Shown here one piece after another: positions 1-64,000 of a stretch of DNA of 64,000 bases. Within the stretch, counting starts at the first letter, position 1; every line of letters starts with the position of its first letter. The notes below the pieces were generated by a model that saw only the letters and a list, made by a program, of their open reading frames with translations, did not search any database and was not told the DNA's origin. The translations under genes were made by a program, and so were the position numbers. The stretch is from Thermorudis peleae. GTDB taxonomy: Bacteria; Chloroflexota; Chloroflexia; Thermomicrobiales; Thermomicrobiaceae. The DNA is taken from NCBI RefSeq assembly GCF_000744775.1, contig NZ_JQMP01000001.1:62001-126000 (forward strand), in the 5' to 3' direction.

Positions 1-505
1 GGATTTCACGGACGAGTTCGTTGGGGGCAAGGACCGTTTTCCGGACGCCGGTGTAGAACTCGCGCAATGGCACAACACGCTCATGCTGCAGGCTGGTCAG
101 TACAACTGCCGCGTCAAGGGCAACAAGCGGGGTGATGGTATCGTTGGCAGGCGATGCGGTGACGATATTCCCGGCGACGGTCGCGCGCGTGCGAATTGCT
201 GGAGCGCCAACTTCCCAACAGGCCTGGGCAAGCGGGAACGCGCGCTCAATGCATAGTGGTGAGGCAATGACGTCGTTGTGAGTCGTCAGCGCGCCGAGCA
301 CGAGTGTGCCGTTCTCTTCACGAATGAAGCGCAGCTCCGAGAGCGCTGTGAGGTCGATTAAGGTCGTTGTCGGCCGAATGCCTCGGCGAAGCTCAACGAG
401 GACATCCGTACCGCCGGCGACGAGGCGTGCTTGTCCTTGGAGAGTGTCAAGCAGCGTAAGGGCGTCGGTCAGTGTCGTTGGGCGATAGTAGTGTTGCCAG
501 AGCAT
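1..505 (-). CDS. Xanthine dehydrogenase FAD-binding subunit, C-terminus beyond window
   Basis: The frame is open from an ATG at 505 to the window edge, giving the first 168 residues. The translation has the CoxM/XdhB-type FAD-binding pattern: an early YYRPTTLTDAL segment, then AGGTDVLVELR (FAD pyrophosphate-binding loop) and the second loop GALTTHNDVI followed by AGNIVTASPAND. In this family the subunit passes electrons between the molybdopterin and Fe-S subunits during hypoxanthine/xanthine oxidation to urate. A GGAGTG site lies 8 nt before the ATG. It is the last visible gene of the leftward urate-degradation operon, which fits supply of urate to the next genes. The molybdopterin and 2Fe-2S subunits are presumably further left; that is inference. 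A CO-dehydrogenase medium subunit is the main alternative, made unlikely by context. Confidence 0.85.
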   Translation of the reverse strand, partial: MLWQHYYRPTTLTDALTLLDTLQGQARLVAGGTDVLVELRRGIRPTTTLIDLTALSELRFIREENGTLVLGALTTHNDVIASPLCIERAFPLAQACWEVGAPAIRTRATVAGNIVTASPANDTITPLVALDAAVVLTSLQHERVVPLREFYTGVRKTVLAPNELVREI

Positions 506-561
506 ACAGTGTGCACTCCGTTCATCTCATCCGCGTGAAAACCGCCAGGGGCAAGCCTGCG

Positions 562-915
562 TTAACTCCCTCGGTACGTTACGTACGACCATGGTGAGAC
601 GAGCAGCGGGACATGGTAGTGGGCAGCTGGATCAGCAACTGTGAAGCGCACTGGAACCTGGTCGAGGAACGGCGGCTGGCTTACATCCGGGTGCCCGGCG
701 AAGTAGTCACCGACCTCGAAGACGAGTTCGTAGGTCCCAGCTGTGAAAGCGTCACCGGCAAGCAGCGGCGCAGATGTCCGCCCGTCGGCATTGGTTCGCG
801 TCGTGGTGAGCAGCACGCGCTCGCCGCTTGGCGCAATGCGCCAGAGGCTCAGGGCGAGTCCTGCAGCGGGCCGCCCGCGGGCCGTATCGAGTACGTGGGT
901 GGTAAGTTGGCCCAT
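562..915 (-). CDS. 5-hydroxyisourate hydrolase (transthyretin-like)
   Basis: This 117-residue protein has the two family signatures: HVLDT near the N-terminus and the C-terminal YRGS tetrapeptide. It also has the [13 protein letters not shown] strand that carries the catalytic His. The enzyme opens 5-hydroxyisourate, the product of urate oxidase, to OHCU. The ATG at 915 is chosen over an upstream in-frame ATG at 933 because an AGGGGAGG site precedes it and alignment to the family begins at [11 protein letters not shown]. It follows urate oxidase by 14 nt in the same operon. No signal peptide is seen, so a cytoplasmic enzyme is expected. Length is normal for bacterial members. Confidence 0.95.
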
Positions 916-929
916 CGCTGAACCTCCCC

Positions 930-1865
930 TCATACCGCGCGCTGCACTGTCAGCCGAATGACGCCGTAGGCTGGGAACGGATCTGAACAGACTTTGACCA
1001 TTGGATCGGTTGTGGATTCGGCAATGATCTGGCGCGTACGGTTTTCAGCCACAAGGTGCACACTGCGGAGCTGTGGAAATCGTTCGAGGATGTGCATCCC
1101 CATCTCATGAACGAGTTGCTGAATTGATTCACTCGTGTAGGAGGCGAAAACCGCGCGCGTGAGATCGCGCACTTGCTCAGCTGCAACATAGCGGCCGTGA
1201 TCGGGTGCGAGAAGGTCGTCGGCCGTCTGATACTGCCAGAAGACGTCAAGCTTGATAGCGAGCGGCCGATCACGTGTTTCTGGTAGCGTCGTGTAGTCAT
1301 CGCGAATAAAACCGGTGAAGGCGCTGCCCGAGAGCTTCATCAACAGTTGGTTGACGTAGCCGCATTGGTGCTCAGTAACGAGCGTGTGGCCGCCATCTCG
1401 AGCCAGCGCCAGCGTTGCTGTTGCGTAGGCTCCAGGAGAAGCAGCGAAGGCTATGGTGCTTGATACGAACTGCCCGTTCTGTGGGACGGTCAGCGGCACA
1501 AAGGGGATCTCGCGAGCAGTCAACCGGACATGCTCGACATGCTGGTAGGTTTTCAGGAAGGCCGATCCAAGGAAGAAAAGGAAAGCTTCCTGAGTAGCGC
1601 CATCGAAATCGAGTGAGTGGCGCAGGATAAAGTTCTTCATCGAGTCAGTAGCGATCACGTCGCGATTATCCCCGTCGGTGTAGGAGCGGAGAAACCGCTC
1701 GCCAAACACCTCGAGATCGACTTCATGAAAAAAGGCCATGTTGGTGCGTCCTGTGAACGATGACTCAGGAATGGGGGAAAGACCAGTCAGCGGGCGCGCA
1801 CTGAAGCGATAAACTGGAATGTATGCTTTCCCGTAACTGTGCTGGTACGTTACCATCTCTGTCAT
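930..1865 (-). CDS. Urate oxidase (cofactor-free uricase)
   Basis: The 311-residue product oxidises urate to 5-hydroxyisourate. Visible uricase features are the N-terminal [10 protein letters not shown] with the catalytic Lys, the ATDSMKN motif with the catalytic Thr, the duplicated T-fold domains, and HLVAENRT near the C-terminus, which carries the catalytic His region. Length matches the family (about 300). The start at 1865 is preferred: it gives [13 protein letters not shown], and a GGAGAAGGG stretch lies upstream; the longer frame to 1931 adds unrelated residues. It sits between OHCU decarboxylase and HIU hydrolase, so three consecutive reaction steps are encoded side by side. Confidence 0.95.
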
Positions 1866-1908
1866 GCCTTGTGCCCTTCTCCTGTGATTCCATCCGCTGC
1901 CGCTGTCA

Positions 1909-2454
1909 TTATGTGGTTGCCGCTGACGCATGGGTATCGCTCACGGTATCGACCAACCGGAACCAGCAGATGCGCGTGATCTCGTGTAATGCCTGGCGTA
2001 GCTCGTCCTGGCGGCTGTTCGTGAGCCGAGATTGGAGCGCTGCCAGAATCTCCTCGCGTGTGTGCTCTCGCACACAGATGACGAACGGAAAACCGAAGCG
2101 TTCACGATATGCCTGATTGAGTGCTTGGAACTGAGCGAGTTCGTGCGCGGCCAGGCGGTTCAATCCTGCCATTGCTTGCTCGCGGGCACTTTCTGGTGTG
2201 ATGGCGCCAGCTAGCGCATCACGGCCAGCAAGCTCAGGGTGAGCACGAATCAATGCCTCGTGTTGCTCAGCGGAGCCTGCGTAGAGCGCAGCGCAGAGTG
2301 CAGCATAGAGATCTTCAAGGTGAGCAAATGGCCGGCGTTCCCACGCTGCAGCGAGAACCCAGGGCGCGTCCTCAAAGAGGAAGCGAAGTCGTGCGACGAA
2401 GGTTTCACGGTCGAGCTGGTTCAGTTCGTCGAGCCTAAGCACCTGGTTCTCCAC
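1909..2454 (-). CDS. OHCU decarboxylase
   Basis: The 181-residue protein matches 2-oxo-4-hydroxy-4-carboxy-5-ureidoimidazoline decarboxylase, which yields S-allantoin. The sequence shows RAHPELAG (the substrate-binding HPxLAG motif), LNQAYRERFGFPFVI and REHTREEIL, all hallmarks of the all-helical family. The start is GTG at 2454, supported by a GAGGGAGG site about 8 nt upstream. It lies 23 nt after glyoxylate carboligase in the same leftward operon. Together with the next two genes it completes the urate-to-allantoin segment. The C-terminus runs close to the upstream region of the urate oxidase start, which suggests tight translational coupling. Confidence 0.93.
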   Translation of the reverse strand: MENQVLRLDELNQLDRETFVARLRFLFEDAPWVLAAAWERRPFAHLEDLYAALCAALYAGSAEQHEALIRAHPELAGRDALAGAITPESAREQAMAGLNRLAAHELAQFQALNQAYRERFGFPFVICVREHTREEILAALQSRLTNSRQDELRQALHEITRICWFRLVDTVSDTHASAATT

Positions 2455-2477
2455 CCTGCAACCTCCCTCGTCCTCGC

Positions 2478-4205
2478 TTATACTCCAACGCCTGCAACAT
2501 CAGGCGTGGGCACAAATTCGCGAATCTGATCGAGTGCACTTCCCATGGCGGCGTCCGCTTCTGGATCAACGAGAATTTCTACGAGTACCGGGCGTTCGGC
2601 TTGCTCAACAAGTGCTGCTGCCCAGCGTAGTGCCGGTTGAATGTCGTCAGGATGCTGGACACGGCGCGCGAGTGCCCCCATGCCTTTGGCGACCTGTACG
2701 TGGTCAATGCCGTAGCCATTGTTGAGGTCATAGCCAAGGTCAACACCGTATCGGATGCCATGGGCGTAACGCTGGTTTTGGCGGATGAGCCCAAGATTTC
2801 CATTGTTGACAATGATCACCACAATCGGGATGCGATACTGTACAGCGACAGCGAGCTCTTCCATCAAGAACTGGAACGAGTAGTCGCCGCAAATTGCAAC
2901 GACGGGATGGCTTGGCTGGGCAAGTTTGGCGCCAATCGCGGCTGGTACTTCCCATCCGAGTGGCCCGGCTTGCCCGCAGACGAGGTAGTGCCGTGGCCGA
3001 AAGACACGCTGGAACTGACCACTCCAAATCTGATAGAGGCCGATAGCTGTCGTAAAGATTGTCTGCGGGCCAAAGACGGCGTTAATCTCCTGGAAGACGC
3101 GCTCTGGGCGGATCGGAATGTCAGCGAAGTCAGTTGGGCGAGACAACGCTGTCTTGAGTGTCTGCACTCGCCGAACCCACGCGCTTGGTTCACGCGGCGG
3201 TGTTGCGGCTTGGGCGGCTGCAAGCAACGCACGGAGAAAGAGTTGTGCGTCACTGACAATACCGAGGTCTGGCGGGAAGACACGCCCAAGCTGTGTTGGT
3301 TCAACGTCGACGTGGATGAACCGCTTGCCGTGACGGTAGATTGCAAGGTCACCCGTATGACGTTCGGCAAAGCGCGCGCCAATCGCGAGCACGAGATCAG
3401 CCTCGAGGAACGTCTGGTTGCCTGAGCGTGTCTGCGTCTGAATGCCAACCAGCCCAACAGCAAGTGGGTGATCGTCGGGGATGGAGCCCCAGCCCATGAG
3501 GGTCGGTACGACCGGAATTTGGAGGTACTCAGCCAGTTGCCGTAATTCCTCGCTTGCGTTGGCACAAATCACTCCACCGCCAGCGAGAATGAGCGGGCGC
3601 TCAGCCGTGAGGAGCCAGGCAAGTGCGCGTTGAACAGCTGCCGGCGGTGGAGCAACGCGGAAGATTGGCAAGGGGGCGTCAACTTCGGGATCGTAATCGA
3701 TTTCGGCAAGCTGGACATCGAGCGGCAGATCGATGTGCACTGGGCCTGGACGACCGTCGCGCATGATGCGGAATGCTTCACGGACGATCCATGGGAGTTG
3801 AGCTGGCTCACGGACCAGGAAGCTGCGCTTGGTCACGGTCCGCACGATTTCAGCGATGTCGACAGCCTGGAATGCTTCTTTATGCAGAATACGTGTTGGC
3901 GCTTGGCCGGTGATCGTCAGGATCGGCACGGAATCTGCCAGGGCGGTGTAGAGCCCAGTGACCATGTTGGTGCCTGCTGGCCCTGAAGTGCCGATGCAGA
4001 CGCCAATCTTGCCGCTGGCGCGTGCGTAGCCATCGGCAGCGTGTGTCCCGCCCTCCTCGTGCCGCACTGTGATGTGACGGATTGGGCTCGCCGCTAGTGC
4101 GCGATAGACCGGATTGATGTTGGCGCCCGGTACGCCGAAAATGACCTCGACACCCTCGGATTCCAATATCTTGACGAGCGCTTCGCTCGCACGCATCCGT
4201 GCCAT
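2478..4205 (-). CDS. gcl: Glyoxylate carboligase-like ThDP enzyme
   Basis: This 575-residue thiamine-diphosphate enzyme would condense two glyoxylates to tartronate semialdehyde with loss of CO2. It has the three domains of the acetolactate-synthase superfamily: N-terminal Pyr domain with VEVIFGVPGANINPVY, a central domain around ILAGGG, and a C-terminal PP domain with the GDYSF (GDG-like) and NNGNLGLI ThDP-Mg motif. The Pyr domain has FGVPGAN where acetolactate synthases have the catalytic Glu; replacement of that Glu by Val is a known trait of glyoxylate carboligase, and VPG fits. The start at 4205 is chosen for the AGAGGAAGG site; a longer frame to 4508 crosses the promoter region. It is first in the leftward purine operon. 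Another ThDP decarboxylase is possible but less consistent with context. Confidence 0.85.
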   Translation of the reverse strand: MARMRASEALVKILESEGVEVIFGVPGANINPVYRALAASPIRHITVRHEEGGTHAADGYARASGKIGVCIGTSGPAGTNMVTGLYTALADSVPILTITGQAPTRILHKEAFQAVDIAEIVRTVTKRSFLVREPAQLPWIVREAFRIMRDGRPGPVHIDLPLDVQLAEIDYDPEVDAPLPIFRVAPPPAAVQRALAWLLTAERPLILAGGGVICANASEELRQLAEYLQIPVVPTLMGWGSIPDDHPLAVGLVGIQTQTRSGNQTFLEADLVLAIGARFAERHTGDLAIYRHGKRFIHVDVEPTQLGRVFPPDLGIVSDAQLFLRALLAAAQAATPPREPSAWVRRVQTLKTALSRPTDFADIPIRPERVFQEINAVFGPQTIFTTAIGLYQIWSGQFQRVFRPRHYLVCGQAGPLGWEVPAAIGAKLAQPSHPVVAICGDYSFQFLMEELAVAVQYRIPIVVIIVNNGNLGLIRQNQRYAHGIRYGVDLGYDLNNGYGIDHVQVAKGMGALARRVQHPDDIQPALRWAAALVEQAERPVLVEILVDPEADAAMGSALDQIREFVPTPDVAGVGV

Positions 4206-4233
4206 TGGCTTGCCTTCCTCTGCGGTTTTCCTC

Positions 4234-4262
4234 AGTATACTCACGAGCAGCTCAATTGTCAA
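4234..4262 (-). promoter_or_regulatory. Promoter of leftward purine-catabolism operon
   Basis: On the minus strand TTGACA (complement of 4257-4262) is followed after exactly 17 nt by TATACT (complement of 4234-4239). The -35 is perfect and the -10 matches 5 of 6. It lies about 30 nt upstream of the glyoxylate carboligase ATG and shares its -35 with the inverted repeat at 4256-4278. Confidence 0.8.
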
Positions 4263-4278
4263 CAATTGCTGTTGACAA
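4256..4278. promoter_or_regulatory. Shared operator-like inverted repeat between divergent operons
   Basis: Two perfect 8-bp arms, TTGTCAAC (4256-4263) and GTTGACAA (4271-4278), are separated by 7 nt. Each arm contains the TTGACA -35 element of one of two divergent promoters. A dimeric regulator bound here would cover both -35 boxes and control both halves of the purine pathway. Part of the symmetry is forced by two opposed -35 boxes, but the match extends beyond the hexamers. No regulator gene is found nearby. Confidence 0.6.
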
Positions 4279-4300
4279 AACATAGTCGTGCGATTATCGT
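4272..4300 (+). promoter_or_regulatory. Promoter of rightward purine-catabolism operon
   Basis: TTGACA at 4272-4277 is followed after 17 nt by TATCGT at 4295-4300 (4 of 6 matches to TATAAT). It faces the malate-synthase-like gene that starts at 4331 and overlaps the shared inverted repeat. Confidence 0.6.
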
Positions 4301-4330
4301 TACACCAGATCAGGAGTGAGAAGGGGTACT

Positions 4331-5731
4331 GTGGGCGCACAGACGAGTACCGGAGAGCAGGGATACGATGCGGCAGTGCGGCAGCTTGCTGCCGTGCTTC
4401 ATCGTGCGTTACGTGCTGAGAGTGGCGCTGGACCGCGAGAGGCGCGGTTTCGTGACGATACCCAAGCCGTGCGCCAGGCCGACTGGTGCGTTGCGCTGCC
4501 ACCGTCACTGGCTCGGCAGCAGGTCACACTCCTTGTGCCGGCTGGTGATGCTACGGCGCTCGTCCGTGGGCTTGCCTCAGGTGCTGATACAGTGCTGCTC
4601 GACTTCGATGATACCTTTGCGCCGTCCTTGCAGAATCTCCGGCGTGGCTGGGCGCATCTCGCGACCTTGTCCGTGCGACAACCTGGTATGCCGCTGATCA
4701 TGGTACGGCCACGGCCGGCCTGGCTCCAGGACCAAACTGTCTACGTCGATGGTGAGCCGGCGTGTGCAGCTGCTGTCGACGTCGCGTACTACCTTACTGC
4801 GGTCGCGTCCCACGGCAGCGCATGGCTCTATCTGCCCAAAGTCGCCACGATGGAAGAGGCCTGTGCCTGGGATCAGGCCCTCACGGCTGCCGAGCAGGCG
4901 TTAGCGTGGCAGCCAAACGCTGTACGGGTGATCGTGCAAATTGAGTGTCTCTCGGCAATCTTCCAAGCGGACGAGATCCTTTGGGCATTGCGCAATCGTG
5001 CGCTTGGCCTCAACGCTGGGCGCTGGGATTACTGTGCGAGTGTGATCCGTTCTCTCGGTCGCGTGCTTCCGCCGCTGCCAGCACGCGACCAGCTCACAAG
5101 CCAGACGCCGTTTCTTGCGGCCTATCTGCGCCAACTCACCCGTGTCTGCCAGCGACGGAAAGCGCTAGCGATCGGCGGGGTTGCCAACCTTGCGACAGAT
5201 GAACGCGCTAGAGCTGTCCTCGCCGAGAAGCAGTGGGAAGCCCAACTGGGATTCCACGGAGCGTGGGCTGGACACCCTGAGGCTGTACCGCTCGTGCGTC
5301 AGGCTTACCACGCGGTCACATCGATGGTGCCTGCGGTACCTGCTGCGCGAGGCGATGAATCGACTATCGCCCAGCAGCTGTGCACACTGCCGACAATCGC
5401 GTCACTCCCCGTTGCTGCGCTACAGCGGGCGCTGAACAAGCTCGCAGCGTGGCTCCGGGCATGGCAGGCGGGGAACGCGCTGGTCGTCCATGATGGAGAA
5501 TTCGAAGACCTTTCGACCGCGGAGGTCACACGGGCACAACTCTGGCAATGGCGTTGGCATCGCGTGCAGCTCGACGATGGCGATTGGCTTACGGAAGAGC
5601 GCTTTCAGACCGAATGCCAATCGGTTGGGGATGCGGCACTTTCCCGTCTGCTTGCTGAGTTGACTGCTGACACGGCAATTGATCACCCATTGCCGAGCCT
5701 CGTGTCACCAGGCGAAGGAGCACTGACGTGA
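4331..5731 (+). CDS. Malate synthase-like protein (divergent)
   Basis: The 466-residue protein resembles the A-type malate synthases, which condense glyoxylate with acetyl-CoA. Matching motifs are LLDFDDTFAPSLQN, MVRPRPAW (active-site Arg region), YLPKV, VIVQIEC (Glu ligand), ALGLNAGRWDY (Asp ligand) and GFHGAWAGHPE. It is shorter than typical family members (about 530), and several positions differ from the usual consensus (RPRPAW for RPRGWH, IECL for IETL), so another acyl-CoA/glyoxylate lyase activity is possible. GTG 4331 is preferred to GTG 4316 because AGAAGGGG lies just before it. Its stop overlaps the start of the next gene (TGATG), and it leads the rightward operon, giving a second sink for purine-derived glyoxylate. 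Confidence 0.78.
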   Translation: MGAQTSTGEQGYDAAVRQLAAVLHRALRAESGAGPREARFRDDTQAVRQADWCVALPPSLARQQVTLLVPAGDATALVRGLASGADTVLLDFDDTFAPSLQNLRRGWAHLATLSVRQPGMPLIMVRPRPAWLQDQTVYVDGEPACAAAVDVAYYLTAVASHGSAWLYLPKVATMEEACAWDQALTAAEQALAWQPNAVRVIVQIECLSAIFQADEILWALRNRALGLNAGRWDYCASVIRSLGRVLPPLPARDQLTSQTPFLAAYLRQLTRVCQRRKALAIGGVANLATDERARAVLAEKQWEAQLGFHGAWAGHPEAVPLVRQAYHAVTSMVPAVPAARGDESTIAQQLCTLPTIASLPVAALQRALNKLAAWLRAWQAGNALVVHDGEFEDLSTAEVTRAQLWQWRWHRVQLDDGDWLTEERFQTECQSVGDAALSRLLAELTADTAIDHPLPSLVSPGEGALT

Positions 5732-6984
5732 TGGTCGATCGCGCGGCGCTTGCCGCTACGGTATTGCGGCGGTGTGACGAACTTGCAGCGTTCTCAGAAG
5801 TGCCAGGCCAGCTGACGCGCCGGAGCTTTTCCCCACCAATGCACGACGTCCACAACACGATTGCACAGTGGATGCGCGCAGCTGGCATGACGGTGCGGCG
5901 AGACAGCGTTGGTAACCTCATCGGGAGGTATCCCGCACGCCAGCCGGATGCACCTGTGCTGGTGATCGGCTCTCACCTTGATACGGTACCGAACGCTGGG
6001 CGCTACGACGGCGTCCTTGGTGTCATGCTGGGGCTGGCGCTCGTTGAAGCGCTCGGTGGTCGTCGTCTCTCCTATGCCCTCGAAGTCGTCGGCTTTATGG
6101 ACGAAGAAGGTGTGCGATTTGCCGTCCCGTTTATTGGAAGCCGTGGCTACGTTGGAGCACTCCCGAGCGACTGGTTAACGCGCTCTGATGTGGATGGCAT
6201 CACCCTCCGGGAAGCGATCACATCCTTTGGCCTGCACGCGCACAACGCAGGAGGACAAGCCGCCTTACCGGATCAGGCACTTGGGTATCTCGAATTTCAC
6301 ATTGAACAAGGGCCGGTGCTCGAGCGTGCCGGTCTGCCGGTCGGGGTCGTTGAAGCGATTGCCGGTGCAACCCGGGCCCAGGTGACGTTCCACGGCCGTG
6401 CGGCCCATGCCGGCACGACACCGATGACGGCTCGACACGATGCGCTCGCTGGCGCGGCAGCGTTTATCCTCGCTGTCGAGCGACGTGCGCAGGTGACACC
6501 TGGGCTGGTAGCGACTGTGGGCCAGGTGACTGTCTTGCCTGGAGCAAGCAACGTGGTTCCCGAAGCAACACACCTTGCGCTCGATGTGCGACACGCTGAC
6601 GACGGCGTACGCAATGATGCCCTTGTTGCACTCCAGGCTGATGCTGAAGAAATCGCGCGCAGCCGTGGACTCCGTGTTACGTGGACGATCGTGGCAGATG
6701 TCCCAGCCGTGCGGCTTGATCCCCAGTTTGTCGCATTGCTCGAGGCTGCAACACGCGAGGTTGGTGTGCCCGTACGCCGACTTGTCAGCGGAGCCGGCCA
6801 TGACGCTATGATCCTTGCGCAGTATCTGCCTGCGGCGATGCTCTTCCTCCGCTGTGCCGAGGGTATCAGTCACCATCCCGACGAGCGTGTGATAGTCGAC
6901 GATGTCGCAACGGCGTTGCACGTTGGGCAGGTCATGCTCGACTTGCTTGACCAGCGTCTCACTGCTGCCCAGGCACAGGGTTAG
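5731..6984 (+). CDS. Allantoate amidohydrolase (M20 family)
   Basis: This 417-residue dizinc amidohydrolase of the hydantoinase/carbamoylase (M20C) group shows HLDTVPNAGRYDG (metal ligands), MDEEGVRF (bridging Glu), EFHIEQGPVLE, AHAGTTPM (dimer-interface His) and SGAGHDA. In allantoin pathways such enzymes remove ammonia and CO2 from allantoate to give ureidoglycine. An N-carbamoyl-amino-acid amidohydrolase would look the same by sequence, but its position before allantoinase and ureidoglycine aminohydrolase argues for allantoate. The ATG at 5731 overlaps the previous stop; AAGGAG lies 11 nt upstream. Confidence 0.87.
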   Translation: MVDRAALAATVLRRCDELAAFSEVPGQLTRRSFSPPMHDVHNTIAQWMRAAGMTVRRDSVGNLIGRYPARQPDAPVLVIGSHLDTVPNAGRYDGVLGVMLGLALVEALGGRRLSYALEVVGFMDEEGVRFAVPFIGSRGYVGALPSDWLTRSDVDGITLREAITSFGLHAHNAGGQAALPDQALGYLEFHIEQGPVLERAGLPVGVVEAIAGATRAQVTFHGRAAHAGTTPMTARHDALAGAAAFILAVERRAQVTPGLVATVGQVTVLPGASNVVPEATHLALDVRHADDGVRNDALVALQADAEEIARSRGLRVTWTIVADVPAVRLDPQFVALLEAATREVGVPVRRLVSGAGHDAMILAQYLPAAMLFLRCAEGISHHPDERVIVDDVATALHVGQVMLDLLDQRLTAAQAQG

Positions 6985-7002
6985 ACGGAAAGGAGCGGAG
7001 TT

Positions 7003-8358
7003 GTGGCCTACGATGTGCTCATCCGTGGCGGCCAAGTCGTCCAGCCGGAGGGTATTGCCGTTGCTGACATCGCAATCGCTGATGGCCAAATCGTTGCTGT
7101 TGAACCGGAGATCAGTGGTGCGGTGCGTGAAGAGATCGATGCCCGTGGGCTTGTCGTCTTCCCAGGCGTTATCGACATTCACGTCCATTTCAACGAACCA
7201 GGACGGACGACCTGGGAGGGGCTGCGAACCGGCAGTCGAGCGTTTGCGGCCGGCGGGGGCACGCTCTTTGCCGATATGCCGCTGAACTCGATTCCGCCAG
7301 TCCTTGATGGTGCGGCGTTTCATGTCAAGCAGCAAGCGGCTGAAGCCCAGTCTGTCGTCGACTTTGCCCTCTGGGGTGGGTTAACACCGCGTAACCTTGA
7401 TCGGCTCGAAGAGTTAGCCGAAGTCGGGGTCATTGGACTGAAGGCCTTTCTCGCTGACTCTGGCGTTGAAGAATTCCCTGCAGCCGATGACTACACCCTC
7501 TATGAAGGGATGCGCCGCGCTGCCCAGCTGCAGTTGCTTGTCGCTGTCCACGCAGAAAATGCCACACTGGTGCGGCGGCTTGCTGAGGCGGCGCTGCGCG
7601 AAGGCCACCACAGCGCCCGCGCCTATCTCCGATCTCGGCCGATCATTGCTGAGTTGGAAGCGATCCAGCGGGCGTTGCTCTTTGCCGAAGAGACAGGCTG
7701 CGCGCTGCACATTGTGCATGTGACGGTTGCTCGTGGTGTGCTCCTAGCCTGGGAAGCACGCCAGCGCGGCGTTGACGTTAGCATTGAAACCTGCCCTCAC
7801 TACTTGCTCTTCACCGAAGATGACCTTGAACGCCTCGGCCCGGTGCTCAAGTGCGCACCCCCAATCCGTTCAGCTGCCGAGCAGCGTGCACTCTGGCAGG
7901 CGTTACTGCGTGGACAAATCGACCTGATCGCCTCAGATCACTCGCCGTCACCACCTGAACTCAAGCAATCCACCGACTTTTTTGCCGCTTGGGGCGGTAT
8001 TAATGGGGTGCAGTTCACCTTGCCAGCTATGGTTACGGCTGGTGTGCTGGAACATGGCTTGCCCCTCACGCAGCTCGCTCGGCTTCTCGCAGCCCGGCCG
8101 GCCGAGCGCTTCCGCTTTGCTGGGCGTGGTCAGCTTCGACCAGGAAACCTGGCCGACCTCACGCTGCTCGTTGTCGGCGAACCGTGGTGTCCAAGACCAG
8201 CTGAGAGCTTTTCCCGCTATCCGCTTTCTCCCTACCTCGGTCGGCAGTTCCAGGCGAGGGTACAGCGGACAATCGTGCGTGGCCAAACGGTCTATGTCGA
8301 TGGACGAATCGTGCGCGAAGGGGGCGGGCAGCTTGTTCGTCCTCAGCGGCATGGTTGA
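7003..8358 (+). CDS. allB: Allantoinase (cyclic amidohydrolase)
   Basis: The 451-residue enzyme hydrolyses allantoin to allantoate. It shows the full dihydroorotase-superfamily metal site: DIHVHFNEPGR (HxH), GLKAFLADSG (carboxylated Lys), VHAEN (His), HIVHVT (His) and ASDHSP (Asp). The motif ETCPHYL is typical of allantoinases. The start is GTG at 7003, preceded by AAGGAGCGGAG. The gene lies 18 nt after the amidohydrolase and 16 nt before the ureidoglycine enzyme. Length is normal (about 450). Dihydropyrimidinase is the closest alternative and is disfavoured by context. Confidence 0.93.
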   Translation: MAYDVLIRGGQVVQPEGIAVADIAIADGQIVAVEPEISGAVREEIDARGLVVFPGVIDIHVHFNEPGRTTWEGLRTGSRAFAAGGGTLFADMPLNSIPPVLDGAAFHVKQQAAEAQSVVDFALWGGLTPRNLDRLEELAEVGVIGLKAFLADSGVEEFPAADDYTLYEGMRRAAQLQLLVAVHAENATLVRRLAEAALREGHHSARAYLRSRPIIAELEAIQRALLFAEETGCALHIVHVTVARGVLLAWEARQRGVDVSIETCPHYLLFTEDDLERLGPVLKCAPPIRSAAEQRALWQALLRGQIDLIASDHSPSPPELKQSTDFFAAWGGINGVQFTLPAMVTAGVLEHGLPLTQLARLLAARPAERFRFAGRGQLRPGNLADLTLLVVGEPWCPRPAESFSRYPLSPYLGRQFQARVQRTIVRGQTVYVDGRIVREGGGQLVRPQRHG

Positions 8359-8374
8359 AGGAAGGAGGAACAGT

Positions 8375-9136
8375 GTGACACTCAGCCATCTTGGCGCAAC
8401 GCGAAGTTGTCGCGCGCACGATCATCTCCTGGTAACGCCTGATACCCATGTCGAAGCAGCCTTCCCCGGTATTGAGCATGGCGATGCTATCGTCCACATT
8501 GCGCCAGCACTTGGGGCCCGATTCACACTGTTGACCGTGCGCCTGAACGACAGCGGCACGCTCAGCGCCAGTGCTCCTTACGTCGAACGCTTTCTCGCCG
8601 TCCTCAGCGGCCAGGGGCAGCTTACTCTCCCCGAACAGACAGAATTGCTCGTTGCTGGTGATTATGTCTACTTGCCGCCGGAATATCCGCATACGCTGGC
8701 TGCTTATGGGGAGCGACTCGTTGCGATCGTCCTTGACAAGCCCTATTGTCCGCCGCCGCATAGTTCAGTTGACGGAATGCTCACCTACTGTCGGGGTCGG
8801 CTAGTGGACGGGCCGGGACGGCCATTGGTCGAAGGCTCGCCTGTCATCGTGCGACAGTTGGTGCCAGACCACCCGGCGTTTGACCTTGCGGTTAACGTCA
8901 TGGAGTTTCCGCCAGGGGCAGCGTTGCCGTTCGTTGAAGTGCATGTGATGGAACATGGGCTGGTGATGCTCGAAGGCCAAGGGATCTACCGGCTTGGCGA
9001 GCACTGGCATCCTGTCCAAGCCGGGGATGTGATCTGGATGGCGCCCTATTGCCCGCAGTGGTTTGCTGCGCTTGGGGAACGACCAGCCCGCTATCTCATC
9101 TACAAAGACTGGAACCGGCATCCGCTCAGCGGATGA
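8375..9136 (+). CDS. allE: (S)-ureidoglycine aminohydrolase (bicupin)
   Basis: This 253-residue bicupin releases ammonia from ureidoglycine to form ureidoglycolate. Cupin repeats are visible around residues 45-110 (FLAVLSGQGQL, AGDYVYLPPEYPHTL) and 175-245 (EVHVMEHGLVMLEGQGIYRL, AGDVIWMAPYCPQWFAA), with the C-terminal YLIYKDWNR that is characteristic of the family. The second cupin holds the metal ligands. Start GTG 8375 has GGAGGA 6 nt upstream. It is the last gene of the rightward operon. No ureidoglycolate lyase or dehydrogenase is seen in the window, so the last step to glyoxylate must be encoded elsewhere. Confidence 0.92.
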   Translation: MTLSHLGATRSCRAHDHLLVTPDTHVEAAFPGIEHGDAIVHIAPALGARFTLLTVRLNDSGTLSASAPYVERFLAVLSGQGQLTLPEQTELLVAGDYVYLPPEYPHTLAAYGERLVAIVLDKPYCPPPHSSVDGMLTYCRGRLVDGPGRPLVEGSPVIVRQLVPDHPAFDLAVNVMEFPPGAALPFVEVHVMEHGLVMLEGQGIYRLGEHWHPVQAGDVIWMAPYCPQWFAALGERPARYLIYKDWNRHPLSG

Positions 9137-9379
9137 CGAGTGCACTGATTAGGCTATGGGCGGTCGCCTCGTTGTCTTCTGCTGGGTGCGAAGCGGGAGA
9201 GATAACGGAGGCAGGAGCGGATGGTGTCGTATTGATAGGGACATGGGCCCGTCTCACAACGCGCATCAGTCCATTTATGACCGCGCACGGTGCCATTTGT
9301 ACGGCAAGAGCGCCTAGAATAGCCCTATGGTGCCCAGTATGGTGCCCTTGAGCGCCACAAGTTGACCTGCGCCGATAGG

Positions 9380-9417
9380 GTGGGCAGGAGCAACTGTCTA
9401 GCAGTTGCCCTGCCCAC
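9380..9417. terminator. Bidirectional hairpin between convergent operons
   Basis: GTGGGCAGG (9380-9388) pairs with CCTGCCCAC (9409-9417), and GCAACTG (9390-9396) with CAGTTGC (9402-9408), leaving one bulged A and a 5-nt loop: 16 base pairs. It lies between the end of the ureidoglycine gene and the converging enoyl-CoA hydratase gene. No clear T-tract follows on either strand. The rest of 9137-9464 shows no gene. Confidence 0.6.
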
Positions 9418-9464
9418 CGCACAGATGAGAGTACGTGAATCACTGGCCAGATGGTTGTCAGCGC

Positions 9465-10238
9465 TTACTGTGAGGAGTCGCGACGCTGGCGCCGCGACTC
9501 AAGAAACGCACGCACCGCTTCTTGGGCCTCGGGTGTACTAAAGGTCAGGTGGAACAGCTCTCGTTCAAAACGCATCGCGGCTTCCCAGGACATCTCGGGT
9601 CCACTGATGATCGCAAGCTTAGCAGCGCGGATAGCTGCTGGTGAATGCTGGGCGATCTCTTGGGCGAGGCGGAGTGCTTCGTCGAGATACTGGCCAGCGG
9701 GGACAACGCGAGTGACGAGGCCCATTGCTAACGCTTCTTGTGCCGTGAATTCACGGCCGGTCAGCACGAGCTCCATCGCACGGTATTTGCCGAGACGCCG
9801 AGCAAGATGCTGGGTACCGCCAGCGCCGGGAATGAGGCCAAGGCGAATCTCCGGACTAGCAAATCGGGCAGTATCTGAGGCAACAATGAGATCGCAGGCG
9901 AGAGCGAGTTCTAGCCCGCCACCGTAGACGTAACCCGAGACTGCAGCGATGAGTGGCTTGGGGAAGTGATGCAGAGTTTCCCAGTAATGCAAGTCAGAGT
10001 GAACGGTCGGGAGTGTTGCCGGTGTGGCCGAGGCGAATAACTCGATATCGGCGCCGACGGAAAATGCCCGCTCGTTCCCCGTCAGTACAATAATGCGGAT
10101 GCGCTCATCAGCCCGGACATCCTCGAGTGCTGCTTGAATCTCCTGAAGCATCTCGCGGTTGATTGCATTGAGCTTCTGTGGTCGGTTTAACTGTATGAGG
10201 AGAATTGGATCGCGCCGTTCCAGAAGAATTGTGTCCAT
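9465..10238 (-). CDS. Enoyl-CoA hydratase/isomerase family protein
   Basis: The 257-residue protein is a standard-length crotonase. It has the oxyanion-hole segments (FSVGADIE and GYVYGGGLELALACD) and RLGLIPGAGGTQ with the region of the catalytic Glu. Family members hydrate 2-enoyl-CoA esters in beta-oxidation or aromatic ring-cleavage product degradation. The ATG at 10238 is preceded by GAGAGAAGAGAGAA-type purine-rich sequence. It is 27 nt after the dehydrogenase gene and is the third gene of a leftward operon that starts with an acyl-CoA synthetase. Exact substrate cannot be told from sequence. Confidence 0.9.
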   Translation of the reverse strand: MDTILLERRDPILLIQLNRPQKLNAINREMLQEIQAALEDVRADERIRIIVLTGNERAFSVGADIELFASATPATLPTVHSDLHYWETLHHFPKPLIAAVSGYVYGGGLELALACDLIVASDTARFASPEIRLGLIPGAGGTQHLARRLGKYRAMELVLTGREFTAQEALAMGLVTRVVPAGQYLDEALRLAQEIAQHSPAAIRAAKLAIISGPEMSWEAAMRFERELFHLTFSTPEAQEAVRAFLESRRQRRDSSQ

Positions 10239-10265
10239 GGCTTTTCTCTCTTCTCTCTTTCCCGC

Positions 10266-12485
10266 TTATCGCCGTGGTCGTACCTTCTGAAGTGCTGTTG
10301 CAGCCTGGCTACGCAGGTTCGGATCATGTAGCATCGCGTGCCACGCTTCCAGTTCAGCAGCCAAGAGGTCGCGTACCGTCGTAGCCGTTCGCAGTGCCGG
10401 TGCCATCGTCGCAGCCAATGTCTGCGCGACGGGCGTTTGAGGGAGGCTGGCGAGCAACATATCCAGGTCAGTTGCCGCAGCATGCTTGAGAGGATGGGAG
10501 GAAGGTCGGGTTGGGATGCGTGCACCGAGGATCCGTGCGAGTGCTACAGCGTTGTCCAGTAGCCCATCGCGATCGAGCAACACGGCAGCGTTGTGTCCGA
10601 GTAGTCCGTCTTGCGCAGCCTCGGCGGCCGAACTAAAGACTGTCTCGTTTGCGCACAGCGTGAGTGCAGCCGTGAGCCACCCACCATGTTCGGGGGGCTG
10701 TGCAGCGGGGGGCTCAGTTCGGCCAACGTTGGCTTGCCAGAGCAGGCCAGAAAGCGCGCCGAAGGGATAGAGCCCGTGCGATGCACCGGGAAAACCCACG
10801 ATGCTCGTAAGGTAAGCGACTGTACCGTCAGCCCAGAGGGTACACATCGTGGCCGCGCCGCGAGCGTCGCCGTCGAGCATAACCACGATTGGCACGGGGA
10901 TTTCGGCTAGGGCAAGGACAGCGTCATGGACTGTCTTGAGCAGGTGGGTGAACGTCGACCAATGCCCATGTTCGGCTGCATCGATGATTGATTCGTAGGG
11001 GTAGCCGGGAGGCTGAAAACTGGGCACAAGTACCAGAGCTGTTGGCCATTGCGCAGTAAGGGCGTGGTCGATTGCCTGGGGAAGGTCAGTAAGGCGCTCG
11101 GGGCGTATGGCGATGACATCCTCAGTGAGGGGAAGAATCGACTGTCGTGTCAATACTGTTCGTGTCTGAACCTGGTTAATCCGTCGAGCGACAGGCAGTG
11201 TCTGTCGTGAGCGCATGGTGCCAGTTGCTAGGTCAAGCACGCAATCGTCGCGGTAGAACCCACCGGCTTGCTCCGCTGCGTCAAGGAGCGGTGGGGGTGC
11301 CTGCCCCGCTTCTGTGATGAGCGAACGGACAGTGGACATGCCAAGCATGTCCATTTGCTGGTAGGGACCAGCTGTCCAGCCGAATCCCCATTCAAGCGCG
11401 CAGTCAACAGTGACCAGGTCGTGAGCGACGTCTGGAGTACGGGCAAGGACATACCAGAACGTTCGCCCAAGAAGGTGGCGCACGAACATCCCATAGGGGT
11501 CAGGTAGGTGCAGTGCCTGTTGGAGTCGTTGTGGGAATGGCACGGCGGAGGCTTCGACAAGACCTGGGATTGTAGCTGGCTGTGTTGGGCGATCGCCGCC
11601 AACTTTGGGATCGAAGGTAAGTGACTGATCACCGTCAGTGCGGAAGAGCCCAGCTCCGGCTTTGTCTCCGAACCGCCCCTGCTGATAGAGGTCGAGCACC
11701 CAGGATGGGAGCCGATAGTCATCGCCCGTCGAGGCCTGCAGACTGCGTGTTCCCAGGACAAGGATATCGAGCCCGGTCAGGTCGATTGTCCGGAAGGTCG
11801 CTGAACGCGGGCGACCGAGGAGCGGTCCGGTCAAGGCATCGGCTTCCTCGAGGGTTAGCCCAAGCGTATCAGTGAGCTGAATAGCGTGGACGAGGGCATA
11901 GATGCCGAAGCGGTTGGCGACGAAGCCCGGGCTACTCTTGACCACGAGCACACGCCGTCCAAGACGCTGCTCAAGAAAGCGTCGTAGACCGTCAAATACA
12001 TGCTGATCAGCGCCCTCAGGCAAGGCTGCGAGTTCTGTCAGCAGGAGAGCACGCGGGGGATTAAAGAAATGCGTGGCAAAGAAGCGCGCACGCCATGCTG
12101 GTGTCTCGTGAGGCAGCAACTGCTCGAGAGGAAAGGTCGATGTATTGGTGGTAAGGATTGTTGTTGGTGGGAGGATACTCGCGAGCTGTTGAAACAGGCT
12201 TCGCTTTGCTTCCAGGTCTTCGATAATGGCTTCAAGCACCCAGTCGCACGTGGCTAGGAGGTCAAGATTGTCCTCGATATTGCCAACCTGGATCCGGTCG
12301 ATTGCCCTTGGATCGAGTAGGGCGCGCTGGGCACGAGCACGTTCGAGCCCACGACGGGCTGGGCCAGCTGGATCATCTGGATCACGAACATCAAGTAACA
12401 CGACCGAGATGCCAGCCGAGGCGGCGAGCCCAGCAATGGCTGCCCCCATCGAACCAGCACCGATAACACCAAGCCGCTGAATCAC
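10266..12485 (-). CDS. 3-hydroxyacyl-CoA dehydrogenase with degenerate crotonase-like C-terminal region
   Basis: The 739-residue protein begins with a Rossmann NAD-binding motif, LGVIGAGSMGAAIA, followed by NTSTFPLEQL, ATHFFNPP (the HFFNP motif) and a C-terminal helical 3HCDH domain with GFVANRFG. After about residue 430 it has a second region with crotonase-like pieces (PVPIVVMLDGDARGAATM, PFGALSGLLW), but the canonical catalytic Glu residues are not obvious. Such large dehydrogenases oxidise 3-hydroxyacyl-CoA in beta-oxidation. The start is placed at GTG 12485, six nt after GGGAGGA and overlapping the synthetase stop by 4 nt (GTGA), which predicts translational coupling. Confidence 0.85.
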   Translation of the reverse strand: MIQRLGVIGAGSMGAAIAGLAASAGISVVLLDVRDPDDPAGPARRGLERARAQRALLDPRAIDRIQVGNIEDNLDLLATCDWVLEAIIEDLEAKRSLFQQLASILPPTTILTTNTSTFPLEQLLPHETPAWRARFFATHFFNPPRALLLTELAALPEGADQHVFDGLRRFLEQRLGRRVLVVKSSPGFVANRFGIYALVHAIQLTDTLGLTLEEADALTGPLLGRPRSATFRTIDLTGLDILVLGTRSLQASTGDDYRLPSWVLDLYQQGRFGDKAGAGLFRTDGDQSLTFDPKVGGDRPTQPATIPGLVEASAVPFPQRLQQALHLPDPYGMFVRHLLGRTFWYVLARTPDVAHDLVTVDCALEWGFGWTAGPYQQMDMLGMSTVRSLITEAGQAPPPLLDAAEQAGGFYRDDCVLDLATGTMRSRQTLPVARRINQVQTRTVLTRQSILPLTEDVIAIRPERLTDLPQAIDHALTAQWPTALVLVPSFQPPGYPYESIIDAAEHGHWSTFTHLLKTVHDAVLALAEIPVPIVVMLDGDARGAATMCTLWADGTVAYLTSIVGFPGASHGLYPFGALSGLLWQANVGRTEPPAAQPPEHGGWLTAALTLCANETVFSSAAEAAQDGLLGHNAAVLLDRDGLLDNAVALARILGARIPTRPSSHPLKHAAATDLDMLLASLPQTPVAQTLAATMAPALRTATTVRDLLAAELEAWHAMLHDPNLRSQAATALQKVRPRR

Positions 12486-14077
12486 GTGCGTTCCTCCCAC
12501 TTCCAGTCACGATACTGTTCACGGAGTACCATCTTGGCGAGTTTTCCGGTTGAAGTTTTGGGAATTTCTGAGACAAAGACAATTGCATCGGGGATCCACC
12601 AGCGCACGACGTAGTTCTGCAGGTAAGCACGGAGTTCGTCTGCGGTCACCGAATGCCCTGGGCGCAGGACGACAAGCGCAAGTGGCCGTTCTTGCCAGCG
12701 TTTGTGTGGAATCCCGATAACCGCTGCTTCAGCGACCGCAGGATGTTTCAACAGAGCGTCCTCGAGCGCAATTGTGCTAATCCATTCTCCCCCAGACTTG
12801 ATAAGGTCTTTGGCGCGGTCAACGATCTTGACATACCCTTGTTCATCGATCACGGCGATATCGCCAGTGCGCAACCAGCCATCGACAAACGATGCTGGTT
12901 GTTCGTCGCGATAGTAGGCATCGGCGATCCAAGGACCGCGGACGAGGAGTTCTCCCAGGGTCTGGCCGTCCCAGGGAGCATCATGACCATCAAAGGTGAG
13001 TACCCGGGCCTCAACAAATGGAGCTGGCATGCCCTGTTTAACCATCCAGGCATATCGTTCCTCGGTAGGCAACGAGGCCAGCTTGACGTGAGACTGGAGG
13101 CCGAGCAAGACTTCACTCATTCCCCAGCCATGAATGACAGTTATGCCGAATGCTTCAAGCCGGCGGATAAGCGCCTCCGGGGCAGCGCTACCACCAATGA
13201 TCGCACGCAATCGCGGCGAGAGGTGCCAGGCGTGTGGCTGTTGCTCGAGCAGGTTAGCAATATCGTGCCAGACTGTTGGCACACCGGCGGCGAAGGTGCC
13301 CTGTTCTTCGGCAAGCAGCGTGAGGAGGTCGAGTGCTTGGGGGTGGGGGCCAGGTAAGACAATCGTTGAGCCAACAGCCAGGGCAGCGTAGGGCAGGGCC
13401 CAACCAGCGACATGAAACATCGGCACGGAAAAGAGGATGCAGTCATCTTGGCTGACCGCGAACGTAATTGTCGAGGTCAATGCCAACGCGGCAAGTGCGA
13501 GCTGCCCATGGGTGTAGAGCACCCCTTTGGGGCGGCCAGTAGTCCCCGACGTGTAGAGCAAGAAGGCTGGCGTGCTCGCTGATGCTGGGAAGAGCTCCGT
13601 AAGGGATGGTGTGGCAGTAGCCAGCATGCTTTCATAGCTTAGGGTGTTGGCCTGGTGAGCAGCTTCTCCAACAACAATGACATGCTCCAGCGTGACTTCG
13701 TGACGAAATGCTTCGTAGAGCGGCAGTAACGAGGCGTCGACAAGGAGCACACGATCCTGCGCATGGTTCACGATGTAAGCAAGCTCATTGGGATGAAGGC
13801 GGAGATTTAAGGTATGGCAGATCGCGCCGATCATCGGAATAGCAAGATAGGCTTCAAGATGCGCACTGTTATTCCAGAGGAGCGTCGCCACGCGGTCGCC
13901 CGGCTTCACCCCCAATTGTTGGAGAGCGTGAGCCAGCCGTAGAGCACGCTCAGTGAGCGTTTGATACGTCATCCGGCGATGTGGGCCAGCACCTATCCGT
14001 TCAACGATGATATGGTCGGGAAAGTAGCGGGCAGCACGGGTAAAGACATGATGCACCGTGAGCGTATCAAGGTTCAT
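12482..14077 (-). CDS. Acyl-CoA synthetase (AMP-forming)
   Basis: This 531-residue ANL-superfamily ligase activates a carboxylic acid to its CoA ester via an acyl-adenylate. Visible motifs are LLYTSGTTGRPKGV (P-loop-like A3), HGWGMSE (A5), WLRTGDIAVIDEQGY (A7), VDRAKDLIKSGGEWIS (A8) and PKTSTGKLAK (A10 with catalytic Lys). Length and motif set suit medium/long-chain fatty or aryl acids; the closest general type is the DitJ/FadD-like group. The ATG at 14077 has GGAGGT 11 nt upstream. It is first in the operon with the dehydrogenase and hydratase, so the three form an activation plus beta-oxidation unit. Confidence 0.9.
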   Translation of the reverse strand: MNLDTLTVHHVFTRAARYFPDHIIVERIGAGPHRRMTYQTLTERALRLAHALQQLGVKPGDRVATLLWNNSAHLEAYLAIPMIGAICHTLNLRLHPNELAYIVNHAQDRVLLVDASLLPLYEAFRHEVTLEHVIVVGEAAHQANTLSYESMLATATPSLTELFPASASTPAFLLYTSGTTGRPKGVLYTHGQLALAALALTSTITFAVSQDDCILFSVPMFHVAGWALPYAALAVGSTIVLPGPHPQALDLLTLLAEEQGTFAAGVPTVWHDIANLLEQQPHAWHLSPRLRAIIGGSAAPEALIRRLEAFGITVIHGWGMSEVLLGLQSHVKLASLPTEERYAWMVKQGMPAPFVEARVLTFDGHDAPWDGQTLGELLVRGPWIADAYYRDEQPASFVDGWLRTGDIAVIDEQGYVKIVDRAKDLIKSGGEWISTIALEDALLKHPAVAEAAVIGIPHKRWQERPLALVVLRPGHSVTADELRAYLQNYVVRWWIPDAIVFVSEIPKTSTGKLAKMVLREQYRDWKWEERT

Positions 14078-14286
14078 CGGCTGCTTACCTCCACCGCAGC
14101 ATTGATCCTCCTGGCCGGTGTAAGCAATGGGAACGAGCTGCCAGTTTCTTGCTCCAATACTTACGTGGTGTACTGCGGGGGAACAATCCGTGCTTTCAGG
14201 ATAGCTGAACTTCGAGTGTGCGTGAATCCCCGGCCGTTGCTAGACTGCGCCTCGGTTGACAACGGTTCATAGCGGGAGCATGAGCA

Positions 14287-15684
14287 ATGGCAGAACAGAG
14301 TCTTCAAGCGCTTCTCGACCGCGCGGGCGCAATTCAGCCGTTCCTCTATAACAATCCGACAGGAGCACGAGTCTATCCAGTCGTTCCACCGGAGTTTACG
14401 AACTGGCGCGACGAACAGCATGCCTGGCGGGAAACCGTCTGTCTCTTCGATCTTTCTTACCATATGACTGATCTCTTTCTGTGGGGGCCAGATGCCTTTT
14501 CGTTGCTTGCCCGGTTAGCGGTCAATTCCTTTACCGGGTTTGCACCTGGGCAGGCCAAGCAACTCGTCTGTGTGACACCGGACGGGTATCTCATCGGCGA
14601 TGGCATCTTGTTCTACCTGGAAGATGGAACGTTTCAGATTGTTGGCCGTCCTTCGCTCCATAACTGGATCCAGTATCATGCAGCGACAAGTGGGGCTGCT
14701 GTGAGCTGGGAACGAGATGAGTGGTCAGTGACTGACCCTCAGCGTCCGCGAAAGACGTATCGCTTCCAGGTGCAGGGCCCTCATGCCCAGCTGCTACTCG
14801 AGCGGTTGCTTGGAGGCACGATCCCGGACGTGCCTTTCTTCCATTTCACGCGGGTGAACATTGCAGGCCATACCGTTGGCATGCTCCACCATGGCATGGC
14901 TGGTGTAGCCGGCGCGGAGTTTTTCGGACCGTTCGCCGAAGGGCCTGCTGTCAAGGCAGCAATCCTGGAAGCCGGTAAAGATTTGGGCCTGCGGCAAGTC
15001 GGCTCTCGCGCCTATGCGACTAACGGCTTAGAGTCGGGTTGGATTCCTAATCCCCTCCCTGCAATCTACACCGGTGACGAGCTTCGTCCCTATCGCGGAT
15101 GGTTGCCGGCCACGAGTTACGAAGCCGTAGGCTCACTCGGCGGTAGCTTCGTTTCGCCGGATATTACTGACTACTATCTGACGCCCTGGGATCTCGGCTA
15201 TGGACGTTTGGTCAAGTTCGATCATGATTTCGTTGGTCGGGCTGCACTGGAGCGGCTGGCGAACCAACCGCATCGCAAGAAGGTGACTTTGGTGTGGGAT
15301 CCAGATGAGGCGGTGAGGGTCATTGGCAGTCTCTTCACCAAGCCCAAAGGTGAGCGATATAAGTACTTTGATCTCCCATTGGCTCAATACGCGACCTGGA
15401 TGTACGATGCCGTGCTCGATGATGCCGGTAAGGTCGTGGGCTTCTCAATGTGGACAGGCTTTAGTTCGAACGAGGAACGGGTTCTGTCACTGGCAACTGT
15501 CGACGCCGCTGTTGCAACAGTGGGGACACGGCTCCGTATTGTGTGGGGTGAGCCCAACGGCGGTTCACGGAAGCCCTCGGTTGAACGACATGTCCAGACC
15601 GAGGTCGCCGTAACCGTTGGCCCAGCGCCATATGCTGAGCCAGCGCGTCAGTACCGCGCGACAGTCGCACGTCGGCGGGCATAG
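14287..15684 (+). CDS. GcvT/LigM-like tetrahydrofolate-dependent demethylase or aminomethyltransferase
   Basis: The 465-residue protein has the GcvT fold: WRETVCLFDLSYHMTDLFLWGPDA at the N-terminus, AYATNGLESGWIPNPLPAIYTGDEL and YYLTPWDLGYGRLVKFDHDFVGRAAL in the folate-binding part, and a C-terminal barrel. Length and the YLTPWDLGYG variant resemble LigM/DesA-type O-demethylases of vanillate and syringate, rather than glycine-cleavage T protein (about 370 residues). It may move a methyl group from a methoxy-aromatic or methylamine compound to tetrahydrofolate; that is inferred. It is divergent from the acyl-CoA synthetase operon and 74 nt before an amidohydrolase often found with aromatic pathways. 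Confidence 0.75.
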   Translation: MAEQSLQALLDRAGAIQPFLYNNPTGARVYPVVPPEFTNWRDEQHAWRETVCLFDLSYHMTDLFLWGPDAFSLLARLAVNSFTGFAPGQAKQLVCVTPDGYLIGDGILFYLEDGTFQIVGRPSLHNWIQYHAATSGAAVSWERDEWSVTDPQRPRKTYRFQVQGPHAQLLLERLLGGTIPDVPFFHFTRVNIAGHTVGMLHHGMAGVAGAEFFGPFAEGPAVKAAILEAGKDLGLRQVGSRAYATNGLESGWIPNPLPAIYTGDELRPYRGWLPATSYEAVGSLGGSFVSPDITDYYLTPWDLGYGRLVKFDHDFVGRAALERLANQPHRKKVTLVWDPDEAVRVIGSLFTKPKGERYKYFDLPLAQYATWMYDAVLDDAGKVVGFSMWTGFSSNEERVLSLATVDAAVATVGTRLRIVWGEPNGGSRKPSVERHVQTEVAVTVGPAPYAEPARQYRATVARRRA

Positions 15685-15758
15685 ACCACGTCAGAGCATG
15701 TTTTGCTCCTGGAGTGAGCACTAGGCATGGCGTGGAATAGGTAGGGGAAGGTATAACT

Positions 15759-16613
15759 GTGACACTGCGCGACATTGTGTTTGTTGATATTCATGTTCAT
15801 GTTCGTACTGGTGATCATGCTCGGCTGGAACATGATCCATATGTGATGCAGAATCCCGAGGGCCTGAGTGATCAGCCTGACGTGATGGCCGAAATGTATC
15901 GCGAACTCGGTGGTATGGCAGTCATCTTCGATATTGACGATGAAACGCGGACGGGATTGCGAGCCTCCAACGACGAAATTGCTGGCTGGGTCAAGAAGTA
16001 TCCGGACGTATTTATCGGATTTGGAACGGTCGATCCGTGGAAGGGAGTGCAAGCGCTCCGGGAAGTCGAGCATTGTGCTGCTCTTGGGCTTAAGGGCATC
16101 AAGTTTCACCCAGCTGTCCAGGACTTCGCGCCGAATGATCCGCGCTTTTTCTCGTTGTGGGAGACGTGTACACGGCTTGGTCTTGCGGTGCTCTTCCACA
16201 CGGGGACGACTATGGCGGGAGCCGGTCAGCCAGGGGGCGGTGGACTGCGCCTCGAGTATGGCCGACCGATCCCGTACATTGACGACATTGCGGCACGGTT
16301 TCCGGAACTCCGGATTATTATGGCGCACCCTGCCTGGCCATGGCATGAGGAACAACTCGCCGTCCTGCGGCATAAACCCAACGTTTATATGGATCTGTCG
16401 GGGTGGGCACCGAAATATATTCCCCCAAGTGTCATCCAGTATGCCAATAGCTTGGTGCAGGACAAGGTGTTCTTTGGTTCAGATTTCCCGATGCTTTCTC
16501 CGCAGCGCTGGTTACGCGAATTTGCTGAATTGCCAATCAAGGAGAGTGTGCGGCCCAAAATCCTACGTGATAACGCGCTACGTTTCCTCGGCCTGATGCC
16601 AGCAGAATCGTGA
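15759..16613 (+). CDS. Amidohydrolase 2 family protein (decarboxylase/hydrolase)
   Basis: The 284-residue TIM-barrel protein shows the metal motif DIHVHV (HxH) at the N-terminus, LGLKGIKFHP, VLFHTGTT, MAHPAWPWHEE and the catalytic GSDFPM near the C-terminus. This is the ACMSD/gamma-resorcylate-decarboxylase branch, whose members decarboxylate or hydrolyse aromatic acids and ring-cleavage products. GTG 15759 is used as start; GGGGAAGG lies 10 nt upstream. Its partner is the LigM-like gene just before it, so methoxy-aromatic or related catabolism is a reasonable inference, not a proof. Confidence 0.82.
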   Translation: MTLRDIVFVDIHVHVRTGDHARLEHDPYVMQNPEGLSDQPDVMAEMYRELGGMAVIFDIDDETRTGLRASNDEIAGWVKKYPDVFIGFGTVDPWKGVQALREVEHCAALGLKGIKFHPAVQDFAPNDPRFFSLWETCTRLGLAVLFHTGTTMAGAGQPGGGGLRLEYGRPIPYIDDIAARFPELRIIMAHPAWPWHEEQLAVLRHKPNVYMDLSGWAPKYIPPSVIQYANSLVQDKVFFGSDFPMLSPQRWLREFAELPIKESVRPKILRDNALRFLGLMPAES

Positions 16614-16739
16614 GCAATCATTCGGAGGAGTAGGCATGACCCGCCGCTGCCCTCGCGCTGTTGACGTGAACGGGCAATAAGCAGTGCCTGCTCCTCCGTC
16701 CGCAGGACAGATTGCCCCGGCGCATAGATAGAGGAGCAC

Positions 16740-17897
16740 CTATGGCGCTACAGGGGCGTCAGGCGGTAGTGTCCATGGGTCTTCGCCGAGGTCCGGTAGT
16801 TGGAATTGCCCGTTTTTGAGAAGGAGGATGTCGTCTACCCATACTTCGCCACCATGCCGGAGATCGCAGATCAGATCCCAGTGGATAGCGCTGCGATTTT
16901 GCGAGCCCGTGTCTGGGTAGCCTGACCCGAGGGCGAGATGGATTGTCCCGCCCATTTTTTCGTCGAGCAGGATAATGCCAGTAAATCGATCGATTGCCCG
17001 GTTTGTACCGAAAGCAAACTCACCAACATATCGTGCGCCTTCGTCCGTTGCCAGCATCGCATCGAGTGCAGCCTGATTCTGCCGTGCTTCAGCAGAAACA
17101 ACACGGCCATGCTCGAAGCGGAGGCGCACATCGGCAACGAGTTGGCCGCGGATAATCGTGGCATAGGCAAAGCGAATGGTTCCTTCAACGGATGTCTCGA
17201 TCGGTCCGGTAAAGACTTCGCCACTTGGAAAGTTTCGATGACCGTCGGAGTTGATCCATCGTCGACCATCCACTCGCAGACGCAAATCAGTATCTGGGCC
17301 GAGGACCCGAATTTCACGATGTGGAGTCAGCCAGGCAATGAGGCGTTCTTGATAGGCTGAGACAGCGCGCCACCGTTCGGCTGGATTGGGGGTATCGAGG
17401 AGGGCAGCGCGAGCAAAGAAATCTTCATACACTGGCAGCGACATGCTTGCCTCTTGTGCGTAGGCATGCGTCGGAAAGAGCGTACTGGTCCAGCGCAGTG
17501 TACCGGCTGCTGCGCGGTCGAGGAACTGTTGGTGGAGGGCTGCACGTGCCTGGGCATATCGCTGCTGACGAGCGGGGTCGAGATGGCTCAGTGCGCGTGT
17601 GTTTTCAGCTGCCCCAATGCGCAACCATGCGTCGGCGAGTTCTGGGCCGATGCGCTCAAGGGGGGTAATCGTTTGGAGCTGTTCATCTGAGCCGAGGGTG
17701 AGGAGCAACTCGAGGGTTTCTGGCAACTCAACAAACAGGCTTGGATAGGCGCCGCGCTCGAGTGCCCGGCGATAGGTAGCGGTGAGGAGTGGTCGCGCAA
17801 GTGGTGGGCCGCTGATGAGCACAGTATCGCCTGCCTGCACGTTGAGTGCGTAATCGATGAGGACCGTTGCAAAGCGGGTAAGCCGTTCACCGTCCAT
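16740..17897 (-). CDS. M29 family aminopeptidase
   Basis: The 385-residue protein matches thermophilic aminopeptidases of family M29 (aminopeptidase T/AmpS type). Metal-ligand regions are visible: FPSGEVFTGP (Glu), VGEFAFGTN (Glu), and GTIHLALGSGYPDTG followed by IHWDLICDL with the His and Asp ligands. The family removes N-terminal residues using two metal ions and is cytoplasmic; no signal peptide is seen. ATG 17897 is preferred to the upstream ATG at 17915 because AAGGGG lies upstream of it. It is transcribed in the same direction as the rRNA operon but is separated from it by the terminator at 17934-17962. Confidence 0.92.
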   Translation of the reverse strand: MDGERLTRFATVLIDYALNVQAGDTVLISGPPLARPLLTATYRRALERGAYPSLFVELPETLELLLTLGSDEQLQTITPLERIGPELADAWLRIGAAENTRALSHLDPARQQRYAQARAALHQQFLDRAAAGTLRWTSTLFPTHAYAQEASMSLPVYEDFFARAALLDTPNPAERWRAVSAYQERLIAWLTPHREIRVLGPDTDLRLRVDGRRWINSDGHRNFPSGEVFTGPIETSVEGTIRFAYATIIRGQLVADVRLRFEHGRVVSAEARQNQAALDAMLATDEGARYVGEFAFGTNRAIDRFTGIILLDEKMGGTIHLALGSGYPDTGSQNRSAIHWDLICDLRHGGEVWVDDILLLKNGQFQLPDLGEDPWTLPPDAPVAP

Positions 17898-17933
17898 CTG
17901 CGCTGCCCCTTGCATCTGTTACGAAAACGCGAA

Positions 17934-17962
17934 GCCGCCGTGAGGGGATGCCTCACGGCGGC
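17934..17962 (-). terminator. Rho-independent terminator of rRNA-tRNA operon
   Basis: GCCGCCGTGAGG (17934-17945) and CCTCACGGCGGC (17951-17962) form a perfect 12-bp stem with a 5-nt loop. Read leftward it is followed by a T-rich run (TTCGCGTTTTCG). It starts 2 nt after the tRNA 3' end. Confidence 0.85.
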
Positions 17963-17964
17963 GG

Positions 17965-18036
17965 TAGCGGGGGTGGGATTCGAACCCACGACCTCCGGGT
18001 TATGAGCCCGGCGAGCTGCCGCTGCTCCACCCCGCG
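17965..18036 (-). tRNA. Initiator tRNA-fMet (CAU)
   Basis: The minus strand reads CGCGGGGTGGAGCAG at the 5' end, a D-arm, anticodon loop CTCATAA with anticodon CAU at 18002-18004, a TTCGAATC T-loop and a CCCCGC 3' acceptor strand. Three G-C pairs in the anticodon stem (GGG/CCC next to the loop) and an unpaired first base (C1 opposite U72) identify the initiator type. The CCA end is not fully encoded (ACCG follows). It is the last gene of the rRNA operon. Confidence 0.95.
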
Positions 18037-18056
18037 CCACTGGCTGGAGGTGGGGT

Positions 18057-18181
18057 GTGCGCGCAGCGGCCTCGCCTCCCACGCGGTCCCCCGCGCAGTA
18101 CTCTCCGGCGCTGGCGTCGGGCACGACCCGGTTCGGGATGGTTCGGGGTGGAATCGACGCCGCTCTCGGCCACGCGCACAC
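18057..18181 (-). rRNA. 5S rRNA
   Basis: On the minus strand the ends pair (GTGTGCGCG with CGCGCACAC), and the interior contains the conserved CGAACCATCCCGAAC loop-C region and the AGAGTACTGC segment near the 3' half. Location between 23S rRNA and tRNA-fMet fits. Exact ends are estimated from the terminal stem. Confidence 0.9.
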
Positions 18182-18194
18182 CGCACCCCCAGCC

Positions 18195-18284
18195 AACATC
18201 GTCGTTGCACGCATCTGCACCCACCATCCAGTGTCGTGCTGGCCTTCCGCCGCCGAAGGATGTCAGGTGCCAGGGACTGGCCTC
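18195..18284 (-). other. 3' half of pre-23S processing stem
   Basis: This stretch is the near-complement of 21250-21330 over about 85 bp, including GTGTCGTGCTGG and GGATGTCAGG matches. In the transcript the two flanks would form the long stem cut by RNase III to release 23S rRNA. Confidence 0.75.
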
Positions 18285-21244
<2,960 letters not shown>

Positions 21245-21249
21245 CGCCT

Positions 21250-21335
21250 GACATCCTCCGCACCGGAAGAGCCAGCACGACACGGGACAGTAGGTGCAGA
21301 TGCGTACAACGACGTTCCTCGTTTGGTAAGGTGCC
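21250..21335 (-). other. 5' half of pre-23S processing stem
   Basis: It is the partner of 18195-18284, with long runs of complementarity to the 3' flank of 23S. The remaining 16S-23S spacer (about 21336-21569) contains no tRNA or other gene that I can recognise, so this operon has a tRNA-free internal spacer. Confidence 0.75.
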
Positions 21336-21568
21336 AACGTCGCCCATCATGCGACCTTGACCCCTGGGGTGTGATTTGCCTGCGGTGCCCACTGTGTTGG
21401 CACGACGGTGTGACGACTCCGGTGTGTGAGTGGTCCTAGGGCAGACCCTCCACCGGCATCCCCGCCGGCTTCTTCAGGCCCCCACGCGACCACCGCCACC
21501 CCGTCCCAGTGCAGCCCGCACCTGCGCCACACCGGTTGACCCAGAAGCTGAGCATCCACCCAGCTCCC

Positions 21569-23088
<1,520 letters not shown>

Positions 23089-23098
23089 CCTCAACCAG

Positions 23099-23120
23099 AA
23101 CGCCAGAAGACTCTGGCGTT
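23099..23120 (-). other. Leader hairpin before 16S rRNA
   Basis: AACGCCAGA (23099-23107) and TCTGGCGTT (23112-23120) form a perfect 9-bp stem with a 4-nt loop about 10 nt upstream of the 16S 5' end. It may take part in 16S processing or antitermination. Read rightward it is followed by a T-rich run, but no gene ends there. Confidence 0.5.
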
Positions 23121-23263
23121 TTGCTTTCTTCACAGATTCGCCATGCCAGTCCACCGCATCACCGCGCTGGTCTGGCAGGCCCAGGCACCGACAGGCAAAC
23201 CACACCTCAGTTGTCAAAGTGCATGAAGCGGCGACTTCGTGTCACACGCCAGCTCACTCGCAC

Positions 23264-23292
23264 AGTATAGTGCGTGTTCATGTGCGCGTCAA
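23264..23292 (-). promoter_or_regulatory. rRNA operon promoter, proximal
   Basis: On the minus strand TTGACG (complement of 23287-23292), 17-nt spacer, TATACT (complement of 23264-23269). It lies about 175 nt upstream of the 16S gene. Confidence 0.75.
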
Positions 23293-23354
23293 GTGGTGTG
23301 CTGGCTTGCAACTCGCTCGCTTGCGGCGCCCGCTCTCGCGCCGCGCAAGCTCAT

Positions 23355-23383
23355 AGTCTACGTATCCGCTGTCTGGTTGTCAA
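23355..23383 (-). promoter_or_regulatory. rRNA operon promoter, distal
   Basis: On the minus strand TTGACA (complement of 23378-23383), 17-nt spacer, TAGACT (complement of 23355-23360). With the proximal promoter it forms a tandem pair 91 bp apart, as is common for rRNA operons. The interval 23089-23438 holds these control signals and no gene. Confidence 0.65.
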
Positions 23384-23438
23384 GGGGGATCGCGCGCTAT
23401 CGTTACAGTGCATGCCGCACGAGGGAAAGGAGGCAACG

Positions 23439-24332
23439 ATGTCAGGACTTCGTGAGCCGTGCGCGGTCACGGTGGTTGAGGTGGGACCGCGAGATGGGCT
23501 GCAGAACGAGGCGGCAGTCGTGCCAACTGACATCAAAGTGGCCTTCATCAACGCACTGAGTGATGCTGGTTTCCCAGTGATTGAGTGCACAAGCTTTGTC
23601 AGTCCAAAAGCTGTACCGCAGTTGGCCGATGCAGAGGATGTTATGCGGCAGCTTCGTCGCCGTCCGGGGACGCGCTATCTGGTACTGGTGCCGAATGAGC
23701 GAGGGCTCGATCGGGCGTTGGCTGTCGGCTGTGATGCCATTGCGCTCTTTACCGCGGCGTCCGAGGCGTTTTCAGAGGCTAACGTTCATGCCTCGATTGC
23801 CGAGACGTTCACCCGATTTCAGCCGGTTGCTACCCGGGCCCAGCAACTCGGCCTCTGGATGCGCGGGTATGTCTCGACAGCATTTTGGTGTCCCTATGCC
23901 GGACGCGTCCTGCCCGAGCAGGTGATGCCGGTTGTCCTGCGGCTGTTTGAACTTGGCTGCGCGGAGGTCGCCCTGGCCGACACCATTGGGCGTGCCTCAC
24001 CAGATGAGGTTGCGCAATTGCTCGATGTTGTGCTGCGTGAGGTTCCGGCCGAGCGACTCGCTTTGCATTTCCATGATACGAATGGGCTGGCGCGGGCAAA
24101 TATTCGCGTTGGTCTCACCTATGGTATCCGGGTATTCGACGGTTCAGTTGGTGGGCTGGGTGGCTGCCCCTTTGCCCCAGGCGCGCCCGGCAACGTTGCA
24201 ACTGAGGCAGTCTTAGATGAACTCGATGCAGCAGGCTGCACTCACGGCATCGATCGAGCAGCGCTCGTACGTGCCCGTACGCTGCTTGCAACGGCATTGC
24301 CGACAGTGAGCCACCGTACCGCTTCTGTCTAG
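23439..24332 (+). CDS. Hydroxymethylglutaryl-CoA lyase family protein
   Basis: The 297-residue DRE-TIM metallolyase shows VEVGPRDGLQNE near the N-terminus (metal-binding Asp, catalytic Arg), ECTSFVSPKAVPQLADA, HFHDTNGLARANI (HxH metal ligands) and GGLGGCPFAPGAPGNVATE, which contains the catalytic Cys loop of HMG-CoA lyases. The enzyme cleaves 3-hydroxy-3-methylglutaryl-CoA to acetyl-CoA and acetoacetate in leucine degradation. ATG 23439 has a strong AAAGGAGG 6 nt upstream. No other leucine-pathway gene is adjacent, so a related 3-hydroxy-acyl-CoA lyase activity is possible. Confidence 0.9.
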   Translation: MSGLREPCAVTVVEVGPRDGLQNEAAVVPTDIKVAFINALSDAGFPVIECTSFVSPKAVPQLADAEDVMRQLRRRPGTRYLVLVPNERGLDRALAVGCDAIALFTAASEAFSEANVHASIAETFTRFQPVATRAQQLGLWMRGYVSTAFWCPYAGRVLPEQVMPVVLRLFELGCAEVALADTIGRASPDEVAQLLDVVLREVPAERLALHFHDTNGLARANIRVGLTYGIRVFDGSVGGLGGCPFAPGAPGNVATEAVLDELDAAGCTHGIDRAALVRARTLLATALPTVSHRTASV

Positions 24333-24394
24333 ATGCTTGCCAGCATGTTGCGCGTGTGCTAGACTCTCTGACTCTGATCGGAAGGGGAGGGTGT

Positions 24395-24802
24395 ATGGTG
24401 ACCCACTATCCTCCAGTAGTGCTTCGACAGCTTGCCGAGGAGCCGGTCATTTGGCTGGCGACGGTGCGTGCTGATGGCCAGCCTCAGGTCGTGCCAGTCT
24501 GGTTCCTCTGGGATGGGCAGCACATCTTGATCTATTCGTTGCCGAATAGTCAGAAGGTGCGAAATATCCGTCAAAATCCACGCGTCTCAGTGCACTTCAA
24601 TAGTGATCCTTGGGCGAATCAAGTGACGCGTCTGGATGGCATGGCAGAGCTCGTCGAAAATCCACCCCTGGCGACGTCTGTGTCAGAGTACTTAGCGAAG
24701 TATCACGATGGCATTATGCGGATTGGCATGACACCGGATTCGTTCGCTACTACCTATAGCACGCTCATTCGCGTCCGCCCTACCCATCTCGTCCACTGGT
24801 AG
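24395..24802 (+). CDS. PPOX-class F420/FMN-dependent split-barrel protein
   Basis: The 135-residue protein has the pyridoxamine-phosphate-oxidase-like split-barrel sequence: IWLATVRADGQPQVVPVWFLWDGQHILIYS, QKVRNIRQNPRVSVHFN, and a C-terminal RVRPTHLVHW. The FLWDG and KVRNI segments are typical of the TIGR03667-like group linked to F420. Such enzymes reduce or oxidise small molecules, but the substrate is unknown. The ATG follows GGGAGGG by 3-4 nt; a further ATG downstream is less likely. The nearest F420 gene in the window is CofE at 42957-43715. Confidence 0.82.
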   Translation: MVTHYPPVVLRQLAEEPVIWLATVRADGQPQVVPVWFLWDGQHILIYSLPNSQKVRNIRQNPRVSVHFNSDPWANQVTRLDGMAELVENPPLATSVSEYLAKYHDGIMRIGMTPDSFATTYSTLIRVRPTHLVHW

Positions 24803-24820
24803 AGTGTTGCGCTTGCCTCT

Positions 24821-24861
24821 TGCGACAGGAGGCCCGCGGTACCAGCTGGCCTCCTGTCGCA
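24821..24861. terminator. Hairpin after split-barrel gene
   Basis: TGCGACAGGAGGCC (24821-24834) and GGCCTCCTGTCGCA (24848-24861) form a perfect 14-bp stem with a 13-nt loop, 18 nt after the stop codon. No long T-run follows, but stem strength and position suggest transcription termination. Confidence 0.65.
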
Positions 24862-25072
24862 TACTGTGCCGCCGTGTAGCTTGTGTTAGTTCTACCGTGC
24901 AGTACGGCTTCGCTCGCGCACTGGGTGTATTCTCCTCTGGACTAGGATAACCACCCTGTTCTCAGCAAATTCTTATGGTGCTCTCAGCATGTCCCAAGCT
25001 CATGCTCCTACGCTGGAGTGTAGCTGGGCTGGAGTAGCCCAGCTCGGAAGCGAAAGGAGACGAGCATACGGG

Positions 25073-26380
25073 ATGGTTACGACAGTATCACTTCACTCAA
25101 TGACAGCAGTATCCGAGCATGAACGACCACTCGTTATGCCGCGAGTGCTGCGACCACACCTTCAGGAGACAGAATCTCTTGAACAGTACCTCCAGTCTGG
25201 TGGCTATACACTCGAGGCGTGGAGCCGCTCGCCAGACGAGATTATCACGCTTATCACAGCAAGCGGGCTGCGCGGTCGGAGTGGATCAGGCTTCCCCACA
25301 GGGACCAAATGGCGCACTGTCGCCCTTCAGCCAGGTCGCAAGGTTGTGCTGATAAACGCGGCGGAGTCAGAGCCAGCGAGTCGCAAGGATCGCACGCTGC
25401 TCCTCACACGCCCACATCTGGTACTCGAAGGCGCGCTTCTCGCGGCGTATGCAGTCGGCGCTGACACGCTGATGTTCTACACACATGACCCTGCGATAGC
25501 GCAGACAGCCGACGCAGCCTGGCATGAGTTAAAGCAGTCTGGTGCGAAGTTGCCGACCTGGCGGACAATCGTCGGCCCAGCACGCTATGTCGCTGGGGAG
25601 GCGAGTGCGGCGGTGAACTTCATCAATGGCCATGCTGCCAAACCGACGAGCAAGCCTCCTCGGCCTCACGAGCGCGGTGTGAATGGTCGGCCAACGCTCG
25701 TCCAGAACGTTGAGACCTTCGCCCATGCTGCGCTTATTGTGCGTAACGGACCAGCCTGGTTCCGATCCGTTGGGACGGATGAGTTGCCAGGGACAATCCT
25801 GCTGACCCTGAACGGAGCGCTGCGGCGCACAGGAGTTGTGGAGGTACCAAGTGGAGTAGCCCTCCGTGATGTGCTCGAGATGCTTGGTTGTGGCATGCCA
25901 CACGGTGTTCAGGCTGTGTTACCAGGCGGGTACTTTAGCGGGTGGCTCCCTGCAGAGGCGTTGCACCAGGGTGTTGCTCTCACACCAAGCAGCCTAGGTG
26001 CGTGGGGTAGCGATCTGGGCTGTGCCGCGATTACCGTCGTGCCAGAGACGGTATGTGGGCTCTGGCAGGCAGCGCGCCTGCTGCGCTTCTTTGCCGATGA
26101 ATCTGCACGGCAATGCGGGCCATGTACGTTTGGAACGGCTGCTATGGCTGACCTCATGGAGCGCCTTGCACGTGGAGAAGGTCGATCGGACGACGTTGAG
26201 CGCCTGCGCCACTATGCCGAGCACGTCCTGCCAAAGCGTGGTGCGTGCGGCCATCTTGACGGCGCGACGATCGCCGTTCGAACAGCATTGCAGGTCTTTC
26301 AAGATGATCTTGCGCGGCACCTGCGCTATGGCACGTGTGGCCGACCGCTGCGCAGCGTGTTGCCAGGATTGGAGGACTAG
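25073..26380 (+). CDS. NuoF-like NADH-binding SLBB flavoprotein
   Basis: The 435-residue protein is related to the NADH-binding subunit of complex I. It has GLRGRSGSGFPTGTKW (FMN/NADH-binding glycine loop), NAAESEPASRKDR, GRPTLVQNVETFAHA, an SLBB-like domain near residues 245-300 and a C-terminal Fe-S region, ARQCGPCTFG plus RGACGH. Complex I NuoF uses CxxCxxC plus a distant Cys; here the first Cys spacing differs, so cluster type is uncertain. It probably transfers electrons from NAD(P)H to the ferredoxin encoded 2 nt downstream. Start 25073 is favoured by AAAGGAGA upstream; residues before it in the longer frame do not match the family. First gene of a redox operon. Confidence 0.82.
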   Translation: MVTTVSLHSMTAVSEHERPLVMPRVLRPHLQETESLEQYLQSGGYTLEAWSRSPDEIITLITASGLRGRSGSGFPTGTKWRTVALQPGRKVVLINAAESEPASRKDRTLLLTRPHLVLEGALLAAYAVGADTLMFYTHDPAIAQTADAAWHELKQSGAKLPTWRTIVGPARYVAGEASAAVNFINGHAAKPTSKPPRPHERGVNGRPTLVQNVETFAHAALIVRNGPAWFRSVGTDELPGTILLTLNGALRRTGVVEVPSGVALRDVLEMLGCGMPHGVQAVLPGGYFSGWLPAEALHQGVALTPSSLGAWGSDLGCAAITVVPETVCGLWQAARLLRFFADESARQCGPCTFGTAAMADLMERLARGEGRSDDVERLRHYAEHVLPKRGACGHLDGATIAVRTALQVFQDDLARHLRYGTCGRPLRSVLPGLED

Positions 26381-26382
26381 CC

Positions 26383-26652
26383 ATGACGAAGCGGCTCCGT
26401 CTGCGCATTGACCCGATTCGATGCACGGCGTTCGGCTTTTGTGCCGAGCTTTGTCCAGAACTCTTCGACCTCGATGAATGGGGATATGCCTGGCTGAAAG
26501 CAGCTGAAGTGGATGTTGAAGCAGCCGCGCTTGTACGTCAGGTTGCTGCATGCTGCCCGCGCCGGGCCATCCTCATTGAAGAAGTGCCCGACCCCGAAGA
26601 CATCGACCAACCAGTCATGAACACGCAAATCAAGGAGGGAAGCCATGCGTGA
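26383..26652 (+). CDS. Single-cluster ferredoxin
   Basis: The 89-residue acidic protein has Cys at IRCTAFGFCAELCPE (C-x5-C-x3-C) and AACCPRRA (Cys-Pro), the pattern of small 3Fe-4S or 4Fe-4S ferredoxins related to those that serve P450s. The normal second Cys of the CxxCxxC motif is missing, which favours a 3Fe-4S cluster. It starts 2 nt after the NuoF-like stop and overlaps the next gene by 8 nt. It likely carries electrons between the NADH-binding protein and the membrane haem protein. Confidence 0.85.
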   Translation: MTKRLRLRIDPIRCTAFGFCAELCPELFDLDEWGYAWLKAAEVDVEAAALVRQVAACCPRRAILIEEVPDPEDIDQPVMNTQIKEGSHA

Positions 26653-27070
26653 GCCAATGGCAACCCCACCGGTGTCGCCGTTCTGGAATGCCGGTGATCA
26701 ACAGCGTCGTGCGCTTGCGGCACGCATTCGCACACTCCGTTCCTGGCTGATTGCTGGGAGCCTTGTCGGAACAGTCGTATTCACTGCTGCGGCCGCGCAC
26801 CATACCGAGACAAATGGGCCGACAACGCCGGCATCGATTGTCACGACGACAGAGAGTCGATCGGCAAGCAGGCATTTCTTCGCCGGTCAGACAACGGCAC
26901 CAGGTGTGGCCACGAAGAGGTCCCATGAATCAGAGAATGAGCAGGAATCAGACGACGAGCATCCACGCTGGAGCCAGAGCACGACAGGCAATGGCGCATG
27001 GTTCTTCTCCTCATCTGGCTCATCTGGTCCGTCGTTCTTCTCGAATCGTTCGACGAGCCGATCCTCGTAG
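26645..27070 (+). CDS. Hypothetical protein with one membrane segment and Ser/Thr-rich tail
   Basis: The 141-residue protein is not recognised. Residues about 33-52 (SWLIAGSLVGTVVFTAAAA) form a single hydrophobic segment preceded by Arg residues, which predicts an N-in topology. The rest is low complexity, rich in Ser, Thr, Glu and aromatic residues, ending in repeated Ser. It lies inside the redox operon, overlapping the ferredoxin stop. No canonical flavinylation motif (SGAT/SGAS) for the ApbE enzyme is seen, though Ser/Thr content is high. Similar tailed small proteins occur with ferric-reductase-like operons. Confidence 0.6.
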   Translation: MREPMATPPVSPFWNAGDQQRRALAARIRTLRSWLIAGSLVGTVVFTAAAAHHTETNGPTTPASIVTTTESRSASRHFFAGQTTAPGVATKRSHESENEQESDDEHPRWSQSTTGNGAWFFSSSGSSGPSFFSNRSTSRSS

Positions 27071-27080
27071 GGGGCGCACT

Positions 27081-28049
27081 GTGCAACATAAAGACGCGAT
27101 GCGTGCCATGCCTAGCACCGATACCGTACGTATTGCCCTCAACGGAGCGGCGTTTCCGGCGCTTGGCACTGAGGTAACCGTCCTGGTTACCGATCCAGTG
27201 CAACTTTGGCCAATCGTGCAGCATGTCCGGCAATGTATTGACGTCATTGACCGTACCCTCAGCCGTTTCCGTCCTGATAGCGAACTCGCCCGGCTGGAAC
27301 GCATCGTTGACCTTCCCCAGCCAGCCTCGCCGTTGTTCTTAGAGGCACTGGAACTTGCGCTTCGAGCAGCGCGTGATACGGAGGGATGGTTTGACCCGAC
27401 AATTCGCGACGCCCTTGAAGCGGCTGGTTATGACCGGAGTATTGAGCAGCTTGAGGCAGTGGGGCCGGGACCAAACCGGCCCGCACTGCCAGCTGGTCAG
27501 TGGCTGCGCATTCGCTACAATCGCGCGCTTGGCTGGGTTTGCATCCCCAGAGGTGTGCGTCTCGATTTCGGTGGAATCGGCAAAGGATTTGCGGTCGACT
27601 ACGCGCTGCGAACATTGCCCGTGAACGACGTTGGCGTACTGCTGAACGCTGGCGGTGACCTTGCTGTCCGTGGACCAACGCCGCCGGGTGGTTGGCTCTG
27701 TGATATTGCTGTCGATGTGTCGTCGCCGCCGGAGGCGCACGTCGTAGTGTTCGAGGGCGCACTCGCAACGTCGGGGCTGGGTCGGCGGCAGTGGACGAGG
27801 AACGGCGAACGCCTGCATCACCTCATCGATCCCCGTACAGGGTTGCCGGGAGTGAGCCCCTGGCGGATTGTCACCGTGGCGGCGCGCAGCTGTGCCGTCG
27901 CAGAGGTCGCTGCCAAAGTGGCCTGGCTGAAAGGCGAGGAAGGCCCAGCGTGGCTAGAGGACCTCGGGTTAGCTGGGCGCTTTGCAGCCAAAGACGGCTC
28001 GGTCATCACCGTTGGCCCCTGGCCCGAACAGAAAGGAGACATCCGATGA
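27081..28049 (+). CDS. FAD:protein FMN transferase (ApbE family)
   Basis: The 322-residue protein attaches FMN covalently to Thr/Ser of partner flavoproteins. Features are ALGTEVTVLV, the SRFRPDSELARL segment, RLDFGGIGKGFAVDYA (Gly-rich FAD binding), LLNAGGDLAVRG, ALATSGLGRR (with the metal-site Thr/Ser) and HHLIDPRTGLP (conserved HIxDPxTG). GTG 27081 is taken as start because TAGGGGG lies 7 nt upstream; ATG 27099 is an alternative. A flavinylated partner is expected nearby, and the membrane protein just downstream or an unlinked FMN-binding protein are candidates. Its stop overlaps the next ATG (ATGA). Confidence 0.92.
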   Translation: MQHKDAMRAMPSTDTVRIALNGAAFPALGTEVTVLVTDPVQLWPIVQHVRQCIDVIDRTLSRFRPDSELARLERIVDLPQPASPLFLEALELALRAARDTEGWFDPTIRDALEAAGYDRSIEQLEAVGPGPNRPALPAGQWLRIRYNRALGWVCIPRGVRLDFGGIGKGFAVDYALRTLPVNDVGVLLNAGGDLAVRGPTPPGGWLCDIAVDVSSPPEAHVVVFEGALATSGLGRRQWTRNGERLHHLIDPRTGLPGVSPWRIVTVAARSCAVAEVAAKVAWLKGEEGPAWLEDLGLAGRFAAKDGSVITVGPWPEQKGDIR

Positions 28050-28606
28050 ATAGTCCTGTGCTCTGGTACGTTGCTCGTGGGAGTGGGGTTGTCGCATACC
28101 TGTTGCTGACGCTGTCGGTCGTCCTTGGCATTGCGCTGAGCCGGCGCTGGCATCGCCCAAGTTGGCCACGCTTCGTTGTCCACGAGATGCATCGCTGGGC
28201 CACCCTAGTGTTCTATTGCTTTCTCGGCATTCATATCCTGACTGTGGCCATTGATCCCTATGTTCACTTCTCGCTCACTGACGTGCTGGTGCCGTTTGCT
28301 AGCAACTACCGGACGTTCTGGTTGGGGCTTGGGATTCTTGGCGCTGAACTTGCGCTTGCAATCGGTGCAAGCGTCTGGGTGCGTGAGCACATTGGGTATC
28401 GGGCGTGGCACGTGCTTCATGCTCTTTCCTATCCCGTCTTCCTTGCTTCCCTTGCCCATGGCCTCGGCACGGGCACGGATACTGGCACGCGCTGGATGAC
28501 GGTGATCTATGTCGCTTCAGCCATCGCTGTGCTCGGTGCAACGATCTGGCGGCTGCTGCCATGGCCGCGGCTCTCGTTTGCCACCAGCCGCGTGACGAGC
28601 CGCTGA
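28046..28606 (+). CDS. Ferric-reductase-like transmembrane haem protein
   Basis: The 186-residue protein has about six hydrophobic helices and His pairs suited to bis-haem ligation: HEMHRW, GIHIL, WHVLH and LAHG. This is the ferric-reductase-like/MsrQ-type membrane domain, which passes electrons across the membrane. It lacks any flavin or NAD domain, so electrons are presumably supplied by the NuoF-like protein and ferredoxin of the same operon. Translation is coupled to the ApbE gene by a 4-nt overlap, and AAAGGAG is present. Confidence 0.82.
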   Translation: MNSPVLWYVARGSGVVAYLLLTLSVVLGIALSRRWHRPSWPRFVVHEMHRWATLVFYCFLGIHILTVAIDPYVHFSLTDVLVPFASNYRTFWLGLGILGAELALAIGASVWVREHIGYRAWHVLHALSYPVFLASLAHGLGTGTDTGTRWMTVIYVASAIAVLGATIWRLLPWPRLSFATSRVTSR

Positions 28607-28763
28607 CTGACGGGAAGTGCCGTCGTTATAAGCAAGCGCTGAAGATATTCCGTAGGCGATGCTCTCTTGGCAGGGGGCATCGCCCATTGTATGGAAAGCA
28701 GGTGTGTCACCAGGAGTTCAGCACATTCACGTTGCCAAGGGCGCAAGATTGGCTTGCAGAGGG

Positions 28764-30086
28764 TTAGGCCTGTTGGGCTTGATTCCCGGCCCGTGCCTTG
28801 ACTCGACCAAAGGCATGGCTGGACACTGCCGAAGACGTGAGTGGTAGTTCAACGATTGCCGTCGTGCCCTGGCCGAGTGTGCTCTCGAGCCGGATCGTCC
28901 CGCGATGCGCGTGCACGATCGACCAGGCGATGGCAAGTCCCAAGCCGGCGCCGCCCTGTTGGCGCGTGCGAGCCCGGTCGACGCGATAAAACCGATCAAA
29001 GAGCCGAGGTAGGTGCTCGGGAGCAATACCTTCACCGGTGTCACGTACGCGGATTTGGGCCATACGACCATGACGCTGGAGTGTGACCGTAATAGTACCA
29101 GGCGGCGGCGTATATTTGAGCGCGTTATCGAGCAGGATGAGCAGCAACTGCTGATAGCGGTCTGGATCAACTTCAACTTCGAGGTGCTCATCGGACGGCT
29201 GAAATTGCAGCTGGAGGCCATGCTGGATTGCCAATGGGGTAACGCGGCGAATAACGTCCTCGGTAATGAGCGCGAGGTCGACTGGCGCGACCGCAAGGTC
29301 AAGTTCGTTGAGATCAGCCCGAGCCAGGAGGAGCAGATCGTTGGCTAAGCGTTCGAGTCGAGCGAGATCGTGGCGGAAGTCTTCCCAGAGTTGGAGATTT
29401 GCTGAAAGAGGCTCCTGACGATGCTGGTCAAGAAGATCGGCCGTGGCACGTAGGACAGTGAGCGGGGTCCGCAGTTCGTGCGAAGCATCAGCAACAAACT
29501 CGAGCTGGCGGCGAAAGGCTTGTTCAATCGGGATCAGCGCGCGACCAGCCAAAAACCACGCACCAATGAAAGACAGTCCGAGGCCGCCGGCCCCGCCAAG
29601 CAATAGGCCGATGAGCAGGCGATGGAGCGCTTGTTGCACAGGCGTAAGGCTTTTGCCGACGACAAGCAACAGGCCCTGTTCGCTGTTTCCGGGAGGTTGC
29701 GGTGAAATGAATAGGCGAACAGGCTGATTGTTCACCGTCATAGTAAGGAACTGTGGTGGAGAGAGCGTTTGCGGCACACGAGTAAGTTCAATCCCCTGCG
29801 GATTTGCCAACACACTGCCATTAGGCCCAATGATCAACAGAAAAAAGCCACTGTTCAGGCCATGCGACTCGCTGCCCACATCATCGTGTTCACGATGCCC
29901 AGGGTCGTGTAGCGTCATGCTCTGGGTAACGAGGTCGTGGTCGACCTGGGCCATGAGCTGGTGCGCGGTCAGCACATAGACGCCGGCGCCAACAAATCCT
30001 AGGATCAGCGTGAGGACAAGGATGTTCCATCCAACCAGATGCCAGCGAATGCGACGGAACAAGGTGTGCTCCTTCATACAATGCAT
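28764..30086 (-). CDS. Two-component sensor histidine kinase
   Basis: The 440-residue kinase has two membrane helices (about residues 18-40 and 155-180) around a 110-residue extracellular part rich in His and Asp (HDPGHREHDDVGSESHG), which might bind a metal. A short HAMP-like linker precedes the dimerisation H-box ADASHELRTPL, then the N-box LLDNALKYTPP, G1 DTGEGIAPE, F box FDRFYRVD and G2 GAGLGLAI. Its ATG at 30086 overlaps the response regulator stop (TAATG), so the two are translated together. The signal is unknown. Confidence 0.93.
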   Translation of the reverse strand: MHCMKEHTLFRRIRWHLVGWNILVLTLILGFVGAGVYVLTAHQLMAQVDHDLVTQSMTLHDPGHREHDDVGSESHGLNSGFFLLIIGPNGSVLANPQGIELTRVPQTLSPPQFLTMTVNNQPVRLFISPQPPGNSEQGLLLVVGKSLTPVQQALHRLLIGLLLGGAGGLGLSFIGAWFLAGRALIPIEQAFRRQLEFVADASHELRTPLTVLRATADLLDQHRQEPLSANLQLWEDFRHDLARLERLANDLLLLARADLNELDLAVAPVDLALITEDVIRRVTPLAIQHGLQLQFQPSDEHLEVEVDPDRYQQLLLILLDNALKYTPPPGTITVTLQRHGRMAQIRVRDTGEGIAPEHLPRLFDRFYRVDRARTRQQGGAGLGLAIAWSIVHAHRGTIRLESTLGQGTTAIVELPLTSSAVSSHAFGRVKARAGNQAQQA

Positions 30087-30757
30087 TATGGGCGCAACGA
30101 GTAGCCAACGCCACGAATCGTACGAATCAATGGCCGAGTTGAGCCACGATCAATTTTCTCCCGTAGATAGTGAATGTAGGTTTCGACGACGTTGGTTGTG
30201 GCACTACTGTCGTAGCCCCAAATATGCTCAAGAATTTGCTCCTTCGTCAGCACGCGCTGTTGATGACGTGCCAGGTAAACGAGCAGTTCGAACTCTCGTG
30301 GTGTCAGCTCAATGGTACGTTCTCCCCGTCGTACTTCATGCCGGTCGAGATCGATAGCCAAGTCGCCGACAACCAGCGTGTCAGACTCGGATTGGTCAGC
30401 GAAACGGCGGCCGAGGGCCCGGATGCGGGCAAGCAATTCTTCGAGTGCGAATGGTTTAACTAGATAATCGTCGGCACCAGCGTCTAGCCCCTCGACTCGG
30501 TCGGCCACAGCGTCGCGCGCCGTGAGCATAAGGATTGGTGTACGCACGCGCTGACGACGCAACTGGCGACTAACGGATAGCCCATCAAGCTTCGGCAGCA
30601 TGATATCGAGCACAATGACGTCGAACAGGCCAGTTTCAGCGCGCTGGAGTCCAGCGAGTCCATCGTCGGCGAGTTCGACCTGATGGCCTGCCTCTGTCAA
30701 TGCGCGTGAGACGAGCCGAGCAACTCGAGGATCGTCTTCGACGACGAGGATGCGCAT
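30086..30757 (-). CDS. OmpR-family response regulator
   Basis: The 223-residue regulator has a receiver domain with acidic pair MRILVVEDDPR, phosphoacceptor Asp in VIVLDIMLP and the conserved Lys in YLVKPF, followed by a winged-helix DNA-binding domain (LTPREFELLVYLARHQ ... TYIHYLREKID). ATG 30757 is chosen because GGTGGAGG lies 11 nt upstream and the receiver begins there. It is cotranscribed with the sensor kinase and may control its own promoter through the direct repeats at 30822-30839. Confidence 0.95.
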   Translation of the reverse strand: MRILVVEDDPRVARLVSRALTEAGHQVELADDGLAGLQRAETGLFDVIVLDIMLPKLDGLSVSRQLRRQRVRTPILMLTARDAVADRVEGLDAGADDYLVKPFALEELLARIRALGRRFADQSESDTLVVGDLAIDLDRHEVRRGERTIELTPREFELLVYLARHQQRVLTKEQILEHIWGYDSSATTNVVETYIHYLREKIDRGSTRPLIRTIRGVGYSLRP

Positions 30758-30805
30758 AGCTGCAATGGCCTCCACCGTGACGTCGCAATATCGTATTGCT
30801 ACCTC

Positions 30806-30839
30806 AGTATACGGAACAATCCTGAGAATTCTCTGAGAA
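30806..30839 (-). promoter_or_regulatory. Response-regulator promoter with tandem binding repeats
   Basis: Read on the minus strand, two TTCTCAG copies (complements of 30833-30839 and 30822-30828) are spaced 11 bp apart, one helical turn, and lie just upstream of a TATACT -10 box (complement of 30806-30811). A recognisable -35 is lacking. OmpR-family regulators bind such direct repeats, so self-activation is likely. Confidence 0.5.
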
Positions 30840-30920
30840 CCACTGGGATTGTCTTGCCTGCACAGGACTACTAGAATCGGCGTGAGCGGCATCGCGAGGA
30901 ACAAGAAAGGTGGAGGCAGG

Positions 30921-31661
30921 ATGGTCGTGCAGGAGCAGCGGGTGCACATTGATCCATTGAAGCCGCTGGCGGCTGAGCCACACACTGGTCATAACCGCTG
31001 GCATGAAGCCCTGACGCCAGTACTTGAGGTCGAGCCTGGTGTTCCAGTCGCCATCGAAACGCGCGATGCGTTCGATGCCCAGCTCACGCCCCAATCAACG
31101 GACGCCGACGTTGGTCAACTGCGGCTTGGACCCGTCCACCCTCTCACTGGGCCGATTTATGTCAAAGGGGCACAGCCGGGCGATCTTCTTGAGGTCAAGC
31201 TCTTGGCGATCGAGTGCGATCCTTGGCAACACTGGGGCTATACTGTCGAAGTGCCGGGATTCGGGTTCTTGCGGGATGTCTTCCCCGACCCCTACATTGT
31301 CCACTGGCACCTTGTTGGTGACTACGCTGAGTCGCCGCAGTTGCCTGGGGTACGCATTCGACGGGCACCGTTTCCTGGAATTATGGGAGTTGCGCCATCG
31401 CGCGAGTTGCGGGAGCGCATCACGGCCCGCGAAGCTGAGCTCGCACAACGCGGCGGCTTTGCGCTCCTGCCGGATCCAACGGATGCTGTACCGGCGAGCG
31501 GATCAGTTGCGACGGAGGGGCTGCGGACGATCGCGCCACGGGAGAATGCTGGCAATCTCGATATTAAGCAGCTGACTCCAGGCGCGAGCGTCTTTTTCCC
31601 CGTCTGGGTCGAGGGCGCTCTCTTCTCCACCGGTGACGTCCACTTTGCGCAAGGGAAGTGA
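30921..31661 (+). pseudogene. Acetamidase/formamidase, 5' part (interrupted by element)
   Basis: The 246-codon fragment matches the FmdA/AmdA family: VQEQRVHIDPLKP, TGHNRWHEALTPVLEVEPG, HPLTGPIYVKGAQPGDLLEVKLL, and PWQHWGYT, ending at FSTGDVHFAQG. In intact proteins this is followed by DxE and about 130 more residues. Here a stop comes two codons later because the 10.3-kb element entered at HFAQG. The ATG at 30921 has GGTGGAGG upstream. The enzyme hydrolyses formamide or acetamide to ammonia. The truncated chain lacks the C-terminal part, so it is probably inactive. The rest of the gene is at 41964-42374. Confidence 0.92.
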
Positions 31662-33237
31662 GCACAGTGCTGCTCAGCAGCCAGTCGAGCTGCACCCGCT
31701 CGTTGTCCAGCACCGTTACCCGCACTCGCAATAGTTCCAGGAGTGCGCGCCGCTCATCCGGCGTCGCCGCGTTCACGCCAAGGGCGACGTCGTGCGTCAG
31801 GGCCTCGATGAGTGTCTCCTCGTCTGGGACGTCGAGTGTCCCCAGTTCCCCGAGCAGTCGTTCGCGCTCGGTCGTCAGCGCCTGATACTGGTGGCCGAGT
31901 TCTCTCCGTTTGGCCGCAATCACCTCGGCAGGGAAGCCGTCCAAGGCCTGATCAAGGAGCTGGCTCAGCCGCCGCTGCACGTCCGCGAGTGCCGCCTCGA
32001 CGGCCTGGAGCCGATCGGTGATTCGTTCCCGCTCGGCAGCGACGCGGGCACGTTGGTCGGCAATCGCCGCACGCAACAGGTCACGATCGTGGAGCGGCGC
32101 AGTAACGGCCTGCCACACGGCTTCTTCCAGCCAGTCAGCGGGGTACCACGGGGCAACGGGGCAGGTGTCGAACCACGCGGAACCGGAGCGTGTTGGGCAC
32201 CGGTAGTACCGCTTGTGGCTCTGGTTGAAGGAGCCGACGAGAATGCGCCCGCAGGCGCAGGTGATCAGCCCGCGAAGCAGGTAGTCGAACCGTTTGCTGT
32301 TGCGTTGAGCGCGTGCCTTGCCCATATCCAGCGCCTCGTTCGCGATCTGCCAGAGCTCGGGCGTCACGATTGCGGGAGCGGGGGCAACGATCCAGTGCTC
32401 GGGGGCGACTGGCCGCGTCGTGATCGTCTCCGCTTCGGTTTTCACCCGTTTCGTCCGGCCGAACACCCACTGCCCCTTATAGAGGGGGTTGCGGATCATC
32501 TGCCGGATCGTCGTATCGTGCCAGACGCCGTTCACCGCAAAGGTTGTGTAGTTCAACTGCCGCCGTTGACTGGGCGTCGGGACACCCTCCTCGGTGAGGA
32601 GACGCGCAACGGCATGGGTCGAGCGGCGCTCAATCCCAATCAACCGGAAGATGCGCTCGACCACGGCTGCTTCCTGCGGCTCGATCTCGTAGCGTGATTC
32701 GCCCGGAATGTAGCGGTAGCCGTATGCCGGGCGTCCGCCGGAGAGGATGCCGCCACGCTCGGCCTTCGCGCGCTGGCCCATGACCGACCGCAATCGGATC
32801 TTCTCCCGCTCGTACTCGGCGAAGCTGAAGAGCTGGTGCTTGAGGAGCCGTCCTTCCGGCGTGTCGTCGACAGGCACCCGCACGTAATGGACACGGACAC
32901 CGTACCGCTTGAGTTGCTCTTCGAGCACGAGCGCCTTAGTGAGCGAGCGCGCAAAGCGGTCGAGATCCCAGACGAGGAGCACCTGGAAGCGCCGCTGGCG
33001 GGCAGCTTCGAGCATCGCTTGCAACCCGGGAAGATTCCAGTCAGCGCCAGAGGCATCGGCGTCGGCGCCGTCACGAAAGCGCAGATCATCGGGCAAGAGC
33101 CACCCGTGCTGCGCCGCGTACTCTTCGAGGCTCTGCGCTTGTGCGTAGAGGGAGAATCCGCGCTGGGCCTGGAACTGCCGGGAAACGCGCTCGTAGGTAG
33201 CGCACACCACAGGGGAATGAAGTGATAGACTAGTCAT
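31564..33237 (-). CDS. Large serine recombinase (integrase) of the element
   Basis: The 557-residue protein has the N-terminal resolvase domain with ATYERVS (catalytic Ser19) and LDRFARS, the recombinase domain with EYEREKIRLRS, RSTHAVARLLTEEGVPTP and IRNPLYKGQWVFGRT, a zinc ribbon (CACG ... YRCPTRS ... DTCP) and a C-terminal coiled coil. Such enzymes catalyse att-site integration. The start is ATG 33237, with AAAGGAGGT upstream; the longer frame is not used. The reading frame runs through the 14-bp att core (31641-31654) and ends in chromosomal DNA at 31564. The last 30 or so residues are therefore host-derived, and in the excised circle the tail would differ (see findings). Confidence 0.95.
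   Translation of the reverse strand: MTSLSLHSPVVCATYERVSRQFQAQRGFSLYAQAQSLEEYAAQHGWLLPDDLRFRDGADADASGADWNLPGLQAMLEAARQRRFQVLLVWDLDRFARSLTKALVLEEQLKRYGVRVHYVRVPVDDTPEGRLLKHQLFSFAEYEREKIRLRSVMGQRAKAERGGILSGGRPAYGYRYIPGESRYEIEPQEAAVVERIFRLIGIERRSTHAVARLLTEEGVPTPSQRRQLNYTTFAVNGVWHDTTIRQMIRNPLYKGQWVFGRTKRVKTEAETITTRPVAPEHWIVAPAPAIVTPELWQIANEALDMGKARAQRNSKRFDYLLRGLITCACGRILVGSFNQSHKRYYRCPTRSGSAWFDTCPVAPWYPADWLEEAVWQAVTAPLHDRDLLRAAIADQRARVAAERERITDRLQAVEAALADVQRRLSQLLDQALDGFPAEVIAAKRRELGHQYQALTTERERLLGELGTLDVPDEETLIEALTHDVALGVNAATPDERRALLELLRVRVTVLDNERVQLDWLLSSTVLTSLAQSGRHRWRRERPRPRRGKRRSRLESAA
31641..31654. repeat. Left attachment core of the integrative element
   Basis: The sequence CACTTTGCGCAAGG is repeated exactly at 41964-41977. 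It lies inside the formamidase frame at HFAQG and inside the recombinase frame. Flanking bases differ at once on both sides, so the crossover must be within these 14 bp. Confidence 0.9.
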
Positions 33238-33257
33238 TGAAACCTCCTTTACCTTTT

Positions 33258-33296
33258 GACGCCCCGCGTTGCCTCGCACGCACGGCGCGGGGCGTT
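33258..33296 (-). other. GC-rich hairpin in recombinase leader
   Basis: ACGCCCCGCG (33259-33268) and CGCGGGGCGT (33286-33295) form a perfect 10-bp stem with a 17-nt loop between the excisionase stop and the recombinase start. It may attenuate read-through into the recombinase. The stem is nearly the same as the chromosomal terminator at 42395-42432. Confidence 0.55.
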
Positions 33297-33301
33297 GTCC
33301 T

Positions 33302-33523
33302 TCACTGCTGTCCGTCTCGTGTTTCACCCTGCTTGAGAAACCGCTCGATCTCCGACAGCGGGATACGGTAGCCAGCAGCGTCCGAGCCGAGATAGACGGC
33401 GCGGATCTTCCCTTGCCGGATCCAGGTGCGGATTGTCGCCGGCTTGAGCTGTAGCATCGCCGCTGCTTGCTTGACGGTGATGAGTCGCTCTTCCACTGCT
33501 CGCCTCTCAATGACTGTCATCAT
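33302..33523 (-). CDS. Excisionase-like MerR/HTH_17 DNA-binding protein
   Basis: The 73-residue protein has a winged-helix excisionase-type motif: LITVKQAAAMLQLKPATIRTWIRQGKIRAVYL, then GYRIPLSEIERFLK. Small proteins of this type act as recombination directionality factors or as regulators of integrative elements. A GGAG site lies upstream of ATG 33523; the open frame extends further upstream (to 33622) through promoter DNA and is not used. It is directly upstream of the recombinase, in the same direction, which supports a role as its partner in excision. Confidence 0.75.
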   Translation of the reverse strand: MMTVIERRAVEERLITVKQAAAMLQLKPATIRTWIRQGKIRAVYLGSDAAGYRIPLSEIERFLKQGETRDGQQ

Positions 33524-33569
33524 CACCATCGCTCCGATCATAGCACGACGAGAGACCGCCAGAGATGCG

Positions 33570-33598
33570 TTGACAAAAACATACACAAATGATATGAT
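33570..33598 (+). promoter_or_regulatory. Consensus promoter for rightward element genes
   Basis: TTGACA at 33570-33575, 17-nt spacer, TATGAT at 33593-33598 (6/6 and 5/6). It points to the two small genes from 33755. It is the best sigma-70-type promoter in the element and lies in an unusually AT-rich stretch. Confidence 0.85.
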
Positions 33599-33624
33599 AC
33601 AGGAAGAGAATGACAGAAACAAAC

Positions 33625-33640
33625 TGATCGGAACCGATCA
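33625..33640. promoter_or_regulatory. Operator-like palindrome after element promoter
   Basis: TGATCGG and CCGATCA form 7-bp arms around a central AA, about 27 bp after the -10 box at 33593-33598. A repressor bound here would block initial transcription. A related but imperfect ATCGCTCCGAT lies at 33528-33538 next to the excisionase start. Confidence 0.5.
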
Positions 33641-33754
33641 TGATCCGCTCTCCACCAGCATTTCGCCGCAACTCATACCCCGCCGAGTTGGTCGGAAGAC
33701 ACCGAAGCCGCTGGGGACGTGTCCTGGCGGTCGGTCTGAAACGGAGTGGGAACC

Positions 33755-33997
33755 ATGGACGTGCGTGAACGAAAGCGGCTGCTCATGGATGTTGCGACGT
33801 ACTACGCCTGGCGCGGCTACGACGATGTCACCGTGTTTTTCGCCGCTCACCTGGCCGCCGAGGACGACCCAACCGGTCGCATGGCCCGGGTTGCGCTGGA
33901 GCTGTTCCAGGAGCGGCATGCGCTCACGGAAGATGAGGCTGCGCCGCTTCGTGCACTTGCACAGGCACTCGACCGAGCACGTGGTAGCCTGGCGTGA
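33755..33997 (+). CDS. Small hypothetical protein of the element
   Basis: The 80-residue protein is not recognised. It is mostly helical, with N-terminal basic residues (MDVRERKRLLMD) and Ala/Leu-rich amphipathic stretches such as LAQALDRARG. ATG 33755 has GGAGTGGG upstream. It is the first gene downstream of the promoter at 33570. Its location opposite to the recombinase module suggests a regulatory or early role, which is speculation. Confidence 0.6.
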   Translation: MDVRERKRLLMDVATYYAWRGYDDVTVFFAAHLAAEDDPTGRMARVALELFQERHALTEDEAAPLRALAQALDRARGSLA

Positions 33998-34019
33998 GGG
34001 CTGAAGGGAGAAACCAGCG

Positions 34020-34358
34020 ATGGACGTGGTCGAGATCCGCGACCGCCTGATCACGTTGTGTCTCGCCCCAGAGGACGCATTCTGCTTGGCCATGGCCTTG
34101 CGGGCAGCCGAGCTCAAGGCCGGCGATGCCAACACCAGCCTCTGGCTGACAACCGCCCGCAGCTGCCTCGAGGCCGCCGCCCTCGCTGCTGGTGCCTCCA
34201 GCCTCTGTCACCCCGCAAAGGCCGCACGGCTGTCGCTGTCAGCCTTGCGGGCCGGGCGCGTCCTTGATCCGGTCCCCCTCACCTTTGATGAGGAGCTCGT
34301 TCCACGCGCGGAGCCCGTGTTGGACACCGCTGCCGCGCATGCCGAGACTGAACGGTAA
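34020..34358 (+). CDS. Hypothetical helical protein of the element
   Basis: The 112-residue protein is not recognised. It starts at ATG 34020 after GAAGGGAG, 22 nt after the previous gene. It is Ala/Leu-rich and probably helical, with MALRAAELKAGDA and RSCLEAAALAAGA segments. Its 3' end overlaps the C-terminal tail of the leftward ParB-type gene on the opposite strand; the two frames cannot both be under full constraint there. Confidence 0.55.
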   Translation: MDVVEIRDRLITLCLAPEDAFCLAMALRAAELKAGDANTSLWLTTARSCLEAAALAAGASSLCHPAKAARLSLSALRAGRVLDPVPLTFDEELVPRAEPVLDTAAAHAETER

Positions 34359-34798
34359 CCCCCGAGTGTCTTCGCTGGCGGTGCGGTAGTGGCGTGCCCA
34401 GGTTCTTCATGTGAAGAACCTGGACACATGGCTTTGTTGTCACCACACCAGCGCATGGCGGTGACTTCATCAATCCCCGTCGCGCGCTCGACCAGCGTCG
34501 CACGCTCGTCCTCGTCACGTCGCTCGGCCGGGTAGCGCTTGCCGTCGAGACCGAGCACCTTCGGTGGCGGGGTGGCGTGTTCAGGTGTCTCATTTGAGAC
34601 ACCTGAACACTGCTGTTCCTCCTCACACCAGCGAGCGATTGTCCATTGGTCGATCCCCATCGCGCGTTCGATCATGGGGTAGCTCCACCCGAACTCGCGC
34701 CGCAGCCGGCGGACAAGGTCGCGTTGCTCATCGGTGGTCAGCTGACGCCGGGTGACGTTGAGCGCGAGCCGGAGCCGACACACGCGATCAAACGGCAC
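34208..34798 (-). CDS. ParB-type HTH protein, 5'-truncated, with tandem HTH units
   Basis: The 196-codon frame starts with LRLALNVTRRQLTTDEQRD, which in ParB-like proteins follows the N-terminal ParB domain; that domain is absent. It then has two similar units: IERAMGIDQWTIARWC and VERATGIDEVTAMRWC, each a helix-turn-helix followed by a short linker with a coding palindrome, then LGLDGKRYPA in unit 1. The C-terminal tail after TLGGYR is antisense to the 34020-34358 gene and probably not native. The start is GTG 34798 with no good ribosome site. It may be a decayed or chimeric gene. The HTH units remain intact, so DNA binding is possible. Confidence 0.55.
   Translation of the reverse strand: MPFDRVCRLRLALNVTRRQLTTDEQRDLVRRLRREFGWSYPMIERAMGIDQWTIARWCEEEQQCSGVSNETPEHATPPPKVLGLDGKRYPAERRDEDERATLVERATGIDEVTAMRWCGDNKAMCPGSSHEEPGHATTAPPAKTLGGYRSVSACAAAVSNTGSARGTSSSSKVRGTGSRTRPARKADSDSRAAFAG
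34394..34427. repeat. Coding palindrome A in ParB-type gene
   Basis: Arms of 16 bp (34394-34409 and 34412-34427) around TG, with one mismatch; the inner 12 bp (CCAGGTTCTTCA / TGAAGAACCTGG) are perfect. It lies at the linker of HTH unit 2. Confidence 0.95.
34577..34610. repeat. Coding palindrome B in ParB-type gene
   Basis: Perfect 16-bp arms (GTGTTCAGGTGTCTCA at 34577-34592; its complement at 34595-34610) around TT. It lies at the same place in HTH unit 1 as palindrome A does in unit 2, but with a different sequence. Confidence 0.95.
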
Positions 34799-34880
34799 CG
34801 CCGCCGCCTATGCGCTGCGACGGCTTCGCCGTGCGCGGCCTGACCTGCATGCGCGGGTGCTGGCGGGGGAACTCTCACCC
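34788..34880 (+). pseudogene. Fragment of a conserved helical phage-type protein
   Basis: On the plus strand this stretch encodes YALRRLRRARPDLHARVLAGELSPH, a recognisable piece of small proteins common in phages and elements (usually followed by AAxxEAGFRK). Here the following residues diverge (PRLPHRQ), and upstream it overlaps the opposite-strand ParB-type gene, so only a fragment remains. It suggests past recombination at this point. Confidence 0.4.
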
Positions 34881-35130
34881 CACCCACGGCTTCCCCATCG
34901 CCAAACAAGCCTCACTAGCCCCCAGCAAAAGGTTTTCGTCGAAAAAATCGGTTTTCCCAAAAAATTGCCAATTTTGAACGGAAAATTTCCGAGGTGGGGG
35001 CGCGGGTCTCAGACGGCCAGCCGTGAAGATTTCGACCCCCTATCCCCCTTCCCCGTCTATGGCCGCCGTCCAGGAGATACGAGCAGTCAGCAAGCAGCGT
35101 GCTCGAGACAGCGCCACGTTATCCCAACGA
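34881..35130. other. AT-rich gene-free stretch with dyads, possible element origin
   Basis: This stretch has no supported gene. Bases 34925-34992 are much richer in A/T than the rest of the element and contain two short perfect dyads, TTTTCG-T-CGAAAA (34933-34945) and CGGAAA-A-TTTCCG (34979-34991). It lies between the ParB-type gene and the replication operon, a usual place for an origin. No iterons are evident. Confidence 0.3.
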
Positions 35131-35547
35131 TCACGCACCACTCGAGTGGTGATCAGAGAGTGGCGAGTCGGACGAGAGAAGCGGAGCGAGAAAGCGGTAG
35201 GCCTGATGGCACCGATGGTAAACCGTCCCGTACGAGCAACCGAGATCCATCGCGGCGAGCTGCCGCCGTGTCGTGAGACTGTGGCGCAACCGCCATCGAC
35301 GATCAGCATACTCAGTCGCCCACGGGAACAGGTGGACGAGCGCCACGGTCTCGTAGAGCGCCTGGTCGTACTGGCGCAGTGCGGCGAGTGCGCGATCGAT
35401 GTCAGCACGCTGTACGGCAGCACGCAAGGCGAGCGGCTCGAACCGGCTGCCGCGTCCCCGCCGGCGCACTGGCCGGTCGAGTGAACGGCCACGTGCGTCG
35501 AGTTCCTCATATCGTTCAAGCAGCGCCTCGACGTCCGACGGTCTCAC
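35131..35547 (-). CDS. Sigma-region-4/RinA-like HTH protein
   Basis: The 138-residue protein begins DVEALLERYEELDARG and ends with a helix-turn-helix, RRQLAAMDLGCSYGTVYHRCHQAYRFL, like the phage late-transcription activators of the RinA/ArpU type and sigma-70 region 4. GTG 35547 is chosen because AGGAACGGGGG is close upstream; the frame can extend to GTG 35613 with no ribosome site. It is at the end of the leftward replication operon, as these activators often are in phages and phage satellites. Confidence 0.6.
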   Translation of the reverse strand: MRPSDVEALLERYEELDARGRSLDRPVRRRGRGSRFEPLALRAAVQRADIDRALAALRQYDQALYETVALVHLFPWATEYADRRWRLRHSLTTRRQLAAMDLGCSYGTVYHRCHQAYRFLAPLLSSDSPLSDHHSSGA

Positions 35548-35603
35548 AATCCCCCCGTTCCTAACAGAAAGCGGAGCGGCCACATCGAGCCGCCCCGCCA
35601 AGA

Positions 35604-36194
35604 TTACGTCCACTTCGCAAGGAATTCTTCGAGCTCCTGCAGCCAGCGGTCGAGCTTTGACGGGTTGATGTACCCGTGACCACGCTCGGTGACAAACTCG
35701 TGCCAGTGCTGCGGCCAGTCCGTCGGGACGTCCCAGCCGACCTCGGCGAGCAGGCGCACGAGACGGTCATTCGCTTCTTTGGCGCGCTGGAGCGCGTCGG
35801 CGAGTTCACGCACGGCCTCAGCATAGTGCGGTGCCAGCGCTGCCCATTTCCGCCGGCGGTTTTCCCTCTCGAGTCGTCGGGCCTCCTCTTCGAGGTAGCG
35901 CTTCGCTTGACTGAGTCGCTCCAGCCGACTCGGGAACTCCGCGAGCGTGCGCTCGGCCTGCTCGAGCTCGGCTCGGGCGGCGGCGAGTTCCTCTGCGACG
36001 TCCTCACCGGCGAGTTGGCGCACCTCGAGTGCCGTGGTGCGCTGGCTGAGCGCATCGCGCTGCTCGACGAGCCGGTGCCGTGTCTCGCCGGCCGCGAAGA
36101 TCTCGCTCTCGATCTCGCCCAGCCGGCGCCGTACGGCGATGAGTTCAGGAAGGTCTTCGTATACGAAGGTCTCGGCACGCTTGAGCTTCGCCAT
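35604..36194 (-). CDS. Coiled-coil hypothetical protein
   Basis: The 196-residue protein is not recognised. Residues about 20-145 are strongly predicted to form a coiled coil (heptad-rich Leu/Glu/Arg such as LAAARAELEQAERTLAEF and LEEEARRLERENRRR). It ends in a more compact region with WDVPTDWPQHWHEFVTERG. ATG 36194 lies 4 nt after the previous gene. A scaffold or nucleoid-associated role in the replication operon is possible but not shown. Confidence 0.7.
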   Translation of the reverse strand: MAKLKRAETFVYEDLPELIAVRRRLGEIESEIFAAGETRHRLVEQRDALSQRTTALEVRQLAGEDVAEELAAARAELEQAERTLAEFPSRLERLSQAKRYLEEEARRLERENRRRKWAALAPHYAEAVRELADALQRAKEANDRLVRLLAEVGWDVPTDWPQHWHEFVTERGHGYINPSKLDRWLQELEEFLAKWT

Positions 36195-36198
36195 CGGT

Positions 36199-36693
36199 CT
36201 ACCGTCCTTTCACCATCCGGAACTCGATCGTCGGTCTGTGTTGCGCCCACGCCGGCACAGAGCGTGGCCGTCCGCTGTCCTGCGTCCGTCCCACCGTCAC
36301 GAGCGGCCGCTTCCGGCGCGCACGCAGCTTCGCGAGCCGGAACCGCCACAGCTGCCGCGCGAGATACTCACCGAGCAGGTCAGCGCGCTGCTCGCTCTGC
36401 CGGTACCCGAGCCGGGCAATTGCCAGATGCCCGAACTCGTGACAGACCGTGTTCTCGATCTGCGCGGCGTCCCAAGGGAGATCGGCTCGCAGGACGATCG
36501 TGGACCGGGTCGGGTCTGCGCCACCGCGGAGTGGGACAGGGGAGACATAATCTCCCGCTGACGGAGTCTTGCGCACGAACTCGACGACGACAGCGAGGCC
36601 AAGCAGTTCGGCAAGGTCGTCGCAAAGCTGCCACGCGGTTCGCCGGAGCCAGACCGGCACGTCCTTGTCTGGTACGACTGCATAGCGTTCCAT
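36199..36693 (-). CDS. HExxH metalloprotease-like protein
   Basis: The 164-residue protein has a zinc-binding HEFGH motif (ENTVCHEFGHLAIARLGY) near residue 87, with a possible third ligand in the following helix. The N-terminal part has SPVPLRG and ADPTRSTIVLRADLP. Domains of this type include ImmA/IrrE-like peptidases, which cleave phage/element repressors, and SprT-like proteins. The HEFGH core is certain; the substrate is not. It lies 3 nt after the nuclease gene in the operon. Confidence 0.65.
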   Translation of the reverse strand: MERYAVVPDKDVPVWLRRTAWQLCDDLAELLGLAVVVEFVRKTPSAGDYVSPVPLRGGADPTRSTIVLRADLPWDAAQIENTVCHEFGHLAIARLGYRQSEQRADLLGEYLARQLWRFRLAKLRARRKRPLVTVGRTQDSGRPRSVPAWAQHRPTIEFRMVKGR

Positions 36694-36696
36694 CGG

Positions 36697-37479
36697 TCAC
36701 CTCCATTCGACGCATCGTGTGGCACGGCACTGGTTCTCGGGCGAGACAGGCGGGCCGCGACCGCGCGCGTCCACCTGGCCAACCGGATCGTCGTCGGCGC
36801 ACGGCAGCGGCTGCAGGAGCTGCTCAGCGTGGAGGGCGCGGTAGAGAGCGAGCGCGGCACGGAACCCGTAGCGTGCGCGCTCGAGATCCACGCGGTACGC
36901 ACGGTAGGTGTCGTCTCGGAGCTGGACGACTACGCCATGCTCGACCGTCTCGCCGGTCATCTCCTCGACCGCCCTGGCGTAGGCGCCGAGCTGGAGCGCG
37001 TGCTCTGGCCAGACCCCACCGGTCTTCCAGTCGAGTACGGCGAGCGCCCCGTCCGGCGTCCTCGCCACGAGGTCACAGGTGCCGGCATAGCCGTCCGTGT
37101 CGGACAGGATGAGGTACTCGTGTGCCAGTGGCTCGAGGCCGAACGTGTCGAGCACGGCGGTGGCAACCGGATCGCGTGCCGGCGACGCGATGCGGCCGTG
37201 CCGCGCGGAACCACGCGCTGCCGCGCGGTCGCGGAGCCGCTCTGGTTCGCTCTGTGCGTAGGCCAGTGCGGCCGCGAGTTCCCCTTGTGTGATCGGCTCG
37301 CGACCGGACAGGTAGGCGGCAACAGCGTCGAGCGCGACCCGGGCCGCCCACGGGGCGATCGCGGGCTTGGCCACGACGGCGAGCACGCTCGTGACGCTGA
37401 GGTACAGCTTCCCATCGATGCGGTAGTACCGCGTGCCGTGGATGTTCAGGCGCTCACCCTCTCTCAGTGGCAACTGCAT
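36697..37479 (-). CDS. PD-(D/E)XK (Cas4/RecB-like) nuclease
   Basis: The 260-residue protein contains the RecB-family nuclease motifs: YAGTCDLVAR (catalytic Asp), AVLDWKTGG (D...ExK-type with Lys) and LQLGAYARAVEEM (QxxxY motif). The N-terminal part has a helix-rich region with RYYRIDGKLYLSVTSVLA. No Fe-S Cys cluster is present, so it is closer to phage exonucleases than to Cas4. ATG 37479 has GGAAAGGA upstream; the gene overlaps its neighbour by 16 nt. Likely role: DNA end processing in element replication or recombination. Confidence 0.8.
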   Translation of the reverse strand: MQLPLREGERLNIHGTRYYRIDGKLYLSVTSVLAVVAKPAIAPWAARVALDAVAAYLSGREPITQGELAAALAYAQSEPERLRDRAAARGSARHGRIASPARDPVATAVLDTFGLEPLAHEYLILSDTDGYAGTCDLVARTPDGALAVLDWKTGGVWPEHALQLGAYARAVEEMTGETVEHGVVVQLRDDTYRAYRVDLERARYGFRAALALYRALHAEQLLQPLPCADDDPVGQVDARGRGPPVSPENQCRATRCVEWR

Positions 37480-37784
37480 GCGGGCTGTCCTTTCCCGTGA
37501 CTGTTCGGCGTGACGCGCCGCGCGAGCGTCCAAATCGCACGCTCTTCGACCGACCAGAGTGCCTCCGGATCGGGGAGCAGAGAGCGCGCGTTGATCGTTG
37601 CGAGCAGGGCGCGTTTCCTGTGATAGAGCTTCGTGAGTTTGATTTCGAGCGTGCTCACGGTCCTGCGGTCCTGCTCGGTTGGTTGCCGCCGGCACAACGC
37701 CGATCGGAGTGACAAGAGTTCTCGCGACAAATGGTTGATTTGTTGCTGGGTCGCGACGAGCTCGGCGAAGCGTGCGTCCGTCAC
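37464..37784 (-). CDS. Small helical hypothetical protein
   Basis: The 106-residue protein is not recognised. It is helical with a probable coiled coil (VATQQQINHLSRELLSLRSAL and LEIKLTKLYHRKRALLATI). The GTG start at 37784 follows AGGAGAGGGG and overlaps the VRR-NUC stop (GTGA). Its end overlaps the PD-(D/E)XK start by 16 nt, so it belongs to a tightly coupled set. Confidence 0.6.
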   Translation of the reverse strand: MTDARFAELVATQQQINHLSRELLSLRSALCRRQPTEQDRRTVSTLEIKLTKLYHRKRALLATINARSLLPDPEALWSVEERAIWTLARRVTPNSHGKGQPACSCH

Positions 37785-38119
37785 AGCAACCCCTCTCCTT
37801 GGAGGACGGCGACGATCCTGTCCCATTCGCTCGGCCGCCAGACCTCGACGCAAATCCCCGGCACCTGTCGGAGCACGGCGAGCCACTGTTCCTGTGCCGG
37901 TGAGAGCCGGCCGCGCTCGCTCTTGAGCTCGGCCAGGATCAACGGCCGGCCTGGCTTGGCGAGCACCAGATCCGGGAAGCCCGCCGGTGAGCGCACCGAG
38001 AGCCACGTATGGTAGACGGTCCAGCCGAGCAGACGCGCCAGCTCGATCACCTGCTGGGTGAAGGCCTTCTCGGTGACCGCAGCATCGAGCTGGTGACGGC
38101 CGAAGGGGAAGGCGGTCAT
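37781..38119 (-). CDS. VRR-NUC domain nuclease
   Basis: The 112-residue single-domain protein shows VRSPAGFPDLVLAKPG followed by LILAELKSERGRLSPAQEQWLAVL. This GxPD...ExK...SxxQ arrangement is the VRR-NUC signature of Holliday-junction or flap nucleases found in phages and element replication regions. It lies 2 nt after the primase-helicase. ATG 38119 is followed by a basic N-terminus. Confidence 0.85.
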   Translation of the reverse strand: MTAFPFGRHQLDAAVTEKAFTQQVIELARLLGWTVYHTWLSVRSPAGFPDLVLAKPGRPLILAELKSERGRLSPAQEQWLAVLRQVPGICVEVWRPSEWDRIVAVLQGEGLL

Positions 38120-38121
38120 CG

Positions 38122-40905
38122 CTATCGCTCCTCCCGCTGCCGCCAGAGCGTGCGCGGTGGCTGGCGCACCAGCCTCCCGGCCTGTTCTGGCAACACCAAC
38201 ACCGAATGCTGCATCACGCGCGCCTCGCCATGGGCCACGGCCAGCTGCCCACGCTCAACGAGGTCCTGCAGCACTGGCTGGAGTTGCGCGAACGGCACCC
38301 CCACCGCTTCTGCCAACCGGCTCGCATAGACCGGAGCAAGCCAGCGCAACCGCTCACGCACCTGCTCGGCAAGCGCGGCTTCTCCAGGTGCACCATCCGC
38401 GCGAAAGCCAGCGAAGTGACCGTCCGCACCGTCCGCAACCGTCCGCAGCTCCGGAAATTCCCCATCAGCACGCCCAAATCGCTGCGGACGGTTACCAAAG
38501 ACCGATTGCTCGCAATCGTCCGCAACCGTCCGCACACCGTCCGCAGCAAGATCCGCGTCGGGATGCGGGTTTGCTGCGTGCGCGGACGATGCGGACGATG
38601 CGGACGGTTGTGCCCCAGCTTTTGCGCGCGCCAGCACAATGAGCCGTCGCCGGTCGTGTCCCTCCCGCACAAATTCGACGGCAACGCCGTGCTGGCGCAG
38701 CGCCGGCGCAAGTCGCCGCACCTCACCCGCCAGCCCGCGCGCCGTCTTCGGCCAACTCCGCATCCGCTCCCGCTTGCGGCGCGTCTCCTCATCAGCCTGC
38801 GCCTCGAGGTCATCGAGGAGTTCCTGCGCGGTGCCCCGCCAGTCGCCACCTGTCTCGAGCATCGCCAGGATCGCGGCCGCAAGCGGTGAGGCGTCGAGCA
38901 CCGTCGTCCCCGTTTCTCGCCGGTTCTCGCAATAGCGCGCGAGAAACTGCGCGCCCAGCTCCTCACCAAGCGCAGCGACCGCCCAACGGGCAAAATCGGC
39001 CATGCGCGGGTACGCCGTCAGGTGCACCTGCGGCTCGCGCTGGAGTGCCTGTACCACGCCGTCGAGCACGGCCCCGAGCAGGGCTGACCGCTCGGCCTCG
39101 AACGCCGTCCAGAACGCCGACTCTGGTTCCCGTTCCTCGTCGCCAAGGCGCGGCAGCGTCAACACGAGGGCGCGGTCGAGCAAGTCCGGCTGCGCAATCA
39201 CGTCGGCAATTGCGGTAAGCAGCACCGGCCGCTGCGCCGCGAGAATGGTTTCCTCGCGGTTCTCGTACAAGGTGCGCGCCGCAAAGCCGGCGCCGGTGGC
39301 AATCCGGCAGAGCGCGTCCGACAGCCAGTTCGACAGCCGCGACACGTTGTCGAGCGCAAGGAGCCAGCTGTTCACGGCCGCCACCCACAGATCCCGTTCT
39401 TCGCGGGGTTCAGCGCGCAGATCGGCGTCGTTGGGGTCAACGAGCCGCCGCAGCACGCGGGCCGTGGTGCTCTTGCCGGCGCCCTGCTCGCCGCCCAGGG
39501 CCAGGACGGGGTAGGGCCCGCGTGGCCGGAAGGTCATCACGAGCCAGCCCGCGACGAGCGGCCGATCTTCGGGGGCCACGCGGATGAAGCGCCAGAGCCG
39601 CGCGAGCGAGCCGCCCCGTTCTGGCACCGGCAACGGTTGCAAGCCGCGCGGGCGGCGGAACCGCACCGGCGGATTGGTCACCACCCGCCAGCCGTCAGCC
39701 GTGATCTCGACGGCGCGCCACTGCTCGTCCGCGAGATCAAGGTAGAGCGCGCCCGCGTGCTCAGCGATGCGGACGAAGACAGGATGTTCCGCACCGTCGA
39801 AGAGCGCGCGGCCGCTCAGCGCGTCAATCGCGTCGGCAACGGCCTGGTGATGTGCCAGCTCGCCGTATCGTTCATAGAACGCACGCTGCAGCCAGGTGCG
39901 GAAGGCGCGCGAGGCGAGTGGCCAGTGCTCACGCTCCTCGCCGACCGGAATCGTGGCCCATGGCTCATCGTCAGGCGTGTGCCAGAGTTCAAGGCCGCGT
40001 GACTCGACGAGTTCCAGCACCCGGGTGGCCTGCGAGCGCCGCTCGTCACGCTCCGTGCTGACATGGTGTGCAGCCGAGCCATGTTCCGCGTTGGCGCTCG
40101 CCGGTGCCTCGTCTGGCGTCCATGGCCGCGCGCGCTCGAGGAGCCGCCGCACGTCCTCAGCCGTGCCGCCGCGCGCCACGAAATCGGCTGCATCGCCTTT
40201 CTCTGGTGCGTCCGGCCAATCAACCCAGCGCACGTCGCCACAGCCGAGTGCTGTCAGTCGCTCGGCGATCCGCTGCATGTGCCGCATGCCGGCGGCGTCG
40301 TTGTCTGGCCACAGGAAGACGCGCCGGCTGGCAAGCGGCCGCAGGACGTCGTCGCTCGGGGTCACACTCGCGCCGCAGACAGTGCCAACAGCCGAAAGCC
40401 CGAGCTGAAGCAGCGCGCCGGCGGCCTTCTCGCCTTCGACGATGATCACCTCAGGCGCGTCGCCGAGCTTCTCCACGCCGTACAGCGGCAGCTCCTCGAC
40501 GCGCTTGCCGTTGAGTTCCCAGCGGCCGTCCGGCAGCTGCCAGAACAACTCCTTGGAGCCGCCGGGCTTGTCGCGGCGAATGTGGATCGCGACCAGCGTG
40601 CCGTCGAGGTCACGCAGTTCGTAACGCGTCTCGCGCACTGGCGGCCGCTCACGGCGTTCGCGGCGCGGCCAGAGATCGCGGTCTTGCAACGCGCGAATCA
40701 CCGCGTGGTTGGGGCAGCCGGCGTGACACCGCAACAAGATCGTGCCGTCATTGCCAACCGTGACGTTCAAACTCGGACGGTCGTCGGAGTGACACGGGCA
40801 GTGGACGAGACCTTGACCGTCGCGCGCACTCCGCTGGCACCGGCAATGCGCCTTGTCGCACGTGAGCGCGTTGAGGATGCGGCGCACATCGACGCGTTCA
40901 GTCAT
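38122..40905 (-). CDS. Primase-helicase with CHC2 zinc finger, TOPRIM and AAA+ domain
   Basis: The 927-residue protein starts with a Cys-rich zinc finger (CDKAHCRC, HCPCHSDDRPSL, LRCHAGCP, residues about 16-65), the primase CHC2 type. A TOPRIM domain follows with IIVEGEKAAGAL (about 150) and LWPDNDAAG (about 200). The C-terminal half has an ATPase domain with Walker A GGEQGAGKSTTA (about residue 470) and LLALDNVSRL as a Walker B-like strand. This is the architecture of phage and plasmid primase-helicases, which open and prime the origin. ATG 40905 is preferred because GAGGAGGG is upstream. It suggests that the element replicates independently after excision. Confidence 0.88.
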   Translation of the reverse strand: MTERVDVRRILNALTCDKAHCRCQRSARDGQGLVHCPCHSDDRPSLNVTVGNDGTILLRCHAGCPNHAVIRALQDRDLWPRRERRERPPVRETRYELRDLDGTLVAIHIRRDKPGGSKELFWQLPDGRWELNGKRVEELPLYGVEKLGDAPEVIIVEGEKAAGALLQLGLSAVGTVCGASVTPSDDVLRPLASRRVFLWPDNDAAGMRHMQRIAERLTALGCGDVRWVDWPDAPEKGDAADFVARGGTAEDVRRLLERARPWTPDEAPASANAEHGSAAHHVSTERDERRSQATRVLELVESRGLELWHTPDDEPWATIPVGEEREHWPLASRAFRTWLQRAFYERYGELAHHQAVADAIDALSGRALFDGAEHPVFVRIAEHAGALYLDLADEQWRAVEITADGWRVVTNPPVRFRRPRGLQPLPVPERGGSLARLWRFIRVAPEDRPLVAGWLVMTFRPRGPYPVLALGGEQGAGKSTTARVLRRLVDPNDADLRAEPREERDLWVAAVNSWLLALDNVSRLSNWLSDALCRIATGAGFAARTLYENREETILAAQRPVLLTAIADVIAQPDLLDRALVLTLPRLGDEEREPESAFWTAFEAERSALLGAVLDGVVQALQREPQVHLTAYPRMADFARWAVAALGEELGAQFLARYCENRRETGTTVLDASPLAAAILAMLETGGDWRGTAQELLDDLEAQADEETRRKRERMRSWPKTARGLAGEVRRLAPALRQHGVAVEFVREGHDRRRLIVLARAKAGAQPSASSASSAHAANPHPDADLAADGVRTVADDCEQSVFGNRPQRFGRADGEFPELRTVADGADGHFAGFRADGAPGEAALAEQVRERLRWLAPVYASRLAEAVGVPFAQLQPVLQDLVERGQLAVAHGEARVMQHSVLVLPEQAGRLVRQPPRTLWRQREER

Positions 40906-41182
40906 TGCGGCCCTCCTCGCGCTCGGTGAGGCGGCCTGCCAGCTCGTCGCGTGTTGCGGCGAGCTTCTTTCGCGCGCGCTCAGCGGCGCCGCGCAAGATG
41001 TCGTAGGCGGCGATGAGTGCTTCCGCCTCTTGGGGGGTGAGGTCAACCCGCCCTGCGCGCTTCCGGGCGAGTTGCGCGAAGTGCTCCCGTGCCTGCTCGG
41101 GGGTTGCTGCGTACTTCCGGCGGTACGCCTCGCGCGCCGCGAGGGTGCGGCGCTGATTGGGGGTCAGAAACTGGTCGCCCAT
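40898..41182 (-). CDS. Small helical hypothetical protein
   Basis: The 94-residue protein is not recognised. It is charged and helical (AAREAYRRKYAATPEQAREHF, AERARKKLAATRDELAGRL). It precedes the primase-helicase with an 8-nt overlap and is the first gene after the operator-containing promoter at 41272-41300. A replication accessory or helicase-loader role is speculation. Confidence 0.6.
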   Translation of the reverse strand: MGDQFLTPNQRRTLAAREAYRRKYAATPEQAREHFAQLARKRAGRVDLTPQEAEALIAAYDILRGAAERARKKLAATRDELAGRLTEREEGRND

Positions 41183-41271
41183 GGGGCAAACCTCCGTCCC
41201 ACCCCCTCGAGCTTCGCGCGGGAGGGGATCGTCCGGCCCCCGATGGGCGCTCGCCGTATCCGACTAACTAC

Positions 41272-41300
41272 AGTGTACGGACACCGCGCGGCGGTGTCAA
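41272..41300 (-). promoter_or_regulatory. Promoter of replication operon with operator in spacer
   Basis: On the minus strand TTGACA (complement of 41295-41300), 17-nt spacer, TACACT (complement of 41272-41277). Inside the spacer, 41281-41297 is a perfect palindrome, ACACCGC-GCG-GCGGTGT. The -35 overlaps the stop codon of the gene upstream. A repressor bound in the spacer would shut off the primase-helicase operon. Confidence 0.75.
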
Positions 41301-41755
41301 GGTGCCGTCGGCGCCTCGAGTCTGTTCACCGCGCCACAACGCTCGCATTCCATGAGGTGCGGTAAGAGCACGCGCATGGAGTCTCCCCGGTGGTCAGACA
41401 GCTCGGGGTCTCGGAACGGAAGCCAGGCGTTCGACCCTTCCCTGAGCGTGAGTCGCGAGGGTGACGGTTTGTCCGCCTTGTGCCGTTCCTTCAACCATGC
41501 CTGTCGCCGTTTCTTCGTCGGCCGGAGAACCGCCGGCGCGTTCGGATTCGTCGGGTCAGCGACGACCGGCTTAAAGCCTGGCGGGACGGCGAACCACCAG
41601 CGAGGTGTATATCCCGGCCACAGTTCGTCGGAAGCGGCTTCGCCGAGACGGTAACCGCACCGCCAGCAGGCATACTCGACAAACTCGCGGTCTCCGACAC
41701 GCCAGCGGTGCTTCTGCCGTGCGCTCTGAGTCGTGCTGGGAAACGAAAAGGTCAT
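41297..41755 (-). CDS. Zinc-ribbon hypothetical protein
   Basis: The 152-residue protein is not recognised. It has two CxxC pairs, YACWRCGYR near residue 32 and CERCGAVNR near the C-terminus, which together can bind zinc. Between them is a Trp/Pro-rich segment (PGYTPRWWFAVPPG). The ATG at 41755 has weak ribosome-site support. It is the first gene of the element at the right end, facing the replication operon, downstream of the promoter at 41838-41866. Confidence 0.65.
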   Translation of the reverse strand: MTFSFPSTTQSARQKHRWRVGDREFVEYACWRCGYRLGEAASDELWPGYTPRWWFAVPPGFKPVVADPTNPNAPAVLRPTKKRRQAWLKERHKADKPSPSRLTLREGSNAWLPFRDPELSDHRGDSMRVLLPHLMECERCGAVNRLEAPTAP

Positions 41756-41837
41756 GCCTCACGCTCCTCGCTGTCGCTCGTTCTCGAGCACCAAAGGCAC
41801 TGCCAATTTCTCCGGTTGAGTACGTTCAGCTGTGCCT

Positions 41838-41866
41838 ATTCTAGTACAGCGCAATGCGATGGTAAA
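41838..41866 (-). promoter_or_regulatory. Promoter near right end of element
   Basis: On the minus strand TTTACC (complement of 41861-41866), 17-nt spacer, TAGAAT (complement of 41838-41843). It would transcribe the zinc-ribbon gene. The -35 is weak (4 of 6), so this is tentative. Confidence 0.5.
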
Positions 41867-41963
41867 GCTACGCCGCTTGGGTACCAACCGTGAGTGCGAC
41901 GAGGTGCTCCTTATGCGGCGCAGTCACGGAGATCGAGCACCGTGCTAAGCAACACTTTGTGCT

Positions 41964-41977
41964 CACTTTGCGCAAGG
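41964..41977. repeat. Right attachment core of the integrative element
   Basis: Exact second copy of the 14-bp sequence at 31641-31654. It joins in frame to the 3' part of the formamidase gene. Confidence 0.9.
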
Positions 41978-42374
41978 AGATTGTGAGGCATGCGGAACGG
42001 CAATTGAGATCCGCTCGGTGGTACACGTCGAGTTCCGCATCCATAAGGGCGAGGCTGAGCGCCAGGGCATTCGCACCCTCCGCTTTGTCCGTGATACCTA
42101 TTTCACGGACCCGGAGTTGGCCGTGCCTCGACGCTGTTATGCCACGACCGGAATCTGTGTGCGCGAAGACGGCCGAAACGAATCTGAAGACTTGTCACTC
42201 GCCGCACGGGATGCCTTGCTGCGAATGATTGACTATCTTGAGCATCGCGGGTTTACTCGGCAGCAAGCCTACGCGCTCTGTAGTGTCGCGGTTGACCTGC
42301 GGGTGAGCCAAGTTGTCGATGTGCCAAACTTCATTGTGACGGCGCTGTTGCCCTTGGACATCTTCGTTGGATAA
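41964..42374 (+). pseudogene. Acetamidase/formamidase, 3' part
   Basis: Read from the core, the frame gives HFAQGDCEACGTAIEIRSVV, then VEFRIHKGEAERQGIRTLRF, then LEHRGFTRQQAYALCSVAVDLRVSQVVDVPNFIVTALLPLDIF, which is the known C-terminal part of FmdA/AmdA. It has 137 codons including the core and the stop. It has no start of its own except a GTG near 42018 (VHVEFR). Its conservation shows either recent insertion or selection to keep the gene restorable. Joined to 30921-31654 it gives 376 residues. Confidence 0.92.
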
Positions 42375-42394
42375 TACCGGTTATTGATAAGCAT

Positions 42395-42432
42395 GACGCC
42401 CCGCGCTTGAGCGTAGACTCGCGCGGGGCGTC
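42395..42432. terminator. Hairpin terminator between formamidase 3' part and OsmC gene
   Basis: GACGCCCCGCGC (42395-42406) and GCGCGGGGCGTC (42421-42432) form a perfect 12-bp stem with a 14-nt loop, between convergent genes. Rightward it is followed by GGTATTGTG. Confidence 0.7.
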
Positions 42433-42448
42433 GGTATTGTGCACAGAC

Positions 42449-42880
42449 TTAGTTGACCAAGCGCGCGTTCAGGGTTACTTCACTGACACCACGAAGAGCT
42501 TGTGAAACAGGGCAGCCGTTCTTGGCCTGCTCAGCGAAGCGCTGGAAGGTTGCCTCATCGATGCCCGGCACCTTACCTTCGGTCTCGAGAGCAATGCGGG
42601 TGATACGGAAGCCGCCTTCGACCTGGTCAATCTGTACCTGGGCAGTCGTCTGAATCCGCTCGGGGGTATGTCCGGCCTGCGTCAGTGCAAAAGCCAAGGC
42701 CATACTGAAACAGCCGGCATGGGCCGCGCCAATCAACTCTTCAGGATTTGTCCCTGGGTCGTTGCCAAAACGGGTGCCAAAGCTGAACGGCACACTGAAT
42801 GCCCTGCTGCCAGCTTCCATCTGGCCCGTGCCGCCAGGTACTGCCCCCTGCCAAACCGCCGTTGCTGTTCGTACTGGCAT
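42449..42880 (-). CDS. OsmC family peroxiredoxin
   Basis: The 143-residue protein is an OsmC/Ohr-type thiol peroxidase. Both redox Cys regions are seen, ELIGAAHAGCFSMALAF and NGCPVSQALRG, with the conserved Arg/Glu framework of the fold. OsmC reduces organic and fatty-acid hydroperoxides. ATG 42880 has a GGGAGGGAG site; the longer frame to 43045 is not supported. It is separate from the CofE operon by about 75 nt. Confidence 0.92.
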   Translation of the reverse strand: MPVRTATAVWQGAVPGGTGQMEAGSRAFSVPFSFGTRFGNDPGTNPEELIGAAHAGCFSMALAFALTQAGHTPERIQTTAQVQIDQVEGGFRITRIALETEGKVPGIDEATFQRFAEQAKNGCPVSQALRGVSEVTLNARLVN

Positions 42881-42956
42881 GGTCTCCCTCCCTTTCTCTA
42901 TGAATGAAACGATCTCGTTGCCTGGAGTGTAACTGACCAGAATTCTGCTCTGCAAA

Positions 42957-43715
42957 CTAGCGGAAGAGGTCACGTTCTGCGGGCATGACCAGGTCGCGAG
43001 CATAGCCCTCGCCGCGTAGGTAGGTGTAGCCCCGAACGAGCACAACGGGGCACCGCCGCGTTTTGCCCGTGACGAGTTCAGCGGCTGCCGCGAGCTCGTC
43101 GGCTACCGCCATCATGGTGACGCGGAGTTCGTTACCAAAGGTATCAGCCTGCCCACGATAGTCGATCAATGGCAGCATGCCAGCCACGCCAATCGCCACG
43201 TTGACGATGCCGTTGCGCCATGGCCGACCGAAGGAATCGGTGATAATGACGGCATGCTCGACACCGTAGCGCGCGAGCAGCGTGGCGCGGATACGGGCAG
43301 CTGAGGCGTCGGGATCGAGTGGAAGCAGCGAAACCCAGCCTGGCGGAACGTTTGAGGCATCAACGCCAGCGTTGGCGCAGATGAAGCCATGGCGAGTCTC
43401 GCAGATGAGCACGCCGCGATCCATGCGGACAATCCGCACACTTTCCTGCAGAACGACTTCGACATGGCGTGGGTCTTTGCCATACCGGCGCGCGATTGTC
43501 TCAGCGAATGGCGAGGGCGTGACCGAGGCCAGATCAACCAGTCGTCCTTCTGCCTTAGAGACGAGCTTATGAGTGACAACGATAACGTCGTGCGGCTCAA
43601 GTCGCAGCCCGGTATGTTCAATCCCCTGCGCAATTAATGCACCGACGTCGTCGCCCGGCTCCGCTTCCGGAATGCCACTGAGCCCAATCAGCCGAACCTC
43701 GTTGCTCACGCCCAT
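42957..43715 (-). CDS. cofE: Coenzyme F420-0:L-glutamate ligase (CofE)
   Basis: The 252-residue enzyme adds L-glutamate to F420-0 with GTP. Family motifs are VVTHKLVSKAEGR, ICETRHGFICANAGVDASNVP, DPDASAARIRATL, ITDSFGRPWRNG and GVAGMLPLIDYRG. Length is that of archaeal CofE and of the N-terminal half of actinobacterial FbiB; no nitroreductase-like second half is present. It lies 19 nt after the split-barrel gene on the same strand. Together with the F420/FMN-type proteins in this window it indicates that the organism makes F420. The start is at 43715. Confidence 0.92.
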   Translation of the reverse strand: MGVSNEVRLIGLSGIPEAEPGDDVGALIAQGIEHTGLRLEPHDVIVVTHKLVSKAEGRLVDLASVTPSPFAETIARRYGKDPRHVEVVLQESVRIVRMDRGVLICETRHGFICANAGVDASNVPPGWVSLLPLDPDASAARIRATLLARYGVEHAVIITDSFGRPWRNGIVNVAIGVAGMLPLIDYRGQADTFGNELRVTMMAVADELAAAAELVTGKTRRCPVVLVRGYTYLRGEGYARDLVMPAERDLFR

Positions 43716-43734
43716 GCCCCCGATCGTCCGCGGG

Positions 43735-44133
43735 TTAGACGCCGTGCCGGTACACCTGCTCCGGCTCGACCAGGATCGTCACCCGCCGCTGCTGCTGGTA
43801 CTGCGGAATGTATGCCTTCGCTTCCTCCGGCCCATGATAGCGGACAGCAAGCCGTGCGATATCGGCTTGGCCACGCTCGGGGTCGTCGATCAGTTTTGCC
43901 CGGCCGATGATGGTCACATAGCGATAGCCGTCGACAATACAGAGAGACACGCGCGGATCGCGGCGGATGTCGTCGAGCTTCTTGCGTCCCTCTGCGGTAT
44001 TGAGCAGAATCTGGTCACCTTCGAGGTCGTACCACATTGCTGACTGCCGCGGCAGCCCGTCGGGCCGGAGCGTCGCGAGTACGGCAAAGCGCGGCGCAGC
44101 CAAAAATTCCCGTACGTCTGGCGGCAATTGCAT
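43735..44133 (-). CDS. PPOX-class F420-dependent split-barrel protein
   Basis: The 132-residue protein has the split-barrel pattern: FAVLATLRPDGLPRQSAMWYDLEGDQILLNTAEGRKK, DIRRDPRVSLCIVDGYRYVTIIGRA and a C-terminal RVTILVEPEQVYR. It fits the F420-dependent PPOX-class group (TIGR03618-like). ATG 44133 is supported by AAAGGAGGG. Adjacent cofE strengthens the F420 link. The natural substrate is unknown. Confidence 0.88.
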   Translation of the reverse strand: MQLPPDVREFLAAPRFAVLATLRPDGLPRQSAMWYDLEGDQILLNTAEGRKKLDDIRRDPRVSLCIVDGYRYVTIIGRAKLIDDPERGQADIARLAVRYHGPEEAKAYIPQYQQQRRVTILVEPEQVYRHGV

Positions 44134-44281
44134 CGTGCTTTCCCTCCTTTCTCTTCCGTTGTTTCAGCAGGACCACCTTGTTCCTGCTGAGGCTCTAACA
44201 CCGATAGCTGCTGCGCTATTCCCTCGGCCGCAGCGTCGTCTTTCATGGTACGCTACTGCCCACAACATGGGAGGATGGGCA

Positions 44282-45259
44282 ATGCGACGGCGTTTGTGGC
44301 GATGGGTAGGTATCGGCGCTGGATTCGTTGGCGCGCTGGTTGTGCCGCGCTGGTTACCACGTCCGCGTGTGCATGGGACAATCCCACCTGAACAGCTTGC
44401 CTTGCCGGAAAGTCGCTGGATCGATGTTGGCAGTGGGTTGCGGCTGCATACTGTGGTGCTTGGTCAGGGTGATCCCACGCTCGTCTGGTTTCATGGCTTT
44501 GGTGCTTCAGTACGGCTTGACCTGCCGTTCTTGACGCGTCTTGCCCGGCGACATCGCGTTATTGCCTTTGATCGTCCAGGCTTTGGTCTCACGCCGCGTC
44601 CAACCGTGCCCTGGCACGGGCAGGATCCCTATGCGCCGGTGGTGCAACCAGCAATTGCAGCCGCTGTGCTCGAACGTCTTGAGGTCACGCACGCGGTGCT
44701 GATTGGGCATTCTGCCGGTGGGCCAATTGCGCTCGCTACAGCCCAGCGTGACCCGGCACGCGTGCGAGGACTTGTCTTAATCGCACCAGCGTTTGAGGCA
44801 CTAGCCATGCCAGGGGTAATTGGCTGGCTACTGGCTGTTCCGCTTGTCGACTGGCTTGGCCCGCTGCTGCTCCGGCTCTTCCCGCGACTGCTCGAGCGAC
44901 CGGAGGCGTTGCGCGGGCTCTGGGCTAAGCCGGATGCTGCTCCACCGCATTTCCTGGAGGAAACCCGCCTTGGCTTCACGGTTGCCGACTGGGATGTTGG
45001 ACTCTGGCGCGTGACAAAGGCGACACTACGAGCACCGTTACCGGTTGCGTTCTCGCTGCCACCAACGCTCCCCGTCGCGGTGCTCGTTGGTGACTATGAT
45101 CGCGTCGTGCCGCCGCACCAGGTTGCTGCGGCTGTGCGGCAGCTGGGCTCACATGTGCGGCTGACGACGTTACCGGGCTGCGGCCATATACCTCATCTCG
45201 AGTGTCCTGATGCAACTGAGGATGCGATGAATGCTTTCCTGGCAACCCTTACTCCCTAA
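44282..45259 (+). CDS. Alpha/beta hydrolase with N-terminal membrane segment
   Basis: The 325-residue hydrolase starts with a hydrophobic segment (WVGIGAGFVGALVVPRWL), a signal anchor or signal peptide. Catalytic features are WFHGFGAS (oxyanion loop), LIGHSAGGPIAL (nucleophile Ser), GDYDRVVPP (Asp) and GCGHIPHLE (His), a complete triad. Substrate cannot be predicted; esterase, epoxide hydrolase and haloalkane dehalogenase relatives are similar. ATG 44282 has GGGAGGATG upstream. It is followed at 46 nt by the selenoprotein gene in the same direction. Confidence 0.87.
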   Translation: MRRRLWRWVGIGAGFVGALVVPRWLPRPRVHGTIPPEQLALPESRWIDVGSGLRLHTVVLGQGDPTLVWFHGFGASVRLDLPFLTRLARRHRVIAFDRPGFGLTPRPTVPWHGQDPYAPVVQPAIAAAVLERLEVTHAVLIGHSAGGPIALATAQRDPARVRGLVLIAPAFEALAMPGVIGWLLAVPLVDWLGPLLLRLFPRLLERPEALRGLWAKPDAAPPHFLEETRLGFTVADWDVGLWRVTKATLRAPLPVAFSLPPTLPVAVLVGDYDRVVPPHQVAAAVRQLGSHVRLTTLPGCGHIPHLECPDATEDAMNAFLATLTP

Positions 45260-45305
45260 CTGTCCAGTGGGGTATCCTCTCTACTGGGCATTGCAAGGGG
45301 GTGCT

Positions 45306-45788
45306 ATGCCACAACTCCAGGTCGGGATGCCAGCGCCTGACTTCGCCTTGCCTGATGTCACCGGCCGCCTCGTGCGGCTGAGTGACTACCGTGGCCGGGT
45401 GCATGTTTTGCTTGTCTTCCTTCGCGGGTTCGCTTGACCATACTGCCGCCGGCATCTGACGCAGTTGCGTCAGGATTACCCACAGTTTCAGGCTCGTCAT
45501 GCCGAGATTCTTGCGATTGGTCCTGATTCTCCGGAAGCCTTTCAACGCTTCTGGCGTGAGCGTGACCTTCCCTTCCCTGGCTTGCCTGATCCAGAACATC
45601 AAGTGGCTCGTGTGTATGGCCAGGAATCCAAAGTGCTCCGGCTGGGGCGCTTACCCGCACTCGTCCTCGTCGACTGTACGGGTATTATCCGTTACGTCCA
45701 CTATGGCGGTTCGATGCGTGATATCCCGCTCAATGAGCCGCTGCTGGCATTACTCGATCAGCTGAATGCTGAAGAGGGTGTCAAGTAA
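45306..45788 (+). CDS. Peroxiredoxin-like selenoprotein (UGA = Sec)
   Basis: Translation from ATG 45306 gives QVGMPAPDFALPDVTGR and VHVLLVFLRGFA, then an in-frame TGA (45435-45437), then PYCRRHLTQLRQDY and a normal AhpC/TSA-type remainder to 45788 (160 residues). Relatives have CPYCR at this place, so the TGA replaces the first Cys of a CxxC redox site, giving UPYC. The hairpin at 45456-45473 fits a bacterial SECIS. The frame is otherwise intact with no other stop or shift. The enzyme would reduce peroxides or disulfides. A ribosome site AAGGGGG precedes the ATG. A simple nonsense mutation is possible but unlikely (see findings). Confidence 0.85.
45456..45473 (+). promoter_or_regulatory. Candidate SECIS hairpin
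   Basis: CTGACGC (45456-45462) pairs with GCGTCAG (45467-45473); the loop is AGTT, with G as its second base. The loop begins 25 nt after the TGA at 45435-45437, inside the 16-37-nt window known for bacterial SECIS elements, and the hairpin is inside the coding sequence as bacterial SECIS must be. Confidence 0.75.
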
Positions 45789-46213
45789 CCTTTCACAGAA
45801 TCGCGCACGATGTCATGGTTTGAGGAACCACGCCGCCGTACGTAGCCCTGTCATCGACTGTCAGAGACCCGTGACAGGATTTCTCGCCAGTTGAAGGGGG
45901 CAAGGCCGGAGGAAAGCGGCCGAGTAAGGCTGTATACGGCTTGGCCAAGTGATCTTTACCCTACCAGCTAGCAAACCTCATGAGACGCGTCCTCTCCATT
46001 CAATGACCACTGGTCAATTGGCATGAATTGCCCGGCTGGGTGTGCGCAGCTACCGTCCCACGGAGCAAGCGCTGAGCATTAACTGCCTTGCGAGTGCTGT
46101 GCTTCCAGCATCCTGCTGCTCTCTGTGTCACGCGCTGGAAAACGACCAGACTTCGTCCTCTGGAAATCAGAATAACCTCATGATATTATCCGAATTAAGA
46201 AAGGAGGGCGGTC
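45789..46213. other. Gene-free interval before Rrf2 gene
   Basis: No convincing gene or RNA is seen here. CCTGTCA (45847-45853) and TGACAGG (45872-45878) could form a weak terminator for the peroxiredoxin gene, followed by ATTTCTC. An AT-rich stretch at 46170-46200 just before the Rrf2 ribosome site is the likely promoter and operator area. Confidence 0.4.
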
Positions 46214-46666
46214 ATGCTCAGCCAAACCTCGCGGTATGCCTTTCATGCCTTGATCTTGATGGCTCAATCGGGCGGTCAGGCGAACGCTCGCGAGATTGCC
46301 GAACGTGCGGGTATTCCAGCGAACTACCTCAGCAAGATCCTCCACACCTTAACGCGCCGGCAGATTTTGTCCTCCTCACGAGGGGTTGGTGGAGGGTTTC
46401 AGCTAGCACGTCCGCCGCAGGCGATTCGGTTAATTGAAATCATCGATGCATTTGAGGATGCGCAGTTCTTCTCGCGCTGTCTCCTGGGCCGCGATACCTG
46501 CCCCGATGGTCGGCCTTGTGCCGCTCATGCACTCTGGGTGCCGATCGTTGAACAAGCCCGGCAGTTCTTTGAGACCACTACCCTTGCTGATCTGCTGACC
46601 TCCGCCGACGAGCCACTGCTGGCCGTTGAGCGGGCGATGGCCGCCAGCCACAACGACGTTGTCTGA
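46214..46666 (+). CDS. Rrf2 family transcriptional regulator with Fe-S ligands
   Basis: The 150-residue regulator has the winged HTH of the family (TSRYAFHALILMAQSG, REIAERAGIPANYLSKILHTLTRR, SSRGVGGGFQLARPP) and three Cys near residue 92-106 (RCLLGRDTCPDGRPCAAH), as in the [Fe-S]-binding IscR and NsrR. NsrR-type proteins sense nitric oxide. A strong GAAAGGAGGG site precedes the ATG. Neighbours (hemerythrin and NnrS-like membrane protein) are typical NO-response genes, so an NsrR-like role is a fair inference. Confidence 0.85.
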   Translation: MLSQTSRYAFHALILMAQSGGQANAREIAERAGIPANYLSKILHTLTRRQILSSSRGVGGGFQLARPPQAIRLIEIIDAFEDAQFFSRCLLGRDTCPDGRPCAAHALWVPIVEQARQFFETTTLADLLTSADEPLLAVERAMAASHNDVV

Positions 46667-46701
46667 GGTATTGCGTTGAGGATGAAGGGAGGATTGTTCA
46701 G

Positions 46702-47379
46702 ATGACGCTTACGCCGGAGATGATCCGCGCGCACCATGGGGATCTTGTTGCGGAACTCGATCGGTTGCTGCCGGTTGATCCGCCAAGAGATTGGATGAAC
46801 GCTGATCCAGCTGCGGTCGTCCATTTTCTCCGTGATGAGCTTCTGCCTCACGCTCATGAGGAAGAGCGAGAGGTCTATGATGTCATTGATGCGCAAGTCA
46901 AGGCGTCGTTCCGTGTCACGGAGACGATGCGGCTTGACCACGCGTACATTCAGCAGATGACCGAACGCCTCGTAGCTTTGGCAGGACAACTTGCCCAAGC
47001 GCCACAAACTGAACAGGAAGCGCTTGCAGCACGATTCTGGCGTGAGGCCGACCGGTTAGGCGCAGTCATTCGCTTGCACCTGCAAAAAGAAGAGACGGCC
47101 TACTTGCCGCTCCTCGCTCAGTTGGCCGTGGCTGGCGGTGCAGATTCGGAGTCGGCTGAGACCATCCTTGATGTCCGTGAGATCCCACCAGTACGCCGTC
47201 ATGAGTTGATCTTTGAGACGTACGAACAGCTACAGCCGGGGCAGGCGTTCATCCTGGTTAATGACCACGATCCTCGGCCACTGTACTACCAGTTCCAGGC
47301 TGAACATACTGGCGAGTTTACCTGGGACTATCTCGAGCAAGGCCCGGTCGTTTGGCGCGTCCGCATTGGGCGACGCTAA
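46702..47379 (+). CDS. Hemerythrin HHE domain protein fused to DUF2249
   Basis: The 225-residue protein has an N-terminal four-helix hemerythrin-like domain with ligand motifs IRAHHGDL, HAHEEEREV, RLDHAYIQQM and RLHLQKEET, which would bind a di-iron site. Residues about 150-225 form a DUF2249 domain (LDVREIPPVRRHELIFETYEQLQPGQAFILVNDHDP, YQFQAEH). Such fusions are linked to NO or oxygen stress and cytochrome maturation. It lies 35 nt after the Rrf2 gene; GGGAGG precedes the ATG. Confidence 0.88.
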   Translation: MTLTPEMIRAHHGDLVAELDRLLPVDPPRDWMNADPAAVVHFLRDELLPHAHEEEREVYDVIDAQVKASFRVTETMRLDHAYIQQMTERLVALAGQLAQAPQTEQEALAARFWREADRLGAVIRLHLQKEETAYLPLLAQLAVAGGADSESAETILDVREIPPVRRHELIFETYEQLQPGQAFILVNDHDPRPLYYQFQAEHTGEFTWDYLEQGPVVWRVRIGRR

Positions 47380-47436
47380 GGGCAGTGCGCCGCCAAGGAG
47401 CTTCGACCCCTTGGCGGCGCTTCCGCACAGGGGAGT

Positions 47437-48594
47437 GTGACCGTGGCATACCCGTCAGCGCGTCATTCAGGCCAGCCTGCAGCTGAACTAGGTCAACTTC
47501 GCGTTGCCCGCTTGCTACTCCGTCGGCTGATCCTTGCAGGGGGAGCGATCATGCTTGTCCTCGGCGTCTGGGGCGGGTTAGCGCGTATGGGATGGGCACT
47601 ACCAGCGGCACGCAGCACGATGATTGCTGGTCATGGTGCCCTCATGGTTCTAGGGTTCTTCGCTAGCCTGATTGGCTTAGAGCGCGCGGTCGCACTCGGC
47701 AAGCGTTGGACCTATATAGGCCCGGCGCTAGCGGTCCTTGGGGCAGTTCTGGTCGTTGTCGATGTTCCCTGGCCAGTGCCATCAGCAGTGCTTACGCTGG
47801 GGACAGCTGGTGTTGCTCTTACGTTTGGTTTCCTCGCATTGACTGGACGGATGCCGCACCTTGTCGTGATGTTCGGTGGCACACTCGCCTGGTTCGGCGG
47901 GACGGTACTTGTGCTGGCCTACCAGCCTGTCTTCCGTGCGACGCCGTGGTGGCTCGCAGGCTTCGTCCTCGTCATTGCGGGTGAACGGTTGGAACTTGGC
48001 CGCTTTCTTGCCCTGCGTCGATCGGCACGTGACCAGTTCCTCGGTCTCGCAGGGGCATTGCTTCTTTCGCTCCCGCTGTGGCTGATTTGGCCAGGAATCG
48101 CAGCGCGTCTCTTTGGGGTGGCTCTCATCGGTCTTGCCATTTGGCTGTTCCGCTATGACTTGGCTCGCCGAGCGATTCGTCAGCGAGGCGTCCACCGCTT
48201 CAGCGCGGTCTGCTTGCTCGCCGGCTATGCCTGGCTGGCTATTGCAGGCTTCTTTCTCCTCGTGTTTGGCCCACAGACAGTTGGCCTGCGCTATGATGCC
48301 GAAGTCCACGCCCTGACTCTCGGCTTTGTCTTCTCGCTCGTCTTCGCCCATGCGCCGATTATCTTCCCAGCTGTGACTGGATTGCGCTATCGTTACCTGC
48401 CGTTTGCATACCTTCCCCCTGCCCTCTTGGCAGTGACGCTGGTCGTTCGCCTCGCTGGTGACCTGGCTGATCTGCCACGGCTCCGCCAGTGGGGCGGCAT
48501 GGGTAACGCGGTCGCCTTGTTGCTCTTTGTCCTCTCGATCGCAACGAGCGTCCGTGCCGCGCGTACAGCCCAGTCCTCCTCTGCAGCAGAGTAA
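47437..48594 (+). CDS. NnrS-like multipass membrane protein
   Basis: The 385-residue protein has about ten to twelve hydrophobic helices. The C-terminal stretch EVHALTLGFVFSLVFAHAPIIFPAV, with His residues at intervals, resembles the NnrS haem/copper membrane protein involved in NO resistance, although overall similarity looks weak. GTG 47437 is the start; GGGGAG precedes it. It is third in the Rrf2-hemerythrin set. Transport or haem-sensing alternatives remain open. Confidence 0.65.
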   Translation: MTVAYPSARHSGQPAAELGQLRVARLLLRRLILAGGAIMLVLGVWGGLARMGWALPAARSTMIAGHGALMVLGFFASLIGLERAVALGKRWTYIGPALAVLGAVLVVVDVPWPVPSAVLTLGTAGVALTFGFLALTGRMPHLVVMFGGTLAWFGGTVLVLAYQPVFRATPWWLAGFVLVIAGERLELGRFLALRRSARDQFLGLAGALLLSLPLWLIWPGIAARLFGVALIGLAIWLFRYDLARRAIRQRGVHRFSAVCLLAGYAWLAIAGFFLLVFGPQTVGLRYDAEVHALTLGFVFSLVFAHAPIIFPAVTGLRYRYLPFAYLPPALLAVTLVVRLAGDLADLPRLRQWGGMGNAVALLLFVLSIATSVRAARTAQSSSAAE

Positions 48595-48709
48595 GCAGTC
48601 GGCAACACACTTTCTACCGCTGGCTGCCAGGTTCGCGTACACTGCCGGTGCACTGGCGGTGTGCCGTGGTGCTGGGGAACAGGTTGAGCAGAGGAAAGGC
48701 GAGCGAGTC

Positions 48710-49669
48710 ATGGGTGACGTGCGCGGAATTATCGTTGGTAGCCGGAATGCGCGTGTTGGTTTTCCCGCAGCGATTGCAATCCTGCGCGCTGGAGGGAGTG
48801 CCCTTGATGCAGCAGTGGCAGCGGTCAAGGAAGTTGAAGCCAACGTCGCTGACCAGAGCGTTGGTATCGGCGGTATTCCAAATATTCTTGGCCATGTCGA
48901 ACTTGATGCAAGTATCATGGATGGCCGCACGCTGGCGGCGGGCGCGGTTGGAGCGGTCAAGCATTATCCGCATCCGATCGAAATCGCCCGCAAGGTGATG
49001 GAGACGACGCCGCACGTCATGCTTGTTGGTGAGGGGGCGGAACTCTTCGCCCGGCTGCATGGCTTCGAGCCAGCAAATCTCCTTACGCCTGAGTCCGAGG
49101 CCGCGTGGCGCCGCGTCGTCTATGGAGAGGCCGAGACCCAATCCAGCGTCTACGAGGACGCCTACCAGTTGTATATGCATGCAGTGCGCGACTGGGTAAA
49201 GTTGCTACATAAGGAGATCTTCGGCACGACGAACGTGATCGTGCGGGATCTCGCGGGCAACATCGCCTGTGCGGTCTCAACAAGTGGCTGGGGCTTCAAG
49301 TGGCCGGGGCGGCTGGGCGATTCGCCGATCATCGGCGCAGGGAACTATGCCGACAACCGTTACGGTGCGGCGGCATGTACCGGCCGTGGCGAGATGGCGA
49401 TCCGCTGTGCCTCAGCCCATAGCGTTGTTATGTACCTACGTCAGGGGCTGTCGCTCGAGGAAGCGCTTTGCCAAGTGATGCTTGACCTGCGGGCGCTTGA
49501 AGACCCGTTTGCCGAGCGGGCGAACGTGATGAACATTGTCGCGATGGATCGGTGGGGCAATGTTGCCGCAGCCTCAACAGCCTCCGACGCAACCTACGTT
49601 GTCCAGACTGTCGAGATGGACGAGCCAGAGGAGCGCCCTCGCCTACACGTTCCGCTCACGGAATCCTAG
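48710..49669 (+). CDS. Glycosylasparaginase/isoaspartyl peptidase family Ntn-hydrolase
   Basis: The 319-residue protein matches the aspartylglucosaminidase family, which self-cleaves at an internal Thr. It shows GGSALDAAVAAVKEVEANVADQSVG at the N-terminus, a likely cleavage site at FGTTNVIVRD (Thr nucleophile) near residue 173, and STSGWGFKWPGRLGDSPIIGAGNYAD, the substrate-binding core. ATG 48710 is preceded by GAGGAAAGGCGAG. Family members remove sugar-Asn or isoaspartyl links. The usual HD before the catalytic Thr is replaced by FG, so autoprocessing needs a direct test. Confidence 0.85.
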   Translation: MGDVRGIIVGSRNARVGFPAAIAILRAGGSALDAAVAAVKEVEANVADQSVGIGGIPNILGHVELDASIMDGRTLAAGAVGAVKHYPHPIEIARKVMETTPHVMLVGEGAELFARLHGFEPANLLTPESEAAWRRVVYGEAETQSSVYEDAYQLYMHAVRDWVKLLHKEIFGTTNVIVRDLAGNIACAVSTSGWGFKWPGRLGDSPIIGAGNYADNRYGAAACTGRGEMAIRCASAHSVVMYLRQGLSLEEALCQVMLDLRALEDPFAERANVMNIVAMDRWGNVAAASTASDATYVVQTVEMDEPEERPRLHVPLTES

Positions 49670-49683
49670 GCTGTTGTGGCTGT

Positions 49684-50826
49684 TCAAGGGGCTGGCGAAA
49701 GCCCAAAGAGCATATTCACGATGCGCCCAGCTCCAAAAGTGAGGAGGGCAGCTGCAGTGCCGATCAGGACTTGGCGTAATCCTGTTCGCCAGGCGGACTG
49801 GCCCGTCAAGAGGGTGCTGGCAACTCCGAGGAGGAATAGCGCAAGGGCGCTCAGCCCGATGCTGATGCTGACAGCGAGCGTCCCAGATACAAAAAAGTAC
49901 GGGAAGACCGGAATAATTGCGCCGATGGAGAAAAGCAAAAACGATGTCCCTGCGGCTTCCCAGGCGGAGCCGCCAAGCTCTTCGGGGTCGATAGCGAGTT
50001 CTTCGCGGAGCAGGGTGTCTAGTGCCGTGCCAGCTTCGCTGACAAGTTGGGTAGCGAGGGCATGAGCTTGGTCAGGCGGAAGGCCTTTGGCTCGGTAGAT
50101 AAGCTCGAGTTCGAGTTGCTCTTCAGCCGGAAATGCCTCAAGTTCTTGCCGTTCTCGTTCGACCTGGGCGGCATAGAGTTCACGGGCGCTTTGCACCGAG
50201 AGCCACTCGCCAAGGGCCATTGAGAGTGATCCAGCAAGCAATCCGGCAAGACCTGTTAGCAGAATAGCCTTCGCGCTTAGGTCGGCGCCAGCAACACCCA
50301 TGACGAGACTAACGTTTGAGACGAGTCCGTCGTTAGCTCCGAGAACAGCAGCTCGCAGGGCGTTCCCGCCAATGGCACGGTGCCGACCTTCGAGAGTCGC
50401 AAGCATGCTCCCGGGTAACCCACCCGGACGATCTCGCATCAGTAGCTGCAGAATCCGCGCATGTCCGTGCTCAAGTGCTGGTAAGCGTGCTGCGATCGCT
50501 TCGGGTTGTGTTGCATACTGCTGATGATCACGCACTTCACGCGCCATGACTGTTGGGAGGACAATCCCGGGGCCAAAACGCTGACCGAGCCAGATAAGGA
50601 CGTGTGCGCGCCATCCAAGACGGGGGCAGTCGGCAGTATAACCCTGGGCACGTAAAAGTGCTTGCCAGTACTGGGCATGCGCTTGTTCCATCTGCCCGAG
50701 CCGCGAAAAGACTTCGCGGAGTTCAGGCTGCTGTTCGCGTTCTGCCAATGCGGCATAGAGTGCCGCGCTCTCACATTCTGCGCGAAGATTAGCAAGGTAG
50801 TTACGTATGCGTTCGTCTTGCTGCAT
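49684..50826 (-). CDS. Ferritin-like domain fused to VIT1/CCC1 transporter
   Basis: The 380-residue protein has an N-terminal ferritin/rubrerythrin-like domain (about 1-140) with E/H-rich helices (LRAECESAALYAALAEREQQPELREVF, QMEQAHAQYWQALL, EHGHARILQLL). The C-terminal part is a VIT1-type metal transporter: LRAAVLGANDGLVSNVSLVMGVAGA, MALGEWLSVQSARELYAAQVERE and a final set of membrane helices. It likely exports or stores Fe2+ or Mn2+ with H+ exchange. Start ATG 50826 is 9 nt after AGGAGG; the ATG at 50835 touches that site and cannot be used with it. The gene is convergent with the asparaginase-family gene. Confidence 0.9.
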   Translation of the reverse strand: MQQDERIRNYLANLRAECESAALYAALAEREQQPELREVFSRLGQMEQAHAQYWQALLRAQGYTADCPRLGWRAHVLIWLGQRFGPGIVLPTVMAREVRDHQQYATQPEAIAARLPALEHGHARILQLLMRDRPGGLPGSMLATLEGRHRAIGGNALRAAVLGANDGLVSNVSLVMGVAGADLSAKAILLTGLAGLLAGSLSMALGEWLSVQSARELYAAQVERERQELEAFPAEEQLELELIYRAKGLPPDQAHALATQLVSEAGTALDTLLREELAIDPEELGGSAWEAAGTSFLLFSIGAIIPVFPYFFVSGTLAVSISIGLSALALFLLGVASTLLTGQSAWRTGLRQVLIGTAAALLTFGAGRIVNMLFGLSPAP

Positions 50827-51659
50827 GTTCACCATCCTCCTGATACCCTGCAACTGACAAGAGATGTTGACCCAACCGTCAGCAATATACTGGCATCCTG
50901 TCTCAATGACGAGTACGAAGCGATCTGCTTGAGGCATAGCTTCAGATACTGGGAGTATGGCTTCTTCACATCGCCGTGCGTCTTACCGATGAAGTGAACG
51001 CTTTGTCTCAGGAAGAGAGTGAACTTGGAGAAGACATGTATCAACCGTGCTTGAGCGGGATACGAGCGACAATTTGAGGCTATCTTTCCCTATGCTGTCA
51101 TAGGCAACTGAATCCCGAGGCTGATAAACGGCAGCCCAGCTGCAATTCGCACAGTACTGCCACGCTGTCCGTGAGGGCAATGGAGGCGGTTATGCTGCCT
51201 GCTTGTGCCATCCCCCTCGTGGCCCCTTCAGTGATAGCCAATCTGTGGGGCGAGAAAGAGGCAGATCAGGTCGGCGAAGCGATTCGCTAGCGAAGAGGCA
51301 GCTGCTGCGACAAGCGTCACCTCCGGAGACAGTAAGGGATAACGACATGAGCGCCAGTGGCTTATAACGCTCGATGCCGGACCAGCGGAGCGCCGTTTCA
51401 GTAAGCACTGTGGCGCAAGCAGGTTTTCGCGGGTGGTTTGCCTGGTGGGAGCCGCTATCTTACTGCCGCAAACTCTACTATCGAAGAGAAGGCAGATATC
51501 CGGATGGCTGCACTGGTCATGTGCGAGCACTTCCTCCTCCTATCCAGTGTCTCAAGCGAGGCGCAGGCGAGCGCGAGCCTCTTTGGAGCTGGTGCCTGAT
51601 TGGGGCATGCGCTACGATCGTAGTGGCAACTGTGCAGGTCGTGCAAGGTGATTGGGGGA
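50827..51659. other. Gene-free interval of about 0.8 kb
   Basis: No coding region in either strand has a recognisable product, ribosome site and start together, and no tRNA or known RNA fold was found. Base composition is more even than in the flanking genes. The divergent promoters of the VIT1-fusion and DUF554 genes should lie here, but I could not place them with confidence. Confidence 0.4.
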
Positions 51660-52403
51660 GTGGTGGCGGAGTTGTGGTTGCGGACGAGCGGGACGTGGAT
51701 CAATGCGGCGACGGTGCTGATCGGCACCGTCGTTGGTTTGTTGCTTCGTGGCCGGCTGCCAGAACGCATCCAGCAAATTATGGTGCAGGGTGTCGGGCTG
51801 ATGACGCTCTTCATCGGTATCTCGATGGCAGCCAGCCTGGGCAAGGCCAAAGCTGGGCGGATCGACGGAGTTGTCCTAGGGTTGCTCGCCCTGGTCATTG
51901 GCGGTGTACTTGGAGAGTGGTGGCGGATTGAGGATGGATTAGAGGCGGTGGGAGAACGCCTCAAGCGAGCTGTTCGGGGTGGCGGTCGGTTCACTGAAGG
52001 CTTCCTGGCGGCCAGTCTACTCTTCTGCGTTGGCCCTCTGACGCTGATTGGCGCGCTCAACAACGGGCTAAGCGGTGATGCCACGCTGCTGGTGATCAAG
52101 GCTACGTTAGATGGGCTCTCCTCGATTGCACTCTCGAGCGTCTTTGGAGTGGGGGTTGGCTTTGCAATCCTGGTTATCCTGGTCTACCAGGGGGGCGTCT
52201 CGCTGGCAGCGGGGTTGCTCGCGAGCGTTATCCCGGACCCAGCCAATGATGTCCGCATCGCCCTGATCACTGGCGTCGGAGGAGTGATGATTCTTGGTAT
52301 CGGCATTAACCTCTTGGAGCTTCGACGGATACGTGTTGCCTCGTTCCTCCCCGGTTTGTTCTTAGCCCCCTTGCTCTCTGTACTCGCCAGTCGCCTCGGC
52401 TAA
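51660..52403 (+). CDS. DUF554 membrane protein
   Basis: The 247-residue protein has about seven hydrophobic helices and matches DUF554: GTWINAATVLIGTVVGLLLRGRLPERIQQI, LLFCVGPLTLIGALNNGLSGD, LVILVYQGGVSLAAG and GGVMILGIGINLLELRRIRV. The conserved Gly/Asn residues are in membrane segments, and the family is a suspected but unproven transporter. The start is uncertain: GTG 51660 follows TTGGGGGA, while GTG 51648 gives 4 extra residues. Confidence 0.85.
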   Translation: MVAELWLRTSGTWINAATVLIGTVVGLLLRGRLPERIQQIMVQGVGLMTLFIGISMAASLGKAKAGRIDGVVLGLLALVIGGVLGEWWRIEDGLEAVGERLKRAVRGGGRFTEGFLAASLLFCVGPLTLIGALNNGLSGDATLLVIKATLDGLSSIALSSVFGVGVGFAILVILVYQGGVSLAAGLLASVIPDPANDVRIALITGVGGVMILGIGINLLELRRIRVASFLPGLFLAPLLSVLASRLG

Positions 52404-52509
52404 GATTGCCGCTTATCCTCCTATCCGCTTCTCCCCGAGGGAGTAAGGGAACCAGCGGGGCAAAAGTGTCCAATTCAAGCCCCCTCGCTCGTCGGTCAAG
52501 GGACTGGGG

Positions 52510-53952
52510 CTAGTTCGCGAAGACGGTCATGCTGGAGATCGCTACCCACGGGGTGGTACCAACCGTCCCTGGTGTGACCATTGTGACAGTGATGTGCACT
52601 GCTGGGCTGATCAGGATCGATGGATCATTCACCACCCACGCGATCGTCTGCCAGCTCCCGGTTGGAAACGGGCTGATGCCTTCCCAGATTGTCAGGCCGT
52701 TGACAGCAAGCCGCAGTATCGGTGTTATCCCACTGCCAGCCATGCCGTTGATCTCAATCACCAGCCGCCGAGGGGGTGTGCCAGGTTGTAACGTCATCGT
52801 TACGCTGTTGTAGCCGCTGCCTTGGCCAAAGAGCACACCGCCATTCTGTGGGCCGCCAGGGAATGGGCCATCCTGCGCAGGGCGGTAGGGCCCAACCAGG
52901 TTCGCCCCGTTGACACTGGCCGCCCGCATCCCTTGCACCAGTGGGGCGACGACTGCTGCGGCAACCGGCTGGCCGGCTTGCGCCTGAGCTGGGATCTGTG
53001 TCCACGGGTCAGGTGTTGGGGTTGGCGTTGGCGAAGGTGTGGGAGTTGGTGTGGGCTGCGGAGTTGGGGTCGGCGGAACAGGTGTCGGCGTCGGCGGGAG
53101 CGGTGTCGGTGTCGCGTTCACTGGTGTGGCGACAGGCGTTGGTTGGCTTGCTGGCACAGCGGCGTTGCTTGCAACAGGTTGTGTGACCACAGGGGCTGAC
53201 ACTGGTGCACTGGTGGCTGGTCCATTCGCGATGACTGGCGCCGGAGTAGCGGCCCCGGCTGGGGAGGTGCTGTTTGGCGCAGTCGCCGTTGCAGTGACCG
53301 GTGATGCTGCTGGTCTGGTCGCAGCTTGGGCTGGCTGCTGGATGATCACTACTGGGGTCCGCGCGCTGAGCGTGAGGTGGCTGGGTTGGGCTGGGGCTGG
53401 GGGGATCGGTGTCGGCGTTGGTGTCACGCGCTCAGTTGTCAAGGTATATGCCTGCGTGGTGCGCACATTGCCGCTGGCATTCTCTCCACCAGGGCGAACG
53501 AGCACGCCGGGGATGCCGCCTGCAAGGGCAATGCCGACCCAGAGCCCAAGCGTGGCACAAACAGCGATGACAACTGCGCTCGCCGGGCGATGGAGCCAGC
53601 GTGGTAGCCACCCGCGCACCTGTCCAATCCAGCCCGCGCTTGGGGGTTGTTGGGATACTGGCCGCGACCGCGGTGCATGGCTGTGCAGCGTTACAGCGGC
53701 GGCCGGCCCGCTTAGCGGCAGCGTCGCTGTTCGCTGAGCGGCGCGGTTTGCCTGTCGCCGGCGCTGCAATTGCTGGAAATGGGGACAAGCCTGATGGTTC
53801 CCCAGGCAGTACTGTGCCTGCCAGGAAATGTCTGGCACTCGTTTTGACCCGGCCACACACTGGCGTGCTTGCCCGAGCGTCACCGCCCGCACTTCGGGAT
53901 CATTTGCGAGTCGGAAGAATGGGCATGCCAGCATTTCTGGCTCGTCCCACAT
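52510..53952 (-). CDS. Membrane-anchored Pro/Thr-rich protein with N-terminal Cys motif
   Basis: The 480-residue protein has three parts. Residues about 1-60 carry four Cys: ACPFFRLANDPE, RQCVAG, YCLGNHQACPHF; this Cys pattern is seen in many Chloroflexota LysM or cell-surface proteins. One membrane helix follows (VVIAVCATLGLWVGIALAGG). Residues about 180-330 are Pro/Thr/Ala repeats, with PTPTP tandem units. The C-terminal 140 residues are a beta-rich domain (RLVIEINGMAGSG, LAVNGLTIWEG). The N-terminus is likely cytoplasmic and the tail outside. ATG 53952 is preceded by AGGGGAA. Function unknown; a cell-wall or adhesion role is a guess. Confidence 0.75.
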   Translation of the reverse strand: MWDEPEMLACPFFRLANDPEVRAVTLGQARQCVAGSKRVPDISWQAQYCLGNHQACPHFQQLQRRRQANRAAQRTATLPLSGPAAAVTLHSHAPRSRPVSQQPPSAGWIGQVRGWLPRWLHRPASAVVIAVCATLGLWVGIALAGGIPGVLVRPGGENASGNVRTTQAYTLTTERVTPTPTPIPPAPAQPSHLTLSARTPVVIIQQPAQAATRPAASPVTATATAPNSTSPAGAATPAPVIANGPATSAPVSAPVVTQPVASNAAVPASQPTPVATPVNATPTPLPPTPTPVPPTPTPQPTPTPTPSPTPTPTPDPWTQIPAQAQAGQPVAAAVVAPLVQGMRAASVNGANLVGPYRPAQDGPFPGGPQNGGVLFGQGSGYNSVTMTLQPGTPPRRLVIEINGMAGSGITPILRLAVNGLTIWEGISPFPTGSWQTIAWVVNDPSILISPAVHITVTMVTPGTVGTTPWVAISSMTVFAN

Positions 53953-54054
53953 TGTTCCCCTGCCCTTCCCGCCCGTGTTCCTCACCTGAGATGTACGCGA
54001 TAGAAGGACAGGGCGGAAGAGTACCCTGGTCGGAATTTGCCGCGGGACGATTGA

Positions 54055-55677
54055 CTAGGCTGATTCGACTGTGCTGGCCTCCGCAGTGGGCGTACCCCAC
54101 CCGCCGCCGCCTGGCGTCTGCACAACCAGCCGGTCACCTGGACCAACCCGTAGCCGCGCTTTGCCACTCAGGCGAATGACCTCACCGTTCGCGCGGTGCA
54201 GCTCGTTAATGCCCACTGCTCCCGGTTTACCCCCATGCAAGCCCCAGGGTGCGAGGCGGCGCCGTTCGGTCAGCAGCGTGACATCGGCCTCGGTCAGGAA
54301 CTCAACTTCACGGATGAGGCCATCACCGCCACGGAACGCACCGCTGCCGCCTGACCCATCACGCAGGGCGTAGCGGGTGATGCGCATTGGGTAGGCGAAT
54401 TCGAAAGCTTCAACCGGTGTGTTCATCGTGTTGCTCATGTGGACGTGCACGCCGGAAATGCCATCGAGGCCCGGACGTGCACCCATGCCCCCACCCATAG
54501 TCTCGTAGTAGGCGAATGGTTGGCCGGTTCGTGGGTCGATGCCCCCAGCTGTTAGATTGTTCATCGTTCCCTGGCTGGCTGCGGGAATCACCTGGGGCAA
54601 AGCCTGGGCTAGGGCCCCAAAGACGACGTCAACGATCCGCTGCGACGTCTCGACGTTCCCACCAGCGACCGGCCGCGGCGGTCGTGCGTTCACGACAGTG
54701 CCAAGGGGAGCGATGATGTGGATCGGGACGAATGCACCGTGGTTCATCGGCGCATCGTCGGGCATGAGGCAGCGTACGACGTAGTAGACACCAGACTTCG
54801 TTACTGTCTCTACCGTATTGATGCTGCCCGGCTGCTCTGGCGCGCTGCCGGTGAAGTCGACGGTCATCTCTGTCCCGGCAATGGTCACCGTTGCGGTAAT
54901 TGGCACGGGCTCGGTGCCGACGCCATCATCATCGAGGTAGTCGGTGAAGCGGTAGACACCGTCAGGGATAGCGGCGATCGTCGCGCGAGTGATTCGTTCG
55001 GCATAGGCCAGCAGGGCCTGGCAGCAGGCTTGGTACTGCTCGAGCCCATACCGCGCGATAAGTTCCTGTACGCGACGGATGCCGGTGCGGTTGGCAGCTA
55101 ACTGTGCCGTCAGGTCGCCGCGGCGCTCCTCTGGGGTACGAACGTTGCGGAGAATCAGTGCGAAGGCTGCCTCGTTGAGTTTGCCGCCCTCCCACAGCTT
55201 AATCGGCGGGATAATGATGCCTTCCTGATAGATCTCGGTCGCAATCGGCATCGATCCCGGCGATATTCCACCAACGTCTGCGTGGTGGGCACGGTTCGCC
55301 GCGAAGCCGACTAATATCGGCGTGCCGTCGCGCTCGATGAAGATCGGCGAGACCATCGTGATGTCTGGTAAGTGGTTGCCACCAAGGAACGGGTCATTCA
55401 CTACTACTGTGTCGCCCGGAGCGAATTCGCGGAAGACCTTGATGGCCGTTGCTACTGAGTCTGGCATCGAGCCGAGGTGCGCTGGAATGTGCGCTGCTTG
55501 GGCAACCATTCGCCCTGCCGCGTCGAAGAGCGCGCAGGAGAAGTCGAGTCGTTCCTTAATATTCGGGGAATAGCTCGAACGCTGGAGTGCGGCTCCCATC
55601 TCCTCGGCGATGGCGGTCATCGCACTACGGAAGATTTCGAGTGTCACTGGATCGACGACCGACGTCTCGACGTGCAC
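54055..55677 (-). CDS. hyuB: Hydantoinase B / N-methylhydantoinase beta subunit
   Basis: The 540-residue protein belongs to the HyuB family. It has VDPVTLEIFRSAMTAIAEEMGAALQRSSYSPNIKER, NDPFLGGNHLPDITM, FTGSAPEQPGSINTVETVTKSGVYY and GGSGAFRGGDGLIRE near the C-terminus. With HyuA it forms an ATP-dependent ring-opening enzyme for hydantoins or 5-oxoproline. GTG 55677 is the start: GAGAGGAG lies 7 nt upstream across the hyuA stop; the longer frame overlaps hyuA. It is coupled to hyuA with a 4-nt gap. Confidence 0.92.
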   Translation of the reverse strand: MHVETSVVDPVTLEIFRSAMTAIAEEMGAALQRSSYSPNIKERLDFSCALFDAAGRMVAQAAHIPAHLGSMPDSVATAIKVFREFAPGDTVVVNDPFLGGNHLPDITMVSPIFIERDGTPILVGFAANRAHHADVGGISPGSMPIATEIYQEGIIIPPIKLWEGGKLNEAAFALILRNVRTPEERRGDLTAQLAANRTGIRRVQELIARYGLEQYQACCQALLAYAERITRATIAAIPDGVYRFTDYLDDDGVGTEPVPITATVTIAGTEMTVDFTGSAPEQPGSINTVETVTKSGVYYVVRCLMPDDAPMNHGAFVPIHIIAPLGTVVNARPPRPVAGGNVETSQRIVDVVFGALAQALPQVIPAASQGTMNNLTAGGIDPRTGQPFAYYETMGGGMGARPGLDGISGVHVHMSNTMNTPVEAFEFAYPMRITRYALRDGSGGSGAFRGGDGLIREVEFLTEADVTLLTERRRLAPWGLHGGKPGAVGINELHRANGEVIRLSGKARLRVGPGDRLVVQTPGGGGWGTPTAEASTVESA

Positions 55678-55681
55678 CGAA

Positions 55682-57676
55682 TTACTCCTCTCGCTCGGCG
55701 ATGAGGTTCCCATATCCGTCAATGTAGGCGACCCAACGTGGGGGCAGCACGGTGGTCGCGTCGTACTGAGTGACAATCGCTGGCCCACGGAGTCGTGCCC
55801 CCGGCGTTAGCGTTGCCCGATCGTAAATAGCTGCCTTAAGGGTTTCCAGTCCGCCAGTGCCGGCAAAGCCGACTGGCCGATAGTCCTGTGGCGTCGGTTC
55901 CCACGGCTCCGGCACTGCCTGGGCGGTGAATACGGGATGTGGCGCTTGGCCGATCGCCTGCAAGCGTGCGTTGACGACCTGCACCGGCTCGTTGGGGTCG
56001 GCGTAGCCGTAACGCCGCTCGTGGGCGGCATGGAAGGCGGCGGCAGTTGATGCGAGGTCGCCGGTGTAGGGCACTGCCAGCTCGTATGACTGGCCGCGAT
56101 AGCGCAGGTCGAGCAGCCGCACGAGCGTCTGCCCCTCTGGGGGGACACCTTCAGCAGCAAGCTCGGTGCGGGCGCGGGCTTCCAGGGCGGTAAAAGCAGC
56201 ATCGAGTGCATCGGCCGCGTCCTCGATCGGCCGCATTACCGTCTGCACGTAGTCCTTGAGAATATCGGCCATCAGCATGCCGAGAGCCGAGAGCACGCCG
56301 GGTGCGGTTGGCACGAGCACACGCGGGATGCGCAGCCGTTCGGCGAGTTCGCAAGCGTGCAGTGGCCCTGCCCCTCCAAAGGCGACGAGCGTGAAATCGC
56401 GCGGGTCATAGCCGCGCTCGACTGAGATGACGCGGATCGCTCCTTCCATGTTGGCATTGGCGATCTGGGTGATGCCAAGTGCCGCAGCTTCGAGTGATAC
56501 GTTGAGCTGCTCAGCAACCGGCGTCAGGGCTGCCCGCGCCCGGTCGACGTCGAGCCGCATGGTGCCGCCGAGGAAGGCGTCCGGCAGCAAGCGGCCGAGG
56601 ACGACGTTGGCATCGCTCACGGTGGGTTCGCTGCCACCACGGCCGTAGGCTGCCGGGCCCGGGTCAGCGCCGGCTGAGCGTGGTCCGACACGCAGCGCTC
56701 CGCCAGTGTCGAACCAGGCGATCGATCCTCCCCCCGCGCCGACCGTATGGATGTCAAGCATCGGCAGCCGCATCGGATATGGCCCGATCTTTCCTTCAGC
56801 CGTCGGTGTTGGTTGCCCGTCGATGAGCGAGACGTCTGTCGAGGTGCCGCCCATGTCGAAGCTAATTGCCCGCGGGAAGCCTGCCATCCGCGCGATGCCT
56901 GCGGCCCCAACGACGCCAGCCGCCGGGCCAGACAGCAACGTGCGCGCAGCTTCGCGAGCTGCTGTCTCGGCAGAAATGGTGCCGCCGTTCGACTGCATGA
57001 TGCGCAGCACCGTCTGTGTCGGCAGTGCGCTCGCCAGCCGCCGCAGGTAGCGCGCCATCAACGGCGCGACGTAGGCGTTGAGAACCACGGTGCTTGTGCG
57101 CTCATACTCGCGAAACTCTGGTAAAACGATGTGTGAGGCCGAGACTGGTAGCCCGGCTGCTTCGACCATCGCTGCCACCGCCTGCTCGTGGGCTGGGTTG
57201 GCGAAGCTGAAGAGGAAGCACACGGCGACCGACTCGACGCCGGCCGCTTTCAGCTGAGCGATCGCCGCCTCGGCGCTGGCGTGGTCGAGCGGGATCAGGA
57301 CATTGCCGCGCTCGTCCAGGCGCTCGACGACTTCGAGTCGAAGCTCGCGTGGCACCAATGGCGGTGGTTTGACTTGCCGCAGGTCGTAGATACGCGGCCG
57401 ATTCTGACGCCCAATCTCCAGCACGTCGCGGAAACCGGCTGTCGTAATCAGCCCGGTTCGTGCGCCTTTCTGCTCCAGCACTGCGTTCGTGGCCACCGTC
57501 GAGCCATGCACCACCACATCAACGTGCTCTCGTAGCCCGAGCGCCTCGAGTCCGCTCAGAATGGCGCGGGCGGGGTCATCGGGTGTTGAGAGTGTTTTGT
57601 AGACGCGGAGTTGGCCATCAGTAAAGACGACAAAATCCGTAAACGTTCCTCCGGTATCGACTCCGACAATCAGCAT
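55682..57676 (-). CDS. hyuA: Hydantoinase A / N-methylhydantoinase alpha subunit
   Basis: The 664-residue protein has the acetate-kinase-like fold of HyuA: VGVDTGGTFTDFVVF (phosphate 1), VVHGSTVATNAVLEQKGA, SFDMGGTSTDVSLIDG (phosphate 2), AGGGSIAW, GADPGPAAYGRGG and FGGAGPLHACELAERL. It uses ATP to open hydantoin, N-methylhydantoin or 5-oxoproline rings with HyuB. ATG 57676 is preceded by GGAGGG. The operon is divergent from the transporter gene, with the shared promoter area at 57677-57819. Confidence 0.93.
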   Translation of the reverse strand: MLIVGVDTGGTFTDFVVFTDGQLRVYKTLSTPDDPARAILSGLEALGLREHVDVVVHGSTVATNAVLEQKGARTGLITTAGFRDVLEIGRQNRPRIYDLRQVKPPPLVPRELRLEVVERLDERGNVLIPLDHASAEAAIAQLKAAGVESVAVCFLFSFANPAHEQAVAAMVEAAGLPVSASHIVLPEFREYERTSTVVLNAYVAPLMARYLRRLASALPTQTVLRIMQSNGGTISAETAAREAARTLLSGPAAGVVGAAGIARMAGFPRAISFDMGGTSTDVSLIDGQPTPTAEGKIGPYPMRLPMLDIHTVGAGGGSIAWFDTGGALRVGPRSAGADPGPAAYGRGGSEPTVSDANVVLGRLLPDAFLGGTMRLDVDRARAALTPVAEQLNVSLEAAALGITQIANANMEGAIRVISVERGYDPRDFTLVAFGGAGPLHACELAERLRIPRVLVPTAPGVLSALGMLMADILKDYVQTVMRPIEDAADALDAAFTALEARARTELAAEGVPPEGQTLVRLLDLRYRGQSYELAVPYTGDLASTAAAFHAAHERRYGYADPNEPVQVVNARLQAIGQAPHPVFTAQAVPEPWEPTPQDYRPVGFAGTGGLETLKAAIYDRATLTPGARLRGPAIVTQYDATTVLPPRWVAYIDGYGNLIAEREE

Positions 57677-57819
57677 CCGTGTCGCGCCCTCCCTCTTCGC
57701 GCACACTCGTGAACAGGATGCCGTAGTTCGGCCGGGATGACAAGCGGGACTTGCCGTCCTGTTGAGTCACTGCTATGCTGCCGCTCCGAGAACGACCGAT
57801 TGACGGAGGAGCATTGCCG

Positions 57820-59130
57820 ATGGCAGAACACAGTGCAACACGTTCAACGGAAGCGGGGCTCTTCACGCTCGATTGGTATCGCATGCTCGGCAGCAACGCC
57901 CGGCATGCCTTTTGGGCTTCCTTTCTCGGTTGGGCGCTCGACGCGTTTGACTATATGGTCTTCTCCTTTGCGCTCGGCGCGATTGCGGCAACCTTCAGCC
58001 TCAATAAAGGCCAGTCTGGGTTGATTGCAACGGTAACACTCGTCGTTTCGGCGTTTGGCGGCATGCTCGCCGGCATGCTCGCCGACATGATTGGCCGCGT
58101 GCGCACGCTCATGATTACTGTTGCAGTCTACTCTTTGTTTACGTTTCTCTCTGGTCTTGCTCAGAGCTACGAGCAACTCTTGCTCTTCCGCGCGCTCCAG
58201 GGGCTTGGCTTCGGTGGCGAGTGGGCAGCCGGGGCTATCCTGATGGCCGAGATCGCCAATCCCGAGCACCGCGGTCGGGCGCTCGGAGCGGTGCAGAGCG
58301 CGTGGGCGGTTGGCTGGGGACTTGCGGCAATTGCCTACACCGTCGTCTTTAGCCTAGTCGACCCATCGTTGGGGTGGCGCATCCTGTTCTGGCTCGGCAT
58401 TATCCCTGCCTTGCTTGCCCTCTATATCCGTGCGTATGTGCCTGAGCCGGAGGTTTTCATCGAGACCCGACGCGCCAAGCAGGCGCGTTCGCGTGAGGCC
58501 ATCCAGAGTGGTGCAACCGCTAACCCACTGCGCCAACTCTTCCGTCGTGATCTCATCGGTACCACGATCGCCGCGTCGGTCTTGGCTGTTGGTGCTCAGG
58601 GCGGCTACTACAGTATTTTCACCTGGTTGCCGACGTATCTGAAAACCGAGCGACATTTGAGCGTCGTTGGCACTGGCGCCTATACCGGTGTCGTCATTGT
58701 CGGTTCGTTCCTTGGCTACGTTATCAGTGGCTACTTGAATGACTGGCTTGGCCGGAAGCGCACTTTCGCGCTCTATGCTGTGCTCAGCGCTATCCTGATC
58801 GTTCTTTATGTCAATATTCCAGCCGGGGCAAATAGCTTGCTGTTAGTACTTGGCGGGCCGCTTGGCTTCTGCGCCTCGGGCATCTTCAGTGGCTTTGGGA
58901 GTTATCTTGCCGAACTCTTCCCGAGCCGAGCGCGTGGAGCTGGACAAGGCTTCGCCTACAATGTCGGGCGAGCAACGGGCGCCTTCTTCCCGACACTCAT
59001 TGGCTTCCTCTCGGCGCAGGTAGGGCTTGCCGGTGCCATTGGCTTTGGCGCGCTCGCCTATGCGCTCTGCCTCATCGCGTTGCTCTTCCTGCCTGAAACT
59101 CGAGGCAAGGCCCTCGTCGCCGTCCAGTAA
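57820..59130 (+). CDS. MFS transporter (organic acid/aromatic acid symporter type)
   Basis: The 436-residue carrier has about 12 hydrophobic helices. It has an Asp in helix 1 (DAFDYMVFSFALGAIAATF), the MFS signature GGMLAGMLADMIGRVRTL in the helix 2-3 loop and a related GYLNDWLGRKRTF in the second half, with ELFPSRARGAGQGFAYNVGRA near helix 11. These are typical of the sialate/aromatic-acid proton symporters (SLC22-like and AAHS groups). GGAGGA precedes ATG 57820. It may import the substrate of the divergent hydantoinase. Confidence 0.88.
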   Translation: MAEHSATRSTEAGLFTLDWYRMLGSNARHAFWASFLGWALDAFDYMVFSFALGAIAATFSLNKGQSGLIATVTLVVSAFGGMLAGMLADMIGRVRTLMITVAVYSLFTFLSGLAQSYEQLLLFRALQGLGFGGEWAAGAILMAEIANPEHRGRALGAVQSAWAVGWGLAAIAYTVVFSLVDPSLGWRILFWLGIIPALLALYIRAYVPEPEVFIETRRAKQARSREAIQSGATANPLRQLFRRDLIGTTIAASVLAVGAQGGYYSIFTWLPTYLKTERHLSVVGTGAYTGVVIVGSFLGYVISGYLNDWLGRKRTFALYAVLSAILIVLYVNIPAGANSLLLVLGGPLGFCASGIFSGFGSYLAELFPSRARGAGQGFAYNVGRATGAFFPTLIGFLSAQVGLAGAIGFGALAYALCLIALLFLPETRGKALVAVQ

Positions 59131-59396
59131 CGGCTTGTCTCCCATCACCCTCAATCACGCGCTGCCTCGTCGCTGTGCCCTGGTACACGGCGCAGATGAA
59201 GCGAGGCTTGCGCCGCACTGCCAACCAGTGGCGCTGCGATAGGATTGCGAGAGCAGAATGCAACCTTGGCCCGATGACAAGCGGTCGAGGACGCAGTCGT
59301 GCTGTGAGGAGAGAGCGGGCGGCGATGCTGTTTACGTTGTTTCCGAGGACGTGCACCGGTTCCGGATTACGTTAAGTACGACCAAGGGGCTGGGTG

Positions 59397-60818
59397 ATGG
59401 CGAGTGTGCTTGCGCTTTTACCGCCAGCGGTTGCAGCAGTTTTGCTGCTCCGTGGCCTACGACCGACACTGGCTGCGCTCATTGCGTATGCCGTTGGCCT
59501 TAGTGCATTACTCGTCTTTCCAACCTCACTTGCCACACTCCTCCAGGCCGAGCAGCGGGCGGCTGTTACCGCAGCTGAGGTGTGCGTGATCATTCTTGGT
59601 GGGATCACACTGGATGAGCTTGCCCGCCATGCTGGCACAATGGCGGCAGTCGGCTCCTGGCTTCGCACGGTCACTCGCGATGTCCCTCATGCTGTCCTTC
59701 TCATTACGCTTGGACTGACGCCGTTCTTCGAATCGATCACCGGTTTTGGTATTGGTGCGGTGATCGCATTATCACTGCTTGCCGCTGTCGGTGTCGCGGG
59801 GCCGAAACGTGCCATGCTCGCATTGCTAGGGTTAGTTGCTGTCCCGTGGGGGGCACTTGCCCCGGGAACATTGGTCGCGGCTCGACTTGCTGGGGTGTCC
59901 TATCGCTGGCTTGGCACCCTCAGCGGGATGCTCTCGTTGCCAGTCTTCCTCGTTGCTGGTGCGGCGGCACTCATGCTTGCAGTGGGACGCCACGCTGCTC
60001 TGGCACGCTGGCCCTTGCTGCTACGCGGAGCCCTTAGCCTTTGGATCGGGATCACCCTTGTCAACGCCGTGCTTGGCACACCGCTAGCTGGTATGCTCGG
60101 TAGTCTCCTTGCCATTGTCGCGCTGGTTGTCCCACTCCCACGTTCGGCCCGCTCTGTCGGTACGCCGCTCGTACTACGGGCGTTTGCTCCCTATCTTGCA
60201 CTGGTTGGTCTCCTCCTGTTGGGACGTCTGGCTGCGTTGCTTCTCACTTCAGTCAGCACCCGAGCTGCAACTGTTATTGCTCACCCGGTTGCTGCGCTTA
60301 CGCTCACCTGCGCTGGTTTCGCCATGCTCGAGCGGCGCGCTGGCCGTGAGCATGCAGGCTGGCCACGGGTGGTATGGCAGCGCTGGTTGCCGGTTGCTGT
60401 GACGACGCTCCTCTTTGTCTTGCTTGGTGGTGTGATGATTGCCTCAGGTATGACGGTTGCGCTTGCGCACCTTGTCAGTGCGCTCGGTCCAGCCTACGTC
60501 TTGACGGTTCCGTGGGTTGGCGGTGTGGGCGGATTTCTGACCGGCTCCAACACCGGTGCCAACGCCATGTTCGCTGCAGCACAGGCGCAGGCTGCAAGCG
60601 CTCTGGGCTATTCGCCGTTGCTTATGGTCGCTGGCCAGAACGTCGGCGCTGCTCTGCTGACGATGGCGTCACCGCCTCGGGTAAGCCTCGTGCTCTCTTT
60701 GCTCGATCCAGCTGACCGTGATCCGTTCATCAGCCGACTCGTACTGCTGGTCGATGGACTCGCGTTGCTTGCAGTGAGCCTGCTATTGGCCGCTGGAGCG
60801 CGAGCGTTTCCTGCTTGA
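59397..60818 (+). CDS. L-lactate permease family transporter
   Basis: The 473-residue membrane protein has family landmarks LTPFFESITGFGIGAV in the N-terminal half and GFLTGSNTGANAMFAAAQ plus VAGQNVGAALLTMASPPRV in the C-terminal half, with about 12-14 hydrophobic helices. The lactate permease group (LctP) moves L-lactate, D-lactate or glycolate with H+. Shorter than the E. coli protein (about 550). It is the second transporter of this set and may handle glycolate or lactate-type acids. ATG 59397 is preferred to GTG 59394; CAAGGGG lies upstream. Confidence 0.85.
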   Translation: MASVLALLPPAVAAVLLLRGLRPTLAALIAYAVGLSALLVFPTSLATLLQAEQRAAVTAAEVCVIILGGITLDELARHAGTMAAVGSWLRTVTRDVPHAVLLITLGLTPFFESITGFGIGAVIALSLLAAVGVAGPKRAMLALLGLVAVPWGALAPGTLVAARLAGVSYRWLGTLSGMLSLPVFLVAGAAALMLAVGRHAALARWPLLLRGALSLWIGITLVNAVLGTPLAGMLGSLLAIVALVVPLPRSARSVGTPLVLRAFAPYLALVGLLLLGRLAALLLTSVSTRAATVIAHPVAALTLTCAGFAMLERRAGREHAGWPRVVWQRWLPVAVTTLLFVLLGGVMIASGMTVALAHLVSALGPAYVLTVPWVGGVGGFLTGSNTGANAMFAAAQAQAASALGYSPLLMVAGQNVGAALLTMASPPRVSLVLSLLDPADRDPFISRLVLLVDGLALLAVSLLLAAGARAFPA

Positions 60819-60869
60819 CGAGATATTCCTGCCCAGCGACAATCGAACGCACAGAGCACGGAAGGACGG

Positions 60870-61721
60870 ATGTCGATGGATACGCTGCGGGTTGCCGTCG
60901 TACAGATGAACTCCCAGTCTGACAAGGCAGCGAATGTGGCCACTGCCGAGCGTCTTATCGACCAGGCTGTCGCGGCCGGGGCACAGGTTGTGGCGCTCCC
61001 GGAGTGTGTTGATTTCCTCGGCCCACATGTGATGCAAGCCGACCTTGCCGAGCCGATCCCCGGCCCAACCACCGAACGCTTTGCTGCCAAAGCGCGGCAG
61101 CATGGTATCTACCTCCTCGGTGGCTCAATCCTCGAGCAGAGTCCGGTTCCCGGCAAGCATTACAACACGAGCGTCCTCTTTGGCCCCGATGGCGCAATCC
61201 TAGCTGTCTACCGCAAAATCCACTTGTTCGACGTTGACTTAACCGGCAATGTCAGCACGAGTGAGTCGGAGACCACGTTGCCGGGTGAGCAAATCGTCAC
61301 AGCGCAGATCGCTGGGCATTCCGTTGGCTTGACGATCTGTTACGATCTCCGCTTCCCTGAACTCTACCGGCTGCTTGCTCTGGCTGGGGCCGAGCTCATC
61401 TTCGTCCCTGCTGCTTTCACACTGTACACCGGTAAAGATCACTGGCATGTACTCCTGCGGGCGCGGGCGATCGAGAACCAGTGCTACATCGCTGCTCCAG
61501 CTCAGATCGGCCCGCACGATGGTGGCCAGTGCTACGGCCATGCCGTGATCGTTGATCCATGGGGAACAGTGGTGGCAGAAGCGCCGAACCAACGCGAGGC
61601 GATTGCTGTTGCCACCATCGATTTTGCCTACCTCCAGCAGGTACGGCGTGAGCTGCCCGCGCTCGCCAACCGGCGTCCTGCTGCCTATCAAGGGCTGCTC
61701 GCGGCACTCCCGACACACTAG
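60870..61721 (+). CDS. Nitrilase-superfamily carbon-nitrogen hydrolase
   Basis: The 283-residue protein has the complete Glu-Lys-Cys triad: VALPECVDF (Glu), YRKIHLFDVD (Lys) and TICYDLRFPELYR (Cys). The IHLFDVD and LRFPELYR patterns are like omega-amidase and N-carbamoylamino-acid hydrolase groups, so an amide or carbamoyl bond is the probable target. AGCACGGAAGGACGG precedes the ATG; the second ATG at 60876 is also possible. With HyuAB it could form a hydantoin-to-amino-acid route, a common pairing. Confidence 0.9.
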   Translation: MSMDTLRVAVVQMNSQSDKAANVATAERLIDQAVAAGAQVVALPECVDFLGPHVMQADLAEPIPGPTTERFAAKARQHGIYLLGGSILEQSPVPGKHYNTSVLFGPDGAILAVYRKIHLFDVDLTGNVSTSESETTLPGEQIVTAQIAGHSVGLTICYDLRFPELYRLLALAGAELIFVPAAFTLYTGKDHWHVLLRARAIENQCYIAAPAQIGPHDGGQCYGHAVIVDPWGTVVAEAPNQREAIAVATIDFAYLQQVRRELPALANRRPAAYQGLLAALPTH

Positions 61722-61798
61722 CCAGCTCTTGCGCTCGACACTGTCCCGTGTCACCATCCTGCTGAAAAGGCGGGGCCATGTGATGGAAAGGGATACGT

Positions 61799-62914
61799 GT
61801 GAGGAACGCGCAAACACAGGTTGTTGTCATTGGCGCCGGCGTGATCGGGGCGAGCATTGCCTATCATCTTGCTGAAGCAGGGGCTCTCGTTACAGTAGTT
61901 GAGGCGCTACCTGGGCCTGGACTTGGCACGAGCAGTGCTAGCTTTGCCTGGATCAATGCCAGTGCGAAATCTCCCTACGATTACTACGCGCTGAATGCTG
62001 CCGGCGTAGTCGAGCACAGGCGCTTAGCTGAGACGTTTGGAGAAGCATCCTGGCTCCACACTGGCGGAAATCTCGTCTGGCCTGACACGGAAGCCCTGCG
62101 TGCTTTCCGCGACCGTGTTAGCGAACTCGAACAGTGGGGCTATTGTGTGCAGTGGCTAAAACCGCAGGAAGCTGCTGAGCGTGAGCCAGCGCTGCGTGGC
62201 CTCGAGGCGGCTCCCGGCCTAGCCTTCTACCCCGAAGAAGCCTGGGTCGATGTGCCACTGCTTGTCCATGCTCTCCTTGAACGCGCGCAGGCACGTGGTG
62301 CGCGCCTTCACTGCGGTGACCCCGTGAAGCAGATTCAGCAGAAGCAAGGTCAGGTGGTCGGGGTGGTGACGGCCAGCGGGATTACCTTCCCTGCCCTTGC
62401 CGTGGTGAACGCGGCTGGGCCGGCAGCTGCCCAAGTTGCCGAGCTAGCTGGACTGCCATTACCACTGCGGCGCGAGCCTGGCCTCGTCGTGCGCGTCGCC
62501 GCGCCCGAGTGCCAGCTGCGCCACGTCGTGCATACGCCGATTGTTAACGTGCGTCCCGATGGCTCAGGCTTCCTCCTGGTGCACCATGAGTCGATCGACG
62601 ATGAGCTTGGCGAGGCTCGTATTGTCAGTCCAGACGACCCGCGGTGTGCTGCCCTGCTGAGCCGCGCTCGCGACGTGCTGGCTGGTCTCGAGGAGGCTCG
62701 CGTGGTCGCAGCCCGCGTCGGCGTCCGGCCAATTCCGCGTGATGGTCGGACCTGTGCTGGAGCTGTTACTGCTCTACCTGGCTACTACGAAGCAGTTACC
62801 CACAGCGGCGTCACTCTCGGCCCGCTCATCGGCCGCTTGTTGGCACGTGAAATCCTGTCTGGTGAACGTGATCCACTCCTTGCGCCCTTCAGCCCTGACC
62901 GCTTTCCGCGCTAG
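61799..62914 (+). CDS. FAD-dependent oxidase of glycine/D-amino-acid/sarcosine family
   Basis: The 371-residue protein begins with VVVIGAGVIGASIAYHLAEAG (FAD-binding Rossmann motif) and ends with GYYEAVTHSGVTLGPLIGRLLAREIL, the DAO-family C-terminal signature. Between them are a GTSSASFAWINAS loop and HHES, typical of sarcosine/D-amino acid dehydrogenases. It would oxidise an amine to an imine. GTG 61799 is the start with AAAGGG upstream. Its end overlaps the following opposite-strand gene by 26 bp. It may take the amine product of the hydantoinase/nitrilase pathway, e.g. sarcosine. Confidence 0.87.
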   Translation: MRNAQTQVVVIGAGVIGASIAYHLAEAGALVTVVEALPGPGLGTSSASFAWINASAKSPYDYYALNAAGVVEHRRLAETFGEASWLHTGGNLVWPDTEALRAFRDRVSELEQWGYCVQWLKPQEAAEREPALRGLEAAPGLAFYPEEAWVDVPLLVHALLERAQARGARLHCGDPVKQIQQKQGQVVGVVTASGITFPALAVVNAAGPAAAQVAELAGLPLPLRREPGLVVRVAAPECQLRHVVHTPIVNVRPDGSGFLLVHHESIDDELGEARIVSPDDPRCAALLSRARDVLAGLEEARVVAARVGVRPIPRDGRTCAGAVTALPGYYEAVTHSGVTLGPLIGRLLAREILSGERDPLLAPFSPDRFPR

Positions 62915-63287
62915 CGAGCGCTTGCGTCCGAGCGACGATGTAGCCGATGCTGAAAGGCCGACGCACAATCTCTCGTGCGCGACTGGCCAGGATCGGGTCG
63001 ACGGCGACGGTTGGCCGTGCCAAAAGCAGCAGTGCGGCCGACGGAACCAGTTGTACGAGCTGGCGCGCGGCTAGCAGGTCGTCGGCGTGCAGAGTGCCGA
63101 CGTCAAGCACAATCACGCGTGGAACGTCGCCGACTGTGAGCTCCCAGCGTACTGCATCCCGTGCTGACTCGGTGGGATGGACCTGGAAGCCCGCCTCAGC
63201 GAGCGCGGCGTTCAAATAGGCTCGGGTTGGCCACTCTGGTTCGACGAGCAGCACAAGCGGTCGATTCGCTTCATCAGTGGTGCTCAT
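62889..63287 (-). CDS. Degenerate response-regulator receiver protein
   Basis: The 132-residue single-domain protein is a receiver fold: LVLLVEPEWPTRAYLNAALAEAGF, with the phosphoacceptor Asp in VIVLDVGTL. The usual acidic pair is EPE and the C-terminal Lys is replaced by Arg (RRPFSIG), so phosphorylation is doubtful. It may be an inactive receiver or an adaptor. Its start overlaps the CydB stop by 14 nt, so it is the last gene of that operon. Confidence 0.7.
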   Translation of the reverse strand: MSTTDEANRPLVLLVEPEWPTRAYLNAALAEAGFQVHPTESARDAVRWELTVGDVPRVIVLDVGTLHADDLLAARQLVQLVPSAALLLLARPTVAVDPILASRAREIVRRPFSIGYIVARTQALASAESGQG

Positions 63288-64000
63288 CGGTCGATTCACT
63301 TGTCTGTAGCGGGCCAAAGAGCAGGCCGCCTTTGAATGTCCGGAACAGGTAGGCAAGCGACGGCAGCAGGATGACAGCACCAGCAGCAAGCCCGATCAGC
63401 AGGAGGCGCAAGGTGATTGCGGGTGCAGCCGCTTGCTGGATTGTCAGCTGTCCAGCGATCAGGTAGGGGTACATTGCCAATCCCCATCCCAGTAGGATCA
63501 GTGCAATCTGCCCTGCTGCCAGGATTCGTGCAAGTGGGTACCAGCGCTGCCACAGCGCGACAATGGCCCCGATGGCCATTGCACCCGTTAGGACGTGCAG
63601 CGGTAGCGACCACCAGCGGTGGAGTAAGCCGTTGCGGATCGTCGGGGCGGCTGCGCCTGCCAAGAGGAGGACGGTAGCCGCCATGATGCCGACTGCAACC
63701 GCTGCCCCAAGTGCTCGTCGTCGGAAGTCTTCGCGGAGGGCTGGATCCGTCGTGTCAAGCGTCAAGTAGACAGCTGCAAGGAACGCGAACTGGGCCAGCG
63801 CAAAGAAGCCGACAGCGAAGGCAAATGGCTGGAGCCAGCTGAAGAAGCCGCTTACAACTATGCCGTTCTCCAGCCGAATAGCCGACGTCGAGATAGTTCC
63901 AATCACGATACCGAGCAACACCGGCGCGATTGTGCTGCTGACTGCAAACACTCGTCCCCAACGCCTCTGGGTACGGTCGTCATCAGCAGCATAGGCCCGT
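63274..64000 (-). CDS. cydB: Cytochrome bd oxidase subunit II (CydB), N-terminus beyond window
   Basis: The frame is open to the right edge, beginning with RAYAADDDRTQRRWGRVFAVSS at the edge and ending at 63274. It shows at least six hydrophobic helices and CydB-type segments IAPVLLGIVIGT, LQPFAFAVGFFALAQFAFLAAVYL and GWGLAMYPYLI. CydB is a structural subunit of the bd quinol oxidase. The 5' part and presumably cydA are further right. The final 25 residues are poorly conserved. Confidence 0.87.
   Translation of the reverse strand, partial: RAYAADDDRTQRRWGRVFAVSSTIAPVLLGIVIGTISTSAIRLENGIVVSGFFSWLQPFAFAVGFFALAQFAFLAAVYLTLDTTDPALREDFRRRALGAAVAVGIMAATVLLLAGAAAPTIRNGLLHRWWSLPLHVLTGAMAIGAIVALWQRWYPLARILAAGQIALILLGWGLAMYPYLIAGQLTIQQAAAPAITLRLLLIGLAAGAVILLPSLAYLFRTFKGGLLFGPLQTSESTDEHH

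Follow-up and report, generated by a model that had tools for sequence, protein, structure and literature searches.

Gene-splitting elements and phage satellites

The skin element, the fdxN element with its recombinase XisF and the comK prophage split a gene, and are excised by a serine recombinase in development or in active lysogeny. Conserved coding sequence is commonly used as attB by serine integrases. The element described here lies in the 64-kb window (the whole stretch of DNA that was analysed), where it interrupts a formamidase gene, and it resembles these systems in its serine recombinase and in the possible precise restoration of the split gene. Their excision is programmed or regulated, however, whereas the likeness of the window element is drawn from sequence only. 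Membership of its integrase with the XisF/fdxN or Ccr recombinases was rejected, as matches, including that to the XisF model, lie far below the curated cut-offs.

Phage satellites have been defined as elements of 7-20 kb between attL and attR that carry an integrase together with regulatory and replication genes and lack structural genes (PMC13376191), and the content of the window element agrees with this definition. PICI and relatives are like it in a size of 10 kb, attL and attR, an integrase, a regulator, replication genes and the lack of structural genes; they differ in that the window element has no recognised class-specific interference or packaging genes. We suggest a satellite-like mode of action for the element, but because a named satellite class also calls for induction and packaging by a helper, and the element is known from its genes alone, we claim no such class for it. 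The Vibrio PLE is a satellite that carries a large serine recombinase; it integrates through att sites and on excision forms a circle, its directionality factor coming from phage ICP1 (PMC6002521). Large serine recombinase and att integration are common to PLE and the window element, and circle excision is predicted for the latter, but PLE excision uses the ICP1 factor and the gene contents are otherwise unrelated as far as examined. Also close in plan are phiRv1-type mycobacterial elements, which are small and carry an integrase (serine in phiRv1), an excisionase and a primase; genes for a prohead protease and a capsid are retained in the described relatives, such as phiBN42_1 (PMC3986857), whereas the window element has none.

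Insertion site and attachment sequences

The 14-bp core CACTTTGCGCAAGG occurs exactly twice in the window, and removal of 10,323 bp, with the flanks joined at the core, gives a single formamidase frame of 376 aa. The features at the insertion site are:

31641..31654, + strand: attL core (exact repeat)
41964..41977, + strand: attR core (exact repeat)
30921..31661, + strand: formamidase 5' part, ending HFAQGK-stop on element-supplied bases (PF03069 profile positions 2-245; sequence)
41964..42374, + strand: formamidase 3' part, without a start of its own (PF03069 profile positions 260-371 for 42018-42371; frame continuous with the 5' part after joining)
31564..33237, - strand: large serine integrase, whose frame runs on through the core and terminates outside the element, antisense within the formamidase (Resolvase, Recombinase and zinc-ribbon domains; phrog_95 3e-98; C-terminal tail)

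Maximal exact direct repeats of 14 bp or longer number 22 in the window, and the 14-bp repeat was rejected as stand-alone evidence; the core is significant because of its position, at which the formamidase is rebuilt exactly, and not because of its length. The two gene halves align with complementary parts of the PF03069 profile. When the rebuilt protein was searched in 40 relatives, uninterrupted homologs were found in 18 (63-83% identity, ~369-375 residues, almost end to end). These represent the empty attB, and the seam STGDVHFAQGDCEACGTAIE is letter-for-letter identical in several of them and in the rebuilt gene. The gene is split in one of the 19 genomes holding a formamidase, this one only, and the two halves were the only members of the family found in the host genome. 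The element has a G+C content of 66.3%, compared with 59.1% and 59.4% for its flanks. Another GC-rich stretch of the window, at 18-23 kb, was rejected as a further element, as it is an rRNA operon. Decay of the split gene was rejected: the comparison gave four replacements at otherwise invariant columns and branch lengths of 0.15 and 0.11 for the halves, with no excess in the 3' half and a divergence no greater than that of intact homologs; synonymous sites in this comparison are saturated, so the insertion cannot be dated.

By comparison with the empty sites, the locus is evidently a site-specific insertion by the element's own recombinase into a once-intact formamidase, and would be reversible in principle. 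The first-pass annotation had located the core and predicted both the 376-residue product and its in-frame restoration, all of which is confirmed by the sequence, by the 18 intact homologs and by a seam that is the family's own. It had also named two sequence-based observations that would speak against such an insertion, namely relatives whose formamidase ends naturally at HFAQGK and the absence of any empty-site homolog; neither was encountered among the relatives.

Joining of the element ends rebuilds attP as TGTGCTCACTT-TGCGCAAGGG-AAGTGAGCACA, with perfect 11-bp inverted arms around the core and a 10-bp spacer. Such inverted arms are found at about eight separate places in the window, and by our own post hoc estimate the chance of their falling exactly on the junction is a few in a thousand. 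As read from the joined ends, the symmetry is that expected for a serine-integrase attP. It is centred between core bases 10 and 11, and any placement of the crossover dinucleotide would be a guess.

Resolvase, Recombinase and zinc-ribbon domains occur in one protein, all above Pfam cut-offs, which makes the integrase complete. Its relatives in IMG/VR reach only 28-29% identity. The attP lies within the integrase reading frame, which has no stop codon inside the element; the C-terminus reads ...SLAQSGRHRWRRERPRPRRGKRRSRLESAA in the chromosome and ...SLAQSEHKVLLSTVLDLRDCAA in the predicted circle, and the last ~17-25 residues differ between the two forms. Sister integrases in two other genomes (G007 and G002) end close to the equivalent position, which suggests that the tail lies outside the conserved protein. 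A literature search on attP inside serine integrase genes returned nothing useful.

Gene content and relatives

The remaining genes of the element are:

33302..33523, - strand: HTH_17 protein of excisionase type, a candidate for directionality factor or regulator (HTH_17 1.5e-13; TIGR01764 over cut-off)
33746..33997, + strand: small protein conserved in the element family (G007:C14 counterpart about 80% identical)
34020..34358, + strand: small protein conserved in the element family (G007:C14 counterpart 80% identical, none elsewhere among 61 genomes)
34208..34798, - strand: HTH-like frame overlapping the previous gene, uncertain as a gene because it is conserved in pieces only (62-71% in G007:C14 in several frames; weak HTH)
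35131..35613, - strand: protein without family match (four libraries)
35604..36194, - strand: coiled-coil protein (generic SMC-like matches only)
36199..36693, - strand: possible HExxH metallopeptidase with a CHEFGHLAIAR motif (sequence; weak SprT-like match, 0.063)
36697..37590, - strand: PD-(D/E)XK exonuclease of phage type, RecB/Cas4-fold, start codon uncertain (phrog_298 1e-31; PF12705 1e-5)
37781..38119, - strand: VRR-NUC nuclease (PF08774 5.7e-8; phrog_93)
38122..40905, - strand: Toprim primase-helicase (phrog_6088 1.7e-26, phrog_239; Toprim; relatives on plasmids and other elements)
40898..41182, - strand: small protein (open frame; no family match)
41297..41755, - strand: protein with paired cysteines (open frame; no family match)

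Family profiles recovered the large serine recombinase, excisionase-type HTH protein, primase-helicase and two nucleases of the first-pass annotation. Its sigma-like activator (35131-35613) matched nothing in Pfam, PHROGs, NCBIfam or PADLOC, and that label was dropped. As it had stated, virion, terminase and conjugation genes were not found: the element proteins include no capsid, portal, terminase or tail families, which sets the element apart from a temperate prophage, and no relaxase or conjugation families, which sets it apart from an ICE or IME. Nor was a partition gene or any broken late-gene fragment found in the element, and the search for defence cargo returned only generic coiled-coil and Cas4-fold matches.

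The HTH_17 gene lies directly upstream of the integrase gene. A copy 91% identical to its product adjoins an only 30% identical integrase elsewhere (G007:C67), which weakens the case for a dedicated excision factor, and the protein may be a regulator instead of a directionality factor.

The sister integrases, from another genus of the same family, are 50-51% identical to that of the window element overall, a level reached by no other integrase among the 158 genomes of the class. Broken down by domain, they share about 80% identity with it over the catalytic part and 31-42% over the remainder, the DNA-binding region. Both sisters sit in an ABC solute-binding protein gene, ten codons before its stop, and the empty form of this gene is present in G011. 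They are integrases in which the catalytic domain was kept while the DNA-binding region and target gene changed.

In the G007 sister (G007:C14), the left end is collinear with the window element over five genes: the integrase, an HTH protein (48%), the HTH-like frame and, at about 80%, the two small proteins. The gene that follows codes for a major capsid protein of HK97 type (PF05065 5e-41, phrog_10 1e-56). Contig ends truncate both sisters (G007:C14, G002:C34). G007 gave no match to the PF04860 portal or two terminase models, a result to be read with the incomplete coverage of portal and terminase families by these models, PF04860 having missed an SPP1-type portal in the host genome that a Pfam search found directly. 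On this gene order, the window element looks like a capsid-less cousin of a capsid-bearing element. Apart from the two sisters in their other target, neither the host genome nor the 157 other class genomes held a second copy at an integrase E below 1e-60. The idea that the same gene set might recur at other loci was upheld for the five left-end genes in G007, in a different target, but not for the full element, of which no second copy appeared among the 158 class genomes.

Relatives of the primase-helicase, 42-65% identical over large parts, were found in several genomes, in MAGs of other phyla, and on plasmids, including circular plasmids of Methanothrix (12 kb) and Methylobacterium (20 kb) and a Streptomyces plasmid; a pattern search of IMG/VR returned none. 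This distribution across genomes, other-phylum MAGs and circular plasmids supports a putative role of the protein in replication. The earlier description of a replicating satellite or plasmid-like element stands as a description, and is refined by the capsid-bearing sister and by the occurrence of the primase family on circular plasmids.

HK97-type capsid genes also lie close to a like primase in G001:C2, where the capsid match is weak, and in two MAGs, L073 (Bacillota) and L079 (Balneolaceae). The Balneolaceae element lies between host genes and seemingly holds only a tyrosine integrase, the primase, small genes and the capsid gene. A literature search on capsid-only satellites returned nothing useful.

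Probable origin and proposed mobility of the element

We consider the locus to be a phage-derived, satellite-like integrative element that is capsid-less, with a probability of roughly 0.6. In its favour are the exact restoration against 18 intact homologs, the attP arms, the complete integrase domains and the open frames of the phage-type exonuclease, VRR nuclease and primase-helicase, together with the capsid-bearing G007 sister, the primase relatives on circular plasmids and the lack of capsid, portal and terminase families in the element itself. Most likely the integrase recombined attP, which lies across the integrase 3' end, with a formamidase attB located at the conserved HFAQGD motif, and this single crossover inserted the 10.3 kb and broke the gene. 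After quiet maintenance in the chromosome, the integrase and a directionality factor would, on induction or occasionally, excise a circle and rebuild the formamidase exactly. We infer that this circle could then be replicated by the primase-helicase with the two nucleases and, capsid, packaging and transfer genes being absent, spread with a helper phage. Since the directionality factor of the Vibrio PLEs comes from a phage, excision here might also need a helper-supplied protein. Elsewhere in the host genome lies a region with a capsid and an SPP1-type portal, possibly a helper relic; the two terminase models and the PF04860 portal found no match anywhere in this genome, so a complete helper prophage is not evident. 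With att sites placed exactly and relatives that supply natural controls for the empty site, excision by this serine integrase, from a thermophile lineage, is directly testable.

The main rival is a prophage remnant, in which a bigger temperate phage, or an element with capsid genes, would have inserted by means of this integrase and then lost its capsid and other late genes, so that the early genes were stranded, and we regard it as a serious though clearly less probable reading. The absent capsid genes also fit such a deletion, the capsid gene of the G007 sister stands just past the shared left end, GC-rich prophage relics have been reported in Thermomicrobium roseum (PMC2615216), and the exonuclease, helicase-primase and protease genes are reminiscent of the early region of a phage such as Zeta1847. 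Against these points, both att ends are exact, the integrase and replication genes are intact, late-gene fragments were not found in the element, and the primase relatives occur in small elements and plasmids, not in full phages.

More speculatively, and with rather low odds, the window element could be a capsid-less version within a so far undescribed family of very small mobile elements that spans phyla. Its members (candidates G007:C14, G001:C2, L073 and L079) would combine an integrase and a primase-helicase with no more than one HK97 major capsid protein and would lack portal, terminase and tail; in this reading the tail exchange at attP would set integrase activity or stability between the integrated and circular forms. 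If real, such a primase-plus-single-capsid family would represent a further, minimal type of phage-related element.

It is improbable that the element is plasmid-like and integrative without any phage, its circles replicating through the primase-helicase and moving by transformation, vesicles or conjugative helpers. The best long primase-helicase matches in named records are indeed plasmids (Methanothrix, Methylobacterium, Streptomyces), and its phage matches are weaker and partial, but the integrase, exonuclease and VRR genes belong to phage-type families, a sister carries a capsid gene, and relaxase and partition genes are absent.

Least credible is the active-lysogeny-like control of formamide and acetamide use proposed in the first-pass annotation, by which the host would gain from regulated excision: the joined sequence restores the formamidase exactly, the split gene is the sole family member in the host genome and its halves have diverged no more than intact homologs, yet the insertion occurs in one genome only, with the gene intact and element-free in 18 relatives, so that the arrangement is not retained across related genomes, the two sister integrases occupy another target gene, no element gene is related to amide or nitrogen control, and intact halves are equally explained by a recent insertion. 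Precise restoration is necessary, and not sufficient, for active lysogeny.

Integrase tail and the HTH gene

The reading frame of the large serine integrase (window 31564-33237, minus strand) crosses attL and enters the formamidase gene (window 31564-31660), so that the C-terminal tail differs between the integrated form (...GRHRWRRERPRPRRGKRRSRLESAA) and the circular form, as read across the reconstructed junction (...EHKVLLSTVLDLRDCAA). In G007, a genome of another genus in the same family, an HTH gene (L094:572-739, G007:C67) is 91% identical to the excisionase-type gene of the element (window 33302-33523), whereas the integrase that it precedes shares only 30% identity. The HTH gene and the integrase gene are thus exchanged by recombination separately from each other.

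Sister elements near formamidase

In G007 (L083:3000-12249) and in G002, of the same genus (L084:3647-20000), the formamidase gene is intact and a sister element lies 8-15 kb downstream, close to the target of the window element yet inserted in another gene.

Small elements with one capsid gene

Several phyla have small elements in which a single HK97-type major capsid gene is accompanied by an integrase gene, a replication gene or both; no portal or terminase was recognised near the capsid gene in those listed.

Capsid-bearing small elements
L079:7212-14582, Balneolaceae MAG
L073:8416-13195, Bacillota MAG
L091:7367-13604
L083:12249-17652, G007
L101:13020-17862

Other loci in the host genome

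Apart from the element, the window has one further GC-rich stretch (17965-23089), which was rejected as a mobile element, since it is a 16S-23S-5S rRNA operon with a tRNA. Two further primase-helicase relatives (L086:9469-13302 and L087:7996-11529) are surrounded by ordinary genes, with no integrase or capsid gene recognised beside either. An SPP1-type portal gene lies near a capsid-family match (L104:10554-12014; G000:C3, about 130.5-132.0 kb), and this region is possibly a prophage relic or a helper.
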